Below are positions 1 to 64,000 of a DNA stretch of 64,000 nucleotides, piece by piece. The DNA comes from Spirochaetota bacterium. Its GTDB lineage: Bacteria; Spirochaetota; UBA4802; UBA5550. Location of the stretch: contig JAGNKX010000005.1 in NCBI GenBank assembly GCA_017999915.1, positions 1 to 64,000 of the forward strand, in the 5' to 3' direction. The notes beneath the pieces were generated by a model, which saw nothing but the letters and a program-made list of their open reading frames with translations, had not been told where the DNA came from and searched no databases. Position 1 is the first letter of the stretch, and each line of letters begins with the position of its first letter. The position numbers and the translations under genes were made by a program.

Positions 1-406
1 CCGCTTCCGGCTCGGTGAGGCCGAAGCAGCCGATGAGCTCGCCCTTGATGATGCCGGGCAGGTATTTCTTCTTCTGCGCCTCGGTGCCGAAGAGCTTCAC
101 CGGCACGCCGAAGAGGCCGCAGGAGGCCCCGCAGGAAAGGAAGGTGGAGGCGCAGGCCTTGGCCACTTCCTCGCCCGCTATGGCCTGGCTGATCAGGTCC
201 AGGTTCGTCCCGCCGTAGGCTTCCTCGTGGCCCATGCCCAGGTAGCCCAGGTCGGCCAGTTTCTTTATATTCTCTTTTATAAGCTTATCAACTTCCGCGT
301 GGGAGGCCTGGTCAAGGAGCTGGGCGCGGGGCTCGATCTCCTTAGAGCAGAACTTCCCGAAGTTCTCCTTTATCGATAGTTGTTCCGGTGTCATATCGTA
401 GTTCAT
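1..406 (-). CDS. Acyl-CoA dehydrogenase, N-terminal part (cut by window edge)
   Basis: This is the first ~135 residues of an acyl-CoA dehydrogenase, an FAD enzyme that introduces the alpha,beta double bond into acyl-CoA. The visible part holds the helical N-terminal domain (MTPEQLSIKENF, then a GLGYLGM-like segment reading LADLGYLGMGHEEAYGG) and the start of the middle domain, ending in GCFGLTEPEA. The ATG at 406 follows AGGAGA with short spacing; a nearer ATG upstream is out of frame and stops at once. It lies 50 bp downstream of another acyl-CoA dehydrogenase on the same strand, so the two are probably co-transcribed and could form a heteromer. The catalytic region is outside the window, so activity cannot be judged. 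Confidence 0.9.
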   Translation of the reverse strand, partial: MNYDMTPEQLSIKENFGKFCSKEIEPRAQLLDQASHAEVDKLIKENIKKLADLGYLGMGHEEAYGGTNLDLISQAIAGEEVAKACASTFLSCGASCGLFGVPVKLFGTEAQKKKYLPGIIKGELIGCFGLTEPEA

Positions 407-456
407 ATTGTCATTCTCCTGTCTTGTGTATGGTTGTCCGGTTTCCGTTCCCCGAG

Positions 457-1608
457 CTAAAACATGCTCAGGATGCGGGAAATGATAAACCGTTGTACCT
501 CAGAGGTACCGCCGCCGATCTGCGCCAGCTTGGCATCCCGCAGAAACTTCTCTATCGGGTAATCGTGGATGAAGCCGTACCCGCCGTATACCTGTACAGC
601 TTCGCTCGCGGCCTTCAGGCCCCAGTCTCCCACGACCGCCTTCGCGATGGAAGTGTGCATGTGATTGAGGGGCTTTTTCGTGTCCTTGTCGTGGGCCACC
701 CGGTACACCACCATCTTCGCCGCTTCCTTTATTATCTTCAGGTCGGCCAGCTTGTGCTGGATCGCCTGGAATTGGTTGATCGACTTCTCAAACTGTTTCC
801 GCTCCTGGGAGTACTTGGTGCACTCCTCGATGGCGAACTGCATGCCGCCTATGAAGGGGGCCAGCAGGGCGCTGCGGTCCCAGGACAGGGTCTCGTGGGT
901 GTATGCCATCCCCTTGCCGACCTCGCCGAGAAGGTTCTCTTCCGGAACCTCGCAGTTGTCCAGGAAAACTTCGGACGTGGTGGACGCACGCACTCCCATT
1001 TTATGAAAGGGCTCGCCCGTGGAAAAGCCCTTGAAGCCTTTCTCCACGATGAAGGCGGTGATGCCGTTCTGCTTCAGCTTTTTGTCCACCGTGGCGTAGA
1101 CCACGCAGACTTCGCAAACCGGCGCGTTGGTGATGAAGGTCTTGGACCCGTTGAGGATCCACTTGTCGCCCTTCTTCACTGCCGAGGTCTGCAGCGATCC
1201 GGCGTCCGATCCCGCGCCCGGCTCGGTGAGGCCCATGCAGCCGATCCACTCGCCGCTGGCGAGTTTGGGTATGTATTTCTTCCTCTGGGCGTCATTCCCG
1301 TTCTTGAACAGCGTGTCCGTGCAGAGGTACGTGTGCGCGCCCAGGGCAAGCAGGTGCCCCTGGTCCACGCCGGCGTGGCCCAGGGCCTCGCCCGAAAGGC
1401 AGCAGGTCACGACATCGGCGCCGGAGCCGCCCAGTTCTTCCGGGAACGGCAGTCCGAGGAGGCCCATGCCGCCCAGCTTCGACCATATTTCTTTCGAGAA
1501 CTCAGACTTAAGATCGGCCTGCTCGACGAGCGGCGCGATTTCTTTCTTGGCGAAACGATACACCGTCTCTCGAAACATCAATTGTTCTTCAGTAAATCCA
1601 AACTCCAT
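457..1608 (-). CDS. Acyl-CoA dehydrogenase
   Basis: A full-length 383-residue acyl-CoA dehydrogenase with N-terminal helical domain (MEFGFTEEQLMFRETVYRFA), middle beta-domain (GCMGLTEPGAGSDAGS, FAD/acyl contact motif near residue 125) and C-terminal four-helix domain (QVYGGYGFIHDYPIEKF near residue 335). It should oxidise an acyl-CoA to the 2-enoyl-CoA and pass electrons to ETF. Start ATG at 1608 follows AGGAGG. At the position of the MCAD catalytic Glu (YEGT) this protein reads GGGTSEVQ, so the base is absent there; SWDRSALL places an Asp near the alternative Glu position of isovaleryl/long-chain enzymes. It may therefore use another base or be a partner subunit of the neighbouring dehydrogenase. 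Confidence 0.93.
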   Translation of the reverse strand: MEFGFTEEQLMFRETVYRFAKKEIAPLVEQADLKSEFSKEIWSKLGGMGLLGLPFPEELGGSGADVVTCCLSGEALGHAGVDQGHLLALGAHTYLCTDTLFKNGNDAQRKKYIPKLASGEWIGCMGLTEPGAGSDAGSLQTSAVKKGDKWILNGSKTFITNAPVCEVCVVYATVDKKLKQNGITAFIVEKGFKGFSTGEPFHKMGVRASTTSEVFLDNCEVPEENLLGEVGKGMAYTHETLSWDRSALLAPFIGGMQFAIEECTKYSQERKQFEKSINQFQAIQHKLADLKIIKEAAKMVVYRVAHDKDTKKPLNHMHTSIAKAVVGDWGLKAASEAVQVYGGYGFIHDYPIEKFLRDAKLAQIGGGTSEVQRFIISRILSMF

Positions 1609-1701
1609 TGCTTCCTCCTGTTAAACATGTAAAATCTTGAAAGGGTAGTCCCTCTTTCCCATAGTCTCGGCTCTATGCATTATCCCTTGCTTGCGAATCA
1701 T

Positions 1702-1734
1702 CCAATTTTTCGGTTGATCATTCAACCAAATTGG
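1702..1734. promoter_or_regulatory. Operator-like nested palindrome between tetR and acyl-CoA dehydrogenase
   Basis: An inner inverted repeat GGTTGA-tcat-TCAACC (1712-1727) is flanked by outer arms CCAATT (1702-1707) and AATTGG (1729-1734). It lies about 95 bp upstream of the acyl-CoA dehydrogenase start and just downstream of the TetR gene. The half-site TTGGTTG recurs in two 18-mers at 17554-17571 and 17679-17696 at the other end of the cluster. A TetR operator is the natural reading; binding is inference. Confidence 0.55.
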
Positions 1735-1765
1735 CTTTGGGGCGAACCATTTCGGGCCCGCCGCC

Positions 1766-2374
1766 TTATTTCTTCTTGTATACCAAGTCATTAACCTGCT
1801 TCATGACCCTTTTTGTGATTTCCTCGAAATTGAAGGCGTTGTTGTCGATCACGTACTGGATTATCAGCCCCTGCAGGATCGATATGACGACTGCCGCGGT
1901 GAAATCAATGTCCATCTTCACGAAATATCCCTGATCGTAGCCCTCTTTCAGTATCTTGGATACTTCCTCGCGATAGCTCTTGAAAAGCTTGATGTTCGCG
2001 CGCTTCATGCGGTCGTTCTTATTGACCTGCGACCAGAAGTCGATGACGATATAGAAATAGTCCTTTTCACTCTCGACCAACCCGAAGGCCTGTTGCATGA
2101 AAATGGTGAGCTTTTCACGCGGATCATCGGTTTTGGTGATGGCCCGGTTGAGACCGACCAGCATGTTCCTGTTGATCTCCTTCAGCAGATTCAGCAGGAG
2201 GTCCTCTTTATTCTTGAAATAATAATGGACCAATCCGGTTGACAATCCCGCTTCACGGGCAATATCGCGTATCGTGAAATCGTAATAACCCTTCTGGCCC
2301 ACGACCTTATAGGCGGCCCTGGTCAGCTGGTTCCGTCTCAGGTTAATTATATCGCTCTTACTCCGTTCATTCAT
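1766..2374 (-). CDS. TetR/AcrR family transcriptional regulator
   Basis: A 202-residue TetR-type repressor. The N-terminal HTH is clear at residues ~15-60 (YDFTIRDIAREAGLSTGLVHYYFKNKEDLL); the helical ligand domain follows and includes a segment SEKDYFYIVIDFWSQV typical of the dimer core. Regulators of this type in acyl-CoA clusters usually sense acyl-CoA or the free acid. It is encoded upstream of two acyl-CoA dehydrogenases on the same strand, with a palindrome in the intervening gap, so it probably controls them and perhaps the whole cluster. The ATG start at 2374 has only a distant purine-rich stretch as ribosome site. Confidence 0.9.
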   Translation of the reverse strand: MNERSKSDIINLRRNQLTRAAYKVVGQKGYYDFTIRDIAREAGLSTGLVHYYFKNKEDLLLNLLKEINRNMLVGLNRAITKTDDPREKLTIFMQQAFGLVESEKDYFYIVIDFWSQVNKNDRMKRANIKLFKSYREEVSKILKEGYDQGYFVKMDIDFTAAVVISILQGLIIQYVIDNNAFNFEEITKRVMKQVNDLVYKKK

Positions 2375-2441
2375 AACTGCGCCGTATCCCCCAAAATTTT
2401 TTATATGCCCTCAAGGCCTTAGACTGTTATACAATACCTTG

Positions 2442-3350
2442 CTACTGCCCTTCGGTCCGCCGCTGACGTAACAACGCCCGTATCCCGGCACCATCAAGCT
2501 CATCAACGCTATCGCTCCATTCTTCGCCTGACACCCACCGGTCATGAGACTCGGCTGCGTACTCCGACAGGTACCGGTGTTCCTCATGGGGCTTTGTCCC
2601 GCCCATGAGCACCGCCGCGCCGTCAATCCGCTTCATCCTGAAAGGATCTATGATCATAAAACCGATATCATCATGCTCAAACACGCCCCTGTTTTCGTCC
2701 AGTATCCCGAGGATCATTTCGCATATGCGATCCAGAGGGTGCTGACTGAATACCTCCCGGGCGCCGCCGAGGAGCGACCGGCGCATGCAGAACCGCCATA
2801 TATCGTCAAAACCATCCGACGAAACGAGGATCCTTCCGTTGGGATCATTCATCCGGTACTCCCTCACGTCGGCGATCTCCTTGCTCCTCCCCGCGAAATA
2901 CATGTCGCGCGGGGTCTGGTGGCAGATGGCGCCGGTGACGCTGTCCATCACGGTCACGGCGCTGTCTCCGCCGTGCGCTATAATCAGCGAGACCCCGTCC
3001 GGGTCCTGCCGTATGGCTATGCAGCTGAATGTCGTCTTGTGCTGGAATTTCTGATCAGCATAGACCTCGGAGTTGATCATTTCCTTCCAGCCTTCAGGCG
3101 TATCCGGCACTCCTGATTTGAGCAGGCTTTCCGATAATCGATTTAAAAGATCCCGGGACGCCCAGGGGAAACGCTCCGTGGCGTCGGCAACGGCGAAGAC
3201 CATATGGTCGAAATCGAAATAAAGGCAGTCGCCGTTACCATAGCCGCTTCTGATCTTCTCGGTGCCGGTGCTTATGCCGCCGCACACCGTCCCCTGCATT
3301 CTTAAAATCCTCTTTGAAGGATTTATTTCAACTTGCGGTAATTCCTCCAT
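2442..3350 (-). CDS. PP2C-like serine/threonine phosphatase-fold protein
   Basis: About 302 residues with the PP2C signature in order: VFAVADATERFP (metal Asp in motif 1, with Ala where DG is usual), IIAHGGDSAV, ILVSSDGFDDIW (second metal Asp) and HDDIGFMIID (terminal Asp). The family dephosphorylates Ser/Thr, often in partner-switching or stress regulation. The open frame extends to a TTG at 3410 overlapping the preceding gene, but the ATG at 3350, preceded by GAGGAG some 20 bp away, looks more natural; the start is uncertain. It sits downstream of a DUF35 gene inside a catabolic cluster, an unexpected place for a phosphatase. Substrate is unknown. Confidence 0.7.
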   Translation of the reverse strand: MEELPQVEINPSKRILRMQGTVCGGISTGTEKIRSGYGNGDCLYFDFDHMVFAVADATERFPWASRDLLNRLSESLLKSGVPDTPEGWKEMINSEVYADQKFQHKTTFSCIAIRQDPDGVSLIIAHGGDSAVTVMDSVTGAICHQTPRDMYFAGRSKEIADVREYRMNDPNGRILVSSDGFDDIWRFCMRRSLLGGAREVFSQHPLDRICEMILGILDENRGVFEHDDIGFMIIDPFRMKRIDGAAVLMGGTKPHEEHRYLSEYAAESHDRWVSGEEWSDSVDELDGAGIRALLRQRRTEGQ

Positions 3351-3406
3351 GAAATCAGACAACGGCCATCTCCTCGCGGCAGGCGGCGGGATGGCCGCAG
3401 CCGCAA

Positions 3407-3871
3407 TCAATCAATAACTTTAAAATACTCGATGTCCCGGATGCTCCCCTTCGGATTCTTCGAAAAAACGGGCTCGACCCGGGCGCCGACCTTGATTTTC
3501 TTCTCATCCTCGACGCTGATGTAATGCTGGAACAGGGTATCCGCGCCGTCAAACTTAATAAATCCGTACCCGTACGGTACCGGCTTCTGATGGCCCGTTT
3601 CCGGGTCGATGAAGGCGAAGCGAAGAATGGTGAAAGTGCCGATAACGCCCTTCGGTCCCACTTCGACCCAGTCCTTCATCTCGACGAAGCACTCGCCGCA
3701 TACGCCGCGAGGCGGAATGTACACCTTACCGCACTTGGGGCACTTGAGGCCCATGAAGCGCTTGTTGTCCCGTATCTCGGTGAAAAACTTGCTCCCATGC
3801 ATGCCCACCGAATATTTGAAGGGCTGCACCGCGTCGCCTGATTCAATGATAATATGTTCTTTCTCAGCCAT
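3407..3871 (-). CDS. DUF35 zinc-ribbon/OB-fold protein (thiolase partner)
   Basis: A 154-residue stand-alone DUF35 protein. It has an N-terminal helix, a rubredoxin-like zinc ribbon with all four cysteines (KCPKCGKVYIPPRGVCGEC, about residues 50-68) and an OB fold ending in IRDIEYFKVID. Such proteins bind thiolase-fold enzymes and contribute to acyl-CoA binding, as in BbsA, ChsH2 and the archaeal HMG-CoA synthase complex. The ATG at 3871 has an excellent GAGGAGG site; a longer frame to 3940 runs through a repeat and is rejected. Upstream on the same strand lies a thiolase pair, which are the likely partners. Confidence 0.9.
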   Translation of the reverse strand: MAEKEHIIIESGDAVQPFKYSVGMHGSKFFTEIRDNKRFMGLKCPKCGKVYIPPRGVCGECFVEMKDWVEVGPKGVIGTFTILRFAFIDPETGHQKPVPYGYGFIKFDGADTLFQHYISVEDEKKIKVGARVEPVFSKNPKGSIRDIEYFKVID

Positions 3872-3888
3872 AAATTTCCTCCTCTGTA

Positions 3889-3973
3889 TCCCCTCCCCCT
3901 TGATGGGGGAGGCCGGGTGGGGGTGTCTCATGATAACCACCCTCCCCTATCCCCTCCCATCAAGGGAGGGGGA
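3889..3973. repeat. GC-rich palindromic intergenic repeat, copy 1
   Basis: Two back-to-back hairpins arranged as an inverted repeat fill the gap between the DUF35 and thiolase genes. The first has arms CCTCCCCC/GGGGGAGG around TTGAT; the second repeats the same bases in reverse (CCCTCCC atcaa GGGAGGG). An almost identical element sits at 11624-11711 and looser relatives at 6890-6997, 23190-23240, 46012-46096 and 52165-52318. Confidence 0.8.
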
Positions 3974-3984
3974 CTAGGCATCCG

Positions 3985-5142
3985 TCACTTCGGCTTTTTC
4001 TTGCCGTGCAGGATCATATCGGTCCACCAGCAGCCGCCGAAGCCGCTGCTGAAGGCAAAATTGACATCCGGCACCTGCCGGCCCTCGGCCTTGCCCATCA
4101 CCTGCATCGCCGCCTCTGCGCAGCGGATGAGGCCGGTCGCGCCGATCGGATTCGTCGCTATGACGCCGCCCGACGGGTTGATGGGAAGCTCGCCGCCCAT
4201 GTCGGTGTTGCCGTCCCAGATATACTGGGGCGCCTCGCCGGGACCGACGATGCCCATGTCCTCGATCCAGATGAGCCCGCCGAATGAATAGGGCTGATAC
4301 AGTTCTATGACATCAAGCTCCTTTCGGGGCTCCTTGATGCCCGCCTTTTTAAACATTTCCTGGGAGCCTTCGCGCATGCTGGTGAGGCGCCCGTAATCGG
4401 CGTCGCCCAGGTACGAGTAGCTGTGGCGCACCGCCGTGGCCCAGATCCAGTCCGGCTTCGGGCATATCTTCTCGGCGACGTCTTCGCTCGCCATGATGAC
4501 CGCGCAGGCGCCGTCGGTCCGCGGACACACGTCCAGGAGATGTATTGGGTCCGCCAGCATCGGCGAGGCCAGGACCTCCTCGAGGGTCACTTCCTTCCGG
4601 AGCTGCGCGTGGGGATTGTTCATCGCGTGCTTCCGGTCGCGCACGGATACGCGGGCGCCGTCCCGGTCTGATGCGCCGTAGCGTGCCATGTACCCCTGGG
4701 CTTCAGCCGCGAGGCCCGAAATGGCGCCTGCGAACACCAGCCGGTCCCATATGGGATCAAAAGCGGTGGTGATGGCGCCGGTGGTGTCCGACTCGGAGTT
4801 CTTCTCCCAGCCTATGACCAGGACCTTTTCGAACATGCCCGATCCTACCAGGTGGTAGCCGCCGATGGCGACGGTGCACCCGGTGGTGCCGCCGGTGGTC
4901 AGCTTTATGATCGGCTTCATGGTTCCGCCGGAGCCGTCAACACTCCAGCAGTCGACGTAGTTGACCCCCTCGAAATGGTCCATGTTGCCGATAACTATCG
5001 CGTCTATGTCCTTCATTTTGAGATTCGCGTCATTGAGCGCCCGCATGACGGCCTCGTTGATCAGCTCCTGTCCGTTCACATCGGGGCGATGGCTCTTATG
5101 GAAAGTCTGCCCGGTTCCTACAATTGCAACTCGTTTAGCCAT
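3985..5142 (-). CDS. Thiolase-fold protein without canonical Cys/His (aldolase or non-decarboxylating partner)
   Basis: A 385-residue thiolase-superfamily protein (MAKRVAIVGTG start; ATG 5142 after AGGAGGAAG). Compared with SCP-x-type thiolases, the nucleophile segment (usually ENACASG) reads LTTGGTTGCTVA, with Gly where the Cys should be, and the C-terminal GHPxGATG reads TNPIGATG, with Asn for His. The fold is intact, including SRPxTDGACAVI-like CPRTDGACAVIMAS. It is therefore unlikely to be an ordinary Claisen thiolase; Ltp2-type aldolases or a structural partner are alternatives. It is followed by a DUF35 gene and preceded, 10 bp away, by a second thiolase-fold gene. Confidence 0.88.
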   Translation of the reverse strand: MAKRVAIVGTGQTFHKSHRPDVNGQELINEAVMRALNDANLKMKDIDAIVIGNMDHFEGVNYVDCWSVDGSGGTMKPIIKLTTGGTTGCTVAIGGYHLVGSGMFEKVLVIGWEKNSESDTTGAITTAFDPIWDRLVFAGAISGLAAEAQGYMARYGASDRDGARVSVRDRKHAMNNPHAQLRKEVTLEEVLASPMLADPIHLLDVCPRTDGACAVIMASEDVAEKICPKPDWIWATAVRHSYSYLGDADYGRLTSMREGSQEMFKKAGIKEPRKELDVIELYQPYSFGGLIWIEDMGIVGPGEAPQYIWDGNTDMGGELPINPSGGVIATNPIGATGLIRCAEAAMQVMGKAEGRQVPDVNFAFSSGFGGCWWTDMILHGKKKPK

Positions 5143-5152
5143 GGTCTTCCTC

Positions 5153-6298
5153 CTACTTGTCCTTGTCAAGAATCCACACGCAGTGGGACTGGCCGCCGAG
5201 GCCGTTCACGCCGTGCACCAGGCCGGTCTTCGCCTTTTTGACCTGGAAGCCGCCGGCGTCTCCCCTGAGCTGCTTCACCACCGCGGCCATGCTATAGAGG
5301 CCGGCGGCGATAACGGGATGTCCTGACAGGAGCCCGCCGGACGCGTTTACCGGCAGCCTGCCGTCGATATTGTACTCTCCCTTTTCAAGGAGCTTTCCCG
5401 CGGTCGCATCATCGGCGAGGCCCATTTCCTCGAGCCACATCAGCTCCTGATAGGTGAATGCGTCATATACTTCAGCGAGATCAATCTCTTTTTTCGGGTC
5501 CTTTATGCCCGCCATCGCGTAGGCTTTCTTCGCCGCTTCGACGAGGGACTTCGCCCGGGACAGGTCCCGGTCGCCGAAGAAGAAGGTGTCGGCGCAAAAG
5601 GATACGCCCTTGATCCAGACCGGCTTCTGCTTGAACTTCGTCGCCACCGACTCGTGGGCGATGATGACCGCCGCGCACCCGTCGGATACGGGGGAGCAGT
5701 CAAGCTTGTGGAGAGGATCGGCCACCATTTCCGATTTCAGCACGTCATTCACGGTCAGCTTCATCGGAAGCTGCGCCACGGGATTCTTCTGCGCGTTGCC
5801 GTGGTTCTTCACCGAAACCATGGCCAGCTGTTCCGGCGCGGTCTTGGTGCGGTGCATATAGGATTTCGCCTGCATGGCGCAGGCCGTCACCATGTCCATG
5901 CCCAGGCCCCGCTCGTAGATGGGGTCAAAGGAGCAATTCGTAATGAGGCTCGATACGCTCTGGGAGCCCTTGGAATGCCCCGTCACCAGGGTCGTTTTGT
6001 ACGACCCGGAAAGGCTCCTGGTCATGCCGTAAAACGCGCCATAGGTGCCGTCACCCTCGACGCAGGAAACGTTCTTGTGCGCCGCGCCGCTGGCGTCTCC
6101 CACGGCCATGCAGGATATGGTCCTGCCATCCCAGAAGTCGCTGGAGGTGGTCACGACGTTGTCGATATCATCGATGGTCATTCCCGCATCGGCCAGCGCC
6201 TTGTTCACCGCCTCCCACGCCATGTCGGCGAAGGTCTCGCCGACCTTGGCCTTCTCTATTTTCGTCATTCCGACGCCGATTATCGCTGCTCTATCCAT
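5153..6298 (-). CDS. Thiolase-fold protein, partner of the adjacent thiolase
   Basis: A 381-residue thiolase-superfamily protein (MDRAAIIGVGMTKIEKAK). The nucleophile region reads VEGDGTYGAFYG, lacking Cys at the aligned position, while the downstream His is kept in LLSGHPVIAAG and the C-terminus has GLGGQSHCVWIL. It thus complements its neighbour, which lacks the His. Start ATG 6298 follows AAGGAG. The gene ends 10 bp before the next thiolase, so the two are translated from one message and probably make a heteromer with DUF35 proteins encoded on both sides. Catalytic role (thiolysis, retro-aldol cleavage or scaffolding) cannot be decided from sequence alone. Confidence 0.88.
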   Translation of the reverse strand: MDRAAIIGVGMTKIEKAKVGETFADMAWEAVNKALADAGMTIDDIDNVVTTSSDFWDGRTISCMAVGDASGAAHKNVSCVEGDGTYGAFYGMTRSLSGSYKTTLVTGHSKGSQSVSSLITNCSFDPIYERGLGMDMVTACAMQAKSYMHRTKTAPEQLAMVSVKNHGNAQKNPVAQLPMKLTVNDVLKSEMVADPLHKLDCSPVSDGCAAVIIAHESVATKFKQKPVWIKGVSFCADTFFFGDRDLSRAKSLVEAAKKAYAMAGIKDPKKEIDLAEVYDAFTYQELMWLEEMGLADDATAGKLLEKGEYNIDGRLPVNASGGLLSGHPVIAAGLYSMAAVVKQLRGDAGGFQVKKAKTGLVHGVNGLGGQSHCVWILDKDK

Positions 6299-6313
6299 AT
6301 CTGCGCTCCTTCC

Positions 6314-6781
6314 TTATTTCACCGGTTTGAAATGCGAGATGTCGCGGATCGTTCCCTTGCGCTCGTCCGAGAACACCGCCTTCACGCGCATGCCGATAGT
6401 CACGTCCTCAGGCTTCACATCGCCGAGGTAATGCAGCATGGCGGTATCGGCCCCGTCCAGCTTTATCAGCCCCCATATGACCGGGACCTTCTTGTCGTTG
6501 GGAATGGCGGCGAACTGGCGCCGCGCCACCGTATAGGTAATGACCGTCCCCTCGTCGGACACGTTCACCCACTCGGCATTTTCCGTGAAGCAGGTCGGAC
6601 ACACTTTGCGGGGAGGAATGAAAACCTTATTGCATGCCTTGCATTTTGTCCCGATAATCTTTTTTTCGTCCCTCAATGAGATATAGAACTTGCTGGCCGT
6701 ATCGCCGGCCCACCATGAGTAGGGGACATTGATCTTGCTGTTGTACACCATCGGCTCAATGCCTTTGAATTGATCGGACAT
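6314..6781 (-). CDS. DUF35 zinc-ribbon/OB-fold protein (thiolase partner)
   Basis: A 155-residue DUF35 protein with intact zinc ribbon (TKCKACNKVFIPPRKVCPTC, about residues 50-69) and OB fold ending in IRDISHFKPVK. Start ATG 6781 has an AAGGAGAGC site; the frame extends further upstream to 6892 but without a ribosome site. It lies 15 bp upstream of the thiolase pair 5153-6298/3985-5142 and so brackets that pair together with the DUF35 gene at 3407-3871. Expected role: subunit completing the acyl-CoA pocket of a thiolase-fold enzyme. Confidence 0.9.
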   Translation of the reverse strand: MSDQFKGIEPMVYNSKINVPYSWWAGDTASKFYISLRDEKKIIGTKCKACNKVFIPPRKVCPTCFTENAEWVNVSDEGTVITYTVARRQFAAIPNDKKVPVIWGLIKLDGADTAMLHYLGDVKPEDVTIGMRVKAVFSDERKGTIRDISHFKPVK

Positions 6782-6889
6782 GATTGCTCTCCTTGTATGT
6801 TTTACCATCACCGCCCTCCGGGCACGCCGAACGCTTTTTGGACGTCCTGTCCGCGTTCGGCATTGAAACATCCTGTTTGGCACCTCTCC

Positions 6890-6997
6890 CATGAAGATTG
6901 GAACAAAGGAGAGGGTTTCTTCATCACCTGCCCGGCTCCCTCCCCTCTCCTTTTTATCAATTCTTAATGGGAGAGGGGCCGGGGGTGAGGGTAAAGA
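6890..6997. repeat. GC-rich palindromic intergenic repeat, copy 2 (degenerate)
   Basis: The stretch contains GGAGAGGG and CCTCTCC blocks and ends in GGGAGAGGGGCCGGGGGTGAGGG, a composition shared with the larger element at 52165-52318. It fills the gap between a DUF35 gene and the CoA-transferase B gene. Confidence 0.6.
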
Positions 6998-7002
6998 ATC
7001 TT

Positions 7003-7773
7003 CTATCTTCCTATTATATACCGGTGCGGATCGACCTCTTCACGGAGAATGCGTAATTCTTCCGGCTTGGGAGGATCGGTATCGGTCAGCTTTTCGGCCC
7101 ACTTCAACTCGAACCCGCAGTTGTCCTGTATGTCTTTCCGGCTGTAACCCGGGTTGACGTTGAGCACCTTCATCCACTTGGTCTCCTCGTCGAAGCCCAT
7201 GATAGCCATGTTGGTGATGATCCGGTAGGGGCCGGTCCCTTTGGGAAGTCCCGCATCGTACCGGGAGGTTCCGCCATGGAGATAGCCGGGCGACGTGATG
7301 AAGTTGATCTTGTCAGTGAAGCGCTTCGCGTCCTGGGGCGTCATCATCATGGTCCGCCAGCAGAGGGAAGCCAGGTCATTGGCGCCGCCCGATCCCGGGA
7401 AACGAACTTTCGGCTTCGCGTGATCGTCGCCGATCATGGTGGAGTTGATGTTTCCGTACATGTCGATCTGGGCCCCGCCAAGGAAGGTATAGTCCACCAT
7501 TCCGCGCTGGCAGGTCTCCATGACGTCAGGCATGGAGCTGGCCAGGATCGCCCTGTGGAAGGTCCGCGAGTCCCCTACCGAAATCGGCATCGAGGGCAGT
7601 ATCGGCGCTATGCCGCCCGCCTCGAACATGATGCAGAGGTTGGGCGAATAGGTCTTTTGCGCCAGCATGGCCGCCGCGCAGGGTGCGCCGGTACCCACGA
7701 CGACGGTCGCGCCGTCCTCGAGGTTACGCGCCGCAACACATATCATTAATTCCATTGGATTATAATCTGCCAT
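7003..7773 (-). CDS. CoA-transferase family I, subunit B
   Basis: A 256-residue beta subunit of a glutaconate-type (family I) CoA transferase; related IpdB acts in steroid ring degradation. The probable active-site Glu lies in MFEAGGIAP (about residue 50), followed by VGDSRTFHRA and the glycine-rich FLGGAQIDMYGNINST. It would move CoA between carboxylic acids, or hydrolyse a ring in the IpdAB variant. Start ATG 7773 after AAGGAG. It follows subunit A by 11 bp, the usual A-B order. The exact acid substrate is not recognisable. Confidence 0.87.
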   Translation of the reverse strand: MADYNPMELMICVAARNLEDGATVVVGTGAPCAAAMLAQKTYSPNLCIMFEAGGIAPILPSMPISVGDSRTFHRAILASSMPDVMETCQRGMVDYTFLGGAQIDMYGNINSTMIGDDHAKPKVRFPGSGGANDLASLCWRTMMMTPQDAKRFTDKINFITSPGYLHGGTSRYDAGLPKGTGPYRIITNMAIMGFDEETKWMKVLNVNPGYSRKDIQDNCGFELKWAEKLTDTDPPKPEELRILREEVDPHRYIIGR

Positions 7774-7784
7774 GGTAATTCTCC

Positions 7785-8780
7785 TTATATCTTGTCAGTC
7801 AGATGCTCGATGGCGCGCAGCTTGACCATCTTCTCGATGCCGCCGTTCAATTCCAGGTACTCGTTGAAGTTCTTCGTATCGAGAACCTGCTTCTTGAAGA
7901 ACTTCTTGAATTCCTCGGGGTCCTTCTCGATGTTCAGCCATTCTTTCAGATATGCCTCGTCCGAGAAATACTCGTAGGGCATGTTGCCGGGATAGCTGCC
8001 ATAGGGGACCTCCACGACGGCGTCAACGCACCAGAAGGGAATGAAGGTCGCGTGGGGCTGGCGCCTGATCTCTTCATTGGGGATGATCCTTTCCGTCGTG
8101 AGCACGACCCGCTTGGCCGCCTTGGCCAGGTCCTGGTCGGACACCGAGGAGCCGAATACGTGGGCATTTCCATATACGTCGCACTCATGGACGTGGATGG
8201 CGGCAAAGTCCGGATAGAGCGCAGGGTGAGCCACGTACTTCTGCCCGGTGAAGGGGCACAGGATCTCCTTGTCCGCGCTGTACTTGAATGTGTCGGTCCC
8301 CATGATGTTGCGCGCGGGGATGAACGACAGGCCCATGGCCGCGGCCTTGATCCGCCAGGAAAGCGTCGCGTTGGTCCATTCAGTGAGTTTGATCTTGCCG
8401 CTTTCGACCGCGCGGCGCGAGCTGGGGGAAAGGCCCCGCGCTTCGAGACCTATGATATAAGCTATATCCAGCCGGTCAATGCAATCGCCCGCGACCAGTA
8501 TCTGCATGTCATGGGTCGCCGTATGGCCCGCAAAGGCCAGGTTTTTCTTTCCCTGCCGGCATATCTCATGCAGGATAGCCGTGGGGATCCTGTTCGCGCC
8601 AAACCCGCCTATGGTCAGATAATCGCCGTCTTTCAATAGTCTCTTAACCGCATCTTCCGCGGTGGTGACCTTGTTGACCATGGCGCGGGATTTGTGCCTG
8701 AAGAACTCCCGAGCCTTGTCGGCATCAGGATCGGAAAACAGTTGGTTTTGGCCCTGTTTCAGTTCAACTGCCTTGTTCAT
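7785..8780 (-). CDS. CoA-transferase family I, subunit A
   Basis: A 331-residue alpha subunit of a glutaconate-type CoA transferase. Visible signatures are DYLTIGGFGANRIPTAILHE (CoA-binding glycine-rich loop near residue 55), IHVHECDVYGNAHVFGS and the tail GGIEKMVKLRA. It pairs with the B subunit encoded 11 bp downstream. The start ATG at 8780 follows AAGGAGATAC. Within this cluster the enzyme could activate a dicarboxylic intermediate or act like IpdAB in cyclic-acid ring opening; both are inferences from context. Confidence 0.87.
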   Translation of the reverse strand: MNKAVELKQGQNQLFSDPDADKAREFFRHKSRAMVNKVTTAEDAVKRLLKDGDYLTIGGFGANRIPTAILHEICRQGKKNLAFAGHTATHDMQILVAGDCIDRLDIAYIIGLEARGLSPSSRRAVESGKIKLTEWTNATLSWRIKAAAMGLSFIPARNIMGTDTFKYSADKEILCPFTGQKYVAHPALYPDFAAIHVHECDVYGNAHVFGSSVSDQDLAKAAKRVVLTTERIIPNEEIRRQPHATFIPFWCVDAVVEVPYGSYPGNMPYEYFSDEAYLKEWLNIEKDPEEFKKFFKKQVLDTKNFNEYLELNGGIEKMVKLRAIEHLTDKI

Positions 8781-8843
8781 ATTGTATCTCCTTAATCCTC
8801 CCGGATTTATATTGCCGTAACGTGTAACGCTACCGCTGTTTCC

Positions 8844-10691
8844 TTAGTTAGATTTTTGCGCGTACAATTCGTCGACCGCTTCCTTGCCGTACATGTCCGC
8901 GATGAGGTCCTTGTACTTCTCCTGCACGACCTTCCGCTTGACCTTGAGCGACGGTGTCAGCTCGCCGCCTTCCTGGGAAAAATCCGTCTTCACGATCCGG
9001 TACTGCTTGATCGATTCGTACTTGGCCAGGTGGGTGTTGCGCTCGTCGACGTGCTTCTGGATCATATCGAGCACCTTCTGGTTGTCCAGCAGTTCGGCCG
9101 GCTTGTCGTAGGATATGCCTTCCTGCTTGGCGAACCGCTCAACCTCTTCCAGGTTGATATTGCACAGGCCGGAGAGGTATTTCTTCTTCTCGCCGATGAC
9201 GATGAACTGGGTGAAGAGAGGATCGGACTTGAAGAGGCCCTCGATCTTCTGCGGCGCGACGTTCTTCCCGCCGGAGGTGATGATGAGGTCCTTCTTGCGG
9301 TCCGTGATGAGAAGGTTACCCTCTTCGTCGAACATCCCGATGTCACCCGACATGAAATAACCGTCCGGCGTGAAGGCTTCCGCCGTCTCCTCAGGCAATT
9401 TCCAGTAACCCTTGATGACGTTGCCGCCCTTGAGCAGTATCTCGCCGTCGTCGGCGATCTTCATATCCTGGCCGGGCATCGGTTTGCCCGCGGTTCCGAT
9501 CTTGTAATCGGCCAGGGACTGCATGGTGGCGGGAGCCGTGGTTTCCGTCATGCCGTATCCCGATATGACGGTGATACCGGCGGCGTTGAAGAACCGTATG
9601 ATCTCCTCGGCCGTGGGGGCGCCCGATGCCGTCATCCAGGAGACGCGACCGCCCAGCTTTTCCTGGAGCTTCTTGAAGATGATCGCGTAGGCGATCTTGT
9701 ATTTCAGCTTGAGCGTAATGGGTATGCTCTTGTGCTTTTCGCGGTATTCGCTGATGCGGTTGCCCACCTTCTGGCCCCACCTGAACACTTTCTGCTTGAA
9801 GGCCGACTGTTCCTGCACCTGTGCCATGATCTTCTGGTACACCTTTTCGCATACGCGGGGCACCGCGAGGATCATGGTGGGGCGCTTCTCCGCGAAGTCG
9901 TCGAGGAGCGTATCGATGCTTTCCGCGTAGGATGTCCAGATGCCGCAGTACATGGCGTAGAAGTGGCCGGCTATCCGCTGGAACACGTGCGACAGCGGCA
10001 GAAACGCGACAAGGACATCCTTGTCGGAGGCGAAATGCGGCTCGATCTTATCGAGGGACTGGACGATCCAGAAAATATTGCCGTGTGAAATCATGGCGCC
10101 CTTGGGCAGTCCCGTTGTCCCGGAAGTATAGACCAGGGTCGCGAGATCGTCCGGCGTGACTTCCTGTGCGAGCTTTTCGAAAAGGGCCGGGTCCTCGGCG
10201 TGCTTCTTTCTACCGAGTTCCAGGAGTTCGTTGAAGGTCATGATCTTGGGATGCGATTTATCAGCGTCCTTCTCTTCCATGACGACTATCTTCTCGAGTG
10301 CCGGGCACTTTTTCTCTATTTCCAGGACCTTCTTGAGCTGGCTCTTGTTTTCCGCGATAATTACTTTAGATTCGGAGTTGTTGAGTATATATTCTATCTC
10401 TTCCGAAACAAGGGTCTGGTAGACCGGGATCACGACCGCGCCGATACCCAGGGTGCCCAGGTCGGCGTATAGCCACTCCAGCCGGTTATCAGCCAGCAAC
10501 GCCACCATCTGCCCCTTCCTTATGCCGAGAGAATACAGGCCGAGCCCCGCCGCGCGGGCCCGTTCGTAGTACTCGTTCCACGACGCGCCTTCCCATACGC
10601 CGCGAAGTTTTTTCTCAACCGCAAGCCTATCACCATATTTCTTGACCCGATTGCGAAACACATCATTAATAGTCTTTTCTGTCATATCCAT
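8844..10691 (-). CDS. fadD: Long-chain acyl-CoA synthetase (AMP-forming)
   Basis: A 615-residue ANL-superfamily ligase of the long-chain/FAA type. It activates a carboxylic acid to acyl-AMP and then acyl-CoA. Motifs: the P-loop LVYTSGTTGLPKGAMISHGN near residue 190, GYGMTET (A5) near residue 375, and SGDIGMFDEEGNLLITDRKKD (A7-A8) near residue 455. FAD-type long-chain enzymes have this large insert and a C-terminal lysine region. GGGGG precedes the ATG at 10691 with normal spacing; a GTG one codon earlier is less likely. It provides the entry step for the surrounding cluster. Chain specificity is unknown. Confidence 0.92.
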   Translation of the reverse strand: MDMTEKTINDVFRNRVKKYGDRLAVEKKLRGVWEGASWNEYYERARAAGLGLYSLGIRKGQMVALLADNRLEWLYADLGTLGIGAVVIPVYQTLVSEEIEYILNNSESKVIIAENKSQLKKVLEIEKKCPALEKIVVMEEKDADKSHPKIMTFNELLELGRKKHAEDPALFEKLAQEVTPDDLATLVYTSGTTGLPKGAMISHGNIFWIVQSLDKIEPHFASDKDVLVAFLPLSHVFQRIAGHFYAMYCGIWTSYAESIDTLLDDFAEKRPTMILAVPRVCEKVYQKIMAQVQEQSAFKQKVFRWGQKVGNRISEYREKHKSIPITLKLKYKIAYAIIFKKLQEKLGGRVSWMTASGAPTAEEIIRFFNAAGITVISGYGMTETTAPATMQSLADYKIGTAGKPMPGQDMKIADDGEILLKGGNVIKGYWKLPEETAEAFTPDGYFMSGDIGMFDEEGNLLITDRKKDLIITSGGKNVAPQKIEGLFKSDPLFTQFIVIGEKKKYLSGLCNINLEEVERFAKQEGISYDKPAELLDNQKVLDMIQKHVDERNTHLAKYESIKQYRIVKTDFSQEGGELTPSLKVKRKVVQEKYKDLIADMYGKEAVDELYAQKSN

Positions 10692-10812
10692 CACAAGCCC
10701 CCTATGTTATAGTACAATCGTTGTTTCCAAACTGTTCAGGTCATTATGCGCGCCGGTCAGCAAGCCGCATGAATCTCATAACACCCAACGAGCGGCGTTG
10801 ACGCCTGCTCCA

Positions 10813-11592
10813 TTATTTTCCTTTAAAAACGGGCTTTCTCTTTTCCAAAAATGCCGCGATACCCTCCTTCTTATCCTCAGTCTCGGCCAATTTGCCGAAG
10901 AGACTGCTTTCAAGCTTGAGTCCTTCTTCGAGGGGAAGATCCACTCCCTTCGTGACAGCCTCGATGATGGCCCCCATGACCACCCCTCCCTTGAAGGATA
11001 GATCTTTCGCGAACTTCATCGCCTCTTCTAAAAGATTCGCGTGGGGAATGACCCGGTTCACCAGGCCGATCCTGTCGCATTCAGCCGCGGGGAGGAACTT
11101 GCCGGAGAGCATGATCTCCATGGCCCGCGCCTTGCCCAGTACGCGCGCCGCGCGCTGCGTCCCGCCGAAGCCCGGCATGACGCCCAGCATGACTTCCGGA
11201 AGGCCCATCTGGGCCTGGTCGCTGATGAACCGGATATGGCACGCCAGGGCAAGCTCGGTGCCGCCGCCCAGGCAGAGACCGTTGATGGCGGCGATCATCG
11301 GTTTCGGTGAAAATTCTATAAGATTCATTATTTCATGGGCCCGGCCGGTGAGCGTCTCACCCGCCTCCCTGGTATTGACATTCTGCACCTTGTTGATATC
11401 CGCGCCGACGACGAAGGTACCGCCTTCGCCGGTTATCACCACGACCTTGACCGGATCATCAACCTGAATCTTGTGGAGGCAGAATTCCAGCTCCAGCATG
11501 GTCTGCTCGTCCAGGGCGTTCATCGGCGGGTTATTGATCTTCAAAAGAGCCACGCCCCGTTCATTGACTTCATAACTGCATTTCGCACTCAT
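10813..11592 (-). CDS. Enoyl-CoA hydratase/isomerase
   Basis: A 259-residue crotonase-family hydratase adding water to 2-enoyl-CoA. The oxyanion-hole segment (GGTFVVGADI) is at residues ~65-75. Both catalytic Glu positions of classical hydratases are kept: GGGTELALAC near residue 110 and LPEVMLGVMPGFGGTQ near residue 135. The C-terminus EKRKPVFKGK is standard. The ATG at 11592 is 8 nt after GAGG and is chosen over a GTG two codons upstream. It sits between the acyl-CoA synthetase and the DUF35-keto-acid cleavage fusion, in line with a beta-oxidation-like route. Confidence 0.92.
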   Translation of the reverse strand: MSAKCSYEVNERGVALLKINNPPMNALDEQTMLELEFCLHKIQVDDPVKVVVITGEGGTFVVGADINKVQNVNTREAGETLTGRAHEIMNLIEFSPKPMIAAINGLCLGGGTELALACHIRFISDQAQMGLPEVMLGVMPGFGGTQRAARVLGKARAMEIMLSGKFLPAAECDRIGLVNRVIPHANLLEEAMKFAKDLSFKGGVVMGAIIEAVTKGVDLPLEEGLKLESSLFGKLAETEDKKEGIAAFLEKRKPVFKGK

Positions 11593-11623
11593 TGACACAC
11601 CTCATAATAGTACATGTGCCTCA

Positions 11624-11711
11624 CATCCTCCCCCTTGATGGGGGAGGACCGAGGTGGGGGTGGGTTTCTTATTTACACCCTCCCCCTGCCCCTCCCATCA
11701 AGGGAGGGGTG
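11624..11711. repeat. GC-rich palindromic intergenic repeat, copy 3
   Basis: Nearly the same sequence as the element at 3889-3973: CCTCCCCC-ttgat-GGGGGAGG, a GGTGGGGGTGGG spacer, then the inverted form CCCCTCCC-atcaa-GGGAGGGG. It separates the enoyl-CoA hydratase and the DUF35-BKACE gene. Confidence 0.8.
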
Positions 11712-11719
11712 CAGCAAGA

Positions 11720-13147
11720 TTACTTCTTCTTCAATCCCATCATCGCGCGTGCTTCGGCCGGCGTCGCTATCGGTCTGCCAATGCACTCGCACATCCTTGC
11801 TGCCACTTCAACAAGCTCGTAGCTGCCCTTGGCCAGCTCGCCGTTGGGCATCCGGATGTTATCCTCGAGGCCGACCCTCATATTGCCGCCCAGGAGGCAG
11901 GACTGCATGATGGCCGGGAACTCGTCCGTTCCGACGCCACAGGTGGTGAAGGTGGCCTTCGGCGGCAGGGCGTTCATGAGGGCTATGAAGGAATCGGCCC
12001 TGAAGGACTGCCCGCCGGCGACGCCCCAGACGAAGTTGAAGTTCATCGGGTCGCTGAAGATGCCCTGCTTGGCGATAAGCATCGTGTTGTCGAGGCCGCC
12101 CATGTCGTACACTTCTATCTCCGGCTTTACGCCGTTCTCTTCCATGGCCTTGCCGAAATCCTGCAGCATGGTGAAGGTGTTCTCGAACACGAAGTCGATG
12201 AAGATCTTGCCGGTCTTCCGGTCGATGATACTGAAGTTCATCGTGTTGGTGTTCAGGGAGGCCATTTCCGGCTTGATCGCCACGATCTGGCTGATCCGCT
12301 GCTCCGGGGTCTTGCCCATGCCGACGGCGGAGCTCAGGTTCACGATGAGATCCGGGCACTTGTCCTTGATCGCGTCGTGGGTCGCCTTGATCCGGCCATG
12401 ATCATGGGTTGCCATGCCGTTTTCCTCGCGGGCGTGGACGTGCACCATGGCCGCCCCGGCCTTGTAACACTTGTAGGCTTCTTCCGCGAACTCGGCCGGC
12501 GTGTACGGCACGTTCGGGTTCTGGTTCTTCATGGTTGCGGCGCCGGTGAGTGCCGCCGTGAGAATTGCTGGTTTTGACATATCTGGTTTTCCCCCTCTTT
12601 TAGTTACTTGAGTATCGGGTTCGTCATCGGGAACCCACTGTTTCCGCGCCGCATTGCGCTCATGAACCGACAGAGTCTCAACGGCGGGCTTGAAATGATC
12701 TATGTCGAGGATCGTGCTCGTGGTTTCTTTCGCGAACACGGCCTCCACTTTCATCCCTATTTTCACGTCCTCGATTTTGCATTCCTCGAGAATGTGCATG
12801 AAGGGCGTCGTTGCGCCTTCCAGGTGTATGAGGGCCAGGACAAAGGGCGCCTTCCGCGGATGGTGTTTGTCGTCATAGCGCACCACCGTGAAATTCGTCA
12901 CCGAACCCTTGTTGCCCACCTCGACCCAGTTCTCGCGGATATCGGTGAAGTCCTTGTCGCATACCTGCCGCGGGGGAAGGTATACGGTGTTGCAGGTAGG
13001 GCATTTTACTCCCATGATCTTCTTCTGGTCCCGAATGGTCGTGATGAACTTGCTGCCGACCCGGCCTGCGAAGTAGGTGTAAGGAAGCGCCATCTTACCT
13101 TCAACAAGAAAGCTATCTTCAAATCCTTTCATTGGCTTGGTTGTCAT
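11720..13147 (-). CDS. DUF35 domain fused to beta-keto-acid cleavage enzyme (BKACE/DUF849)
   Basis: A 475-residue two-domain protein. Residues ~1-155 are a DUF35 zinc ribbon/OB fold (VKCPTCNTVYLPPRQVCDKD, with the fourth ribbon Cys replaced by Asp). Residues ~190-475 are a BKACE enzyme, which cleaves beta-keto acids with acetyl-CoA in the 3-keto-5-aminohexanoate cleavage family. The zinc ligands HVH (AAMVHVHAREENG) and the GLEDN motif (MRVGLEDNIRMPNG) are present. An internal in-frame ATG at 12580 begins MSKPAILTAALTGA, exactly where free-standing BKACEs start, and is preceded by GAGGGGG at good spacing. So the two parts may be a fusion, a fusion with an internal start, or two genes joined by an assembly error. 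Confidence 0.85.
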   Translation of the reverse strand: MTTKPMKGFEDSFLVEGKMALPYTYFAGRVGSKFITTIRDQKKIMGVKCPTCNTVYLPPRQVCDKDFTDIRENWVEVGNKGSVTNFTVVRYDDKHHPRKAPFVLALIHLEGATTPFMHILEECKIEDVKIGMKVEAVFAKETTSTILDIDHFKPAVETLSVHERNAARKQWVPDDEPDTQVTKRGGKPDMSKPAILTAALTGAATMKNQNPNVPYTPAEFAEEAYKCYKAGAAMVHVHAREENGMATHDHGRIKATHDAIKDKCPDLIVNLSSAVGMGKTPEQRISQIVAIKPEMASLNTNTMNFSIIDRKTGKIFIDFVFENTFTMLQDFGKAMEENGVKPEIEVYDMGGLDNTMLIAKQGIFSDPMNFNFVWGVAGGQSFRADSFIALMNALPPKATFTTCGVGTDEFPAIMQSCLLGGNMRVGLEDNIRMPNGELAKGSYELVEVAARMCECIGRPIATPAEARAMMGLKKK

Positions 13148-13158
13148 ATCCCTGCTCC

Positions 13159-14349
13159 TTATTCATCTATTTCGAAATATTTGATGTCCCAGATGTCGCC
13201 GATCCGGTTTTCCTCCCAGACGGGGCGGACCCGGGTTCCCTTCTTATCGTCCCAGCCCATCTGTATCTTTTCTATCTGGTCCCTCCGGATGAAATGCGGC
13301 AGGGTCTCGTTCCCCTTGCAGCCGTCCAGGAGGATGTTGATCGATCCATACGGGGTCTCCCGTGCGACGCCGGTAAGCGGGTCGGGCATTGCGTAGTAAA
13401 CGATGTCCATGTAGCGGACCTCTCCCTTGGGACCGACTTCCACGTATTCATTGACGCGGATACGACACTCAGCGCACACTTCCCGGGGCGGCAGCTGCAG
13501 ACGGCCGCACTTGGGGCATTTGTTGGCGATGATCTTCTTGTCTTTCAGCCCCTTGAGGAATTTGCCCATGACGGGACCGGTAGCGAACTTCTGGTTGACC
13601 GATATGGTCCTCTTGATCGCCAGGAGCTCCTGCTCGGGAGCGGCGCCCCCCGCGGGGTCCTTATATTTATCAAAAAGGACCGGCCATTTCGTGGCCATCA
13701 TGTTGATATCGCCCTTGGCCCCGGCCTTGCCGGATGCCATCAGGCTCTGGGCGTCGATTTTTCCCAGGATGAAGTCGACATAGTCCTTGGCGTCGTTGAA
13801 CTCCAGGGTAACCGTCGGTTTCCCTTCTATGGTCTCCGTGATCGAGCACTTTTTATCCTTTACAAATACGGTCCACTTGCCGCCGTCCGGTCCGCCCAGG
13901 TCAAAGGCGAAGGAGGCGTCGACACCATCGGAGGCGTCGGCTTTAAAGCGCGGCACCATTGTCGCGAACATATCCGCGAGATACTCCTTTGTCGTCATCG
14001 CCTTCGGCCCTATGACGAACTTGCGGAAGAGCTTGCCGGTCTTGCCGAAGGCGCCCATGTCGCCGTCGACCTTGACCTTGCCGCCCATGAAGGCGTTGGC
14101 CGCGTCCACCTTGCCGGTGTTGACGCCCACGAAAGTCTCACCGTCGGCCTTCATGGTCGCCACGGCGCCGGACAGGTTATCGGTCTTCTCGATGGTCATC
14201 GCACCGTTCTTGACCGTCAGCTTCCACTTACCCTCGTCCTTGATGTCGTAGCCGAAGACGGCGTCGACATCCTTGGCGCCTTCGGGACGGAAGCGTTCCT
14301 TCATTGAGTTGAATATATCTTCTACTTTTACTCCCCAGTATTCTGCCAT
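13159..14349 (-). CDS. SCP2-SCP2-DUF35 fusion protein
   Basis: A 396-residue protein with two SCP2 (sterol carrier protein 2) lipid-binding domains followed by a DUF35 module. The first SCP2 spans about residues 5-110 (FNSMKERF, GAVATMKADGETFVGV), the second about 115-225 (TVTLEFNDAKDYVDFILGK), and the zinc ribbon NKCPKCGRLQLPPREVCAEC lies near residue 280 with all four Cys. SCP2 binds long acyl-CoA or sterols; DUF35 docks on thiolase-fold enzymes. In animals SCP-x joins SCP2 to thiolase directly; here SCP2 is joined to the partner subunit instead. ATG 14349 follows TAGGAGGAG. The thiolase pair encoded just upstream is the probable partner. Confidence 0.88.
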   Translation of the reverse strand: MAEYWGVKVEDIFNSMKERFRPEGAKDVDAVFGYDIKDEGKWKLTVKNGAMTIEKTDNLSGAVATMKADGETFVGVNTGKVDAANAFMGGKVKVDGDMGAFGKTGKLFRKFVIGPKAMTTKEYLADMFATMVPRFKADASDGVDASFAFDLGGPDGGKWTVFVKDKKCSITETIEGKPTVTLEFNDAKDYVDFILGKIDAQSLMASGKAGAKGDINMMATKWPVLFDKYKDPAGGAAPEQELLAIKRTISVNQKFATGPVMGKFLKGLKDKKIIANKCPKCGRLQLPPREVCAECRIRVNEYVEVGPKGEVRYMDIVYYAMPDPLTGVARETPYGSINILLDGCKGNETLPHFIRRDQIEKIQMGWDDKKGTRVRPVWEENRIGDIWDIKYFEIDE

Positions 14350-14359
14350 AATTCTCCTC

Positions 14360-15559
14360 CTACCAGTTAAGTTCCTTCTCGAGCATCGTGAGCACCGTCC
14401 ACATGGTGCCGCCGAAGCCGGAAGCGAGCGCGTGATTGACCGGGGTCGGTATCTGGTGGCCTCCCGCATTGCCGCGAACCTGCAGCGCCGCTTCAGCCAC
14501 CCGGATCAGTGCCGTGGCGCCGATGGGGTTCGACCCGATAACGCCGCCGGACGGGTTGATGGGCATTTTGCCGCCGATCATGATTTCATGGGCTTCGATA
14601 AGCTTAATATGCTCATCGCCCTCGAGGCCGAAGAAGTCCTTAATCCAGTCCATGGCCCACCAGGTCGCCGGATCGTACATCTCAAACACGTCGAAGTATT
14701 CGATGGGAACCTTGATATCGTTGCGCTTGAATAGCTGCTCAGCCGCGAATTTATGGGTCCTCATCCAGGGATACTTCTTGTTGTATCCGAATATAGTGAA
14801 GGTCTCTTCCTTGTGTACCGTGATATGGTCCCGTATCCACACCGGGTTCTTGCTGAGTTCTTTCGCCTTTTTCTCGCAGGCGTAAATGACGCAGCAGGCA
14901 CCGTCGGACTGGGAGCACATCTCGATGAGCTTCAGGTCGCCGACGAGGCGCGGCGATGTCTTGACGAGGTCGTCTATCTGACTGAAATCGAGGCCGAAGG
15001 ATCGGTGCGCGTTGGGATTGAGTCCAGCGTGCTTGTCCATGATGATGCGGTAGGTCAGCGACGCCCTGTTGGCGCGCTCCAGGCCTATCGTGTCTATGAC
15101 GTCATATGCGGCGGAGCCGGTGAGGGCGCCCGCCTGGATCTTCCGGAACCAGAGGGGGTCCGCCATGTTGGTGATACCTCCAGTGGTATGGCCTTCCTGC
15201 TGCTTCTCGAAGCCGATGGCCATGACTATATCATACATGCCCGAAGCTACCAGGTTATCCGACGCGATATTGAGCGTCCCGCCGACGGTACCGCCGGTGG
15301 TGATCCGGATACAGTCCTTGCCAAAAGCGCCTGTGCCCAGGGTGTGCCACATATCCGGCTGGTGCACCATTTCAAAGAGCTCCATGTTGCCGTGCACGAC
15401 GCAATCTATGTCTTTCATGGTCAGGCCCGCGTCTTTCAAGGCCAGGCTGACCGCTTCATGTATCATTTCAGGCTGGTTGACATCCTCGCGGTGGCTGGAA
15501 TGTTTGGTCTGCCCGATGCCGATAATGCCGACGTTTCTGTTTTTCTTTCTGTGTGCCAT
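14360..15559 (-). CDS. Thiolase-fold protein without canonical Cys/His
   Basis: A 399-residue thiolase-superfamily protein closely resembling the one at 3985-5142 in its key segments: ITTGGTVGGTLN at the nucleophile region (no Cys) and NPSGGVIGSNPIGATA in place of GHPxGATG (Asn for His). The N-terminus RNVGIIGIGQTKHSSH is typical of SCP-x-like proteins. ATG 15559 lies 7 nt after GGGAGG. It is part of the second thiolase-pair module, 10 bp upstream of the SCP2-DUF35 fusion. An Ltp2-like retro-aldolase or a scaffold are the main possibilities; ordinary thiolysis is unlikely. Confidence 0.88.
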   Translation of the reverse strand: MAHRKKNRNVGIIGIGQTKHSSHREDVNQPEMIHEAVSLALKDAGLTMKDIDCVVHGNMELFEMVHQPDMWHTLGTGAFGKDCIRITTGGTVGGTLNIASDNLVASGMYDIVMAIGFEKQQEGHTTGGITNMADPLWFRKIQAGALTGSAAYDVIDTIGLERANRASLTYRIIMDKHAGLNPNAHRSFGLDFSQIDDLVKTSPRLVGDLKLIEMCSQSDGACCVIYACEKKAKELSKNPVWIRDHITVHKEETFTIFGYNKKYPWMRTHKFAAEQLFKRNDIKVPIEYFDVFEMYDPATWWAMDWIKDFFGLEGDEHIKLIEAHEIMIGGKMPINPSGGVIGSNPIGATALIRVAEAALQVRGNAGGHQIPTPVNHALASGFGGTMWTVLTMLEKELNW

Positions 15560-15571
15560 TGTCAAACCTCC

Positions 15572-16717
15572 CTACGCTTCCATTACTATAACGGCCTGGT
15601 GCTGGCCGGCTCCGCCGGTCGCGGCCTGTGCGAGGGCCTTCTTGGCGCCCTTGACCTGGCGGTCCCCCGCCTGCCCGGCGAGTTGATAGTAGCATTCGAT
15701 GGCCCGTGCCGCGCCCCCGAGGAGGAGCGGGTTGCCGTTGAGCTGGCCGCCCGACAGGTTCACGTTGAACTTGTCCATGCCGCCGTCGTCGATCCACTTG
15801 CCGCCCTTGCCTTCATCGGCAATGCCGACGCCCTCGGCCCACATCGGGAGCTGGTGCGCGGCGTGGTCACTCAATTCAAACACCTGTATTTCTTTTCTCG
15901 GGTCCTTGATGCCAGCCTTCTCATAGGCGCGCTGCGCCGCGTTTTTAAGAGAAAAATTGCCGGCAAGGTCCCTGTCGCCGAGGAAGTAACGGTCTATGCA
16001 GCTGCCGTACCCGGAGATCCATACGGGGTTCTTACAGAACTCTTTTGCCCTCTCTTCGCAGCAGAGAAGCATGCCGTAGGCCCAGTCGGTGACAGGATAC
16101 ACGTGCATCTCCCTCAGCGGGTCAAGGTACATCGGCGAATTCATGACTTCTTTTTCATCAACGAGTTTATTTTCACGCGCAAAGGGATTCTTTTTCGCGT
16201 TTTTCCTTGAACGGACCACAATCTTTGCGAGGTGCGCGTCCGTGACGCCTGATTTTTCCATGTATGCCCTGGCCTGCAGGGCGTCGACGTTCTGGAAATC
16301 CATGCCGAGGGGACGGCAATAGAAGGGATCATAGGCGAGGTTAGTCGCCATCCGCCGGCTCTCTCCCTGGGATTCCTTGCAATGGCCCATGAAGAGTATC
16401 ACGTCATCATGGCCGCTGAGAATGCTGGCCATGGCGTAGCCGAGGCCGTTGAGGCTCTCCTGTGCCATTTTTTCTTCGCCGCGGAAATGCGCTCCCAGCA
16501 CGTCAGTCATACCGTTGTCGGATATGGTCCGCGCGTCAAACACGTCATCTGAGCAGGAAATGATAGTCCTGATGCCTTTTTCCATGTCATAGGTGACCTT
16601 GGTCTGCTCCATTATCGGCTCGAAGCATTCGAGAAGCATGTTCTGGAACCGCATGTGATCGTATGCCGGCTCGTTTTTAACCTGCGCGACGGCGCAGATC
16701 GCTATTCTTTTACCCAT
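15572..16717 (-). CDS. Thiolase-fold protein lacking both Cys and His
   Basis: A 381-residue thiolase-superfamily protein, corresponding in order to 5153-6298 of the first module. The segment aligned with the nucleophile reads QESLNGLGYA (Asn for Cys) and the GHP motif reads QLNGNPLLLGG (Asn for His), so both classical catalytic residues appear absent. C-terminus: AATGGAGQHQAVIVM. ATG 16717 follows AGGAGG. It precedes the second thiolase by 12 bp. I infer a non-catalytic subunit of a heteromeric thiolase-fold complex; a new chemistry cannot be excluded. Confidence 0.85.
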   Translation of the reverse strand: MGKRIAICAVAQVKNEPAYDHMRFQNMLLECFEPIMEQTKVTYDMEKGIRTIISCSDDVFDARTISDNGMTDVLGAHFRGEEKMAQESLNGLGYAMASILSGHDDVILFMGHCKESQGESRRMATNLAYDPFYCRPLGMDFQNVDALQARAYMEKSGVTDAHLAKIVVRSRKNAKKNPFARENKLVDEKEVMNSPMYLDPLREMHVYPVTDWAYGMLLCCEERAKEFCKNPVWISGYGSCIDRYFLGDRDLAGNFSLKNAAQRAYEKAGIKDPRKEIQVFELSDHAAHQLPMWAEGVGIADEGKGGKWIDDGGMDKFNVNLSGGQLNGNPLLLGGAARAIECYYQLAGQAGDRQVKGAKKALAQAATGGAGQHQAVIVMEA

Positions 16718-16839
16718 TACCCATCCTCCTGTTTTTACTGAAAAGATAAAGGATCACAATAAACCTCCTGCGTAATCTTTCTGTTTTTCATTTCATTCTC
16801 AATCCCTACAACCTCACCGGCGCCCGGCACCGCACTCTC

Positions 16840-16925
16840 CTTATTTGACCTTGCCCCATCTCCACATAATGAAGAAGGGGTAAGGATGGACGATGGAAAG
16901 GGGCCGGTCGTGAGGTTTGCCCTGT
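16840..16925. repeat. Degenerate GC-rich intergenic repeat
   Basis: The 217-bp gap between the PHP gene and the thiolase contains AAGGGGTAAGG and GAAAGGGGCCGG blocks resembling the dispersed repeat family seen elsewhere in this window. No promoter or operator palindrome is evident in the rest of the gap. Confidence 0.4.
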
Positions 16926-16934
16926 CCCGGACCG

Positions 16935-17483
16935 TTACACGTAACAGTTCCAGAACGTTCCCTGTTTGACCGCGCGCAATATTGAATCCTTATCGCGTTT
17001 TGCGTCCAATTCTATCCAGGCCCGTCCGATTCCCACCAGCGTGTGGGAGTCGTCCGAGGCGATCTTCGGATACCGGATGTTCAGCGATTCAAACACCGTA
17101 TCGCGAAAGCCCTTGGTCGTTATCTCCACCGCGTCCAGCGGATACATCTTCTCCAGTTCGACAAGCCGCTCCAGCACCTGTTCCGGCGTCATATCGTACT
17201 CGCCGATATGGTTGAAGATATGGAGCGTCTCGCTGTCCCCTTCGATCCTGTTAACATGAATGTAGCCCCTGACAAACGCCGTTATCTCGATGCCGTGGAA
17301 AATGATCATGTCAGTTTTGACCTGGTCATAGAGTTCCCGGTAATTCGGCTTCAGCAGATAGTCGTGGTCCGTAAAAGCCACAAAATCATACCCCCTGGCC
17401 TCGTAAGCATTGGCCGCTTCCTGCGGCGTCAGCTTGCCGTCCGAGCAGGTGGTATGTGTATGGAGACATCCTTTAAGCAGCAT
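16935..17483 (-). CDS. PHP-domain metal-dependent phosphoesterase
   Basis: A 182-residue PHP domain. Motifs: KGCLHTHTTCSDGKL (HxH motif, residues 4-18), DFVAFTDHDYL (TDH motif near residue 40), and IASDDSHT near residue 145 (Asp-His ligands); a further Glu lies in FHGIEIT. The family hydrolyses phosphoesters with a trinuclear metal centre (polymerase PHP, YciV/RNase AM-like, histidinol phosphatase). It is shorter than YciV-type proteins. ATG 17483 is chosen over a TTG three codons earlier; neither has a good ribosome site. It is the most upstream gene of the minus-strand cluster. Substrate unknown. Confidence 0.8.
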   Translation of the reverse strand: MLLKGCLHTHTTCSDGKLTPQEAANAYEARGYDFVAFTDHDYLLKPNYRELYDQVKTDMIIFHGIEITAFVRGYIHVNRIEGDSETLHIFNHIGEYDMTPEQVLERLVELEKMYPLDAVEITTKGFRDTVFESLNIRYPKIASDDSHTLVGIGRAWIELDAKRDKDSILRAVKQGTFWNCYV

Positions 17484-17515
17484 AGATACCAACCGATAAA
17501 TAATTCAAAAGAACA

Positions 17516-17571
17516 TTGGCTGATTGTATCGCAAGTATTCAGCCAAGTTATTGATTGGACAGCCAACCAAT
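17516..17571. promoter_or_regulatory. Operator-like inverted repeats upstream of the PHP/thiolase genes
   Basis: Arms TTGGCTGA (17516-17523) and TCAGCCAA (17539-17546) form an 8-bp inverted repeat with a 15-nt spacer. The 18-mer ATTGGACAGCCAACCAAT follows at 17554-17571. The position is 30-90 bp upstream of the first gene of the minus-strand cluster. The TTGGTTG half-site is shared with the palindrome at 1702-1734. Confidence 0.5.
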
Positions 17572-17665
17572 TTATTTTTTTTCTTAAAGCGGATCATTAA
17601 ATGAATACGGGCAAACCATATTCATAAAACCGCATAAATTGAATTTAATGATTATTTAAATTAAT

Positions 17666-17696
17666 GTCCAACTTTTAAATTGGACGACCAACCAAT
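17666..17696. promoter_or_regulatory. Second operator-like 18-mer
   Basis: ATTGGACGACCAACCAAT at 17679-17696 matches the 18-mer at 17554-17571 in 16 of 18 positions, 125 bp apart. It overlaps an inverted repeat GTCCAA (17666-17671)/TTGGAC (17680-17685). The surrounding 17572-17755 is AT-rich and otherwise empty. Confidence 0.5.
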
Positions 17697-17755
17697 CTGA
17701 ATGTAAAATAATGACGCAGCCGATTGTTGTCAATAAAAAAAGATTAATTAATACC

Positions 17756-17804
17756 AAAAAAACGGGGCCATGCCGATTCCATCCCCGGGGAGGAACCGGC
17801 ATGG
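17756..17804 (-). terminator. Intrinsic terminator of the CsgG-like lipoprotein gene
   Basis: Read on the minus strand, arms CCATGCCGGTTCC (17804-17792) and GGAATCGGCATGG (17780-17768) form a 13-bp stem with one mismatch and an 11-nt loop, followed by CCCCG and seven T. It begins 12 bp after the stop codon of the gene at 17816-18457. Confidence 0.8.
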
Positions 17805-17815
17805 GCGGGCGGGCT

Positions 17816-18457
17816 TTATTTTTTCTCTTCCAGTGCCTTTTTCAGATCCTTTCCCATCTGGTTCAGGATGTTTTCCCTGAAGCGGTTCAGCGTCATGGTA
17901 TCGGTCATTTCGTAGGATCGCTCGGGATATTCGTTCTTGATTGTCAAGATAGTGGCGCCGTTCGTTGTTGATACAAGGCGGGCCTGGACCTGGAACATGA
18001 AAAATTTCATTCTTTTTGTCTTCTTTATCTTTTCAGTTTCCTTGGTTTGCTTATTCTTTATGTATTCATAGTACTCTACCCACTTCACCTCCTCCCCGTT
18101 ACGGGTGACGGTGCCGAAGAGGAGAGCCTGTGCGCCCGACAGGCGCCCGATCTCCTCGGCATTGCTCACCACGCCGGATTGGGAGCGCTCGATCTCCTTC
18201 AAGATGGTTTTCAGCTTGGACCGTTCGACGACCTTTTTGCCCACGTCGACAAAATGGCCGCGGAAGGCCTCTTCGCACTCGGTCACGACCACCTTGGGGA
18301 TCCCCTCGGACGAGTCAAAGTTCATTACCGCAACGGTATCCACCTTCGCCATTTCAGCCTTGTTCATGGAGATCTTCGATGTCGAACATGACATGAAGAC
18401 TGCCACCAGAAAAGCGATCAGCAATAATCCCGGCCAGTTACTTATTATTTTTTTCAT
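17816..18457 (-). CDS. CsgG-like lipoprotein
   Basis: A 213-residue secreted lipoprotein. The N-terminus has a Lys-rich start, a hydrophobic stretch (LLLIAFLVAVFMSC) and a lipobox with the acylated Cys at about residue 24. The mature part resembles CsgG/LpoB-type periplasmic proteins: VDTVAVMNFDSSEG, VVERSKLKTILKEIERSQSG, IGRLSGAQALLFGTV. Those families form curli export pores or activate outer-membrane assembly; this short single-domain form is probably a periplasmic anchor protein. ATG 18457 is preceded by GAGGTGG; an ATG 14 codons upstream lacks a site and would bury the signal. It is monocistronic, with a terminator after it. Confidence 0.8.
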   Translation of the reverse strand: MKKIISNWPGLLLIAFLVAVFMSCSTSKISMNKAEMAKVDTVAVMNFDSSEGIPKVVVTECEEAFRGHFVDVGKKVVERSKLKTILKEIERSQSGVVSNAEEIGRLSGAQALLFGTVTRNGEEVKWVEYYEYIKNKQTKETEKIKKTKRMKFFMFQVQARLVSTTNGATILTIKNEYPERSYEMTDTMTLNRFRENILNQMGKDLKKALEEKK

Positions 18458-18523
18458 ATGATTCCACCTCTGTTTCGTGTTTTTTTGACTAGAAGCCATT
18501 TAAAAATGCCAGACAATCCAACC

Positions 18524-18567
18524 TGTCATTGCGAGGAGTCCCGATCCAATCGGGACGATGAAGCAAT
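18524..18567. repeat. Dispersed palindromic repeat (GTCATTGCGAGGAG type)
   Basis: GTCATTGCGAGGAG is followed by the hairpin GTCCCGAT-cca-ATCGGGAC (18538-18556) and GATGAAGCAAT. Elements of this TCATTGCGAGG...GAAGCAAT form occur as intergenic repeats in many genomes. It separates the flavin reductase and lipoprotein genes. Confidence 0.65.
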
Positions 18568-18615
18568 TTAATATAACGAAAGAATCATCTGTCAATAATA
18601 ATATATGCCACCCGG

Positions 18616-19176
18616 TCACTTCCTGTATCCCTTTCCGTCGGACCAGGCCTTGCCGATGCTCTCGCCAAAGGCCCAGTAGCGATTGTCCGGCATGGTGAGG
18701 AAGAACGCCCCCGCCTTTTGGTAATCGGGGCTCTTTCCCGCCAGGCATGATTCCTCGCCCCAGGCGCCGGTGATCTCCCCTATGAAGAGGGAATTGGTAC
18801 CAAGGTCAACGGCTTGCACGAGCCTGCATTCAAGGCACACGGCCGCCTCCCGGATAAGGGGCGCCCCCTTCAATGCGCCGTAGAAGACGTCAAAGACGGC
18901 CGACTTGTCGGTATTATGACCGGATACAATCCCAACGTAATCGGTCCTCTCCATCAGCCTGGCACCCGGGATATTCACGCTGAAGGCCTTTGTCTCCACG
19001 ATGCCGTCACGGGTCGCGTGGCTGTTGCCGATGCCGACTGCTATCATGGGCGGCTTCGCGTTGACCCTGGCGACCCATCCGACCGCCATGAAGTTTTCCT
19101 TGCCGTTCAGCATGGTGCCGACGATGCTCATCGGCATCGGAATGAATGTATTCGTGTTGATCTGTACATGAGCCAT
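18616..19176 (-). CDS. Flavin reductase-like (FMN-binding split barrel) protein
   Basis: A 186-residue FMN-binding split-barrel protein. Family features are PMSIVGTMLNGKENFMAVGWVARVNAKPPMIAVG (read in two halves, residues ~12-50), VETKAFSVNIPGA near residue 68 and the closing barrel LFIGEITGAWGEE. Such proteins reduce flavin or bind FMN as redox partners of monooxygenases and diiron proteins. ATG 19176 follows ACGAGGAG; the longer frame upstream is rejected. It faces a divergently transcribed SH3-domain gene 150 bp away. No partner oxygenase is visible nearby. Confidence 0.85.
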   Translation of the reverse strand: MAHVQINTNTFIPMPMSIVGTMLNGKENFMAVGWVARVNAKPPMIAVGIGNSHATRDGIVETKAFSVNIPGARLMERTDYVGIVSGHNTDKSAVFDVFYGALKGAPLIREAAVCLECRLVQAVDLGTNSLFIGEITGAWGEESCLAGKSPDYQKAGAFFLTMPDNRYWAFGESIGKAWSDGKGYRK

Positions 19177-19327
19177 GGCATACTCCTCGTTCAGGATGAA
19201 TTTTTGTTTTATCGCACAAACCCAGGGCAGCATTATTACGCGGAAACCGGAACATGCAAGCAAAAAAATATTGATATATTATCCTCATGGTATAGCAATA
19301 TCTCCATACTATTACCAGGAGCATACC

Positions 19328-20182
19328 ATGAAAAAAATAATACCCGCCATGATCCTTTTCTTGATTCACTTCACAGTATACGCCAATGCGGGCACCAAGA
19401 TGCAGGTGTACACCATGGGGGCCTTTGAAGAAGGAGCCCTGGTCTTCCTCGCGGCTGACACGGTCAACATCCGCAGCGTTCCCGCCATAGGGAACAATAT
19501 CATCGACAACCTTCCCGTCGGATACCAGGTCAAGGTCGAAAAACGGAGCGATGCGACCTACACTGTTGACGGCCTGAAGGCGTCCTGGTACCAGGTCAGC
19601 TACAACGGCGCCAAGGGTTTCCTCCGGGGATTCGTCTGGGGCGGGTTCCTGTCAGTGGCATCCCTGCCGGTGCAATATAAAGGAAATCCGGCCATAATCC
19701 TCTTCGCCATAAAGAGCGCGAAGAACACCGGGACGATCCCGGTCCTGGCAATGATCGCCGGCGGAGGGAAAATAATCTCAAAGACATCCCTGGAGGCCAT
19801 CGGCATTCTCGATGGAGACCGGGCCTTCAGCTACACCATAGCGGCGGAGCTCCACGGCAATCGCGGATTCGCCGGAGTATCCAACGTGATCACCCTTGAT
19901 TTCAATTACCCGGCCTGCGGCTTCCCCTTCGGCACCATCGTGCTGGTGTACAACGGGTCCGAGATCATCTGCGGCCCGCATTCGTTGAACATGGTGGAGG
20001 GCGGCGTGTTTCACAGTTTTGAGAATTTTATCTTCCCGGATGAGAAAAAAGGGATAAAGAACGGCCTGGTGAAAATCATGACCCATGAGGAGTTCGATGA
20101 TGCAAAGAAAAAATACATCCTCAAAGAGACTAAACAAAGTAGTTGCGCCTGGACAGGAACAAGGTTCACGGAAATGAAATAA
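19328..20182 (+). CDS. Secreted protein with bacterial SH3 domain
   Basis: A 284-residue exported protein. A signal peptide covers residues 1-21 (KKIIPAMILFLIHFTVYANA). Residues ~38-95 match a bacterial SH3 domain (VFLAADTVNIRSVPAIG...VGYQVKVEKR...WYQVSYNGAKGFLRGFVWGG in pieces), a fold that binds peptidoglycan or peptides. The C-terminal ~180 residues are unfamiliar, with repeated beta-rich segments. AGGAGCATACC precedes ATG 19328. The following gene starts close to or within its 3' end, suggesting coupling. Probably periplasmic; function unknown. Confidence 0.75.
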   Translation: MKKIIPAMILFLIHFTVYANAGTKMQVYTMGAFEEGALVFLAADTVNIRSVPAIGNNIIDNLPVGYQVKVEKRSDATYTVDGLKASWYQVSYNGAKGFLRGFVWGGFLSVASLPVQYKGNPAIILFAIKSAKNTGTIPVLAMIAGGGKIISKTSLEAIGILDGDRAFSYTIAAELHGNRGFAGVSNVITLDFNYPACGFPFGTIVLVYNGSEIICGPHSLNMVEGGVFHSFENFIFPDEKKGIKNGLVKIMTHEEFDDAKKKYILKETKQSSCAWTGTRFTEMK

Positions 20183-20247
20183 GAATAACGCAAAACCAAT
20201 GCATGAGGAGCGGTAACAAAAGATCATTGCCGTACACATATACAAAC

Positions 20248-21099
20248 ATGAACGATAAAACGAAACAAACGGCAACAACGGCAACACTCTCTCCGCGTTT
20301 CATATTGCTGTATTGCGTCATAGGAGCGGTTATAATCGCCTATTCCATCGCCATCTACTCGTATATACGTCTGCAGATTGAAGATAACCTCAGAATAAAC
20401 GCATCCGGCCGCCTGCGCATGTTGTCGCAGCAGATAACAAAAGAGGTGCTTCTGTACCGTGACGGTACAATGACAAAAAGCAAGGTCCTGAATACGCTTG
20501 ATTTCTTTCACGGGACCATAAACGGCATTGCCAGCGGAGGGGCCGTGCCCATGGAACAGAGCGGCACCGTTACCATGAAGATACGCGCCATGGAGCACCG
20601 CTCCAGCCAAATCATCCTTAACAGGGCAATGGAGGAGTGGGAGCCCTTCAGGAACCACGTTCTTCGATATCTCGAACGAAAAGATCCGGACTCACTGCGC
20701 TATATTCTGGACCACAATGAAGATTTACTGCATACCATCGAAAACGCGGTGGCGGCCATCCATAGCTATGCCGACAACGACCAGAGGGAAATGGGCATGA
20801 TCATTGCCTCCGCCATTCTACTGGTCGCTGCGGCTATCGCCGTTTCCATGGTCCGCCAGGTGAGGAGATACCGCCGCGCCGAGACGCGCCTTGCCGAGAT
20901 CGAGCAGCTTCTCCCGATCTGCTCCGGCTGCAAAAAAATCCGCACGGACAATGACCACCCGGAAAACCCGGGATCATGGACCTCCATCGACGAATACCTC
21001 CGCGACAAGAAGGACATGGTCTTCACCCACAGCATCTGCCCGGACTGCATGATGAAGCTCTACCCCGGCATGTTCAATGACGGGCACAAGAAAGATTAA
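20248..21099 (+). CDS. Two-helix membrane sensor-like protein with C-terminal cysteine motif
   Basis: About 283 residues. A first transmembrane helix (FILLYCVIGAVIIAYSIAIY) and a second near residue 190 (MIIASAILLVAAAIAVSMV) bracket a helical periplasmic part containing ASGRLRMLSQQITKE, the signature of PilJ/NarX-type four-helix sensor domains. After a short coiled coil (AETRLAEIEQLLPICSG) comes a Cys-rich tail: ICSGCKKIR...HSICPDCMMKLYP. This tail is found at the ends of PAS-type sensors in place of an output domain. No kinase or HAMP domain is present. Start is uncertain: ATGs at 20143, 20203 and 20248 all lack good ribosome sites. Confidence 0.65.
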   Translation: MNDKTKQTATTATLSPRFILLYCVIGAVIIAYSIAIYSYIRLQIEDNLRINASGRLRMLSQQITKEVLLYRDGTMTKSKVLNTLDFFHGTINGIASGGAVPMEQSGTVTMKIRAMEHRSSQIILNRAMEEWEPFRNHVLRYLERKDPDSLRYILDHNEDLLHTIENAVAAIHSYADNDQREMGMIIASAILLVAAAIAVSMVRQVRRYRRAETRLAEIEQLLPICSGCKKIRTDNDHPENPGSWTSIDEYLRDKKDMVFTHSICPDCMMKLYPGMFNDGHKKD

Positions 21100-21129
21100 A
21101 GGTACGGCCCGGGGACACTGCGGCCGCCG

Positions 21130-22644
21130 TCAGCAGAGGCGTTTCGCAATCCCGTCGGCCACGTAATTCGACAGGGCCATGATGGTGATCTGCGGGTTTA
21201 CGCCCAGCGACGTGGGGACGGCGCTGCCGTCCGCCACGAAGAGGTTCTTCACTTCGAAGGATTCGCCGCAGCCGTCCACCGCCCCCTGCTTCGGACCGGA
21301 GGCCATGCGGCACGAACCGAGAGGATGAAAGGCCATGGTCTCGATCTGGTTCGGCCTGACGCGCAGCTTCAGCAGCCGGTCCGCGTCTTCCACGGAATCG
21401 AGATAAGGCATCTTTGAAATCGCCGTGTACACGCGCAGGGCCCCGGCGGCGAAAAATATCTTCGCCAGGTAGGCGATGGCCCTCTTGAGCTTGTCCGCAT
21501 CGGTGCGCGTGATCATGTAGGACGCCATGATGCCCCTGTTCCTCCTGGGACTGAAGCCCTTGAGCACGCGGCCCTCGCCCTCGTCATGGACCATGACGCC
21601 GAAGACCGCCAGGTTGTTGTACCTGACCGCCATATCCTTGTGGCTGAACCCGACGCCGGGGAGGGCCGCCAGGAGAAGGGACGGATGGACCATGACGCCC
21701 TCCATCATGATACCCTCGTCCTCGAAATCCTTGATATAGGCGCCCTGGGAAACGCCCTGCCATCCCCTGACCTCTTCGTTCATCAGGGCCACGACCCTGC
21801 CCGCCGGATGGATCTGCAGGTGCCTGCCGATATGCCTGTTCGTCAGGCCGCTCCACTTCAGGAAGGAAGGCGTTATCATGGCGCCGCAGGAGACCACGAC
21901 GGCCCGGGCCTTGACGGTGCAGCCGTACAGGCGCCTGCCCGTTTTCGGATCGACAACGGAGGCTTCCACTCCTTCGGCAACTCCGTTATTAATGATGACA
22001 CCTTCCGCACGGCAATTGGCATAGATGCGAGCCCCGGCGGCTTCGGCCTTCGGGATATAGGTCACATTGACGCTCTGCTTGGAGTTCTCCTGGCACCCGA
22101 ACTGGCAGGGCCCGCATCCCCTGCACTCCTTCACGTTGTGCCGCAGGGGCCTGCAGGTGTAGCCGAGCTTGTCGCAGCCGCGCTTCACGATCTTCGCGTT
22201 GTTCCCCAGCAGGTCCCAGGGGAGGTCCGTGACATTGACGATTTTCTCGACCCTGTCGAAATAGGGATTCAGGGTCTCCTCGGTCATGGCGCCGAGGCCC
22301 AGCTCGTCGCGCCACTTCTTCAACACCGGGGCCGGCGTCCGGAAACAGGTGGCGGAGTTGACGGTGCTGGTGCCGCCGATGCACTTCCCCAGGGTGAGGG
22401 ATATGAAGGGGTTTCCCATGGTTCCGGTGGTGCCGCCGTGGCGGTACATGTCGATGAGGCCCTTCACCGGCTTGCCGTCCCACTCCTTCGCGGTATAATG
22501 CCCCCCCTCCTCGAGAAGCACCACGTACAGGCCCTTCTCCGCCAGTTCCTTGGCGGCCACGCCGCCGCCGGGACCGCTGCCGATGACGCAGACGTCGCAG
22601 GATTCTTTGATATCGCCGGTATAGTCCTGTATTTTTTTTATCAT
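21130..22644 (-). CDS. GMC-family FAD oxidoreductase (alcohol/sterol oxidase-like)
   Basis: A 504-residue GMC oxidoreductase. The FAD-binding Rossmann motif CVIGSGPGGGVAAKELAEKG is at residues ~18-38, the GMC signature GKCIGGTSTVNSATCFRTP near residue 90, and the C-terminal HPLGSCRM...GVNPQITIMALS with the catalytic His region near residue 450-485. An extra Cys cluster CRGCGPCQFGC near residue 180 is characteristic of the long-chain alcohol oxidase branch. It oxidises a hydroxyl to carbonyl. AAAGGGAA precedes ATG 22644; the longer frame is rejected. Two small genes upstream form a unit with it. No twin-arginine signal is seen. Confidence 0.88.
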   Translation of the reverse strand: MIKKIQDYTGDIKESCDVCVIGSGPGGGVAAKELAEKGLYVVLLEEGGHYTAKEWDGKPVKGLIDMYRHGGTTGTMGNPFISLTLGKCIGGTSTVNSATCFRTPAPVLKKWRDELGLGAMTEETLNPYFDRVEKIVNVTDLPWDLLGNNAKIVKRGCDKLGYTCRPLRHNVKECRGCGPCQFGCQENSKQSVNVTYIPKAEAAGARIYANCRAEGVIINNGVAEGVEASVVDPKTGRRLYGCTVKARAVVVSCGAMITPSFLKWSGLTNRHIGRHLQIHPAGRVVALMNEEVRGWQGVSQGAYIKDFEDEGIMMEGVMVHPSLLLAALPGVGFSHKDMAVRYNNLAVFGVMVHDEGEGRVLKGFSPRRNRGIMASYMITRTDADKLKRAIAYLAKIFFAAGALRVYTAISKMPYLDSVEDADRLLKLRVRPNQIETMAFHPLGSCRMASGPKQGAVDGCGESFEVKNLFVADGSAVPTSLGVNPQITIMALSNYVADGIAKRLC

Positions 22645-22699
22645 GATCGTTCCCTTTTGATAATGTCCCGGCCCGATAGTCGAGCAAGCGCTTGCGCGC

Positions 22700-23104
22700 C
22701 TATCGGGCCGAATGGCATCCGTGCTCGTACCCCGTGAGGCGCGCGTTGTCGTCGCTTTCATAAAACGTGAGCATGGTAAGAAGCTTCATGAGGAGTATCA
22801 TTATCCTCCGGTAAAAGAAGGGGCTTGTTTCCATTGCTTCAAGGACATGGATCCCCTTGTCCATGGTGAGGCTCGTGAAGCACCTTCCCTTGCGGAGGAT
22901 CGAGCTGAACTGGATATAGTTCAGCATCAGTGGGAAAAGCTTGCGTATGGCCGGGTCGTAGCTCATGAGCACCTCGTCAGCCCGCGGCAGCAGGTCAAAA
23001 TCAGCGGCCCCTGGCTTAAAGGCCCCTCCCTGCGGGATGATGACGTTCATCACGGCACTGAATATTATACCATTCCTGCCCTTGAGAACTTTTAACTGAC
23101 TCAT
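22700..23104 (-). CDS. Small GMC-associated subunit (gluconate 2-dehydrogenase subunit 3-like)
   Basis: A 134-residue protein whose position and pattern (IIPQGGAFKPGAADFDLLPRADEVL, PLMLNYIQFSSIL, FTSLTMDKGIHVLEAMETS) resemble the small subunit that accompanies GMC dehydrogenases, usually needed for secretion or assembly of the flavoprotein. ATG 23104 follows CAGGAG. It ends 55 bp before the GMC gene. No signal peptide is obvious. The subunit-3 assignment is by resemblance and context only. Confidence 0.65.
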   Translation of the reverse strand: MSQLKVLKGRNGIIFSAVMNVIIPQGGAFKPGAADFDLLPRADEVLMSYDPAIRKLFPLMLNYIQFSSILRKGRCFTSLTMDKGIHVLEAMETSPFFYRRIMILLMKLLTMLTFYESDDNARLTGYEHGCHSAR

Positions 23105-23189
23105 ATATTTCTCCTGTTAATAAAGCACACCCAGACCTCACCCGCGCTGCCTTCGGCAAACTCGGGACGACGCCGCGTGCTCTCACATT

Positions 23190-23240
23190 GTAAGACCTCA
23201 CCCCCCAACCCCCTCTCCTTAGTAAGGCGAGGGTGAATGC
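23190..23240. repeat. GC-rich intergenic repeat, partial copy
   Basis: Reads ACCTCACCCCCCAACCCC then CTCTCCTTAGTAAGGCGAGGG, related to the dispersed element at 52165-52318. Another CCTCACCCGCGC block lies just before it at ~23133. Confidence 0.5.
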
Positions 23241-23268
23241 CGATCCAATCCCTTCTCCGCAATGAAGT

Positions 23269-23679
23269 TTATGCCCTTCTCACGGAAAAATAAAATGAAT
23301 TGAACACCAGGCCGCATATCTTGAAGACGCCGCGGCCCAGGTAATGGCCCTCCCCCACCCGCTTCACCTCGTCATTGAGGGCCCTCAGGATGAAGCTGTT
23401 GCCCCGGCGATTGTAATTGATATGGAGCACCCGCTGGCCATCTCCCAGCGCGGAATCCCTGACGCTGATCTTAAAACTGCCGATGCGGATACGGCCCATG
23501 AATTCATTGAAGCCTCCGGGCCCGCCATTCTCATCGGCGGCGTCATCGGGGAAAAATTTCCTGTGTCCGAAGAAGCGTATCTCCGGGAGGACCGGCGTCA
23601 CCAGACGCACATTATAATAGCCGCGCAGCTCCGACGGGTCAGGCGTCATCCCCCTGGAGAATGTTTCTTTCAGTGTCAT
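23269..23679 (-). CDS. Uncharacterised protein of the GMC cluster
   Basis: A 136-residue protein I do not recognise. It is rich in beta-prone segments (VRLVTPVLPEIRFFGHRKFF, GRIRIGSFKISVRDSALGDG, HINYNRRGNSFILRALNDEV), has no signal peptide or cysteine motif, and ends in FYFSVRRA. Start ATG 23679 follows GGGAGAC. It lies upstream of the GMC small subunit on the same strand, separated by a repeat, and may be co-transcribed. A substrate- or lipid-binding role would suit the context, but nothing in the sequence proves it. Confidence 0.6.
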   Translation of the reverse strand: MTLKETFSRGMTPDPSELRGYYNVRLVTPVLPEIRFFGHRKFFPDDAADENGGPGGFNEFMGRIRIGSFKISVRDSALGDGQRVLHINYNRRGNSFILRALNDEVKRVGEGHYLGRGVFKICGLVFNSFYFSVRRA

Positions 23680-23794
23680 CGCGTCTCCCTCGCCATATCA
23701 CGGCGCACCGGCTGTCGCATCTTTATGAACGCAGTATATGCTTATAAAAAAAGCCCGTCGTCTGGAATGATAAACCAGGAACGATTTTATCGAA

Positions 23795-24898
23795 TCATCG
23801 GCCCCCGCCCTTCCGGAAATTCTGCGGCGACATTCCGGTGAAGCGCGAAAAGGCCTCGTAAAACGCCGACTTGGAGTTGAACCCCACTTCCAGGGATATG
23901 GCCAGGACCGTTTTTTCAGGCTGGCTGATAAGCATATCCTTCGCGTCCCGTATCCGGTACTGGTTCACGTAGGTGTTGAAATTCGTGTTGAGCCGCTCGT
24001 TCAGGAGCTGGGAAAGCTGGTGGGGGGTGATGGAGAGCTCGTCTGCCAGGTCCCTGAGGGTAAGCTGGTCATCGGCATAGATCCTGTCGCCATCCATCAG
24101 GCGGTTCAGTTTTTTTGTAAGGGAGGGAACATCCACCTGTTCAAGGAGCGACCGGTTGGAGTACTTCTTCTCCGCCTCGAACATGAGGAGCTGCAGTATC
24201 TTGGGATAGCGGAGACTCACCAGGTAGGCGCAGATCACCAGGAGACCCGTCAGGTTCGCGCCCCAGCGCAGCAGGGAATAGGAGCCGATGACATAGCCGA
24301 GTATGGTGACGACCGTTATACCTGCAATGACCACGATGCTCAGGGTCATGACATAGAATATGACAACGTTTTCGCCGGTGCGCCGGGTCGTGATGAATTT
24401 CCTCAGCAAAAAACCGAGGCAGACGACCATCTGGACGCCGGCCCCGGCGATGATCATCCTCGCCCGGAGGGCACTGGAAGAGGCGGCGCCGCTGAAAAGG
24501 TCTTTCAGCAGGGCGATCCTGGCCTCATCAGCCATGGCAATGAAGGCGATATCCGCGCCGAGACCGATCGCAACCGGAAGGAAGAGGAACGCCATTTTCC
24601 GCGGCATGGCCTCCACGGGAAGGATCACCAGGTAATCTGCGCAGTAAATGATGGGCGCCATGAAGTACAGGGCCGTGACATGGAAGAAGAGAAGCCGCGG
24701 GTGCGAGTAATGAAGATCGTTGACGATAAGGCAGATCTGGAACAGGATTATGCTCAGGGATGTGAGGTATGCGGCCAGGACATAGTTCTCGAAATAGCGC
24801 ACGCGTCCGCTGAGCTGTCCGACGCAGATGAGAATGGACAGGCCGGCCGAGAAAAAAATGAAGGCGGCTGAAATGAACTCAATGCTGAGAATATCCAT
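23795..24898 (-). CDS. Membrane-anchored AraC-family regulator
   Basis: A 367-residue protein with a hydrophobic N-terminal half of about seven predicted helices (FISAAFIFFSAGLSILICVGQ through LLVICAYLVSLRYP, residues ~8-240) and a C-terminal AraC double-HTH (TLRDLADELSITPHQLSQLLNE and VLAISLEVGFNSKSAFYEAF, residues ~275-360), ending in FTGMSPQNFRKG. This is a one-component sensor: a membrane signal domain tied to DNA binding. It starts 8 bp after the stop of the CPBP-like gene, so the two are translated together. Target genes are unknown. Confidence 0.85.
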   Translation of the reverse strand: MDILSIEFISAAFIFFSAGLSILICVGQLSGRVRYFENYVLAAYLTSLSIILFQICLIVNDLHYSHPRLLFFHVTALYFMAPIIYCADYLVILPVEAMPRKMAFLFLPVAIGLGADIAFIAMADEARIALLKDLFSGAASSSALRARMIIAGAGVQMVVCLGFLLRKFITTRRTGENVVIFYVMTLSIVVIAGITVVTILGYVIGSYSLLRWGANLTGLLVICAYLVSLRYPKILQLLMFEAEKKYSNRSLLEQVDVPSLTKKLNRLMDGDRIYADDQLTLRDLADELSITPHQLSQLLNERLNTNFNTYVNQYRIRDAKDMLISQPEKTVLAISLEVGFNSKSAFYEAFSRFTGMSPQNFRKGGGR

Positions 24899-24905
24899 GG
24901 CGGCA

Positions 24906-25592
24906 TCACTGCAGTATCAGTGTCGCGATAAACAGAAGCTCCACCAGGAAATGGAGCAGGAAGGGAACCCAGATGCTCCCCATCCTGAGGGCCAGCCACG
25001 ACAGGAGTGGCGAACCGACCAGAAGGCCCACCGCTTCGAGCTCCGGCTTAATGAAGTGGAACACGACCTCGAAAGCCCATGCCACGGCTATGGCTATCCG
25101 GGCGGCGACATCGGCCGGTATCCCGTCACGCTCCGACAGGACGTAATAGAGACCCATGAGCAGGAACCCGCGGTGGAGGAATTCCCATCCCGTCAGAGTC
25201 GATGAGGTGAAGATCATGAAATTGACGAAGCGGCCCGCGGTCCCGTCGCCCGGTTCCGCGAAAGCCGATGAATAGAAGGTGAAATATCCCTTGAAGAAAT
25301 ATATCCCCCCGAAGGCGGCCACAAGGATAATGGCCGCCCCGATGACCAGCTTCCTCGTGAGGGGATCAAAGCGCGGCATGCCAAGGCCGATCCTCGAGAG
25401 CGGAACTTTCAGCGCAAGGAGCACTCCCAGGGGAAGAACGATCCTGACGATGACCCATAGTAGGTAAAAGTAATTCCCCACTATCAGCGAACGGGCATGA
25501 TAGGTGCCTATGAGCTGCGCCATAATTGCGGTGAAGACTATTATCGTGACGGGCGAAATAATGGATGTTATCTTTTCTTTATAATATATCAT
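24906..25592 (-). CDS. CPBP-like membrane protein (degenerate protease motifs)
   Basis: A 228-residue polytopic protein with about six to seven helices. Its C-terminal half resembles the CPBP/Abi family of intramembrane proteases: GWEFLHRGFLL at motif 1 (usual EExxxR, here WE), AFEVVFHF at motif 2 and LLHFLVELLF at motif 3. Replacement of the first Glu and of the Asn in HxxxN suggests altered or lost protease activity. ATG 25592 lies after GAGTGGATTACC. It is paired with a membrane AraC regulator downstream, which hints at a joint membrane signalling role. Confidence 0.65.
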   Translation of the reverse strand: MIYYKEKITSIISPVTIIVFTAIMAQLIGTYHARSLIVGNYFYLLWVIVRIVLPLGVLLALKVPLSRIGLGMPRFDPLTRKLVIGAAIILVAAFGGIYFFKGYFTFYSSAFAEPGDGTAGRFVNFMIFTSSTLTGWEFLHRGFLLMGLYYVLSERDGIPADVAARIAIAVAWAFEVVFHFIKPELEAVGLLVGSPLLSWLALRMGSIWVPFLLHFLVELLFIATLILQ

Positions 25593-25825
25593 GGTAATCC
25601 ACTCATCGGGGTTTCCGCTCCTGTCCGGCGACTCCTCAAATGTTGTCCTCCTCGGCAATTTTTATCAAGCCAAAAATTACCGCTATCAAATAACATCGAA
25701 AACAGCCGATGCCGCTTTTTGTTACAACATCCACATTTATGCTGAACCCGGAATAAAAAATAACTTGTATCATTAAAATACATATAGTATTATGCCATTA
25801 CAAAAATAGAGGGGAGAATGAACAC

Positions 25826-26263
25826 ATGCTTGACGACATACCGCGTGAACAGCTGGATCCGATACTCTTTAACGCCCTCAGGGCGATCTACAGGTTCCAG
25901 CAGTCCAAGATGACCGCTTTCGGCCTGGACTACGAGGATATATATCTGCTCCAACTGCTCATGAACCACACCCCGCAGCGCATGGGGGAAATCGCCGACG
26001 AGATGGGGATTCCCATCAGCACGGCCACGCGCGTGGTGGACCGTCTCGAAGAAAAAAAGCTCCTTTCGCGAAAAAAGGACCCCCGGGACAAGAGAAATAT
26101 CCTGGTGACACTGGAACAGAAAGGGAAGGATGTAGTGACAAAGGTCGAAAACCAGACATACCAGATCCTATCGAAAAACCTCAGTAATTATACCGATGAA
26201 GATATTACATCATTTTATAAAACCGCGATAAATCTGCACAAGATCCTGGACGTCAGCTCTTAG
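25826..26263 (+). CDS. MarR-family transcriptional regulator
   Basis: A 145-residue winged-helix regulator. The HTH lies at residues ~45-80 (MGEIADEMGIPISTATRVVDRLEEKKLL) followed by the wing SRKKDPRDKRNILVTLEQKG. MarR proteins respond to small aromatic or lipid ligands. GGGGAG precedes ATG 25826. The next gene on the strand is a short-chain dehydrogenase 180 bp away, with a repeat of TTTTGGAA half-sites in between, so local control is plausible. It is divergent from the CPBP-like gene. Confidence 0.9.
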   Translation: MLDDIPREQLDPILFNALRAIYRFQQSKMTAFGLDYEDIYLLQLLMNHTPQRMGEIADEMGIPISTATRVVDRLEEKKLLSRKKDPRDKRNILVTLEQKGKDVVTKVENQTYQILSKNLSNYTDEDITSFYKTAINLHKILDVSS

Positions 26264-26324
26264 CAATCATTCAACTCCGAATCCCTACATTTAAGCCTTG
26301 TTCCGGATATGCCAGGAAAAATAC

Positions 26325-26359
26325 TTCCATTTTGGAAATATTTTACTTGCGTTTTGGAA
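26325..26359. promoter_or_regulatory. Possible MarR operator half-sites
   Basis: An inverted repeat TTCCA-ttt-TGGAA (26325-26337) is followed one to two helical turns later by a direct copy of TTTTGGAA (26352-26359). The AT-rich TATACA nearby could be a -10 element. It lies 85-120 bp upstream of the dehydrogenase start. Confidence 0.35.
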
Positions 26360-26444
26360 CTAATTGTATACATTAGACATGAGGGTTAAGAACATATCTC
26401 TGGCGATTCTGACCCATGAATACTTATAAAGGAGCGATAATTTA

Positions 26445-27254
26445 ATGAAACAATTAAAAGGTACACTAGCGGTTGTTACCGGCGCCGCCATGGGCATGGG
26501 GAAGAGTCTTTCCCAACTGCTCCTGGCCGAGGGATGCAAGGTTGCCCTTGTTGACATCAACAAAACCGGCCTTGAACAAACCGAAAAGGAGTTGTCGACG
26601 ATCGGCGAATGCCGGTCATACGTCTGCGACATATCCAGCCGCGATGATATTTTCAAGCTGGCGGCAAAAATCGAAAAGGACATGGGTCCCGTTTCGATCC
26701 TTGTCAACAATGCCGGCATCGTGAACGCGGCTCCGGTTTCAGATATGCCGGTTGAGACCATCGAAAAGATCATCAACATCAATCTCACTTCCCAATTCTG
26801 GACGGTCAAAGCCTTCCTGCCTTCAATGATGAAGCAGAAAGAGGGCCACATCGTCAACTTCGCCTCCGCCGGCGGCATCCTGGCCATACCGAACATCGCA
26901 GCCTACTGCGCGAGCAAGTTCGGCGTCGTCGGTTTCACGGACGCCCTGCGTCAGGAAATGAAGAAGCAAAAGACGAACATCGGCGTTACCATGGTCTGCC
27001 CCAATACGGTCAACACGGGGATGTTCAACGGCTCGAAAATGGTGGCCGGCACGAAGATGCTCACCGCCGACAGTGTCTGCAAGAAGGTACTGAAGGGGAT
27101 CAAGAAAAACACTGCCATGGTGGCGGTGCCCTCCCTGCCGGTAAAGATCGTTACACCCCTCACCAAGGTGCTCATGCCCATACACGCCATGGACTGGATG
27201 AACAAGGTCCTGGGCATGTGGGACGCCAACGACACCTGGAAAGGCAGAAAGTAA
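26445..27254 (+). CDS. Short-chain dehydrogenase/reductase
   Basis: A 269-residue classical SDR using NAD(P). The cofactor loop VTGAAMGMGKSL is at residues 9-20, NNAG at about 88-91, and the catalytic Ser (NFASAGG) with YCASK at about residue 152. The adjacent acidic residue (VDINK after strand 2) suggests NAD preference. It has a C-terminal extension with VVAVPSLPVKIVTPLTKVLMPI that could contact membrane, similar to SDRs acting on lipids. GGAG lies 11 nt before ATG 26445. It is followed 38 bp later by a small membrane-anchored protein, probably one operon. Confidence 0.88.
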   Translation: MKQLKGTLAVVTGAAMGMGKSLSQLLLAEGCKVALVDINKTGLEQTEKELSTIGECRSYVCDISSRDDIFKLAAKIEKDMGPVSILVNNAGIVNAAPVSDMPVETIEKIININLTSQFWTVKAFLPSMMKQKEGHIVNFASAGGILAIPNIAAYCASKFGVVGFTDALRQEMKKQKTNIGVTMVCPNTVNTGMFNGSKMVAGTKMLTADSVCKKVLKGIKKNTAMVAVPSLPVKIVTPLTKVLMPIHAMDWMNKVLGMWDANDTWKGRK

Positions 27255-27292
27255 ATTAGACGCATCAACAATAAGATATAAGAGGTATGAAC

Positions 27293-27961
27293 ATGAAAAA
27301 GGTCAAAATAATAGCGATAGTTATCGGCGCCCTTGTGGGGATACAGCTGCTGACCACCGTAATCAACATTCTCCAGAAAGGCTCCAGCACATACGGGGGA
27401 CAGACAATGACTCAAATACTGGGAGTCCCTGCGGAAAAGGCAACGCCGGCCGACATTGAGAAGCTCTCCAAGGCGCAGTTATTCCAGCTCTTCTACGCGG
27501 CCAAGGCACCCGACATGGAAAGCATGAAAGGCGAATACAAGGCGAAAACGATCTCGGTCGGCATCCAGGCAGCCAGCGCAGACTTCTACACTCACCACGT
27601 CTTCGGCCCCGGCCGCTGGGAAGGCAAGGCCTTCACTCCCAACGAAAATGAAAAGGGCAAAGGCACCGGCTACAATCTTTTTAAAATAAAAGATAAAGAC
27701 GGCAAAGACGCTATCGCCCGCACCCGCCGTATGAACACGTCAATAGGGAAATCCCCGATCGACGGGAAAGAATCATATATCCTTGACTACAGCCCCTACA
27801 ACGGCGGGACCGTTCATTCCATGCAGGATGAGGTCAGGAAGGTCAATGACACGCTCTTCATCTGCTTGGGCTACATGGGAATTGGCGGCGGTTCAATTAA
27901 TCCCGCTCCCTTTATTCTCTACGGCGAAGCCTCACCCTGGGTAGGTCCGGACGAAAAATAA
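27293..27961 (+). CDS. Uncharacterised membrane-anchored protein
   Basis: A 222-residue protein with one N-terminal hydrophobic helix (IIAIVIGALVGIQLLTTVINIL) that could be an uncleaved anchor or signal. The rest is soluble: a region FYTHHVFGPGRWEGKAFTP and a closing GGTVHSMQDEVRKVNDTLFI resemble nothing I can name with certainty. The repeated aromatic/glycine pattern suggests a small-molecule-binding beta fold. AGAGG fits ATG 27293 better than the ATG two codons earlier. It follows the dehydrogenase gene directly. Confidence 0.6.
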   Translation: MKKVKIIAIVIGALVGIQLLTTVINILQKGSSTYGGQTMTQILGVPAEKATPADIEKLSKAQLFQLFYAAKAPDMESMKGEYKAKTISVGIQAASADFYTHHVFGPGRWEGKAFTPNENEKGKGTGYNLFKIKDKDGKDAIARTRRMNTSIGKSPIDGKESYILDYSPYNGGTVHSMQDEVRKVNDTLFICLGYMGIGGGSINPAPFILYGEASPWVGPDEK

Positions 27962-28000
27962 TAGACAATTACACCCCCCTGATATCATCCTGATATCAAA

Positions 28001-28030
28001 GCATCCCTCTGATCAGTAAAAGAGGGATGC
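28001..28030. terminator. Perfect 10-bp hairpin (possible bidirectional terminator)
   Basis: GCATCCCTCT (28001-28010) and AGAGGGATGC (28021-28030) pair perfectly around a 10-nt loop. It starts 40 bp after the stop of the membrane-anchored protein. No clear T-run follows on the plus strand, so terminator function is only likely. The remainder of the gap to 28217 shows nothing else. Confidence 0.5.
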
Positions 28031-28217
28031 CGGGGGGGCTCCTCACATACGCACGAGCAATAGTGCATTTCCTTTACTGGCATGACCGCGGCAGCCATAG
28101 GGGCCGCTGCGTGATACGCGATGAGCCTTATACCGTCCACCCCGGTTAGGAGTCGAAGAAAAGCAACAGGAGATACGCCGGAGACCCGGTAATCCCGGGC
28201 ACCGGCGCCACAACACC

Positions 28218-28433
28218 ATGAATCAGATACGACTTGCAAAAAAAGGCGAAATCTGCGGAATCTGCGGCAGGCATGAGGCCGTTGTCTACTGCGACGGATG
28301 CGACAAACCCCTGTGCCAGGAATGCAGGGTCTTCGACATCTGGTGCACCGGCTGCGGAAGTGGCGATCCCCACGTTTTTTGCCGGAAATGCAACGATGAT
28401 CCGGAAAAGAATATCTGGAAGGGCTTATACTGA
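28218..28433 (+). CDS. 71-residue zinc-binding (B-box-like) protein
   Basis: A small protein with five CxxC-type pairs: CGICGRHEAVVYCDGCDKPLC (read as C-x2-C...C-x2-C), ECRVFDIWCTGC and FCRKCN. The spacing and a His suggest two zinc-binding knuckles of B-box or zinc-ribbon type. The ATG at 28218 lacks an obvious ribosome site. The short, cysteine-dense and uninterrupted frame makes a real gene more likely than chance. Function unknown; such knuckles usually mediate protein contacts. Confidence 0.55.
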   Translation: MNQIRLAKKGEICGICGRHEAVVYCDGCDKPLCQECRVFDIWCTGCGSGDPHVFCRKCNDDPEKNIWKGLY

Positions 28434-28441
28434 ATGTGTAG

Positions 28442-28531
28442 ACCGATAGTTATCGGTAAACATGTGTTCAGAAATGATGCTGATAGTATTATTCTGGTGC
28501 CAGAGTAATTATTAAACAGATAGTTATCGGT
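28442..28531. repeat. Two copies of the ACCGATAGTTATCGGT palindrome
   Basis: ACCGATAGTTATCGGT (28442-28457) is an imperfect self-complementary 16-mer; a second partial copy AGATAGTTATCGGT is at 28518-28531. A perfect reverse-complement copy occurs at 43462-43477 and a degenerate one at 30168-30180. The region lies between two convergent genes and may serve as a terminator or a dispersed repeat. Confidence 0.55.
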
Positions 28532-28552
28532 TTAATCATATACACATCAAGT

Positions 28553-29188
28553 TTATCGTGTAGAAATCCCGGCACGAAGCTTTTCAAAAAGGGCTGCTAC
28601 CTGTTTTCGGGTATCATCCAAAGAACCTGAGTTATCAATAAGAAATCTCGCTTTGTCTTTTTTATCTTCGATGCTCATCTGTGCTTTTACAGTCAACTCG
28701 GCAGTTGGCCTGTCAAGGCGATCCCGGGCCATGAGCCTCTCGATCTGCACGGTGACCGGCACATAAACAAGTATGGCATCCGGAAAGAACTTGTCCCATC
28801 CCGATTCATATAGCAAAGGGACATCAATGATGATGGGCATCCCATCATTCATCCTGTTGAATGAGCCTATCCTTTCCATCACGATCTGGTTGATACGCGG
28901 ATGGGTCATGCTGTTGAGCTTGTTCCGCTTTTCAGAATCTCGGATAATCTGGTCCCTGACTTTTTCGCGGTTCAGAGTACCGTCAGGATTAATAACAGCC
29001 TTCCCGAAGAACTCTTCAATTTCACGCAATGCAGGCTGTCCCGGTTGAACCACTTCACGGGCAATGAGGTCTGTATCGACGATATGGGCGCCCATATCCG
29101 CAAGCATCAACGCCACCACGGATTTTCCGGTCGATATGGCGCCGGTAAGGGCAAAACAATTTTTCAAAAAATCTCCGGATCCGGACAT
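28553..29188 (-). CDS. coaE: Dephospho-CoA kinase
   Basis: A 211-residue CoaE enzyme that phosphorylates dephospho-CoA in the last step of coenzyme A synthesis. The Walker A ALTGAISTGKSVV is at about residues 13-25, followed by DTDLIAREVVQPGQPAL (substrate pocket) and VDVPLLYESGW in the form IIDVPLLYESGWDKFF near residue 120, then MARDRLD lid arginines. The P-loop serine position (usual GxIGSGKS) reads GAISTGKS. ATG 29188 lies after AAGGA and is chosen over a TTG. The mobB gene lies 22 bp upstream. Confidence 0.93.
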   Translation of the reverse strand: MSGSGDFLKNCFALTGAISTGKSVVALMLADMGAHIVDTDLIAREVVQPGQPALREIEEFFGKAVINPDGTLNREKVRDQIIRDSEKRNKLNSMTHPRINQIVMERIGSFNRMNDGMPIIIDVPLLYESGWDKFFPDAILVYVPVTVQIERLMARDRLDRPTAELTVKAQMSIEDKKDKARFLIDNSGSLDDTRKQVAALFEKLRAGISTR

Positions 29189-29210
29189 ATACAATGATCC
29201 TTCAGGGCAT

Positions 29211-29711
29211 TCAACCCTGCTTTTTCAAAAATGTAGCTTCAATAAAATCGGCAAGCTTATCTATATCGTCAAGGCCGAAGCGGGGAACGCCTAAATCAAA
29301 ATGCGTATCCGTCACCAACGCGATCAGATCACCGCCTTTGGTAAAGATTGGCGCTTGATGCTCGCCGGCCCTGAAAACTTCAATCTTTTGAGCTCTTTCC
29401 TTCTTAAAGCCTTCAGTGATAATAATATCCACATCACCGGCATACCTGTCGCGTATCTCATCCAGGGAGGCGTCATGATCGACGTCACGGATCATCGCGA
29501 GCTGCGTCGGCGATGAAATAATTGTGCAGGCAGCTCCGGCTTTTCTGTGACGCCAGGTATCCTTTCCCTCATGGTCCATGGAAAAACCGTATACGTCATG
29601 TTTGACCGTAGCCACGCGGTAGCCGCGCCTGACCAGCTCGGGTAAAAGCTTTTCAAGCAAGGTCGTCTTGCCGATCCCGGAATAGCCCACAAAAGAAACG
29701 ATTGGAATCAT
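29211..29711 (-). CDS. mobB: Molybdopterin-guanine dinucleotide biosynthesis adapter MobB
   Basis: A 166-residue GTP-binding protein that assists MobA in making bis-MGD, the cofactor of molybdenum/tungsten enzymes. Walker A FVGYSGIGKTTLLEKLLPEL is at residues 6-25, followed by VATVKHDVYGF with the family HD motif, GKDTWRHRKAGA and the DIIITEGFKKE strand (Walker B-like) near residue 107. GAGGAG is five nt before ATG 29711. It probably forms a two-gene operon with coaE. No molybdoenzyme is seen in this window. Confidence 0.92.
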   Translation of the reverse strand: MIPIVSFVGYSGIGKTTLLEKLLPELVRRGYRVATVKHDVYGFSMDHEGKDTWRHRKAGAACTIISSPTQLAMIRDVDHDASLDEIRDRYAGDVDIIITEGFKKERAQKIEVFRAGEHQAPIFTKGGDLIALVTDTHFDLGVPRFGLDDIDKLADFIEATFLKKQG

Positions 29712-29843
29712 TGTCACTCCTCATAGTGATGGCATCCATAACAAATGAGCATGTAAAAAATTCAATAAAAAAATCTTATATTTTTATTCACCGTTCGTTC
29801 ACTACAGTAAATAGCCCTTTTTACAGGGAAAAGGAGCCTTCAT

Positions 29844-30299
29844 ATGGAAACGACACTTTATATTCAAAATGACATCTTCCAGCAAATAACCAAGGCTGCA
29901 AGGATTAAGGAGATCTCTCGATCAGCGATGATCTCAATTCTGTTAAAAAAAGTAATGAATGAGACAAAAAATCCCGATTGCCTGTGGAAAATGGTGCATT
30001 ATCAGCAAAAAAGAAAGCCGGAGGAATGGCATAGATTTCATTTTGTGATGCGTCCGGATGATTATGAGTATTTCTTGGATTTGAGAAAACTTCTTAAGAT
30101 GTCTGTTTCCTTAATTCTTGCTTACGCAGTTAATAAATACCTGCATAAGCTTTTATCTAAAAATATTACCGATAACTATCGTTACCAGAATTATATCATT
30201 ATTAAAAATAATATTGATACAATTCCCAGTTGGACATTAGTATGGGGATATCCGCCAAACATATCAGACTACCTGCAAAAACACACCACCAACACCTGA
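29844..30299 (+). CDS. AT-rich hypothetical protein, possible ribbon-helix-helix start
   Basis: A 151-residue protein with strong AAAAGGAG site before ATG 29844. The first ~45 residues (LYIQNDIFQQITKAARIKEISRSAMISILLKKVM in pieces) have the strand-helix-helix pattern of CopG/Arc regulators, and a similar pattern recurs around residue 65-100 (FHFVMRPDDYEYFLDLRKLLKMSVSLILAYAV), so it may be an internally duplicated DNA-binding protein. Its base composition is clearly more AT-rich than its neighbours, suggesting recent arrival. It lies divergent from mobB. Function is not proven. Confidence 0.6.
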   Translation: METTLYIQNDIFQQITKAARIKEISRSAMISILLKKVMNETKNPDCLWKMVHYQQKRKPEEWHRFHFVMRPDDYEYFLDLRKLLKMSVSLILAYAVNKYLHKLLSKNITDNYRYQNYIIIKNNIDTIPSWTLVWGYPPNISDYLQKHTTNT

Positions 30300-30307
30300 T
30301 CATAATC

Positions 30308-30339
30308 ACAAATTCAAAATTTGTTATTTACAAATAACA
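30308..30339. repeat. Two adjacent AT-rich palindromes
   Basis: ACAAATT-caa-AATTTGT (30308-30324) overlaps GTTATT-taca-AATAAC (30323-30338). They sit after the AT-rich gene and before the chemoreceptor and could be a terminator or regulatory sites. Confidence 0.4.
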
Positions 30340-30410
30340 TGGCAAGGTAAATAGTGCTCACGCGGTAGGGTTAATATTTTTTTTACATTTGCAAAAATTA
30401 TCATAATATC

Positions 30411-32579
30411 TTGAAATCAAAACTGCCTCTTACATTCCTTCTTTTTTTACTCCTTTGCGCACCTTCATTCGCACAACAGACCATTATTATACAAAAAGAG
30501 CTCCAGGAATACAATATCACCGGTCAGCAACTGTCATACATCGAAGACAGTGAAATGAAATTGACTATCGATCAGGTTTCTTCAGAGGAATACCGGGATA
30601 AATTCAAACATGACATTATAGATGTTCCAAATTTCGGTTACTCTACATCTGCATACTGGTTGAAATTCAGCATCAAAGGCGACAATACCGACAGCAACTG
30701 GCTGCTGGTAATTAACTACGCCCTCCTGGACCACGTGACATTATTCATACCGGATAAAAACGGTTACAAGGAAAAAAAACAAGGCCAGATGCTGCCCTTC
30801 AACGTGAGGGAAGTTAAAAATGAGAATTTCGTTTTTAATATAGATATTGCTCCCGAAACCGTCAGCACCTATTACATGAGGATCGAGGCGCAGGATTCAT
30901 TAGCCGTTCCGATGAAACTCATCTCCAATCAGGCGTTCACCGAACAGAGCACGATGATTCGCCTCTTTCTCGGCATCTTCTATGGTTTCATCATGGTAAT
31001 GATCCTGTACAACCTGCTTATTTTCATTATGACCAGGGATATGAGTTATCTGTTTCTCATACTCTACCTGATTTCATTCACTCTTTTTATAACTTCTGAA
31101 AACGGTATTTCCTATCAGTACCTCTGGCCTGGTCTTCCCTGGTGGGGAAAGCGCGTCGTTCCTTTTTCAGTGAGCATGGTAACTCTCTGGAGCTCCTTCT
31201 TTGCACGCTTATTCCTTCAAACCAAGTCATTGAGCCCCAGGATCGATAAGATCGTAATCGGGTTCGGAGGCCTTGGCATCATGGGGCTCGTTCTTTCCCT
31301 GGGCCCAAGCTATTTTATTGCCATCATCTATGCCGTGATCCTCTGCGTGCTCTATGCCCCGGCCCTTATTTTCTTCGCCTTCATGCAGTGGAGAAGAGGA
31401 TACAGGCCGGCGATATATTTCCTCATCTCATGGTTCGGCCTGAGTGTCGGGACTTTGCTGTATGGCTTTAAGACATTCGGCCTTCTTCCGGAAATGATGA
31501 TAACAAAATATGGTGTGCTCCTCGGAGCCGCGTTCCAGGCCATACTTCTTTCCCTTGCCATGGCTGACCGCATCAAGGTGATGAACGAATCCCTCCGCGT
31601 TGTGAAAAATAATCTTGAGCATCGCACCGAATCGCTGCTCTCGATCTTCGAAAAGGCGGAATCCATGTCCGACGACCTCTACAGGGTGAGCACCGAGCAT
31701 TCGGAAATCGTCGATACCTTCACCCTTGTCGCCCAGAACCAGGCCTCCCATGCGGAAGAGATGGCCGCGTCGTACGAAGAGCTTACATCATCGACCGACT
31801 CGATCGACCAATCGATGACCCGACTCGCCCTGGAAGGGGAAAAGATACGCGACATGGCCGGTATCCTCACCTCCTCGCAGCAGGAAGTGCAGAACACCAG
31901 CCAGACGGTCATGGCCAGCATGAAAAATATCATCCGCTTCACGGAAAAGACCGACATAGACCTGACCCGGATGACGGAAATGATGCAGATCATCAACGAA
32001 GGGGGCCAGGCCATTACCAACATCATTTCCCTGATCAACGACATCTCCGATAAGATAAATCTTCTTTCCCTCAACGCCGCCATTGAGGCCGCGCGGGCCG
32101 GGGAGCACGGGAGGGGCTTTGCCGTCGTTGCCGACGAGATCGGTAAGCTTGCCACTGCTACCTCCGACAACTCCAAGCAGATATCGAACCAGATCGAAAA
32201 GATATCGGTGGACATCCGCAGGGGCATCGATATCGCGAACCAGACCAAGCAATCGACCAGCGACGTCGCCAAGCTCGTGACAGAGGTCAATGTACAGATC
32301 GACTCCGTAAAATCGGCCATGAGCAACCAGGAGAGCGCCATCCAGGTGCTGGTCAATCAGGCTGATGTGATTAAGGAGCAATCGCGGGTTATTTCGGTCG
32401 CGACGAAGGAACAGAAAAACGGCATGATGGAAGGCGCCATCACCATTCAGAACCTGGCCAACATGGCCAACGATATCGCCGTATCAAATACAAAAATACT
32501 GCAGTTTATCAAAATACTCAACGACAAGGCCGGCGAGCTGAAAGGCATCATTCAAAATCTCGAGGAAACCCCGGCGTAA
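30411..32579 (+). CDS. 7TMR-DISM chemoreceptor (methyl-accepting chemotaxis protein)
   Basis: A 722-residue receptor. Signal peptide residues 1-22 ([18 protein letters not shown]); 7TMR-DISM extracellular domain type 2 about residues 40-170 ([31 protein letters not shown]); seven transmembrane helices about 180-385; then a cytoplasmic methyl-accepting domain with the conserved hairpin tip [33 protein letters not shown] near residues 545-575 (read in parts). The 7TMR-DISM module normally binds carbohydrates or other ligands; coupling to an MCP output would feed CheA. The start is TTG with no good ribosome site. No cheA or cheW is nearby, though a CheD-like gene lies 20 kb away. Confidence 0.9.
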
Positions 32580-32591
32580 AATGTCAGAAGC

Positions 32592-33542
32592 TCACCCATT
32601 CTTCCCGGACAAGATATATTCCGCAAAATCAGCAAAGGCCTGCCGCGTATCATACCGGCATGCGTACCCGATCTCACTCTTCAACTTCCCGGTTGACGCG
32701 ACCCAGCTGTGTCGTATCATCTTCAAATAAGGGCTGGGAAATTCGCTGACAAAGGTAAACCGCAACAGCCATGCGATGTTGTTAAGAAAATAGAGCAGGG
32801 GATACGGGAGGAGGATGGTGATGTTTCCCAGCGCGGTCGCCATCTCCCGTATCGTCATGACATCATCGCCCGCCGCATTGTAAACGCCTCCTCTGCCCCG
32901 GACCATGAGCATCCACATGATCTCGACCAGGTCATCCTCGTGGATGAACTGCATCGGTTCGGTCCGGAAGGGAATGGGTACTATCTTCAATTGTAGAAAG
33001 CGCGCCAGGGGATTGTCGAAACCGGGACCGACCACGAAACAGGGCCGGATGATAATGAAACTCGTCTTCGGATGCTTTTCCCCGTATTCCTTGAAAATGC
33101 TCTCAATGATTTTTTTCGACTTGCTATAGGTGATTTCGTCATTGCCCCGCAGAGGGCTCTCCTCCAGGAGGGGCCGGTCATTATCAGGGTGAAATCCGTA
33201 CGCAGTGGTGGAGCTGGTGTAAATAATCCTCTTAACCCCTGCCCTGACGCACGAATCAAGGACAGTACGGGTCCCGTTGATATTGATGTCCTCCATCAAC
33301 CGCACATCATGGCTGGGAGGTAATATGAAAGCCGCATGGATCACCGTGTCAATGGAATGCTTTTTGATGATGTCATCTATTGGTTCCCGCACATCCCTTT
33401 TATAGAACAGGAATTTTTTCGGGGTGATATCAGGCTCTTTGATGTCGAGTCCGACCATGGTTTTCACTTCATTTTTTGCCGATAGGAAATGAGCCAGTTT
33501 TCTGCCGATATATCCGGATGCCCCTGTTATGAGCAGATTCAT
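32592..33542 (-). CDS. NAD-dependent epimerase/dehydratase (extended SDR)
   Basis: A 316-residue extended short-chain dehydrogenase with N-terminal LLITGASGYIGRKLAHFL (NAD-binding GxxGxxG), catalytic YSKSKK near residue 140 preceded by IIYTSSTTAYG, and the sugar/steroid-type domain in the C-terminal half. Members act on nucleotide sugars, dihydroflavonols or 3-beta-hydroxysteroids; the sequence does not distinguish them. GGGGGG precedes ATG 33542. It lies 36 bp downstream of another SDR on the same strand. Confidence 0.87.
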   Translation of the reverse strand: MNLLITGASGYIGRKLAHFLSAKNEVKTMVGLDIKEPDITPKKFLFYKRDVREPIDDIIKKHSIDTVIHAAFILPPSHDVRLMEDININGTRTVLDSCVRAGVKRIIYTSSTTAYGFHPDNDRPLLEESPLRGNDEITYSKSKKIIESIFKEYGEKHPKTSFIIIRPCFVVGPGFDNPLARFLQLKIVPIPFRTEPMQFIHEDDLVEIMWMLMVRGRGGVYNAAGDDVMTIREMATALGNITILLPYPLLYFLNNIAWLLRFTFVSEFPSPYLKMIRHSWVASTGKLKSEIGYACRYDTRQAFADFAEYILSGKNG

Positions 33543-33578
33543 GATAATAGCCCCCCTTCGAGATTGTGATGATCGCGT

Positions 33579-34391
33579 CTAATCTGCGGGCCGTAGCACG
33601 AAAAAAGAAATCGCATCCACGATCTTCCGCGGCATGAAGCGGTTCAGGAACAGATGCACAAACTTGCTCATGATCCCCGGTACTGCCACGACTTTGCCCT
33701 TCACCAGGGCCTCCATTCCTTTTCGGGCGATATCCGCCGGATCGCTGAGTCCGCTGATCCTGTACCACCACACCTTCCTGGGAAAGCCGTTACCCTGAAG
33801 AAGGGGCGTATTGGTATAGGATGGGCAAAAAGCCGTCACCCTGACACCGGTTCCCCGCAATTCCTGGTTAACGGCCTCGGATAGACTCTGGATAAATGAT
33901 TTCGACGCGCCATAGACCGCATGATGGGGAGAGGGCTGGAACGCGGATACCGAGCTTATATTCAGGATCCTGCCTTCACCGCGCTTGACCATCTCCGGGA
34001 TAAAAAGATGCATAAGGGCAAGGTAACCGCCTATGTTGACCCGGACCAGGTTCGCCTGGCTTTTCAGGGGAGCCTCGTGAACATTGCCGTATACCATCAT
34101 CCCCGCGTTGTTCACCAGCACGTCTATGCGGGGAACCTCCTTCGCTATTTTCCGAAAGAGGTTGACGGGGCCCTGGTCTTCGGTGAAATCCTCGGTCATG
34201 CACCAGGTCCGGACGGAGTATCTCTTTTCTAATTCACGACCCCATGCCACCAATGCGTCGAGCTCCCCCGGGATGGAATGGAGCACGCAGTGGGCCCCGG
34301 CCCCGGCGAAGCAGCGAGCCAGCTCCTTTCCGATGCCCGAGGATGATCCGGTTATGAGCACATACTTGTCTTTCAGATTGTATTGTTTCAT
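33579..34391 (-). CDS. Short-chain dehydrogenase/reductase
   Basis: A 270-residue classical SDR: cofactor loop ITGSSSGIGKELARCF (residues 13-28), NNAGMMVYG near residue 92, catalytic Ser (NISSVSAF) and YGASKSF near residue 160. The C-terminal VVAVPGIMSKFVHLFLNRFMPRK resembles the tail of the SDR at 26445-27254, a possible membrane-contacting helix. GAGAGG precedes ATG 34391. It probably forms a pair with the downstream extended SDR. Substrate unknown; a lipid or terpenoid carbonyl is plausible. Confidence 0.87.
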   Translation of the reverse strand: MKQYNLKDKYVLITGSSSGIGKELARCFAGAGAHCVLHSIPGELDALVAWGRELEKRYSVRTWCMTEDFTEDQGPVNLFRKIAKEVPRIDVLVNNAGMMVYGNVHEAPLKSQANLVRVNIGGYLALMHLFIPEMVKRGEGRILNISSVSAFQPSPHHAVYGASKSFIQSLSEAVNQELRGTGVRVTAFCPSYTNTPLLQGNGFPRKVWWYRISGLSDPADIARKGMEALVKGKVVAVPGIMSKFVHLFLNRFMPRKIVDAISFFVLRPAD

Positions 34392-34610
34392 GACGCCTCT
34401 CGTGTTTTTTTCCCTTCCCCCGGGGATTTCACAGATCAGCAGGCCGATATCGGTCTCAATAATTGCGGCATTGATAAAATGCCGTGCCGTACCGTAATCG
34501 ACATCATGCTTGAATGCGATGGTACGTCCTGCCTTCCCTCATGTAAGTCATGATGATATAAATGTGAATGGACGGTGCGGGGGCGGCCCGGAGGCAGCCC
34601 CCGCACCAGA

Positions 34611-35861
34611 CTACTTATATCGCCCCAGTATGTGAATGCACATTGCAGCTTCTTCCACGCCGATGTTGCCGCCGCCGTTCTCCGCCAGGCCGATGCGGGC
34701 GCCTTCCACCTGGCGTTTCCCCGCATCGCCCCGGAGCTGCAGCACCAGCTCATGGATCTGGGCGAGACCCGAAGCGCCGATGGGGTGCCCCCGACACTCG
34801 AGGCCGCCGCTCGTGTTGATGGGCCGCTCGCCCCCGAGGCGGGTCGCGCCGGTCTCGGCGTAGGGACCCCCTTCCCCTACCGGGCAGAAACCCATTACTT
34901 CCGACTGGTGCAGCTCGCCCCATGACGTGGCGTCGTGGAGCTCCGCCATGCTGATGTCCTTCGGACCCACGCCGGCCATGTTGTAGGCCTGCTTCGACAG
35001 GCGCTCGCCGATATCCTCGCCGTCAAGGGGCCGGTCGCTCCCCTGGCCGCACACCGAAGCCATGACCCTGACCGGCCTCGCGCCGTTTAGCTTCTTTAAA
35101 AACGCCTCGGAGCAGATGATGCACGCCGCGGCGCCGTCGCCCACGGGAGCGCACATGGCGCGCGTCAGCGGCCATGCCACTTCCTTGTCCGCCAGCACCT
35201 CCTCCACCGACATCAGCTGCTGGTACTGCGACAGCGGGTTCAACGAGCCGTGCAGGTGGTTCTTGGAGCAGATCACGGCGAGCTGCTTCTGCGTCGAGTT
35301 GAACCGGTCCATGTGCCACCGGGCGCCCATGGCATAGGCGTCCATGAAGATGCTGCGCCCCTCTCCCGGCTTCGATTCATCATGGCCCGGTATCTTAAGG
35401 TTCTTGAAGGACTTCCCCACCTCCATGATCATGGCTATGTGCTTTTGCAGATTGCCCACGTCCATACAGGAGGCATAGGCCCCAAGGGCCTGGGCCTTGT
35501 TGGGACTGGTTATCTTCTCCGAGCCGACCGCCATGGCCACATCCCACATCCCGGCCTTTATCCCCATATAGGAAAGGTGAAGCGCCGTGGACGCGCCGGC
35601 GCAGGCGTTCTCCACGTTGGTAATGGGTATCTTGTCGATGCCCATGCCGCGGAACACCACCTGGCCCCTGATCGAATGCTGATTATCATACATGCCCCAG
35701 AAGGTGTTTGAAAAAAACGCCGCCTGGATGTCCTTACCCGCAAGGCCCGCATCGTCCAGGGCCAGCTTGATGGCCTCTTCCGCCATGTTCTTCACGCTTT
35801 TGTCTGGATACTTGTTGAAGCGTATCATTCCCGAGCCAATTATGTATACGTCGCTGTTCAT
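34611..35861 (-). CDS. SCP-x-type thiolase
   Basis: A 416-residue thiolase of the sterol-carrier-x type. Unlike the four thiolase-fold proteins at 4-17 kb, the canonical residues are kept: nucleophile Cys in ITNVENACAGASTALH near residue 85 and His in GGLECRGHPIGASGLAQ near residue 360; the C-terminus has NGGGNIGVEEAAMC. It should cleave a 3-ketoacyl-CoA with CoA. ATG 35861 follows AGGAGG at a slightly long spacing. It closes the second catabolic operon and has no DUF35 partner in that operon. Confidence 0.9.
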   Translation of the reverse strand: MNSDVYIIGSGMIRFNKYPDKSVKNMAEEAIKLALDDAGLAGKDIQAAFFSNTFWGMYDNQHSIRGQVVFRGMGIDKIPITNVENACAGASTALHLSYMGIKAGMWDVAMAVGSEKITSPNKAQALGAYASCMDVGNLQKHIAMIMEVGKSFKNLKIPGHDESKPGEGRSIFMDAYAMGARWHMDRFNSTQKQLAVICSKNHLHGSLNPLSQYQQLMSVEEVLADKEVAWPLTRAMCAPVGDGAAACIICSEAFLKKLNGARPVRVMASVCGQGSDRPLDGEDIGERLSKQAYNMAGVGPKDISMAELHDATSWGELHQSEVMGFCPVGEGGPYAETGATRLGGERPINTSGGLECRGHPIGASGLAQIHELVLQLRGDAGKRQVEGARIGLAENGGGNIGVEEAAMCIHILGRYK

Positions 35862-35898
35862 TGTGCTGCTTGATCCTCCTCTCAAATTTCATCTTTTC

Positions 35899-38334
35899 TC
35901 ATTCAATCCAGTCAACCTGCGGGAACTCCCGCTTGACCGGGTTGTCTATTTGCACGGCCGGGAACCCCACCGCTATGGCCGTTGCGACATGGTCATAGGG
36001 CCAGGCTATGCCCAGCTTCTTCTTTAGTTTACCGCTGAGATTCACCGGCTCACCGGCGAAGCCGGAGAAGCAGGTACCGAGGCCGATGGAATGCGCTGCC
36101 AGGGCGATGTTCTGGCAGCACATGCCGGTGCTGAATATCGGCGTCGATATGCCCATGTGGTGCACCAACACGTAGATGACCGTGGATGCGCCGAAGAACA
36201 CGTCCATGTGGCCCTCGACGAACTGCGGCTTCACCAGGGCCTGTATGGCCACCATGGGACGCTGGTCGATCGAGTCCGGCTTGAAAAACGCCAGGCTGTT
36301 CTTCAACAGCTTCCGCATCGGCCCCTTCCCCTGGTAAAGCTTCGTCACCATGCCAAGGGTCTTGCTGCAGGCAGCGCTGACCTCATCCAGGAGCGCCCGG
36401 TCCCTTATCACCAGGAACTTCCAGGGCTGGCCGTTCCCTGCCGAGGGCGCGAAACGCCCCGCCTCGAGGATGCGGTGGATCATCTCCTTCGGCACCTGTT
36501 CCTTCTTGAAGACGCGGTTGGACCGCCGCCGGTAGATGACGCGCTCCATGCCGGTTATCCTGCCCTCGATCTCCTCGAACCGGGGCGGCTTCTTCTCCAT
36601 GAAAGGATTCGGGTAGCCTGCGCCATCCTCGGGCAATGCCAGTCCCGTGGCCCAGCGTCCCTTATCCACCTTGTAGAAATTGGGGAATTCGAGGGCGCCG
36701 TGGGGGCAGATGGCCTCGCAGTTATGGCAGGCGATACAGACCCTGCCGAAATACTGCACGCTGGTGAAGTCCGACTTGTACTTGCCGCAGGAGAAGCAGC
36801 GGCCCGCCTCGGCCTTTACCTCTTCGGCGGACAGGTGCCCGGCCGCGGGGACCTTCAGCCCCGCGAGCCGCGCCTCCGGAGCGGGCGCCTTCGCGCAGGT
36901 CCGGTTCGCCTTCGGGTAACCGTAGATCGGCACGTTGCGGAAGGTGATCTCCTTTTTGCCGTTGCCGGAAAAGTTTTTACCGGAGAGGCGCGCGTCGATC
37001 GCCAGGGCGGCGCGCTTTCCGGCGCCGATGGCGGCCGTAACCGTCTCGGGTCCGGACACGGCATCGCCGCCGGCGTACACGTTGGGCATCCTGGTGACGC
37101 CAAGGCCGTCCGCGGCGATCCAACCCTTTTCAGCCAGATCGTCGAAGCCGGCAAGGTCCGCCTCCTGGCCCAGGGCGTAGATCACGGAATCGACATACAG
37201 ATCATAGCCGCTCCCTTCGACCGGCTCGGGCCGGCACCGGCCCGACTCGTCCTCTTCGCACAGGCGCATGCGCGTGCATTTGACCGCGGCGCGTCCGTCG
37301 TCGGCGCAGGCCACGTTTATCGGCGCCGCCAGATATTCTATCTTCACGCCTTCGTCCAGTGCGTCCCGGATCTCGTCGTCATGGGCCGGCATTTCCTTGC
37401 GGGTGCGCCGGTACAGGATCGTCACTTCCGCGCCGAGGCGCCGCGCCGTCCGGGCCGCATCGATGGCGGTGTTGCCCCCGCCGACGACCAGGACATTCTT
37501 GCCGACGGTCACGCTCCCGCCTTCGTTCACGGACCGGAGAAACTCGAGGCCGGAAAAGATGCGGCCCGAGGTCCCGAAGTCCGGGTCCTTGCTCTTCGCC
37601 GCGCTGATGGCGGCGTACACGGCGTCATACTGCTTCGCCAGGTCCGCCACGGACACGTCCTTGCCCACGGTGACGCCGGTCTTGAGGACAACGCCCATGG
37701 CGAGGACACGATCGTATTCCGCGTCGATCACCTCCGCCGGCAGCCGGTAGGAGGGTATCGCGTACCGGAGCATGCCGCCCGGCTTCGCCGCGGACTCGTA
37801 CACCGTTACCTCGTGGCCCAATCGGGCCAGGTGATAGGCGCAGGCCATGCCCGAGGGGCCCGACCCCACCACGGCGATGCGCTTGCCGCTCTTCGCCGCA
37901 GGCGCGGTAAAGGCCATGTTCTCCTTCACCCCCCAGGCGCCGATGAACCGCTCCACCTCGTTGATATTGACGGAGCCGTCGAGATACTGACGGTTGCATC
38001 CGCCCTCGCAGGGGTGCGGGCACACCAGGCCGGTTATCGCGGGAAAGGGATTGGCCTCTGTGATGATATCCCATGCCTCGCGGTTGGACCCGCCCTTCGC
38101 CAGGACTTCCATGTACTTTCGGACATCGATTCCGGCCGGGCAGTTGTACTGGCACGCCGCCTCCTGCACCTGCGAATAGGGCCGCTCCACCAGCGTGAGG
38201 GTCTGGCAGGGACACTGTTGTATGCAAAGGCCGCAGCCGATACACTTGTCGTCGTCCAGGTTAATTGAAAAAGGCACTTTCACGACCGGGGGGTCGCTCA
38301 GCACCCGGTATTTCTGCGTAAAGGTATCGCTCAT
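35899..38334 (-). CDS. Ferredoxin / GltD-type flavoprotein / nitroreductase fusion
   Basis: An 811-residue multidomain redox protein. Residues ~24-48: [4Fe-4S] site CIGCGLCIQQCP. Residues ~58-470: GltD/DPYD-type FAD-NAD(P)H oxidoreductase with N-terminal Fe-S ligands (CQYNCPAGID, CPHPCEGGC), FAD loop VVGSGPSGMACAYHL and NAD(P) loop VVGGGNTAIDAARTARRLG. Residues ~515-560: Cys-rich segment CFSCGK plus a second cluster site CIACHNCEAICP. Residues ~610-811: FMN nitroreductase domain (RRRSNRVFKKEQVP, FAPSAGNGQPWKF). Electrons from NAD(P)H would pass via FAD and Fe-S to FMN for a reduction. GGAGG precedes ATG 38334. It lies between the acyl-CoA ligase and thiolase, so an acyl-CoA substrate is inferred. 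Confidence 0.9.
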   Translation of the reverse strand: MSDTFTQKYRVLSDPPVVKVPFSINLDDDKCIGCGLCIQQCPCQTLTLVERPYSQVQEAACQYNCPAGIDVRKYMEVLAKGGSNREAWDIITEANPFPAITGLVCPHPCEGGCNRQYLDGSVNINEVERFIGAWGVKENMAFTAPAAKSGKRIAVVGSGPSGMACAYHLARLGHEVTVYESAAKPGGMLRYAIPSYRLPAEVIDAEYDRVLAMGVVLKTGVTVGKDVSVADLAKQYDAVYAAISAAKSKDPDFGTSGRIFSGLEFLRSVNEGGSVTVGKNVLVVGGGNTAIDAARTARRLGAEVTILYRRTRKEMPAHDDEIRDALDEGVKIEYLAAPINVACADDGRAAVKCTRMRLCEEDESGRCRPEPVEGSGYDLYVDSVIYALGQEADLAGFDDLAEKGWIAADGLGVTRMPNVYAGGDAVSGPETVTAAIGAGKRAALAIDARLSGKNFSGNGKKEITFRNVPIYGYPKANRTCAKAPAPEARLAGLKVPAAGHLSAEEVKAEAGRCFSCGKYKSDFTSVQYFGRVCIACHNCEAICPHGALEFPNFYKVDKGRWATGLALPEDGAGYPNPFMEKKPPRFEEIEGRITGMERVIYRRRSNRVFKKEQVPKEMIHRILEAGRFAPSAGNGQPWKFLVIRDRALLDEVSAACSKTLGMVTKLYQGKGPMRKLLKNSLAFFKPDSIDQRPMVAIQALVKPQFVEGHMDVFFGASTVIYVLVHHMGISTPIFSTGMCCQNIALAAHSIGLGTCFSGFAGEPVNLSGKLKKKLGIAWPYDHVATAIAVGFPAVQIDNPVKREFPQVDWIE

Positions 38335-38370
38335 GGCGTTTCCTCCAACATTGCTGGTTTAATGGTCTCG

Positions 38371-39969
38371 CTATACCTGGATCCTTATGACATTCTTCGC
38401 GTCAGGCTTGAAATTCTCCCTGAGCACACGCTCCAGGGGTTTCTCCGTGACGGTCTTAGGGATCTCGTCTACGATCTGGAAAAAGCTGGGCACGCTGTTC
38501 CTCTCCAGGGTGGCCAGGCAGAGAGACTTGAGCGATGCGATGTCCGGATCCTTGCCTTCGAAGGGCATGATGGCTGCGACGATATCGCTTTCGCCCGGCG
38601 CGCCCGAGGAAGTGGGAATGCCGTATACGCAGACCTCGGAAACGCTGTCATGCTCGCCGATGATCTTCTCGATCAGGTCCGGCTGTATGAAATCTCCCTG
38701 GCGCCGCAGACCGCCGCCCTTGCGGAAATCAAAATAGAAGAAGCCGTTCTCGTCCCGGTGGCATATGTCGCCGCTCCGCAGCCAGCCGCCCCGGGTCTTT
38801 TCCTCGGACTCCTTCTTCTTGCCCAGGTAGTTGACTTCCGTGTTGCCCATCTTCATCTTGCTTATGAGCTCGCCCAGCTCTCCGGGGGCGCAGTCGTTGT
38901 CGTTCTCGTCCACGACCTTCATCTCCATGAACTGCTCCAGGGGCTTGCCGAACGCGCCGATGGGGCCGCCCGGAGGATTGTGGGCGAAGCCGCCCTCGAC
39001 CGCGCCATACCACTCGTGCACCTTCACGTTGAAGCGCTTCTCGAAGGTCTCCCAGATGGCTCGGGGAGTCCCGGCGCTGATGACAACACGGACCGGGTTA
39101 TCGCCGTCGTTCGGCTTCACCGGCTCGTTGTAGATGCCGCTGAGCATGCCTCCCAGGGACGACCAGGTGGTGCAGCCGTACTTGCGGCAGATGTCCCAGA
39201 TGCGGCTCTTGGTGAATTTCTCGCCGACCACGGCGGTGATGCCCTTGGCGATGGTCGGAATGATGGTGACGGACTGGGCGTTGCCGTGGGTCATGGACAG
39301 GCCCGTGTAGGGAATGTCGTCGTCCTTGTACTGCCACACGCCGTTGCCCAGCAGGCTGTAGAGCATGTACCGGTTCGCCTTCAGGACCACGCCCTTGGGA
39401 TCGCCCGTAGTTCCCGACGTATGTATGATCTGGGTCGGCAGGCCGAAATCCAGGTCAAGGGCCTGGTCGGGCGGCTCCGGGTTCTCGTTCGCGAGTATAT
39501 CGTTCAGGGACGGATATTTCCCCTTGTCCGGAACGCCGTGGTGCTTTTTATAGGTAATGCCGATGACGGGCACCGAGGCAATGTCCGATTTTATCTCTTC
39601 AACGCTCTCCAGCATGTCGCCGGCCAGGATGATCCCCTTCGACTTTGTGTTGAGGATCTGGAAGGACAGCTTCCGCTCCTTCGACCGCGGGTCGATGGGA
39701 ACGGCAATCGCGCCGATGGTGAGTCCCGCGAAGAGCGCATAGAGGAACTCCGGGTGATTCCGCATGAGAATGCTGAAGGTGTCGCCCTTGGCGACGCCCG
39801 CCTTTACAAGGGCGCGCGCCACCCTGTTGCAGTTATCGAATAGCATCTGATAGGTCACGCGCTCATCCGATCCGTCGGAGTTGCTGAAAATAAACGCGTC
39901 GCGATCAGTCTTGACATTTTTCAGCCCCACCGCCTTGAAAATGGGAAGGTCTTCAATGTTTTTAATCAT
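38371..39969 (-). CDS. Acyl-CoA synthetase (AMP-forming)
   Basis: A 532-residue ANL ligase. P-loop IIHTSGTTGDPKGVVL near residue 182, A5 region EWYGAVEGGF near residue 320, A7 WLRSGDICHRDENGFFYFD near residue 405, and a C-terminal domain with FFQIVDEIPKTVTEKPLER, including the lysine segment. It activates a carboxylic acid by adenylation and CoA thioester formation. Shorter than the 615-residue ligase at 8.8 kb, closer to crotonobetaine/caiC-like and medium-chain types. GAGAGGTG precedes ATG 39969. It is the probable entry enzyme of the second operon. Confidence 0.9.
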   Translation of the reverse strand: MIKNIEDLPIFKAVGLKNVKTDRDAFIFSNSDGSDERVTYQMLFDNCNRVARALVKAGVAKGDTFSILMRNHPEFLYALFAGLTIGAIAVPIDPRSKERKLSFQILNTKSKGIILAGDMLESVEEIKSDIASVPVIGITYKKHHGVPDKGKYPSLNDILANENPEPPDQALDLDFGLPTQIIHTSGTTGDPKGVVLKANRYMLYSLLGNGVWQYKDDDIPYTGLSMTHGNAQSVTIIPTIAKGITAVVGEKFTKSRIWDICRKYGCTTWSSLGGMLSGIYNEPVKPNDGDNPVRVVISAGTPRAIWETFEKRFNVKVHEWYGAVEGGFAHNPPGGPIGAFGKPLEQFMEMKVVDENDNDCAPGELGELISKMKMGNTEVNYLGKKKESEEKTRGGWLRSGDICHRDENGFFYFDFRKGGGLRRQGDFIQPDLIEKIIGEHDSVSEVCVYGIPTSSGAPGESDIVAAIMPFEGKDPDIASLKSLCLATLERNSVPSFFQIVDEIPKTVTEKPLERVLRENFKPDAKNVIRIQV

Positions 39970-39985
39970 AAACTACACCTCTCTA

Positions 39986-41335
39986 TTATATAAGAATTTG
40001 CTCAGTTGATTTGCTGGTGCTGATCTCGGCGTCCCAGTAATGCTCGAGGAGCGCCAGACGATTGAGCTGGTTGGTCCCCTCGTAGATCTGGTTGAGCCGA
40101 GAATCCCTCCACGCCTTCTCCACGCCGTAGGAATGGATGTAACCGTGGTCTCCCATGAGCTCCATGGCCTGGCCGCACACCCGGTTGGCGGTGTCGGAGA
40201 CGGCCACCTTGCAAGCTGCCGCCAGCCCCTGGCCGGACCTGAAGAGCCGGCAGGAGTGCCACACCATGCTGCGGCACATCCATATCTGGAGCATCATGTC
40301 CGCCAGCTCGATCTGCACGTCCTGATACTCGATAAGGGGCTTCGGCCCCAGGTTCGTCTTCCGGCAGAAGTCGAGGCAGCGCTCGAAGGCGCCCCGGCCG
40401 ATGCCCAGGGCCATGGCCCCTACCGCCGGCCGCGAGTAATTAAGCACGTTCTTGTTGTTGGCCCAGCCGCCGCGCTTGACGCCCACGACGTTGCGATCCG
40501 GCACGAACACGTCCTCGAAAATGAGCTCCGACGCGTCCGAGGCACGCTGTCCCATCTTCTTCTCGCGGCGTCCCACGGAGAAGCCCTTCATACCGCGCTC
40601 CACGATGAAGCAGGTCCACGACTCAATGTCCTCTCCCTCGATCTTGGCGTATACCGTAACCTTGGCCGCGCCCGCGCCGCCGGAGATAAAGCACTTGCGG
40701 CCGTTCAGGATATAGCCTCCCGGGGCAGGTTTGGCCACGGTGACAAGTCGCGCGCTCGCCGCGCCCACCGGGTCCTCAACATCGGAACCGGCCTCTGGCT
40801 CGGTTATAGCGAATGCCCAGGTGGAATCGTCGCCAAAATATCGCGCCTTCAAGTAGTAGGGAATGAAATGCCGGAAATAGGTCCGCAGGTGTCCGGACAG
40901 GAACACCGGCGCGAGGCCCAGGTTATGGGCCAGGAGCATCAGTCCCAGGCCGCCGTCCTCGGTCATGAACTCCTCGGCCGCAAGGACGACCTGGAAGGAA
41001 GGTTTTTTCAGGTAGTCGACGAAACTGGCGTTTCCCAGGGGTGTCGGCAATAGGAGAGTCTGGAACCCGGCCTTGATGGCCTTTTTTAGAATCGGCTTTG
41101 TATCAAAACCATGGGGGTCCCGGTCAGCCTCAAGCGCCGCAGGCCGAATATGCTCGCGGGAGAACTGCAGGGCCCGCCTTCTCCATTTCCTGGCGCCCCG
41201 GGGAAGCATTTTGGTGTCGTGCTCCCACATCGTGATTTCCCTGTTGTCCACGAGAATGCGGCCCAGGAAGTTGAGCTTCTGCGAGGCATTGCGCAGCTTG
41301 AGCTGCTCTATGCGTTCTTCCAGTGATTGTTTCAT
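39986..41335 (-). CDS. Acyl-CoA dehydrogenase (catalytic subunit)
   Basis: A 449-residue acyl-CoA dehydrogenase with an N-terminal extension of about 50 residues (KLRNASQKLNFLGRILVDN) before the usual helical domain. FAD/substrate motif AITEPEAGSDVEDP is near residue 185 and the catalytic Glu is present in LNQIYEGTNQLNR near residue 418. It shares a 4-nt ATGA overlap with the acyl-CoA dehydrogenase upstream, meaning tight translational coupling. The pair may form a heteromer as in steroid side-chain dehydrogenases (ChsE types), with this as the catalytic half. Confidence 0.92.
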   Translation of the reverse strand: MKQSLEERIEQLKLRNASQKLNFLGRILVDNREITMWEHDTKMLPRGARKWRRRALQFSREHIRPAALEADRDPHGFDTKPILKKAIKAGFQTLLLPTPLGNASFVDYLKKPSFQVVLAAEEFMTEDGGLGLMLLAHNLGLAPVFLSGHLRTYFRHFIPYYLKARYFGDDSTWAFAITEPEAGSDVEDPVGAASARLVTVAKPAPGGYILNGRKCFISGGAGAAKVTVYAKIEGEDIESWTCFIVERGMKGFSVGRREKKMGQRASDASELIFEDVFVPDRNVVGVKRGGWANNKNVLNYSRPAVGAMALGIGRGAFERCLDFCRKTNLGPKPLIEYQDVQIELADMMLQIWMCRSMVWHSCRLFRSGQGLAAACKVAVSDTANRVCGQAMELMGDHGYIHSYGVEKAWRDSRLNQIYEGTNQLNRLALLEHYWDAEISTSKSTEQILI

Positions 41336-42525
41336 TGCCGCTCCTCCCTGTCGATGTCGAATATGAGCTGTTTGAGATACGTGGGCGATCCGCCCGCGGA
41401 CTTGAGGGTCGCGACATCGCGCAAACGCTTCTCGATCTTGAAATCCTCCATGTAGCCGTAGCCGCCCATGGACTGCATGCAGTCCGTGACGGATTTCGCG
41501 CAGAGTTCCATGATCGCAAGCTTGGTCTTGGCCGCCCTGGTGAAATCGCGGTCGAAGCTTTCACAGGGAACGGAGATCCCCTGCACCGCGGCCTCCGCCA
41601 CGGCTACCTTCGATTCCGAATCTCCCAGGAGGAGCTTCACGGCCGGGTGGTTCTCAATGATGGTGCCCCCCTGGTATCGCTGGGACGAGTATTCCTCGGC
41701 GGCGGCAAGGGCGCCCCTGGCTATACCCACGGCGATGGCGCTCATGCCGACCCAGTTAAGGGACATGGCACGCGCCAGCAGGGCGGTGGCGTTGCCGTCG
41801 TCTATGCGGTTGCCCGCCGGCACGGTGACATTGTTGAATTTGAGATTGCGAAGGCCGCAAAGACGCAGACCGGAACGCCAGCCCACGTCCGCCTCGATAA
41901 GCCCGTCTGAGCCGGCGGGAACGACGAAGCAGCCCCAATGCCCGTCGATGCGGGCGAAAACCACATAGGCGTCAGGCCGCGGTATGGACCACACAAAGGA
42001 TTTCTCCCCGTTGATCGCATAGCCTTCGGGAACCTTGCGGGCCTCGGTCGTCACGCGGGCCGGCAGGTCGAGGTCCGGCGACTTGATGGTGCCGTAGTGC
42101 GGTAGAGACACGCCTTCCTGGACACAGAGGCCCAGCCGCTCTCCCCCCAGGGCCGCGGCCGGATTCCCCATCAGGGCGATATGCGACGCCACGCCCTGGG
42201 CGTGGAGCATCATGGCGACGCCGCCGCACACGCTCCCGACGATGGACAGGATCGATATCGAGTAGTTCAGCCCCGCCGTATCCGACGCGCAGCCCCATAT
42301 GCCGTATTCGCATCCGGCAGAGGTCTTGTCGGGCGAGCTGGCAAGCCCGGTGATGAAGGCAGTATCGATGATTTTACCCACGAGGTCCGGATTCCCGTCA
42401 GGGAACTCGCCCTCGAACATGGGCTCAACCTGCTTCTTGGTGAATTGACGCGCCAGGTCCATAAAATGACCCAGCTCTTCTGAAGACAATGCAGTAGTAA
42501 CGTTATTAACTAGAACTTCCCCCAT
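41332..42525 (-). CDS. Acyl-CoA dehydrogenase homologue lacking the catalytic Glu
   Basis: A 397-residue acyl-CoA dehydrogenase-family protein. The fold is complete (FMDLARQFTKKQVEPMFEGE at the N-terminus, VPAGNRIDDGNATALLARAM, and SMGGYGYMEDFKIEKRLRD near residue 365), but the segment aligned with YEGT reads KSAGGSPTYLK, so the MCAD-type Glu is absent, and the usual TEPxxGSD loop is not apparent. It resembles the non-catalytic subunits of mycobacterial alpha2beta2 acyl-CoA dehydrogenases. ATG 42525 is six nt after GGAGG. It overlaps the catalytic dehydrogenase gene by 4 nt. Confidence 0.88.
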   Translation of the reverse strand: MGEVLVNNVTTALSSEELGHFMDLARQFTKKQVEPMFEGEFPDGNPDLVGKIIDTAFITGLASSPDKTSAGCEYGIWGCASDTAGLNYSISILSIVGSVCGGVAMMLHAQGVASHIALMGNPAAALGGERLGLCVQEGVSLPHYGTIKSPDLDLPARVTTEARKVPEGYAINGEKSFVWSIPRPDAYVVFARIDGHWGCFVVPAGSDGLIEADVGWRSGLRLCGLRNLKFNNVTVPAGNRIDDGNATALLARAMSLNWVGMSAIAVGIARGALAAAEEYSSQRYQGGTIIENHPAVKLLLGDSESKVAVAEAAVQGISVPCESFDRDFTRAAKTKLAIMELCAKSVTDCMQSMGGYGYMEDFKIEKRLRDVATLKSAGGSPTYLKQLIFDIDREERQ

Positions 42526-42667
42526 GGTCATCCTCCGTTATAATGTTTAGGAAAATGCGCCTCTAAAGTAACAGTTGACGTTTTAATATGTTATGAGATT
42601 ATAAGTATGCCCTCCCTCAAACGAGGGTCCTTGAATATAAAAACCTCCTCAGCGATTTTAATGTTAT

Positions 42668-43270
42668 TTACTCCGGTCTGTTCAGAAGACCGGTGATTGC
42701 CTTACGTGAAAACGATACCGCCCATTCAGATGAATGATTATCCCTGTCAAGATACCACCGCGTTGCCACTCCCTGATATATCGACGAGATAGCCTTTGCC
42801 GTGCCCTTTATATCGGCAATCGACAACAATCCCCGGGCATTGCACTCCTCTATCGCGAGCCCCAGAAGTGAAATCCACTCATTGAACCATTCATGAAAAA
42901 TATCGCGGAAATCCTTATCATGGCTCGCCAGCGACATGGCGTCAAAAAGAATTGAATAACCGATTTCCACCAGCGGATCATCCCAATTATACAACCATGT
43001 AAAAGATAGAAGCTTATCAATCGGATCCGCGCACTGATCCATTACGGTTTTGCTTCGCAAAAAAATATTATTAAAGAACTCTTTGAATGCTTCTTTTATC
43101 AGGTTATCTTTCGACGCATAATAATACGCTATGCCGCCTTTGGATAATTGAGCCTCTTCCGCGATATCATCAAGGGTGATATTCTGAATGCCTATTTCTG
43201 TGATTTTCTTGAAAGTGGCCTCGATAATCTGGGCCTTCCTTATCTGTTCTAGAGTTACTTTTTTATTCAT
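42668..43270 (-). CDS. TetR/AcrR family transcriptional regulator
   Basis: A 200-residue TetR repressor with HTH at residues ~15-62 (ITLDDIAEEAQLSKGGIAYYYASKDNLIKEAF in parts) and a helical ligand domain. It is encoded upstream of the acyl-CoA operon on the same strand; the 142-bp gap before the dehydrogenase has no strong palindrome, whereas a perfect 26-bp palindrome lies 16 bp upstream of this gene's ATG. It therefore probably represses itself and, through co-transcription, the operon. The ligand is likely an acyl-CoA intermediate. Confidence 0.92.
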   Translation of the reverse strand: MNKKVTLEQIRKAQIIEATFKKITEIGIQNITLDDIAEEAQLSKGGIAYYYASKDNLIKEAFKEFFNNIFLRSKTVMDQCADPIDKLLSFTWLYNWDDPLVEIGYSILFDAMSLASHDKDFRDIFHEWFNEWISLLGLAIEECNARGLLSIADIKGTAKAISSIYQGVATRWYLDRDNHSSEWAVSFSRKAITGLLNRPE

Positions 43271-43285
43271 AGGTTATTGTATTTT

Positions 43286-43311
43286 GATTTTTGGATATAT
43301 ATCCAAAAATC
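43286..43311. promoter_or_regulatory. Perfect 26-bp palindrome, probable TetR operator
   Basis: The half GATTTTTGGATAT is followed immediately by its exact reverse complement. The element is 16 bp upstream of the TetR ATG (43270) on the minus strand, within the expected promoter. The AT-rich centre TATATA may overlap the -10 box. Confidence 0.75.
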
Positions 43312-43429
43312 CGACTGTTCAAATTATTAACCGGATGGACGGATTATTCAGAATGTATTACATTATGTCAATAATATTATTAATATTTTATTAAATTAAT
43401 GATAAAAATACACCGGTTGAAGAACCAAG

Positions 43430-43514
43430 GGGTCAGAGTAAATTATTTTTTGAGCCTGATTACCGATAACTATCGGTAATTTATATTCATAACCGATTTT
43501 TTAGGGGTCAGAGC
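43430..43514. repeat. Paired GGGGTCAGAG repeats flanking a palindrome
   Basis: AAGGGGTCAGAGTAAA (from about 43429) and TAGGGGTCAGAGCAAA (from about 43502) are direct repeats on either side of the 16-bp palindrome ACCGATAACTATCGGT at 43462-43477. GGGGTCAGAG motifs often flank IS200-like/RAYT transposase genes, but no transposase is present here, so this is at most a solo or remnant element. Confidence 0.5.
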
Positions 43515-43570
43515 AAAACTTATATCCAATAAAATATAACACTATTATAAAAATGAATAGTTTTTAATCA

Positions 43571-43724
43571 AGCAGTTTGCTGAAAAACAGCAAACTGCTA
43601 AGCGATACATGAATGTATCGCCATTTTTCGAGGCGTTAGACGAGAAAAATGTGAGGTTTTACGAATTCACTTCGTAAAACCGACCCTGAAAAACTCCAAG
43701 TAAGGAGTTTTTCAGGAAACTGCT
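43571..43724. repeat. Array of five hairpins enclosed by an 8-bp stem
   Basis: Consecutive hairpins: AGCAGTTTGCTG/CAGCAAACTGCT (43571-43599, 12 bp), CGATACAT/ATGTATCG (43603-43620, 8 bp), CATTTTTC/GAAAAATG (43622-43651, 8 bp), GGTTTTACGAA/TTCGTAAAACC (43655-43681, 11 bp) and CCTGAAAAACTCC/GGAGTTTTTCAGG (43685-43716, 13 bp). AAACTGCT at 43717-43724 can alternatively pair with AGCAGTTT at 43571-43578 and close the whole array. No frame is conserved through it. A related shorter element is at 52997-53043. Confidence 0.75.
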
Positions 43725-43832
43725 AGGAACCAACATTAAAAATAAATATAATCCTATTCTCTTGACAAATTGCTGATTCATGAATTACAAATAAAACCAC
43801 CTTATTATCAGAAATTTCGTCGGGGGATAACC

Positions 43833-45131
43833 ATGAGCAGAATTGATTCTCAACTGAAAGTAGAATCTTTGTTGCTACACGGAGGCCAGGAACCGGATCC
43901 AGCCACTGGCGCCAGGGCCGTTCCCATTTACCAGACAACATCCTATCAATTCAATGACGCCGATCACGCGGCCAATCTCTTTGCCCTGAAGGAGTCGGGC
44001 AACATATACACGAGGATCATGAATCCCACCACGGATGTCTTTGAAAAGCGCATGGCGGCCCTGGACGGCGGTGTCGGCGCCCTTGCCGTGGCCAGCGGCC
44101 AATCAGCCATCACGCTGTCGATTCTCAATATCGCCAGGGCCGGCGATGAGATCGTATCCGCCGACAATCTCTACGGCGGCACCTATACCCTGTTTCATTA
44201 CACCCTGCCGCGGATGGGCATTAAGGTGCATTTCGTGAAATCAAACGACCTGGACGCGATCCGTAGGGCGATCACGCCGGGAACGAAAGCGATCTACGCC
44301 GAATCGATCGGCAATCCAAAGCTTGACGTGGCCGATCTCGAAGGCATCTCGAAAATCGCCCATGGCGCCGGGATCCCCTTCATCCTGGACAACACGGTTT
44401 CGCCCTATCTCCTCCGGCCCTTTGACCACGGCGTGGACATCATTGTCTATTCCGCCACCAAGTTCATCGGCGGCCACGGCACCTCCGTCGGCGGCGTCAT
44501 CGTCGATTCGGGCGCCTTCGACTGGACCGGCGGCAGGTTTCCCCTCATCGCGGACCCGGAACCGAGTTACCACGGCATTCCCTTCGTGGAGGCGCTGAGG
44601 CCGGTGGGCAACATCGCCTATATTACCAAGGCCCGGGTCACCCTGCTCCGCGACATGGGGCCGTCCCTGTCGCCTTTCAATTCCTTTCTCTTCCTGCAGG
44701 GGCTGGAGACCCTCCACCTGCGCATGCCCTGCCACTCCCTGAACGCCCTGGCCGTGGCGCGGCACCTGGAGAAGCACCGGGCCGTCAGCTGGGTGAACTA
44801 TCCGGGCCTCGACTCGAGCCCGGAGCAGGGGCGGGTCGGGAAATACCTGGCCCGGGGAGCCGGGGCCCTGGTGGGATTCGGCATCAAGGGAGGCGTCGCC
44901 GCTGGCAAGAAATTCATAAATTCACTGCGGATGATATCGCACCTGGCCAACATCGGCGACGCCAAGACCCTGGCGATCCACCCGGCGAGCACCACTCACC
45001 AGCAGCTCTCGCCGGAGGAACAGCTCGCCACCGGCGTATTGCCCGACTACATCAGGCTGTCCATCGGCATCGAGCACATCGACGACATCATCGCCGATAT
45101 CGACCAGGCCCTTGCCGGGGCCGCGGGATGA
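43833..45131 (+). CDS. metY: O-acetylhomoserine sulfhydrylase-type PLP enzyme
   Basis: A 432-residue Cys/Met-metabolism PLP enzyme of the O-acetylhomoserine aminocarboxypropyltransferase group, making homocysteine from O-acetylhomoserine and sulfide. Motifs: [17 protein letters not shown] near residue 30, ASGQSAIT near 90, the PLP lysine in [18 protein letters not shown] near residue 210 and the C-terminal [17 protein letters not shown]. Its length (about 430) fits MetY rather than MetB/MetC (about 380-400). GGGGG precedes ATG 43833. I looked for a SAM riboswitch in the 560-bp upstream region and see none, only repeats. Confidence 0.9.
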
Positions 45132-45229
45132 CGGCGTAGAACACAAAGGCAAAACCAGGAGTCAAACCATTAGCGGAATAAATAAGGACATCACGGCCAC
45201 CATCGGCAAAACGCCCCTTTTTACAGGAA

Positions 45230-45922
45230 TCACTGCAATCCGCCGAGAAAGCCCTCGATCTCCCCGTTAATCTCATCCGGCTTTTCTAGAAAAACCATGT
45301 GGCCCGCCTCGGGGATTACGACGAACCGGGAGCCGGGAATCCTGTCAGCCAGGAACCGCGAATACTTGACCGGCGTCATGACATCCCTGTCGCCGCAGAT
45401 GACCAGGACCGGCATCGCGATCTCCCCTATCCTTTCCATAATATCAAAACGGTCGCAGCAGAGGAAGTCATTGAGGTGCGTGCTCACGGGGAAGGAGCAT
45501 ATCGCGTCGAGGACCCGGTCCCGCACCGCTGGTTCAACGCCGCTGTACATGACCGAGACGATGCCGCGGTACCAGGAAGGAGGCTTGTCCGTATTATCGT
45601 TCAGGGTCTGCAAAAAACCGGGATTCACCCTGAGCCGCGCGCCGGTGCCGATCAGTACCAGGCCGGCGACATCGGTCGGATGGGCCAGGGCGTAGGACAG
45701 GGCGACGGCGCCCCCCATGCTCTGGCCCGCCAGGACCAACCTGCCGTACCGCGCGTCCAGGACATAGGCGCGAAGCCACTGCCGGTATTCGTCGACGCTG
45801 CCGCGGGGATTCCCGTCGGGATGTCCCGGCAGGGTTACGGCATCGCTCTCCCGGAAGCGTTTTGTCTGGTAATGCCAGAGGGCGCCGCAGCCGCCGGCGC
45901 CGTGGATGAATACTAGTTTCAT
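45230..45922 (-). CDS. Alpha/beta hydrolase
   Basis: A 230-residue alpha/beta-hydrolase with FIHGAGGCGALW oxyanion loop at residues 4-15, nucleophile elbow LAGQSMGGAVAL (Ser about residue 69), acid residue in VICGDRDVMTP near residue 175 and His in PEAGHMVFLEKP near residue 205. The short lid suggests a small esterase, C-C hydrolase or homoserine-type acyltransferase relative. GAGG precedes ATG 45922. It converges on metY with about 100 bp between stops. Substrate unknown. Confidence 0.87.
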   Translation of the reverse strand: MKLVFIHGAGGCGALWHYQTKRFRESDAVTLPGHPDGNPRGSVDEYRQWLRAYVLDARYGRLVLAGQSMGGAVALSYALAHPTDVAGLVLIGTGARLRVNPGFLQTLNDNTDKPPSWYRGIVSVMYSGVEPAVRDRVLDAICSFPVSTHLNDFLCCDRFDIMERIGEIAMPVLVICGDRDVMTPVKYSRFLADRIPGSRFVVIPEAGHMVFLEKPDEINGEIEGFLGGLQ

Positions 45923-46011
45923 GGTTCAGACCTCGTCACTCTTTTGTCGTGCCCCGAGCTGATGGATATCGCAATGCAGCAGCATACACGGATATACCGG
46001 CAAATGCCCCG

Positions 46012-46096
46012 CCCCTCAGGGGAGGGCTCAATGATAAATATATTACCCATGCCCCCTTTTCCCCATGGGAGAAGGGGGTCAGGGGGATGGGGGTCA
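46012..46096. repeat. GC-rich palindromic intergenic repeat, copy
   Basis: CGCCCCTCAGGGGAGGG and CCCCCTTTTCCCCATGGGAGAAGGGGG are separated by an AT-rich stretch; the latter is a hairpin. It belongs to the same loose family as 3889-3973 and 52165-52318 and fills the gap before the hybrid kinase stop. Confidence 0.6.
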
Positions 46097-46108
46097 AAAA
46101 TAAATCCG

Positions 46109-49100
46109 TCAGCTGCGGTTCTTGTCCTTCAGCACCTCGCCGACCACGCCGGCAAGCTCGTCGATCCGGTACGGCTTGGCTATGACACCGCTGAAACCGT
46201 AATCACGGTAATTGGCCATGATCGGGTCGTTGGAATAGCCACTCGACACGATGGCCTTGATATTGCCGTTCAGGGCCAGGAGCTTTTCAATGGTTTTCCT
46301 GCCGCCCATGCCTCCGGGTATCGTCAGGTCAAGGATGACCAGGTCGTAGGGGAGACCGTCTTTCATCGACTGCTCATACAACGCCACCGCCATGTCCCCG
46401 TCCACGGCGATGTCAACGGTATACCCGAGGTGCTTCAGTATCTTCGAGGCCGTTGATGTCACCGCTTCATCGTCATCCATAAAAAGGATCCTTCCCGATC
46501 CGGTAGGCAGCGATCGGTTCTGCAGCTCCTCCGCCTCGCCCGCGGTATCCGAGGAGGGAAGATAGATAAAGAAGGTCGTGCCCGCGCCGATATGGGAATC
46601 CACGAATATATAGCCGTCATGGCGCTTTATGATCGAGTAAGTGCTGGTGAGGCCGAGGCCGTTCCCGGACCCCTTGGTGGTGAAGTAGGGATCGAATATC
46701 TTTGACTGGTTTTCCAGCGGTATCCCGATGCCGGTATCGGAAACGATGATCTTCACATACCGTCCCGGGGAGACCGGAAGGCCGCTGTCCGCAGACAGTA
46801 TGATATTCTCCGTCGTTATGGTGATGTCGCCGCCGTCAGGCATGGCCTGGTCCGCGTTGATGACAAGGTTCTGGATCACCTGGCTGAACTGGCCGACGTC
46901 CACGTTGACGGGCCAGAGGTCGTCCTGGAAATTGTAGACGCAGCGCACGTTGGAGCCGCGCAGTATGAAGCGCGAGGAATCGCGGATGATCTCCTCGATC
47001 GAGGCTATGCGCCGCACCGGGGCGCCTCCCTTGGAGAAGGTGAGAAACTGGTGGGTGAGCTCCTGGGCCCGTACGGAGGCTTTTTCCGCGTCCTCAAGGA
47101 TGTCCATGAGCCGGACGTTTCCGCTCACCATCAGTTTCGCCAGGTTGATATTGCCCATGATGGCGGTGAGAATATTATTGAAGTCGTGGGCGATCCCCCC
47201 GGCCAGGATGCCGATCGATTCGAGCTTTTCAATCTTGAGGAGCTCACCGTGGAATTTCACCTCGTCCGAGATGTCCCTGACGACGATGACATAGCCGGAT
47301 ACTCTTCCGGAGCGGTCAAAAATCGGGGCGCAATGCTCCGACACGATCCGCTCCGTCCGGTCCCTCCTGACCAGGACGGTATTGGAGCGGAACCCCACCG
47401 ATACATCCTGGATCAAACCCGTTTTGACAGGGTCCTTGACGATTCCCGTCTTCTGGTCTATCAGGACAAGGACATCGCTGATCGTCTTCCCCATGACCTC
47501 ATCCTGGCGCCATCCTGTCAGCTCCTCCGCGGCCTTGTTTATGAGATGAACGCGCCACTTGATGTCCATGGCTATGACGCCCTCCCCTATGGAGCGCAGG
47601 GTAATGGCCAGGCGCTCCTTTTCCTCGAGGAGCGCCTCCTCGGCCATCTTCCGCTCGGATACGTCCCGGGCTATGCCCTGGACGCCCATTACCGCGTCAT
47701 TCTTCATGATCGGGGAAAGATTGATCTCGACGCTGAGCCTGGTGCCGTCCTTTTTCTTGAATGATGTTTCGTACCCGATAATCTCCTTTCCCTTCAGCAG
47801 GTCGCCGAAAATCAGCCTCCCGATGCCGGCCACGTCATCGTCCAGATAATTGCCGAACATTTTCCCGACCAGTTCATCGGCCCTGAAACCGGACATGGCC
47901 GTGATGGACGGCGACATGTATGTTATGCGTCCTTCCGTATCCATCATGAATATGATGTCGAAATTCCTCTCCACGACGCCGCGGAAGCGCTCTTCGCTCC
48001 TCCTCAGGGCCTCCTTGTCCCGGATATGGTCCGACATTTCCCGGACGATGTTCGCGTTGAGTATCTCGAGCTTCTTCTTCATCACGTTAATCTTGTCAGC
48101 CAGGCCGAACGAAAAGATAAGTATCTGCCCCACCATGGCGAACCTGAAAAAGAGATGCGTTACAATAGTAAGGGGGATGATTCCCATGCCCCTGAGCGCG
48201 TAGAGAAGTATCGCGATGACGATGATGGCCCAGGAGGCAGCGTAAAAATTCGCCTGCCTCACCTTGCGGCGCAGGGCAATACCGGATATGAAAAAAGTCA
48301 GGATAATGGCGACAATGGCCAGGGTGATCGATAGAAACATCATCGCCAGCCTGTTCAGGAATACCAGGTTCAGGACGAACCCGGCCAAGCTCAGGCCTGC
48401 GGTCACGAGGGAAAGCCTGTCCAGCAGGGAAGAGAGCGACCATGTGTTCATGAACTCCCTGGCGAAGAGCATGTACGTCGCGATAAATATGAAATTGTAC
48501 AGGCTCGTATCGGATAAAAACGGGGTAGCGGGCCAGAGAAACTGGGTGCCATGGCCCCTGATGGCCAGGGTGGCCAGGAGAAAGGCCAGGATATACAAAG
48601 AATAGAACAGGTAGTCCCTGCTCCGCACCGAAAAAAACAGGAACAGGTTATATACCAGCATGATGAGCATCATTCCATAATATAACCCGTACAGCCAGTT
48701 ATCAAGCATCATGCTCTTGTATAACCCCTCCCGTGACATCACCGAAATGGGAATGGTCATGGCTGAAGACGTCTTGACCCTGATATAGCAGGTCTTCTTC
48801 CCCGGCCCTATCACAAGGGGAAAGACAAACCCGGGATGCTTGAATTCCCTTTCGCTGAAGGGAATCGTGTCGCCGCTCTTCTTCATCGTGAACGTTCCAC
48901 CCTCTTCCGGGACAAACAGCCTGATGTCGTCAAGGAGGGGATAATCGACGACCAGGTCAAAGGGAATGGGTTTGGCGAGGGGATTCCTGAGGGTGAACCG
49001 TATCCAGTAGGCTGAATTGGTCAGGCCGAAGTTGGGGCTGTCGTCGATATGATGCTTGAACCTCCGGTCCCATGCCGGGGAGGATACAGTGCCGATGGAA

Positions 49101-49369
49101 AGGTTCGAACCGGGATCTTCGAGATAATCAACAACGGGACCTATTGATCTGGCCTCCACGGGGTCCTCAAGGTTAATGGTCCTTTCACCGGCCGGAGCAG
49201 CGCCGGGATCAGGTGTGGTACGGGTCCCGGACTGCAGAGGCCCCGGGGCGCTCTCTTTTCCCGAGACTGGCAAGACGGCGGCAGCATAGAGGATGGAAAC
49301 CCCTATTCCCGCCGCAACGATGAGGCTCAGGACACGTTTTCGCAGGTTATGGTTGACCGCAGTGAACAA
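46109..49369 (-). CDS. 7TMR-DISM hybrid histidine kinase with two PAS and REC
   Basis: A 1086-residue membrane kinase. Signal/anchor near residues 12-35; 7TMR-DISM extracellular type 2 about 75-215 (FGLTNSAYWIRFTLRNP); seven-helix module about 225-430; two PAS domains about 470-710 (MDTEGRITYMSPSITAMSGF, INKAAEELTGWRQDE); HisKA with the phospho-His in GGIAHDFNNILTAIMGN near residue 740; HATPase with DPYFTTKGSGNGLGL near 905; C-terminal REC about 965-1080 (LFMDDDEAVTS, VILDLTIPGG). The start is TTG after a distant GGAG. The STAS gene is 24 bp upstream, likely same operon. It senses an extracytoplasmic ligand with the same module as the chemoreceptor at 30.4 kb. Confidence 0.92.
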   Translation of the reverse strand: MFTAVNHNLRKRVLSLIVAAGIGVSILYAAAVLPVSGKESAPGPLQSGTRTTPDPGAAPAGERTINLEDPVEARSIGPVVDYLEDPGSNLSIGTVSSPAWDRRFKHHIDDSPNFGLTNSAYWIRFTLRNPLAKPIPFDLVVDYPLLDDIRLFVPEEGGTFTMKKSGDTIPFSEREFKHPGFVFPLVIGPGKKTCYIRVKTSSAMTIPISVMSREGLYKSMMLDNWLYGLYYGMMLIMLVYNLFLFFSVRSRDYLFYSLYILAFLLATLAIRGHGTQFLWPATPFLSDTSLYNFIFIATYMLFAREFMNTWSLSSLLDRLSLVTAGLSLAGFVLNLVFLNRLAMMFLSITLAIVAIILTFFISGIALRRKVRQANFYAASWAIIVIAILLYALRGMGIIPLTIVTHLFFRFAMVGQILIFSFGLADKINVMKKKLEILNANIVREMSDHIRDKEALRRSEERFRGVVERNFDIIFMMDTEGRITYMSPSITAMSGFRADELVGKMFGNYLDDDVAGIGRLIFGDLLKGKEIIGYETSFKKKDGTRLSVEINLSPIMKNDAVMGVQGIARDVSERKMAEEALLEEKERLAITLRSIGEGVIAMDIKWRVHLINKAAEELTGWRQDEVMGKTISDVLVLIDQKTGIVKDPVKTGLIQDVSVGFRSNTVLVRRDRTERIVSEHCAPIFDRSGRVSGYVIVVRDISDEVKFHGELLKIEKLESIGILAGGIAHDFNNILTAIMGNINLAKLMVSGNVRLMDILEDAEKASVRAQELTHQFLTFSKGGAPVRRIASIEEIIRDSSRFILRGSNVRCVYNFQDDLWPVNVDVGQFSQVIQNLVINADQAMPDGGDITITTENIILSADSGLPVSPGRYVKIIVSDTGIGIPLENQSKIFDPYFTTKGSGNGLGLTSTYSIIKRHDGYIFVDSHIGAGTTFFIYLPSSDTAGEAEELQNRSLPTGSGRILFMDDDEAVTSTASKILKHLGYTVDIAVDGDMAVALYEQSMKDGLPYDLVILDLTIPGGMGGRKTIEKLLALNGNIKAIVSSGYSNDPIMANYRDYGFSGVIAKPYRIDELAGVVGEVLKDKNRS

Positions 49370-49393
49370 AACAGGTGTACACTCCGCACTCTG

Positions 49394-49738
49394 TCATTTC
49401 AGGTATTGTGATTCGAATTGTTGTTTCGTCAAGATGGGAATGACTTTGTCCAGTTTAATTACCTCGAAAATTTTTTTCAGCGATTCAAAAACATCATAAA
49501 TGATCAATGTAACATGTTTATTCTCAGCGATCCGCGCCATTTTGAATATATGATTGATGCATATGGAATCTATTTGCGTGACGGCCTTGAAGTCAAGGGC
49601 GATCACTTCCGGTTCCGGCGAAGTATCGATCTCATCGCTCCACGCCTCTTCCACTATTTTCAGCACTTCCCTTGTAAGGGTGCCGCGGAATTGCATCACG
49701 ATAACTGGACCGTATCTCTCGGTAATGATATCTATCAT
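49394..49738 (-). CDS. STAS-domain protein (anti-anti-sigma-like)
   Basis: A 114-residue STAS protein: VIVMQFRGTLTREVLKIVEEA, VIALDFKAVTQIDSICINHIF (phosphorylatable Ser region; DS at about residue 60) and ILTKQQFES. Such proteins bind anti-sigma factors or act in partner switching and are dephosphorylated by PP2C phosphatases, one of which is encoded at 2.4 kb. AAAGGA lies nine nt before ATG 49738; a TTG two codons earlier is less likely. It probably acts with the hybrid kinase encoded immediately downstream. Confidence 0.8.
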   Translation of the reverse strand: MIDIITERYGPVIVMQFRGTLTREVLKIVEEAWSDEIDTSPEPEVIALDFKAVTQIDSICINHIFKMARIAENKHVTLIIYDVFESLKKIFEVIKLDKVIPILTKQQFESQYLK

Positions 49739-50029
49739 ATCCAACTATCCTTTATAAAAACCCGGTTATTTAAGCTGTTGGTGAGTCAGACGAAACATGT
49801 TCCGCCAGGTTATACAACACCCGGATAGCCAATTGTACCGACAATATACCCGGCGATATCGCGAATGTGTTCATATTATAATCCTATCCCCATGGTATAT
49901 AATATAAATTGCCAATAATCATCGGTGCTGTCAATAGGTTTAATATGGCGGCGGTGAAAAACTATTCACCGGGGATCATGGAAGGAACTGCGGCAAGCAT
50001 TCAGCCGTCATGGTGACGCCCGGCAGGGC
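49739..50029. other. AT-rich intergenic region without recognised feature
   Basis: About 290 bp between the divergently spaced STAS and methylase genes on the minus strand. I see only scattered AT-rich stretches and no convincing hairpin or operator. Confidence 0.5.
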
Positions 50030-51958
50030 CTAGCGCAGGGAGCCACGGACATGCTTTATCTCGGCGGCGGTCAATCCATAATGGTCCATGATAAAGTCAT
50101 CAACTTCCGCGGGGGAACGGACCCCCCCGAGGACGCCCTCGGCCAGGGATACGAGCTCATCCAAGACCGCGGCGCGCCAGAGCGGCAGCGGCAGGGCCTC
50201 CAGGTGGCTGCGAAGCACTTTTATCGATGAAAACTTTTTCTGAAAGATGAACTGGTACAGTGAGGAGTTGAACAGGGCCAGCACAGCCATGATAGGGTAA
50301 AAGTCCGCCCGGGGGATCAGCGCGTTGGCGCTGTTCAGCGTAAGGCACCGCCGGTCGTCATAGGCGACGACGAGGTTCTTGGAAATGAAGCGGTACACCA
50401 GCTTTTCCGGGGCCCGGTATTTATATTCCGGCGCCGCCTGCTGGAACTTATCCGGCTGGAATCTGATGAAGCTGGTGGGATCGCCGAGAACATAGGGATT
50501 GACGTCCCTCCCCTTGAATACGGGCTCATGGCCCTTGGTTTCCATCGTTTCGCGGAGATATTTTCCATTGTCCCCCGTCACGATGCCGAGGGCCCACTCC
50601 GCGTTGCCGGAGAGGGTGACATGGTCCCGGCCGTAGACCTTGCCGATGATGCGGCCATCGGCGGCGCCCACATTGATGTCGAAGACGCAATCGGGGTTTT
50701 TCCCGAACCGCCCCTGGTCCACGTCGCGCGCCTGCCTGCCCGATATGCAGGCAAACCGGCCGCTCCCGGACCGCCGGGAGCAATCGAGGCGGATCGCCGG
50801 CGTGAAGACATTCTTAAACACGCGCCCGAGGAGCTCAATGCGCTCTATGCGGGTGTGCTTCAGGATACAGGTCCTGATGTCGCGATGGGTCTTCACGTGG
50901 AGCAGCGACTCGGGCAGTATGAACGAAATGCGTCCGCCTTCTTTCAGGAGATCGATGCTTCTCCGGAGAATGTATGAAAATGATTCAAGGGACCTTATGT
51001 CCGGGTACAGCTTTTTGAGCGCCCCCAGCTCGGCGCTGGAATAATGGAGCCCCCAAGGCGGGTTCGTGGCGATCATGTCAAAGCCGCCGAGGGATCCCCG
51101 GCCGAACCTTCCGTCCAGCATATAATCGCCCCGGTAGATGCGAGGCTCAAAATCCCCGTCCGGGAACCGCAGCATCAGGTTGATGCGGGCTATGCGGACC
51201 GCGAGGCCGTCGATGTCGCATCCGTGGAGCGACCGGGGATCGCCGGTCTTATCGGCAAAGGCGAGAAGGAACTGGCCCGTGCCGCAGCAGGGATCCAGTA
51301 TCTTCGCCCGGCGTCCAGGCACGGATTCCGCGATTTCATCGACAATGCTGTCCGGCGTGTAATAGGAGCCGCTCCGCGCCTTGTCCCCTTCACGGATGAG
51401 GGACTGGTACACCAGGCCCAGCGCGTCCCGCTGCCGAGGCAGATCCATGCTGAACAGGGGATTATATTCTTTCGTAACATCGAAACTTCCGAGCTCCTCG
51501 TGCCATGAGCGGAGCTCGCTTCCCAGGAAGCTCCTGCCCCTGATGCGGAACCCCCTGCCGATGAGACGCCCCAGGTCATGGTCGCCGCACATTCCCTCGG
51601 CGCAGACCCTGCTCAGGGCCAGGACAAAAAACGCCCGGTCGATGTCGATGCCCGATTCCGCGATATAGGCGACGACCTCCTCGACGGCCCCCCGGCCCCT
51701 CTTTTCGCCAAGGTACTCCTCCGGTATGAAGGAACGCTGCGCCTTGACCTTGTTGGCCCGGCTGGCGAGGCGCGGGATGGAGCCGTCCAGGATCCTTTCA
51801 TGGAGGCGGCGCACTTCATCGTATCGGAACCGGATGCCCTGGGTGCGTCCCGCGGGACGAAGGTACTCGTGCTTTATCCAGTTGCGCACGGTGGCGGATG
51901 AAACCGCCAGGATCGACGCTGTTTCATCAAGGGTGACATACCGGTGTTCCGGGACCAT
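50030..51958 (-). CDS. DNA adenine N6-methyltransferase with N-terminal HTH
   Basis: A 642-residue protein. Residues ~7-60 form an excisionase/MerR-like HTH (YVTLDETASILAVSSATVRNWIKHEY). A helical region follows, then the SAM-binding methylase core with motif I DPCCGTGQFLLAF near residue 220 and catalytic NPPWG near residue 300, followed by an Eco57I/TaqI-type target recognition region (VLRSHLEALPLPLW near the end). It transfers a methyl group to adenine in a specific DNA site. GGAGG precedes ATG 51958. No restriction enzyme or specificity gene is adjacent, so it appears solitary; the fused HTH is uncommon in such enzymes. Confidence 0.87.
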   Translation of the reverse strand: MVPEHRYVTLDETASILAVSSATVRNWIKHEYLRPAGRTQGIRFRYDEVRRLHERILDGSIPRLASRANKVKAQRSFIPEEYLGEKRGRGAVEEVVAYIAESGIDIDRAFFVLALSRVCAEGMCGDHDLGRLIGRGFRIRGRSFLGSELRSWHEELGSFDVTKEYNPLFSMDLPRQRDALGLVYQSLIREGDKARSGSYYTPDSIVDEIAESVPGRRAKILDPCCGTGQFLLAFADKTGDPRSLHGCDIDGLAVRIARINLMLRFPDGDFEPRIYRGDYMLDGRFGRGSLGGFDMIATNPPWGLHYSSAELGALKKLYPDIRSLESFSYILRRSIDLLKEGGRISFILPESLLHVKTHRDIRTCILKHTRIERIELLGRVFKNVFTPAIRLDCSRRSGSGRFACISGRQARDVDQGRFGKNPDCVFDINVGAADGRIIGKVYGRDHVTLSGNAEWALGIVTGDNGKYLRETMETKGHEPVFKGRDVNPYVLGDPTSFIRFQPDKFQQAAPEYKYRAPEKLVYRFISKNLVVAYDDRRCLTLNSANALIPRADFYPIMAVLALFNSSLYQFIFQKKFSSIKVLRSHLEALPLPLWRAAVLDELVSLAEGVLGGVRSPAEVDDFIMDHYGLTAAEIKHVRGSLR

Positions 51959-52164
51959 GGATCAGTTCCTCCACGCATTCGGCACAATGAATTGAATGAG
52001 AAGCGGCGCCGGGGAGCGGATATGACAATCTCCCGCCCGCCGCTGTCACGGTAATAAAATCGACCGGTACGAAAGGATTGCATTAATACTTTTGTGGAGG
52101 TTATGTCGCGTGGGAGGAATTATGTGTCGCATGAAGACACGGTCTTGAGGTCGAATCGTCAGGG

Positions 52165-52318
52165 AAATTCAACCCCTCACCCGCCCCTCCGGGGCACCCT
52201 CTCCCATTAAGCACGAAAAAAAGGAGAGGGTTTCTTTTGAAAATAGTTGATATGGAACACCCCCCCTCTCCTTTTTTCATTTTTTCATGGGAGAGGGGGC
52301 CCGGGGGTGAGGGGTAAA
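52165..52318. repeat. GC-rich palindromic intergenic repeat, long copy
   Basis: A long inverted repeat: CCCCTCACCCGCCCC and CTCTCCCATTAAG on one side, with GGAGAGGG repeated, and the mirrored CATGGGAGAGGGGGCCC and GGGGGTGAGGGG on the other, about 150 bp in all. It fills most of the gap between the CheD-like and methylase genes. The rest of the 367-bp gap is featureless. Confidence 0.75.
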
Positions 52319-52325
52319 AAAGGGT

Positions 52326-52874
52326 TCACCTGAACAGCTGTATGAGGGGAATCTCCAGGAGATGGGATTCCATTGTTTTAAGCTCTTTTTGCAGAATGAG
52401 AAAACTTTCCCGCGCGTCCGATTTGAGCACGATGATCGTCTGGCTGTAACCGGTCTGGAATATCTGCACCTCCAGGTCAAGGAGGCTCAGGGCCTCCACG
52501 AGGGACAGGACGTTCCGCTGCGCCACCTGCCGCGCCAGGCTCTTTTCCCGGTACGCGGCGCCGAAGAGTCCCAGGCAGCAGATCTTCTTTACGTTGAGGC
52601 CGGTCATGCGCGAATGGAGCTGGGCGATCTGCTTCAGGGCCATGTCGCTGTTCTCCTCGCGGGACTTGAAAAGATGGTTCACGCCGAACCAGACCTTTCC
52701 CGCGTCATCGATGCCGCACAGGATCACCGAGGCGCATGACCCGAGGTCCACGTGGATCACATGGCCTTCGTCCTTGACGACGGCCTCGTTGATATGCACG
52801 TAACAGGGCTTCTTCCCCCTGCACTCCAGATTGAAAAGCTTCTCATCGTCCCGAGATCCCATGGAATTATCCAT
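52326..52874 (-). CDS. CheD-like chemoreceptor deamidase homologue
   Basis: A 182-residue protein that resembles CheD, which deamidates glutamines in chemoreceptors. The catalytic Cys/His pattern fits: VDLGSCASVILCGIDD (Cys at about residue 47) and VWFGVNHLF (His near residue 65), followed by a helix with KQIAQLHSRMTGLNVKKIC and GLFGAA in the place of the family's KVFGGA. It is divergent from classical CheD beyond the core. The ATG at 52874 is very near GGGGG, so an ATG four codons in is an alternative. No che operon is adjacent. Confidence 0.6.
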   Translation of the reverse strand: MDNSMGSRDDEKLFNLECRGKKPCYVHINEAVVKDEGHVIHVDLGSCASVILCGIDDAGKVWFGVNHLFKSREENSDMALKQIAQLHSRMTGLNVKKICCLGLFGAAYREKSLARQVAQRNVLSLVEALSLLDLEVQIFQTGYSQTIIVLKSDARESFLILQKELKTMESHLLEIPLIQLFR

Positions 52875-52996
52875 CCCCCTGTTTATAAGGTAATGTAATT
52901 GTATAATCCGTCAATAATTATTGGTGTGAAAAAACAATTATTGGGGCCGGTGTCGTTTTAATACTTGACCGTCCGCCGAGACTGGGCGATACTATT

Positions 52997-53043
52997 GGCA
53001 GTTTGCTGAAAACAGCGCTGAAGGATTCTTTCGGGAGACTGCC
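52997..53043. repeat. Short relative of the hairpin-array element
   Basis: Begins GGCAGTTTGCTGAAAACAGC, the same start as the array at 43571, with inner hairpin GCTG-aaaa-CAGC, and ends ACTGCC, which pairs with GGCAGT to close the element. It lies 10 bp upstream of the gene at 53053. Confidence 0.6.
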
Positions 53044-53052
53044 GGGAAAAAC

Positions 53053-53490
53053 ATGGACGATGTGGATAAAATAAAACTGGTCAATCTTGAAAATACCGAC
53101 GACGGGAAAAAAATTGCCTTCGCGTCATTCCTCAGGAAAGACTACGTGGCAAAATCCCTGGTCATTTACCTGGACGGCTCCGGCGTCATCTCCAGGATCT
53201 TCTTCTCATCTGATACACACGGCACCGTGGAATGGATCAACGGACGAGGCCTGCAGAACAGCCACCGGTGGGAGAGCGACGACCAGGCGAAGTCCCGGTC
53301 GTACCTGACCCGGCGTTATACCGCCATCCTCGCCGACGGGTCAGTGGATACGGAATTCGCCAGGGATTTCATCATACCTGACATCCTCGACAACCTGGAT
53401 AGCCCGGACACCGCGGAATGGGTCGCCGACATACTAAACACCAGGGAATACCTGGTCCCCGTGGACATGGCCCGTTTCAAGCTCGGATAA
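53053..53490 (+). CDS. Hypothetical protein
   Basis: A 145-residue soluble protein I do not recognise. It starts MDDVDKIKLVNLENTDDGKK and ends in YLVPVDMARFKLG; there is no signal peptide, transmembrane helix or cysteine motif. Segments VIYLDGSGVISRIFF and RRYTAILADGSVDTEF have alternating beta character, suggesting a small alpha/beta fold. It starts just after a repeat element, with only a weak GGGAAAAA site before ATG 53053. It converges on the Nudix gene. Function unknown. Confidence 0.5.
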   Translation: MDDVDKIKLVNLENTDDGKKIAFASFLRKDYVAKSLVIYLDGSGVISRIFFSSDTHGTVEWINGRGLQNSHRWESDDQAKSRSYLTRRYTAILADGSVDTEFARDFIIPDILDNLDSPDTAEWVADILNTREYLVPVDMARFKLG

Positions 53491-53503
53491 GGCCGCCATT
53501 CCC

Positions 53504-53998
53504 TCAGCTTCCCGCTTTCCTTTTATCGAGCCAGCCCTGTACCGCCAGGCCCGTGCCGAAGGTCCAGGCCTTAAGCTTGTCCGGACCGACATGGCGGATC
53601 TCCTCGAGCTCATCGTTCAGGGTGATCTCGCCTTCGGCCTTCAGATCGTATGCCAGTATCAGCTGGTTCTTCTGGTAGAAGGGATAGATGCCCACCAGTC
53701 CCCGTATCGAAGCATTCAGGCCCAGTTCCTCCCGGACCTCGCGGACAACGGCATCCTCGGGGCTCTCTCCCTTTTCAAGAAAGCCGGTCACCAGGCCGAA
53801 CATGCCGGCGGGCCACCCCTTTCCGCGGGCGAGGATGACAGCCCCCTCGTGCTCCACGATGGCGGCCACGACCGTGAGGGGATTGTCCCAGAAAACATAT
53901 CCGCACCCTTCGTCCGCGCAGGCGGCGTACTGTTTTCCCTCTATTTCCCTGTTTCCGAGCCTGTTGCCGCACCATGGGCAGAATTGCATTTGTGCCAT
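53504..53998 (-). CDS. Nudix hydrolase with zinc ribbon (NudC-like)
   Basis: A 164-residue Nudix hydrolase. A zinc ribbon with four cysteines opens the protein (FCPWCGNRL...CADEGCGYVF), then the Nudix box GFLEKGESPEDAVVREVREELGL at about residues 75-97 (read as GxxxxxEx7REVxEELG). Zinc ribbon plus Nudix is the arrangement of NAD+ diphosphatases (NudC) and relatives, which hydrolyse NAD(H) or NAD-capped RNA; the protein is shorter than NudC. ATG 53998 lies after AAGGA; a longer frame is rejected. Confidence 0.85.
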   Translation of the reverse strand: MAQMQFCPWCGNRLGNREIEGKQYAACADEGCGYVFWDNPLTVVAAIVEHEGAVILARGKGWPAGMFGLVTGFLEKGESPEDAVVREVREELGLNASIRGLVGIYPFYQKNQLILAYDLKAEGEITLNDELEEIRHVGPDKLKAWTFGTGLAVQGWLDKRKAGS

Positions 53999-54098
53999 AG
54001 GGTCGTCCTTGAGGTGATATGAGGCGCTCCGGTATTGTAAAAAAGCCGCGCCGACACCTCCCTGTCTAGCACCGGAAAAGGCCCCTGTCAATACTAAT

Positions 54099-54761
54099 TC
54101 ACCCCTCCTCTCTCAGCGTGGCCGCCACGGGAAAGGTTATGCGGAAATCCTCGACCGCGGTGACGGCGATCGGTTTCAGGGAGCAAACCTCCGGGAAATA
54201 GGCAGGATTGCAGTAGAGCGACTCCAGCACGGCCAGCCTTCCGCGACCGCTCCCGTTGAACTCCGTGAAGAAAATAGTCTTTCCCCCGAGCTTCTGCACC
54301 AGGGCATGGGAAAAATACTTCGTGCTGACCCTGAAGGGGATACTCCTTTTTCTTAAAATCGCGTCAAAAACAACGATGCCGTCTTTCTTGACGATGATGC
54401 GCTCCCTCTTGGCGTCGATCTTTTTCGTTTCGAAGTCGGCAAGCTCCTTGGGAATGCCCCAGTTCGCCCTGCCGTTGTCGACGCTCTCCATGGTGGAAAC
54501 GTAGATCTTGGTGATGGAGTAAAATTTCTTGTAGAGATAATCGAACTCCCCGGGGATAAAGAGCAGCTCCTTGTAGGGGCCCGCGTCTGATTTCACGTAA
54601 TCGACCAGCATGATGGTGCCGAAGCCGCTGGACGGCTTGTCGCTCAGGCTGATATGAAAGAAGGGACTCTCCTTGAATTTCTTCGGGAACTTGTACAGGA
54701 ATATGTAGCCGTTGCCGGTAAGGTTCCACGGCGCCGGGACTTTCTTTGTTTTCTGTTTCAT
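54099..54761 (-). CDS. Acetoacetate decarboxylase-like protein
   Basis: A 220-residue member of the acetoacetate decarboxylase family (WNLTGNGYIFLYKF start, NWGIPKELADFETKKI with the probable Schiff-base lysine near residue 110, and YFSHALVQKLGGK). The family decarboxylates acetoacetate or acts on larger keto acids. The lysine and the upstream acidic residue (ESVDNGRANWG) fit an active enzyme but are not proof. GGAG precedes ATG 54761. Neighbours on the minus strand are unrelated. Confidence 0.7.
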   Translation of the reverse strand: MKQKTKKVPAPWNLTGNGYIFLYKFPKKFKESPFFHISLSDKPSSGFGTIMLVDYVKSDAGPYKELLFIPGEFDYLYKKFYSITKIYVSTMESVDNGRANWGIPKELADFETKKIDAKRERIIVKKDGIVVFDAILRKRSIPFRVSTKYFSHALVQKLGGKTIFFTEFNGSGRGRLAVLESLYCNPAYFPEVCSLKPIAVTAVEDFRITFPVAATLREEG

Positions 54762-55251
54762 AAGTGGTCTCCTTGGTACTGACGTCATTAATAAAATATT
54801 AGAGTTGTTATAAAATTAAGTATTTTTAGGGGTCTAAGGGGCGAAGCCCCTTACCCTCCCCCCGCAGGGGGTTCCCTGCGAGTGCGAAACGCAATTTCGC
54901 AACAAGGCAATTATTTATAGATACTAAATATACTTGCGAAAATCAACTATTTATTTGCATTTTGCAAGTATTTTTTGAATCTAAATTCCATATAAACATA
55001 CATAATGTTTCTCGCAGAGCCGCTGAGTCGCGGAGAAAATATAGATTATCATACTTCGCTCAATTATCTCTCTTTACAACCATGACCTTGAAACATCATT
55101 AGTAAATACCAATAAAACTCTGCGTCCCTGCGCCTCTGCGAGAGATATTCCTTTTCTATTTTCCCCTCCCATGATCGCCCTTGTTAAAAATGATTGCAAT
55201 TTCCCCTATTACGCCGGGAAATACCTGAAATCACGAATCAGGAAACCGGAC
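54762..55251. repeat. Intergenic repeat region
   Basis: About 490 bp with no gene. It has GGGGCGAAGCCCCTTACCC (hairpin GGGGC/GCCCC, ~54838), CCTCCCCCCGCAGGGGG, then an AT-rich stretch. CTCGCAGAGCCGCTGAGTCG at ~55010 and CTCTGCGTCCCTGCGCCTCT at ~55119 form an inverted pair of a CGCAGAG-type repeat often seen between genes. No promoter is obvious. Confidence 0.65.
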
Positions 55252-55956
55252 ATGTCCCTGCAAGATCTCAAAAAAGAACTTCGCGACCTCGCCGATCCGG
55301 GCCAGGCGGAGATCCTCATAAGATTCTTTAAAACCGGGCCGGGACAGTATGGCGAGGGTGACCGGTTCCTCGGGATCAAGGTGCCGGTCCAGAGGTCCAT
55401 CGCGAAGAAATACCGGGACCTTCCCCTGGGCGCCATCGATAAGCTTATCAAATCGCCCATCCATGAAGAGCGCCTGGTATCGCTCCTGATACTCATCGAG
55501 AAGTACAACAGGGCCGGTGATGCCGAGCGGAACGACATAATCGAGCTGTACCTGGCCAACACGCATAATATCAACAACTGGGACCTGGTGGACCTGTCAG
55601 CGCCGCAGCTCCTGGGGAGGCACCTCTTCGGCGGGGACATGGATCTCCTCAGGAGGCTGGCGCGCTCCTCCAGCCTCTGGGAGAAGAGGATAGCCGTACT
55701 GTCGACGTTCTATTTCATAAAAAAAGGCGACCATGCCATGACCCTGGAGCTGGCGGAGCTCCTCCTCGGCGACGGCCATGACCTGATCCACAAGGCCGCG
55801 GGGTGGATGCTCCGCGAGGTGGGGAAAAGGGACCTGGCCGCGGAGCGGGCGTTCCTCGACCGGTACGCCGGGTCGATGCCGCGGACCATGCTCCGCTACG
55901 CCGTTGAGCGGTTCCCGGATAAGCTGCGCCGATCATACATGCGATCGGGAAAATGA
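55252..55956 (+). CDS. DNA alkylation repair protein (AlkD-like HEAT-repeat glycosylase)
   Basis: A 234-residue HEAT-repeat protein of the AlkD/AlkC family that excises 3-methyladenine and 7-methylguanine. The helical repeats are clear and the catalytic Asp lies in INNWDLVDLSAPQLLG near residue 110 (family NxWDxVD). Lys-rich VPVQRSIAKKY helix contacts DNA in AlkD. ATG 55252, after AGGAAA, is preferred to an ATG at 55171. The gene converges on the hemerythrin gene. No operon partners are visible. Confidence 0.87.
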   Translation: MSLQDLKKELRDLADPGQAEILIRFFKTGPGQYGEGDRFLGIKVPVQRSIAKKYRDLPLGAIDKLIKSPIHEERLVSLLILIEKYNRAGDAERNDIIELYLANTHNINNWDLVDLSAPQLLGRHLFGGDMDLLRRLARSSSLWEKRIAVLSTFYFIKKGDHAMTLELAELLLGDGHDLIHKAAGWMLREVGKRDLAAERAFLDRYAGSMPRTMLRYAVERFPDKLRRSYMRSGK

Positions 55957-55984
55957 AGGGCCGCCAAGGGCCCGGAGAAACCTT

Positions 55985-56392
55985 TCAGTTTATCCCCCTG
56001 GCGAGAAAAAAATCGCGGTATTTCATGTCCGATCCCTTGATATGGTTGACCAGCCAATCCTTCAGGAAGGCCATCAGCTCCAGCGTAAAAGAAGCCTGCC
56101 CCTCCTTGAGACGGTCGCTGAATTCGGACACCTTCTTCATCAGCTCATAGTGCTCCTTCCGGTGGGATTTTATGTCCTGGTAGTCATGCTTCGACATCAG
56201 ATCCTCCTCGCGGCCGAAGTGCTCCTTCGTGTAATCGATCAACCCGTTCAGGATGTAGGTCATCTGCGAGATCCCGATGCCCGACACGATCCCCCCGTGG
56301 AGATCGTTGATAAAGCCGACCAGGCGGCGGTGATCATCATTGAACGCGGAAACACCGACATCGAGCGTTTCGTCCCAAGTGACAAAGGCCAT
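55985..56392 (-). CDS. Bacteriohemerythrin
   Basis: A 135-residue hemerythrin, an O2-binding diiron protein. The seven iron-ligand pattern is visible: VSAFNDDHRRLVGFINDLH, HFGREEDLM, IKSHRKEHYELM and HIKGSDMKYRDF. ATG 56392 is 8 nt after GAGAGG; a GTG three codons earlier is rejected. Roles in this family include oxygen sensing in chemotaxis or oxygen storage. The REC/PAS kinase gene begins 50 bp upstream of it. Confidence 0.9.
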   Translation of the reverse strand: MAFVTWDETLDVGVSAFNDDHRRLVGFINDLHGGIVSGIGISQMTYILNGLIDYTKEHFGREEDLMSKHDYQDIKSHRKEHYELMKKVSEFSDRLKEGQASFTLELMAFLKDWLVNHIKGSDMKYRDFFLARGIN

Positions 56393-56441
56393 GTCAAACA
56401 CCTCTCGTGATAATATGATAATTCCCTGTCCGGGAAATCGC

Positions 56442-59400
56442 CTACTTTTTCGGGAACCTGACGGTTATTTTGGTCCCGCCGGAGCGATCCACCTCGACGG
56501 CGCCCGTGAGCTGCCGCGCCAGCACCGGCACCAGTGAGAGGCCCAGGGTCTTCGTCGCGTTGAAATCGATCGATTCCGGCAGCCCCACGCCGTTATCGCC
56601 GACGGCAAGCTCCACCATGCCGTCCCTCTCGGCCACGGTGATCACGATATCGGGATCTCTCCGCCACCCCGCCGGGAAGGCGTATTTCAGGGCATTCGTC
56701 ACAAGCTCGTTGATGATCAGGCCGCAGGGTATCGCCTGGTCTATCGTCAGATCGATCCTGCCCGCCATGATCCGGGGCTCCCGCATCCGCGCCGCGCGGT
56801 GATAGCTGGAGAAGAGCTCGTTGACGATGGTGGTGATATAGGTCGATATATCCAGCCGCGAGATGTCCTCCGACTGGTACAGGAGCTCGTGGACCAGCGC
56901 CATCGACCTGATGCGGCTCTGGGCGTCGGTGAAGTATTTCTGCAGGTCATGGTTCTCGATGTTCGAGGACTGGAGGTTGATGAGGCTCAGGATGACCTGG
57001 AAGTTGTTCTTGACCCGGTGGTGCACCTCTTTCAGGAGCGTCTCCTTTTCCCTGAGGGATTGCCTGATCTGCTCCTCCATCTGCCTGCGCTCGGTGATGT
57101 CGCGCCCGATACCCTGTATGCCGACGGGCCTGCCGTCCCTGATCATGAGCTGGGTTATGACTTCAAGGGGTATCCGCCCGCCGTTTTTTGTCTGGAGCTC
57201 CACCTCGTACGTCGTCGACTCTCCCTTCTCCAGCTTTTTTTTCAGCATTGCCAGCGCGAGCTCCCGGTATTCGGGCGCCACGATATCGGATATGGTCAGG
57301 TTAATCGCCTCATCATGGGAATATCCCGTCTTATCCAGGGCCTGCTTATTGAAGGAGGTATACTTGCCGTTAAGATCAAGCGTGAAAATGAAATCATTGG
57401 CGTTGTCGAAGAGGTAGCTGTACTGCTCTTCGCTCTCGTGCATGGCCTGTTCCGCCTTCCAGCGCTCGGTAACATCAATGACGACAACCATCGCGCCGGC
57501 GACTGCATTGTTGATGTCGCGGATCGGGCTCGCGCTGAAGGAAATCCAGAGCCTGGCGTCGCTGGTGGTGGCCATGTAGGGACCCTCATAATAAGAGGTC
57601 TTGCCGCCCAGGGCCTCCATGATGGCGGGCGTCACGGTCTTGTCGCGCAGGTTCTTGATGTCGAAACCGATGATCTTTTCCCTTGATGACCGCATGATCT
57701 CCTCGTAACGCCTGTTGCAGTCGACAACGATGAGATCCCTGGAAAAAATAACTATCCCGGCCGGGGACTGGTCAAAGACCGCGTGGAACATCTCTTCCCG
57801 CTCGCGCTGGATCTTTTCCGCCTCATGCTTTTCGGAAAGATCGATGACAACAAGGAGCCCGCCCTTCACGGTCCCGTCGATTCCCCTGATGGGACTGATG
57901 CTGCTGGAGACCCAGAGGAAGGCGTCGGACGTTGTCGCCTGGTAGGGGCCTTCGTAGTATGACATCTTCCCTTCGAGCGCTTCCTTGAGGTTGGGGATGA
58001 TCGCCTGGTCCCTCAGCTTGGCGATGTCAAAGCCGATGATCGACTCCCGCAGCGACCCCAGCATATCGGCGAACCGCTTGTTGCAGTCCGTGACCTTCAA
58101 ATCATTCGAATAGAGGACGATGCCCACCGATGTCTGCTCGAAGATCGCCCGGAAGTTGGCCTCCTGCTCCTTCAGGGCCACTTCGGTCAGCTTGCGCTCG
58201 GTCAGATCAATGACCACGCCGATCCCGCCGACAACATCGCCGTCGGGGCCCCGCAGGGGGCTGACCGTGGCGGAAATCCATGGCACCTTCCCCGTAAGGG
58301 TTGAAAGATAGGGGCCTTCGTAATAGTTCGGCTTCCCGTCGAGGACTCCCCGTATGGCGGAAATGATCCCCTTTTCCTTGAGGATGCTCAGGTTCAGGCC
58401 GACTATCCGGTCCCGGGGCGCCTTGATCATATCGGCAAACTGCTGGTTGCAGTCAAGCACCATGAGACTGCGGTCGTACATGAACACGCCGGCCGAAGAC
58501 TGTTCGAAGAGGGCGCGGAACCTCTCCTCGCTCTGCTTCAGTGCCTCAAGGGTGCGGCGGTGCTCGGTCACATCATAGGCCGACGCGAGCACATAATCCT
58601 TGCCGCCGGAATGGATTTTCACGCCGGACCAGATAACATTCCTGATCCCCGTTGCCGACTGCATGTCGATGGGAATGTCGCGGATGGAACCCTTTTCCGA
58701 AAATGACTTGAAAATCCGCTGCCGGATCTCCGGCTGGACCAGGGTATGGAGATCGAGGGACGTATGGCCTATGACCTCTTCGCGGGAGCGGCCGGAAAGC
58801 TTCAGAAACTCATCGTTCACATCGGCATAGCTGCCTTCGGGAAGTGACAGGATCGACAGCCCGATGGGACTGGAGTGAAAGGCGGCGTGGAATTTCTCCT
58901 CGGTTTCCTTCAGGGCCTCAATGGCCCGATTACGCTGGGTCACATCGCGGGAAACGCCATGGAGGCCGATGATGCGGCCGCCGTCGTCACGGATGGCCTT
59001 GACCGTGTTTTCCATCATGATCACCGAGCCATCCTTCCGGATGTGCTCAAATTCCACCGTCACGGTCCTGTCCGGGTCTGCGCCGCCCGATTCCTCGATC
59101 CGCATTTCCTCGGCAAACCGGTCCATCATCCGCGTGTACGTGCCTAAGGGAATCATTTCGCCAAGCTTGTGGGACATCCGTTCCTCGACGGTAAAACCCA
59201 TCACCTTTTCGACCGAGGGGCTTATATACGTGACATTGAAATTCGCGTCGGTTGTCCATACGACATCGCTTATCATGTCGGTAACGAGGCGGTGCCGCGC
59301 CTCGCTTTCCCGCAGCTTCATCTCAAGGCCGCGGCGGTGCAGGGCTGTATCGATGGTGGAAAACAGGTCCTGGGCGTTGATCGGCTTGATGACATAGCCG

Positions 59401-59699
59401 TAGGGGTTGGTCTCCCGCGCCCGCTTGACCGTGGCCATGTCCGCGTTCCCGGTGATGTACACTACGGGGATATCATAGGAAGACGCTATGACCGTGGAGG
59501 CCTCGATCCCGTCCATCCCCCCCGGCAGCACGATATCCATGAGAATGAGATCCGGCCGGACCTCGCCGCATTTGGCTATGGCCTCCTGCGCCGTTTGCGC
59601 CGCGCCGGCCACTTCGAACCCCATGCCGGCAAGTGAATTTTTCAAATGCATTGCTATTATGGCCTCATCCTCAACGATGAGAACGCGCTTTTTCGTCAT
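56442..59699 (-). CDS. REC-PAS(6)-HisKA_2 histidine kinase
   Basis: A 1085-residue soluble kinase. REC domain residues ~5-120 (LIVEDEAIIAMHL, LILMDIVLPGGMDG); then about six PAS domains in series (SYISPSVEKVMGF in the form YISPSVEKVMGF near residue 155, to FTLDLNGKYTSFNK near 775); HisKA_2 with HHRVKNNFQVILSLINLQ near residue 895; HATPase tail LVTNALKYAFP, VGDNGVGLPE. Three central PAS domains share almost the same YYEGPY...LWxSxSxSPIR text, indicating internal duplication. HisKA_2 kinases normally act on separate regulators. AAGGAG precedes ATG 59699. Confidence 0.92.
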   Translation of the reverse strand: MTKKRVLIVEDEAIIAMHLKNSLAGMGFEVAGAAQTAQEAIAKCGEVRPDLILMDIVLPGGMDGIEASTVIASSYDIPVVYITGNADMATVKRARETNPYGYVIKPINAQDLFSTIDTALHRRGLEMKLRESEARHRLVTDMISDVVWTTDANFNVTYISPSVEKVMGFTVEERMSHKLGEMIPLGTYTRMMDRFAEEMRIEESGGADPDRTVTVEFEHIRKDGSVIMMENTVKAIRDDGGRIIGLHGVSRDVTQRNRAIEALKETEEKFHAAFHSSPIGLSILSLPEGSYADVNDEFLKLSGRSREEVIGHTSLDLHTLVQPEIRQRIFKSFSEKGSIRDIPIDMQSATGIRNVIWSGVKIHSGGKDYVLASAYDVTEHRRTLEALKQSEERFRALFEQSSAGVFMYDRSLMVLDCNQQFADMIKAPRDRIVGLNLSILKEKGIISAIRGVLDGKPNYYEGPYLSTLTGKVPWISATVSPLRGPDGDVVGGIGVVIDLTERKLTEVALKEQEANFRAIFEQTSVGIVLYSNDLKVTDCNKRFADMLGSLRESIIGFDIAKLRDQAIIPNLKEALEGKMSYYEGPYQATTSDAFLWVSSSISPIRGIDGTVKGGLLVVIDLSEKHEAEKIQREREEMFHAVFDQSPAGIVIFSRDLIVVDCNRRYEEIMRSSREKIIGFDIKNLRDKTVTPAIMEALGGKTSYYEGPYMATTSDARLWISFSASPIRDINNAVAGAMVVVIDVTERWKAEQAMHESEEQYSYLFDNANDFIFTLDLNGKYTSFNKQALDKTGYSHDEAINLTISDIVAPEYRELALAMLKKKLEKGESTTYEVELQTKNGGRIPLEVITQLMIRDGRPVGIQGIGRDITERRQMEEQIRQSLREKETLLKEVHHRVKNNFQVILSLINLQSSNIENHDLQKYFTDAQSRIRSMALVHELLYQSEDISRLDISTYITTIVNELFSSYHRAARMREPRIMAGRIDLTIDQAIPCGLIINELVTNALKYAFPAGWRRDPDIVITVAERDGMVELAVGDNGVGLPESIDFNATKTLGLSLVPVLARQLTGAVEVDRSGGTKITVRFPKK

Positions 59700-59736
59700 C
59701 TCAGCTCCTTGTTGAAGCCAATCATCCCTGAAGACG

Positions 59737-62700
59737 CTATCCCAGGATCTCTTTCAATTTACCGGCAAGTATATCCATCTGGTACGGCTTCTGTATGAAT
59801 CCATCCGGACCCTTTCCGGTGAACCGGTGTGTTATTTCCTGCTCGTTGTATCCGCTTGACATGATCACGGGCACGCCGTTCCTGAGCTTGCGGAGCTCAT
59901 GGAAGGCTTCCTCGCCGTCCATCTGCGGCATGGTCAGGTCAAGTATGACACAGGCGATTTCATCGGGGCGCTCCCTGAATATGTCCAGGGCCTCCTTCCC
60001 GTTCGACGCGGTCAGGACCGTCAGGCCGAACCTCTCAAGCATGCGTTTCCCCAGGGAGCGTATTGTTTCCTCGTCATCCACCAGGAGGACCGTGCCGCTC
60101 CCGCGCCAGCCATCTTCGGTGCCGCGTCCGCCAGGCTGACGCTCCGCCGGCGCTTCGACCGCCGGGAGGAATATCTTGAAGGCGGTGCCCCGGCCCCTCT
60201 CGCTGTGGAGCCTGATGGCCCCCTTGTGGCTGCGGACAATGCCGAGGACGGCCGCGAGGCCGAGGCCGCGCCCCGTGAACTTGGTTGTGAAAAAGGGGTC
60301 GAAGATCTTCGGCAGCATCGCCCTGTCCATGCCGCAGCCGGTGTCGGCCACCTCGATATAGACGTAGGTGCCCGCTGGCAGCTCCTCGTTCAGCCAGGAC
60401 CCCGCCAGGAACTCCCGGTCGCATTCCATCGCGCCCGTGGAAATGGATATGATGCCGCTCTTTTCGCTGATGGCGTCCGATGCGTTTATGACCAGGTTCA
60501 TGATGATCTGCCGCATCTGCGTCGCGTCGGCCTCGATCGAGGGAAGCCCCGGCGCGAAATGGTACCGCAGCATGGCCTTCTTTGAGACCGACAGGTCCAG
60601 CATGTGCTTCATGTCCTCCACGACGTCGTTCAGGTCGAGGATCTCGCTGAGGAAACGCCCCTTGCCGGAATACGCGAGCATCTGCCGGCAGAGGTCGGCG
60701 GCGCGCTGGGACGCCTTGGCCGCCTCCTGCAGATTGCTCCGCGAGGGCGACACGGGGGACATGTCAAGGAGGGCCAGGTCGATGTTCCCCAGGATCGCCA
60801 TGAGGAGATTGTTGAAATCGTGGGCGATGCCCCCGGCGAGGACGCCCAGACTCTCCAGCTTCTGCGTCTGCTGGATCTGGGCTTCGATCTTGCGCCGCTC
60901 CTCCTCGGCCTTCTTCCGCTCGCCGATGTCGCGCACGAACAGAAGCACGGCGGGGTTCCCTTCCCAGTTGAAGAGGACAGAGTTGAGCTCAATCCACTTG
61001 ATGGCGCCCTCGCGGCCGATCAGGCGCGCCTCGTATGTAAAGGGGGTCATATCTCCCCCCAGCCTCTTCCGGTACCGCTCCGATATCATGGCGCGGTCGT
61101 CGGGATGGATAAATTCCGTGAACGCCCTGGAATAAAGGTGCTCCCGGGTGTAACCGGTAATGTCAATAAAGCGGGGATTCACGAACACGAAGCGCCAATC
61201 CTGAAGGACCACGATCCCCTCATTTGCGTTGTCGACGAGGAGGCGGTTGCGCTCCTCCGATATCGACAGGCTTTCCTCGGCCCGTTTCCGGTCGGTGAGA
61301 TCGCTGACAACGGCCATGCCGCCGACCACGATCCCCAGGTCATCCCGCACGGGGCTTGCGGTTACCGAGATCCACAAGCTGGTATCGCTCGTGATGGCCT
61401 GGTAGGGCCCCTCATAGGTATTGTTATTCCCATTGATTGTGTCCTGCAGCTGCCTCACCAGCGATTCATTCCTGAGGTTCTTCAGGTCGATACCGATAAT
61501 ACTCTCCCGCTTTGATCCCATAATTTCCGCGAGGCGGGCATTGCACTCGGTCAAAACAAGATCCTTGCTGAACATGAAAACGCCGGCCGGGGACTGGTGG
61601 AACAGGGCATGGTACCGCTGCCGGCTGTCGCGGAGGTCTTTTTCAGCCTTCACCCGCCGCGTGACGTCGCGGCAGACCACCAGGTTGCCCCGGATACTCT
61701 CATCGTCGATGAGATTCTCCGCGATAGCATCCATGTAAAGCCACGAACCGTTGGCGTGACGGACACGAAACAGGTGGGGGTTCTCGTCATTGGTTCTATC
61801 GAGGACCTGGAGGTAGGCCATTCTTGTCGATTCGACATCATCGGGGTGTATATAATCAAAGACCGACTTCCCAAAAAGGGATTGTCCCAGGATTTTCATC
61901 GTGGACGGGTTTTCGAATAGCACGACACCCTCGGCGTCCATGATCACGACCATTTCCTGCAGGTTCTGGATAAGCGCGCGGAAGCGCTTCTCGCTCTCGT
62001 GGAGGGCCTGCTGAGCCTCGACGCGCTGGGTGACGTCATGGCACATCACCAGGAGCCCCCGGATGCCCGGGTCATCGGTCATATTCGTGGCGAGGGCCTC
62101 CAGGTGAATCCACGTATTATCCAGCTTCCGCACCCTGAACAGCGTCGGCAGATGGGGATTCGTTCTCGTTATAACATCCTTGAAGTCCTTGAGCACCCGC
62201 TCCCTGTCATCGGGATGAATGAACTCAAAGGCATTCTTACCCATGATCGAAAAGCCGAGACTGGCTGCGGTAATGGGATTCTCGAAGGTAACAACGCCCG
62301 CCTGGTCCATGATGAGAACGAAATCCTCGAGATTGTCCACCAGGGCGCGGAATCGACACTCGCTGTTTCGCAGGGCCTCCTCGGCCCGGCGCCTCTCGGA
62401 AATATCCCTGGACACGCCATGGATGCCGATGATGCGTCCCTCGCGGTCGCGGATCGCCCGCATCTTGTTTTCAACCCATACGGTCGATCCATTTTTATGG
62501 TAGTATTCCACTTCCATGGTTATGGTCCGCTCCGGATCTATACCCATCTCCGAGTCCCGCTTCAGCTCCACGGCGAACCTCTTCATGATCATCGTCAGCG
62601 ACTCCGGCGTGAGCTGCTCCTCCACCTTCTGGGCGTACCGCTCCTCGGGGGTAAAGCCGAGGGTGTTGACGATGGACGGGCCGGCGAAGGTCGTCCGCAT

Positions 62701-63183
62701 GTTCAGGTCCATGGTCCAGACCATGTCGCTCATCTTGTCCGTGATAAAGCGGTACTTCTCCTCGCTTTCCACGAGGCGCCTCTCCAGCTTGTGACGGTGG
62801 AGGGCCGTGTCGATCATGGAATAGAGGTGCAGGATATTGACCGGCTTCAGGATATACCCGTGGGGGTCCGTGTCGCGGGCGCGGGAAATCGTCGCGACAT
62901 CGGCGTTGCCGGTCATGTAGACCACGGGGATGGAGAGGGTTTGCTTGATTACCTTCGCGGCCTCGATACCGTCCATGGAGCCCGCGAGAACGATATCCAT
63001 GAGAATCAGGTCGGGATGGAGCTCGGCCGCCATACTCACGGCGTCTTCCCCCGTCTTGGCGCTGCCGCATACCTCGTACCCCAGCTTCAGCAGGGTACTC
63101 TGTATGTGCATCCCGACGATTGCCTCGTCTTCAACGATCAGTATCCTTGTCTGTGTCATAGGGCCATGATTGGCGAATTGCAA
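59737..63183 (-). CDS. REC-PAS(5)-HisKA-REC hybrid histidine kinase
   Basis: A 1148-residue soluble hybrid kinase. REC residues ~12-125 (LIVEDEAIVGMHI, LILMDIVLAGSMDG); about five PAS domains, ~135-765, with PAC-type ends such as VSRDISERRRAEE; HisKA with GGIAHDFNNLLMAILGN near residue 790; HATPase DPFFTTKFTGRGLGLAAV near 955; second REC ~1030-1148 (LLVDDEETIRSLG, VILDLTMPQMDG). The TTG at 63183 has a good GGGAGG site, while the ATG at 63159 does not; TTG is favoured, though eight residues longer. It is adjacent to the related kinase at 56442-59699 on the same strand. Confidence 0.92.
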   Translation of the reverse strand: MQFANHGPMTQTRILIVEDEAIVGMHIQSTLLKLGYEVCGSAKTGEDAVSMAAELHPDLILMDIVLAGSMDGIEAAKVIKQTLSIPVVYMTGNADVATISRARDTDPHGYILKPVNILHLYSMIDTALHRHKLERRLVESEEKYRFITDKMSDMVWTMDLNMRTTFAGPSIVNTLGFTPEERYAQKVEEQLTPESLTMIMKRFAVELKRDSEMGIDPERTITMEVEYYHKNGSTVWVENKMRAIRDREGRIIGIHGVSRDISERRRAEEALRNSECRFRALVDNLEDFVLIMDQAGVVTFENPITAASLGFSIMGKNAFEFIHPDDRERVLKDFKDVITRTNPHLPTLFRVRKLDNTWIHLEALATNMTDDPGIRGLLVMCHDVTQRVEAQQALHESEKRFRALIQNLQEMVVIMDAEGVVLFENPSTMKILGQSLFGKSVFDYIHPDDVESTRMAYLQVLDRTNDENPHLFRVRHANGSWLYMDAIAENLIDDESIRGNLVVCRDVTRRVKAEKDLRDSRQRYHALFHQSPAGVFMFSKDLVLTECNARLAEIMGSKRESIIGIDLKNLRNESLVRQLQDTINGNNNTYEGPYQAITSDTSLWISVTASPVRDDLGIVVGGMAVVSDLTDRKRAEESLSISEERNRLLVDNANEGIVVLQDWRFVFVNPRFIDITGYTREHLYSRAFTEFIHPDDRAMISERYRKRLGGDMTPFTYEARLIGREGAIKWIELNSVLFNWEGNPAVLLFVRDIGERKKAEEERRKIEAQIQQTQKLESLGVLAGGIAHDFNNLLMAILGNIDLALLDMSPVSPSRSNLQEAAKASQRAADLCRQMLAYSGKGRFLSEILDLNDVVEDMKHMLDLSVSKKAMLRYHFAPGLPSIEADATQMRQIIMNLVINASDAISEKSGIISISTGAMECDREFLAGSWLNEELPAGTYVYIEVADTGCGMDRAMLPKIFDPFFTTKFTGRGLGLAAVLGIVRSHKGAIRLHSERGRGTAFKIFLPAVEAPAERQPGGRGTEDGWRGSGTVLLVDDEETIRSLGKRMLERFGLTVLTASNGKEALDIFRERPDEIACVILDLTMPQMDGEEAFHELRKLRNGVPVIMSSGYNEQEITHRFTGKGPDGFIQKPYQMDILAGKLKEILG

Positions 63184-63416
63184 TAGTCCTCCCGGTATAG
63201 TGAAACAGAAAAAGGCATTAATAATTCAGCACCGGATCGGAACATCAGTCAATAACAATTTTCACGCTCTCCCGATCCTGGGATTCCTCTATATAATATA
63301 ACAAGAGACATGACGGTTTTTCAAAAAATTGAACGACACATTGCAAAAATGATTTGAAAATTGAGGTTATCCGGCTATGGTAAAATCGATCATAGACATT
63401 TACCGGCAGGATGTTC
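63184..63416. promoter_or_regulatory. Divergent promoter region
   Basis: About 230 bp between the minus-strand hybrid kinase and a plus-strand gene. It is AT-rich (TATATAATATAAC at ~63291, TTGAGGTTATCCGGCTATGG toward the gene). I see no strong palindrome. Confidence 0.4.
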
Positions 63417-64000
63417 ATGGACGAAAGCATATTCATAGATCTGCACAACAAGGCCGAGGATTTCGGATCGATCGAGAGGCTCGTCAGCGAGTCGTCGAAG
63501 CTCCGGAAAAAGCATTCCGAGGAGTCGATCTCCCTGATCAAACAGTCCCTCGAGATCGGCGATATCCTGAACCACGAATTCGAGATCATATCGCGGGCGA
63601 ATAAAACCATGCGGGACCAGCACAGCGCCATACTGAACTACTGCAACGTCCTCGATTCCAACACGGCCCGCCAGAAGGAGATCTTCGGCGCCCTTAAGGA
63701 CAATGCCTTCGTCAGCCATGATACGCTGGGCCAGGTGGAAGAGATGGTCCGGAGCCTCTCCGATTCGCTGCACAAGGCGATCATCCTCCTCCACATGATC
63801 ATCGAGAACGATAACGAGATCATCCTGATGGACAATCTCATCATTAGCCGGAAGAAGTTCCAGAGGGACTCCATAGACCGGCTCAAGAAGCTGGCCTTCC
63901 GGACCCTGGAAGACGCCGAGAGCGCCATCCGCGGTTCCTCGTCGAACCTCAAGCGCGGCCTTCAGCTGGCGGAGGGCCTTGCCGGGGTGGAGCGACACCT
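63417..64000 (+). CDS. Coiled-coil protein, N-terminal part (cut by window edge)
   Basis: The open frame from ATG 63417 runs to the window edge for about 195 residues: MDESIFIDLHNKAEDFGSIE, then long charged helical segments (SSKLRKKHSEESISLIKQSL, KFQRDSIDRLKKLAFRTLED). Heptad-like spacing suggests a coiled coil with no transmembrane segment or signal peptide in the visible part. An ATG two codons upstream (63411) is an alternative start with the same frame; AGG lies just before it. It is divergent from the hybrid kinase and could be a signalling scaffold or methyl-accepting-like helix bundle, but I cannot assign a family. Confidence 0.6.
   Translation, partial: MDESIFIDLHNKAEDFGSIERLVSESSKLRKKHSEESISLIKQSLEIGDILNHEFEIISRANKTMRDQHSAILNYCNVLDSNTARQKEIFGALKDNAFVSHDTLGQVEEMVRSLSDSLHKAIILLHMIIENDNEIILMDNLIISRKKFQRDSIDRLKKLAFRTLEDAESAIRGSSSNLKRGLQLAEGLAGVERH

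Follow-up and report, generated by a model that had tools for sequence, protein, structure and literature searches.

A family of IS5-type MITEs with CsrA-type hairpin loops in a Spirochaetota bacterium

Among CsrA-sequestering RNAs, the best known are encoded by dedicated sRNA genes in gammaproteobacteria. CsrB/CsrC and RsmX/Y/Z consist of several hairpins with GGA in the loop. The loop recognised by RsmE is ANGGAN, with N variable (PMC7652899), and the RsmE consensus has been given as A/UCANGGANGU/A (PMC6849547). For CsrA, SELEX yielded the consensus RUACARGGAUGU, and most of the selected ligands contain four or fewer contiguous pairs (PMC7652899). The CsrA of Leptospira binds a GGA hexaloop, so the GGA code applies in the phylum of the spirochaetes (PMC8668096). 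The TwoAYGGAY RNA motif, a candidate whose name implies AYGGAY loops in its hairpins, similar to ANGGAN, is recorded from human gut, gamma-Proteobacteria and Clostridiales (PMC2864571).

TD-2 RNA of Treponema (Rfam RF03162, in clan CL00124 with TD-1) is present in multiple copies per genome. Many spirochaetes carry at least 11-13 dispersed copies of it (L194-L225; G063, G074, G153, G183, G189, G275, G287 and others). In both outer hairpins the loop reads A-N-GGA-N, N being variable, which is the CsrA/RsmE code. MITEs mobilised by IS5-family ISs form a third group, that of small, non-coding, dispersed elements defined by terminal inverted repeats (TIRs) shared with an IS5 and by a 4-bp YTAR duplication. 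The family described here resembles all three groups. IS5 elements, MITEs and CsrA hairpins are each already known; what is new is a transposon with a CsrA-type hairpin array as cargo. A literature search for CsrA together with miniature inverted-repeat, run without the original TD-2 description, matched the Rfam 12 paper alone.

A hairpin array upstream of a metY-like gene

The array lies in a 64-kb window, the whole stretch of DNA that was analysed, and comprises the following features:

43569..43572, unstranded: target-site duplication at the left end, now CAAG through decay of CTAG (end 4-mers compared over 45 copies)
43573..43722, + strand: MITE in its short form, 150 bp excluding the duplications; + denotes the strand that carries the ANGGAN loops (copy alignment and copy search)
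43573..43588, + strand: left TIR, CAGTTTGCTGAAAAAC
43571..43599, + strand: hairpin 1, arms 43571-43582/43588-43599, 12 bp, most copies having 14 bp; the left TIR forms its 5' arm
43602..43621, + strand: hairpin 2, arms 43602-43610/43613-43621, 9 bp; family loop ANGGAN, here AUGAAU (GGA lost)
43622..43651, + strand: hairpin 3, arms 43622-43629/43644-43651, 8 bp; outer stem CATTTTTC/GAAAAATG
43655..43681, + strand: hairpin 4, arms 43655-43665/43671-43681, 11 bp; stem GGTTTTACGAA/TTCGTAAAACC
43685..43716, + strand: hairpin 5, arms 43685-43697/43704-43716, 13 bp; family loop ANGGAN, here AAGUAA (GGA lost)
43707..43722, - strand: right TIR, CAGTTTCCTGAAAAAC on the - strand
43723..43726, unstranded: right target-site duplication, CTAG
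43833..45131, + strand: neighbouring gene outside the element, Cys/Met metabolism PLP enzyme (metY-like; Pfam PF01053, E 1e-128)

A preliminary description had placed five perfect hairpins here; all five are present, with stems of 12, 9, 8, 11 and 13 bp. The fold is far stronger than chance, as the minimum free energy (MFE) of 43550-43745 is -77.4 kcal/mol compared with -32.8 +/- 3.5 for 200 dinucleotide shuffles of the same segment (z -12.65). In other copies, hairpin 3 contains an inner GGC/GCC stem inside its outer stem. The same description had the last eight bases pairing with the first eight to close a multibranch fold. This pairing is possible, and it is the terminal inverted repeat, with arms of 18 nt that are 94% complementary. 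As an RNA helix the closure was rejected: it shows no covariation or compensatory change, and it is absent from the MFE fold because the first eight bases sit in hairpin 1.

Could the array be a riboswitch or cis-regulatory leader specific for metY? As first described, it lies upstream of metY, 106 nt before the metY-like gene, in the gap between that gene and a divergent TetR-type regulator gene. Both the proximity to a gene of Cys/Met metabolism and the strong fold would suit such a leader. The element, however, is bounded by TIRs and target-site duplications, its copies stand beside many unrelated genes, and a search of the whole window with Rfam gives no family at or above its gathering score, in line with the earlier remark that no known riboswitch motif is present. 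A metY-specific leader is therefore scarcely credible, and the proximity to metY is incidental, since other copies adjoin unrelated genes. The 64-kb window also contains no tRNA genes.

Just left of the MITE, a direct repeat, AGGGGTCAGAGYAAA, occurs at 43428-43442 and 43503-43517 of the window, around the palindrome ATTACCGATAACTATCGGTAAT. Related motifs are found in G000:C15 near 77,000 (L057) and at G000:C6:65260, and they possibly represent another small repeat.

Copies, ends and IS5-type relatives

A 211-bp query region recovers approximately 21 near-full copies and several fragments from the 5.46-Mb genome to which the window belongs (the own genome, below). A covariance model of the element body raises this to 25 copies, and finds others in same-genus genomes, namely 19 in G004, 14 in G001, 4 in G003 and 4 in G013; the same model finds none in G002 and G005, which are also of this genus. 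Alignment of the copies shows abrupt divergence at both ends. The element is thus dispersed, short and non-coding with sharp boundaries, as is expected of a MITE.

The family TIR is CAGTTTGCTGAAAAAC/GTTTTTCAGGAAACTG, and both ends carry it in most copies. The four bases that flank each end are mostly TTAG, and the ends vary in step, as in a YTAR target duplication. Flanking 4-mers are identical in 23/45 copies (permutation p 0.013), while the next four bases outward are identical in 0/45. Flanks other than TTAG often agree as well (CTAG/CTAG, TTAA/TTAA, ATAG/ATAG); those of the 43573..43722 copy are CAAG/CTAG. An empty site corresponding to copy L136 is found in G003, where AATATTAGAATTGACA, with a single TTAG, aligns with AATA-TTAG-element-TTAG-ATTTGACA (the alignment around the site is of moderate quality). 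A TA duplication, of the IS630/mariner type, was considered first and rejected in view of the 4-mer matches and the relatives of IS5 type.

These relatives occur within the genus and beyond. In G003 (same genus), the same ends bound an element of 484 bp that has ATAG and CTAG flanks and contains a C-terminal transposase part, and in G002 (same genus) one end accompanies an N-terminal transposase frame of 219 codons. These IS remnants of the genus (L083, L086) have the TIRs of the MITE together with DUF772 and DDE domains. More distant relatives in the phylum, in G107 (with a full-length IS5 transposase) and G136, have related TIRs with TTAG/TTAG or CTAG/CTAG flanks, and exceed the cut-off of the NCBIfam IS5 model NF033581. 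A search of the own genome for a matching IS5-type transposase found none; unless a transposase is missing from the draft, the MITE is thus a relic in this genome. A transposase beside the end L047 (G020:C84:97455-97476) was rejected as a candidate, as this is one end only, with no partner TIR. This right end, exact over 22 nt, follows at a distance of 64 bp on a transposase fragment of IS256-like appearance by eye.

Because the copies are dispersed and share TIRs and YTAR duplications, and an empty site and IS5 relatives with the same ends exist, it is very nearly certain that the array at 43573..43722 is a copy of an IS5-type MITE, as the mobile repeat or transposition end among the options first raised had anticipated. 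MITE and IS have only their outer ends in common. Differently to other IS5-mobilised MITEs, the body is not an IS deletion product but a conserved, covarying hairpin array with CsrA-type loops.

The shares of copies in divergent, tandem and convergent gaps are close to those of YTAR sites (genes called with a simple codon-score caller). In 33 copies the nearest start codon is downstream in sense, compared with 18 in which it is on the other side (p 0.049), a weak sense bias. Preferential insertion into 5' leaders was therefore rejected, since gap shares follow the YTAR supply and the weak sense bias alone remains. Six copies (L004, L005, L039, L129, L139, L142), picked out post hoc, stand in sense orientation with a called start codon 11-23 nt further downstream.

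The family also varies in form. A longer subtype has two extra hairpins with CAGGAUG loops (five copies in G000 and at least two in G004). Minimal elements of 50-73 bp contain little beyond the two TIRs (L143, G000:C20:7568-7617; L147, G000:C1:308021-308070; L145, G000:C6:44388-44458), and L143 is a single long palindrome with the loop AAGGAG. In L142 (G000:C14:2377-2492), directly after a gene end, an unrelated hairpin (GCCCCGATAACATCGGGACGGG) replaces hairpin 1 and the left TIR; hairpins 2-5 are retained with compensated changes.

Covariation and the loop code of the hairpins

Covariation was assessed on 29 copies from four genomes, aligned over 56 stem pairs, and it is strong. Standard pairs make up 94.3% of the pair cells, a share that falls to at most 48% in slid controls. 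Compensatory changes on both sides occur in 16/56 pairs (48 cells), compared with a shuffled mean of 5.8 and no shuffle as high; the strongest covariation of all stems is that of hairpin 4. Among 21 own-genome copies, departure from the consensus is 2.1% at paired and 6.0% at unpaired sites. Within single own-genome copies, stem changes are mostly uncompensated (29 broken pairs, 6 G-U and 5 double changes), which suggests that the spreading lineages, and not each resident copy, are under selection.

Very strong palindromes are prone to arm-to-arm copying. Template switching between arms could thus yield compensatory changes and perfect stems by mutation, with no selection on RNA, and one own-genome copy (L134) does have an isolated compensated change. 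Such a mutational origin is quite improbable for the array, as the same single copies contain far more uncompensated than compensated stem changes, and as it leaves unexplained why A and GGA are fixed in the loops where the adjacent N positions are free.

The stems of hairpins 2 and 5 are unrelated, and their usual hexaloop is in both cases A-N-G-G-A-N. Positional entropies are 0.16, 1.88, 0.16, 0.52, 0.00 and 1.53 bits in hairpin 5 and 0.17, 1.10, 0.17, 0.46, 0.34 and 1.40 bits in hairpin 2; the A and the GGA scarcely vary, in contrast to the two N positions. GGA is present in 39/47 loops of hairpin 2 and 40/46 of hairpin 5. In one subfamily of G004 the loop is instead a pentaloop, AGGAA, with compensated stem changes. 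In young own-genome copies, GGA is clearly kept better than N in hairpin 5 (3/63 GGA sites changed vs 12/42 N sites); in hairpin 2 of these copies it is no better kept than the N positions (3 vs 2 changes).

This loop consensus is that of RsmE, and copy L136 contains an exact match to RUACARGGAUGU. The own genome encodes csrA, next to fliW. Two of the attributes expected with a CsrA-sequestering RNA, multiple A(N)GGA loops (at the family level) and a csrA gene, are thus found. Against a CsrA reading, the hairpin stems are long and stable, unlike those of most CsrA SELEX ligands. The family loops nevertheless appear to be the CsrA/RsmE recognition loop, and binding of CsrA by the family is likely on the evidence of sequence. 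That the MITEs constitute a CsrA-binding RNA family is held with somewhat more confidence than doubt. Since the conserved loops match the CsrA binding site, these MITEs may represent a regulatory RNA cassette that is mobile. Of the structured non-coding RNA first considered, the structure gains support from family covariation and CsrA-type loops, as read from sequence. In the 43573..43722 copy, GAA and GUA (GTA in DNA) replace the two GGA motifs, and it is the sole full copy seen with both lost. It is thus probably decayed and inert towards CsrA, and the conclusion on function concerns the family.

Alternatively, the hairpins of an IS5-type MITE could act only as DNA, as palindromes or as hairpins of a single strand that aid transposase binding or copying, the loops having no role in RNA. 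The inclusion of the left TIR with an inverted copy in hairpin 1, the overlap of hairpin 5 with the right TIR and the fully palindromic 50-bp elements L143 and L147 all fit this reading. Hairpins 2, 3 and 4, however, are not TIR-like yet covary, relatives have IS5-type ends without such a body, and A-N-GGA-N with a free N in unpaired loops is left unexplained. A role as DNA alone is thus unlikely, albeit less so than a mutational origin.

The favoured account is that of an IS5-moved MITE whose hairpin loops are bound by CsrA, which as a whole is judged moderately probable. An IS5-family DDE transposase would move the MITE in trans, recognising CAGTTT(G/C)CTGAAAAAC ends and inserting at YTAR. 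The + strand of the body encodes the string of hairpins, its structure maintained in the lineages that spread, and two hairpins (four in the longer subtype) present A(N)GGA(N) loops. Transcription of a copy could then come about within a leader or through read-through at the insertion site. The host CsrA dimer would bind the loops, so that the copy either subjects the adjacent mRNA to control by CsrA or titrates the protein. The 43573..43722 copy, as a decayed member devoid of GGA, most likely no longer takes part in binding.

TD-2 RNA and mobile CsrA sites

How does the family relate to the known RNAs? As in CsrB/CsrC and RsmX/Y/Z, several hairpins carry GGA in the loop, but the MITE is dispersed and transposon-borne and not one dedicated gene; its body model has no match in E. 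coli csrB/csrC. Nor does the MITE match TwoAYGGAY through Rfam.

In TD-2, the layout resembles that of the MITE, with an ANGGAN hairpin, a GTTTTGC-type hairpin and a CTGAAAAA..ANGGAN..TTTTTCAG hairpin, a likeness that either common descent or convergence on CsrA hairpins could explain. A body model built from MITE copies only (R1) recovers 20/20 TD-2 loci of the Treponema type, all on the correct strand and with 24-40 bits, and its best hit in 40 kb of background is 10.5 bits. The reverse model, from TD-2 to MITE copies, is weaker (14-30 bits, with most tested copies at 20-30 and the best background at 12). RF03162 itself scores 32.8 bits on the window, below its gathering score of 48.7, in an alignment that pairs other parts, and has no hit in the own genome at E <= 0.001. 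Unlike the MITE, the TD-2 copies that were read are without hairpin 3, and no IS5-type TIRs were seen in them. It is conceivable, though somewhat doubtful, that the IS5-type MITE and Treponema TD-2 are two branches of one class of transposon-borne, dispersed CsrA-binding RNA cassettes in spirochaetes. Such a class would spread ready-made CsrA sites through the genome, either as a mobile regulon or as a selfish CsrA sponge.

The joint modulation of CsrA by FliW and sRNAs in any species is still an open question (PMC7652899). If the account presented here holds, a transposon spreading CsrA-type hairpins in a spirochaete with csrA-fliW would be a concrete case in point. It would also give the Rfam TD-2 RNA, whose loops share the code, a candidate function in CsrA binding, and would offer a way for a global RNA regulon to expand through transposition.
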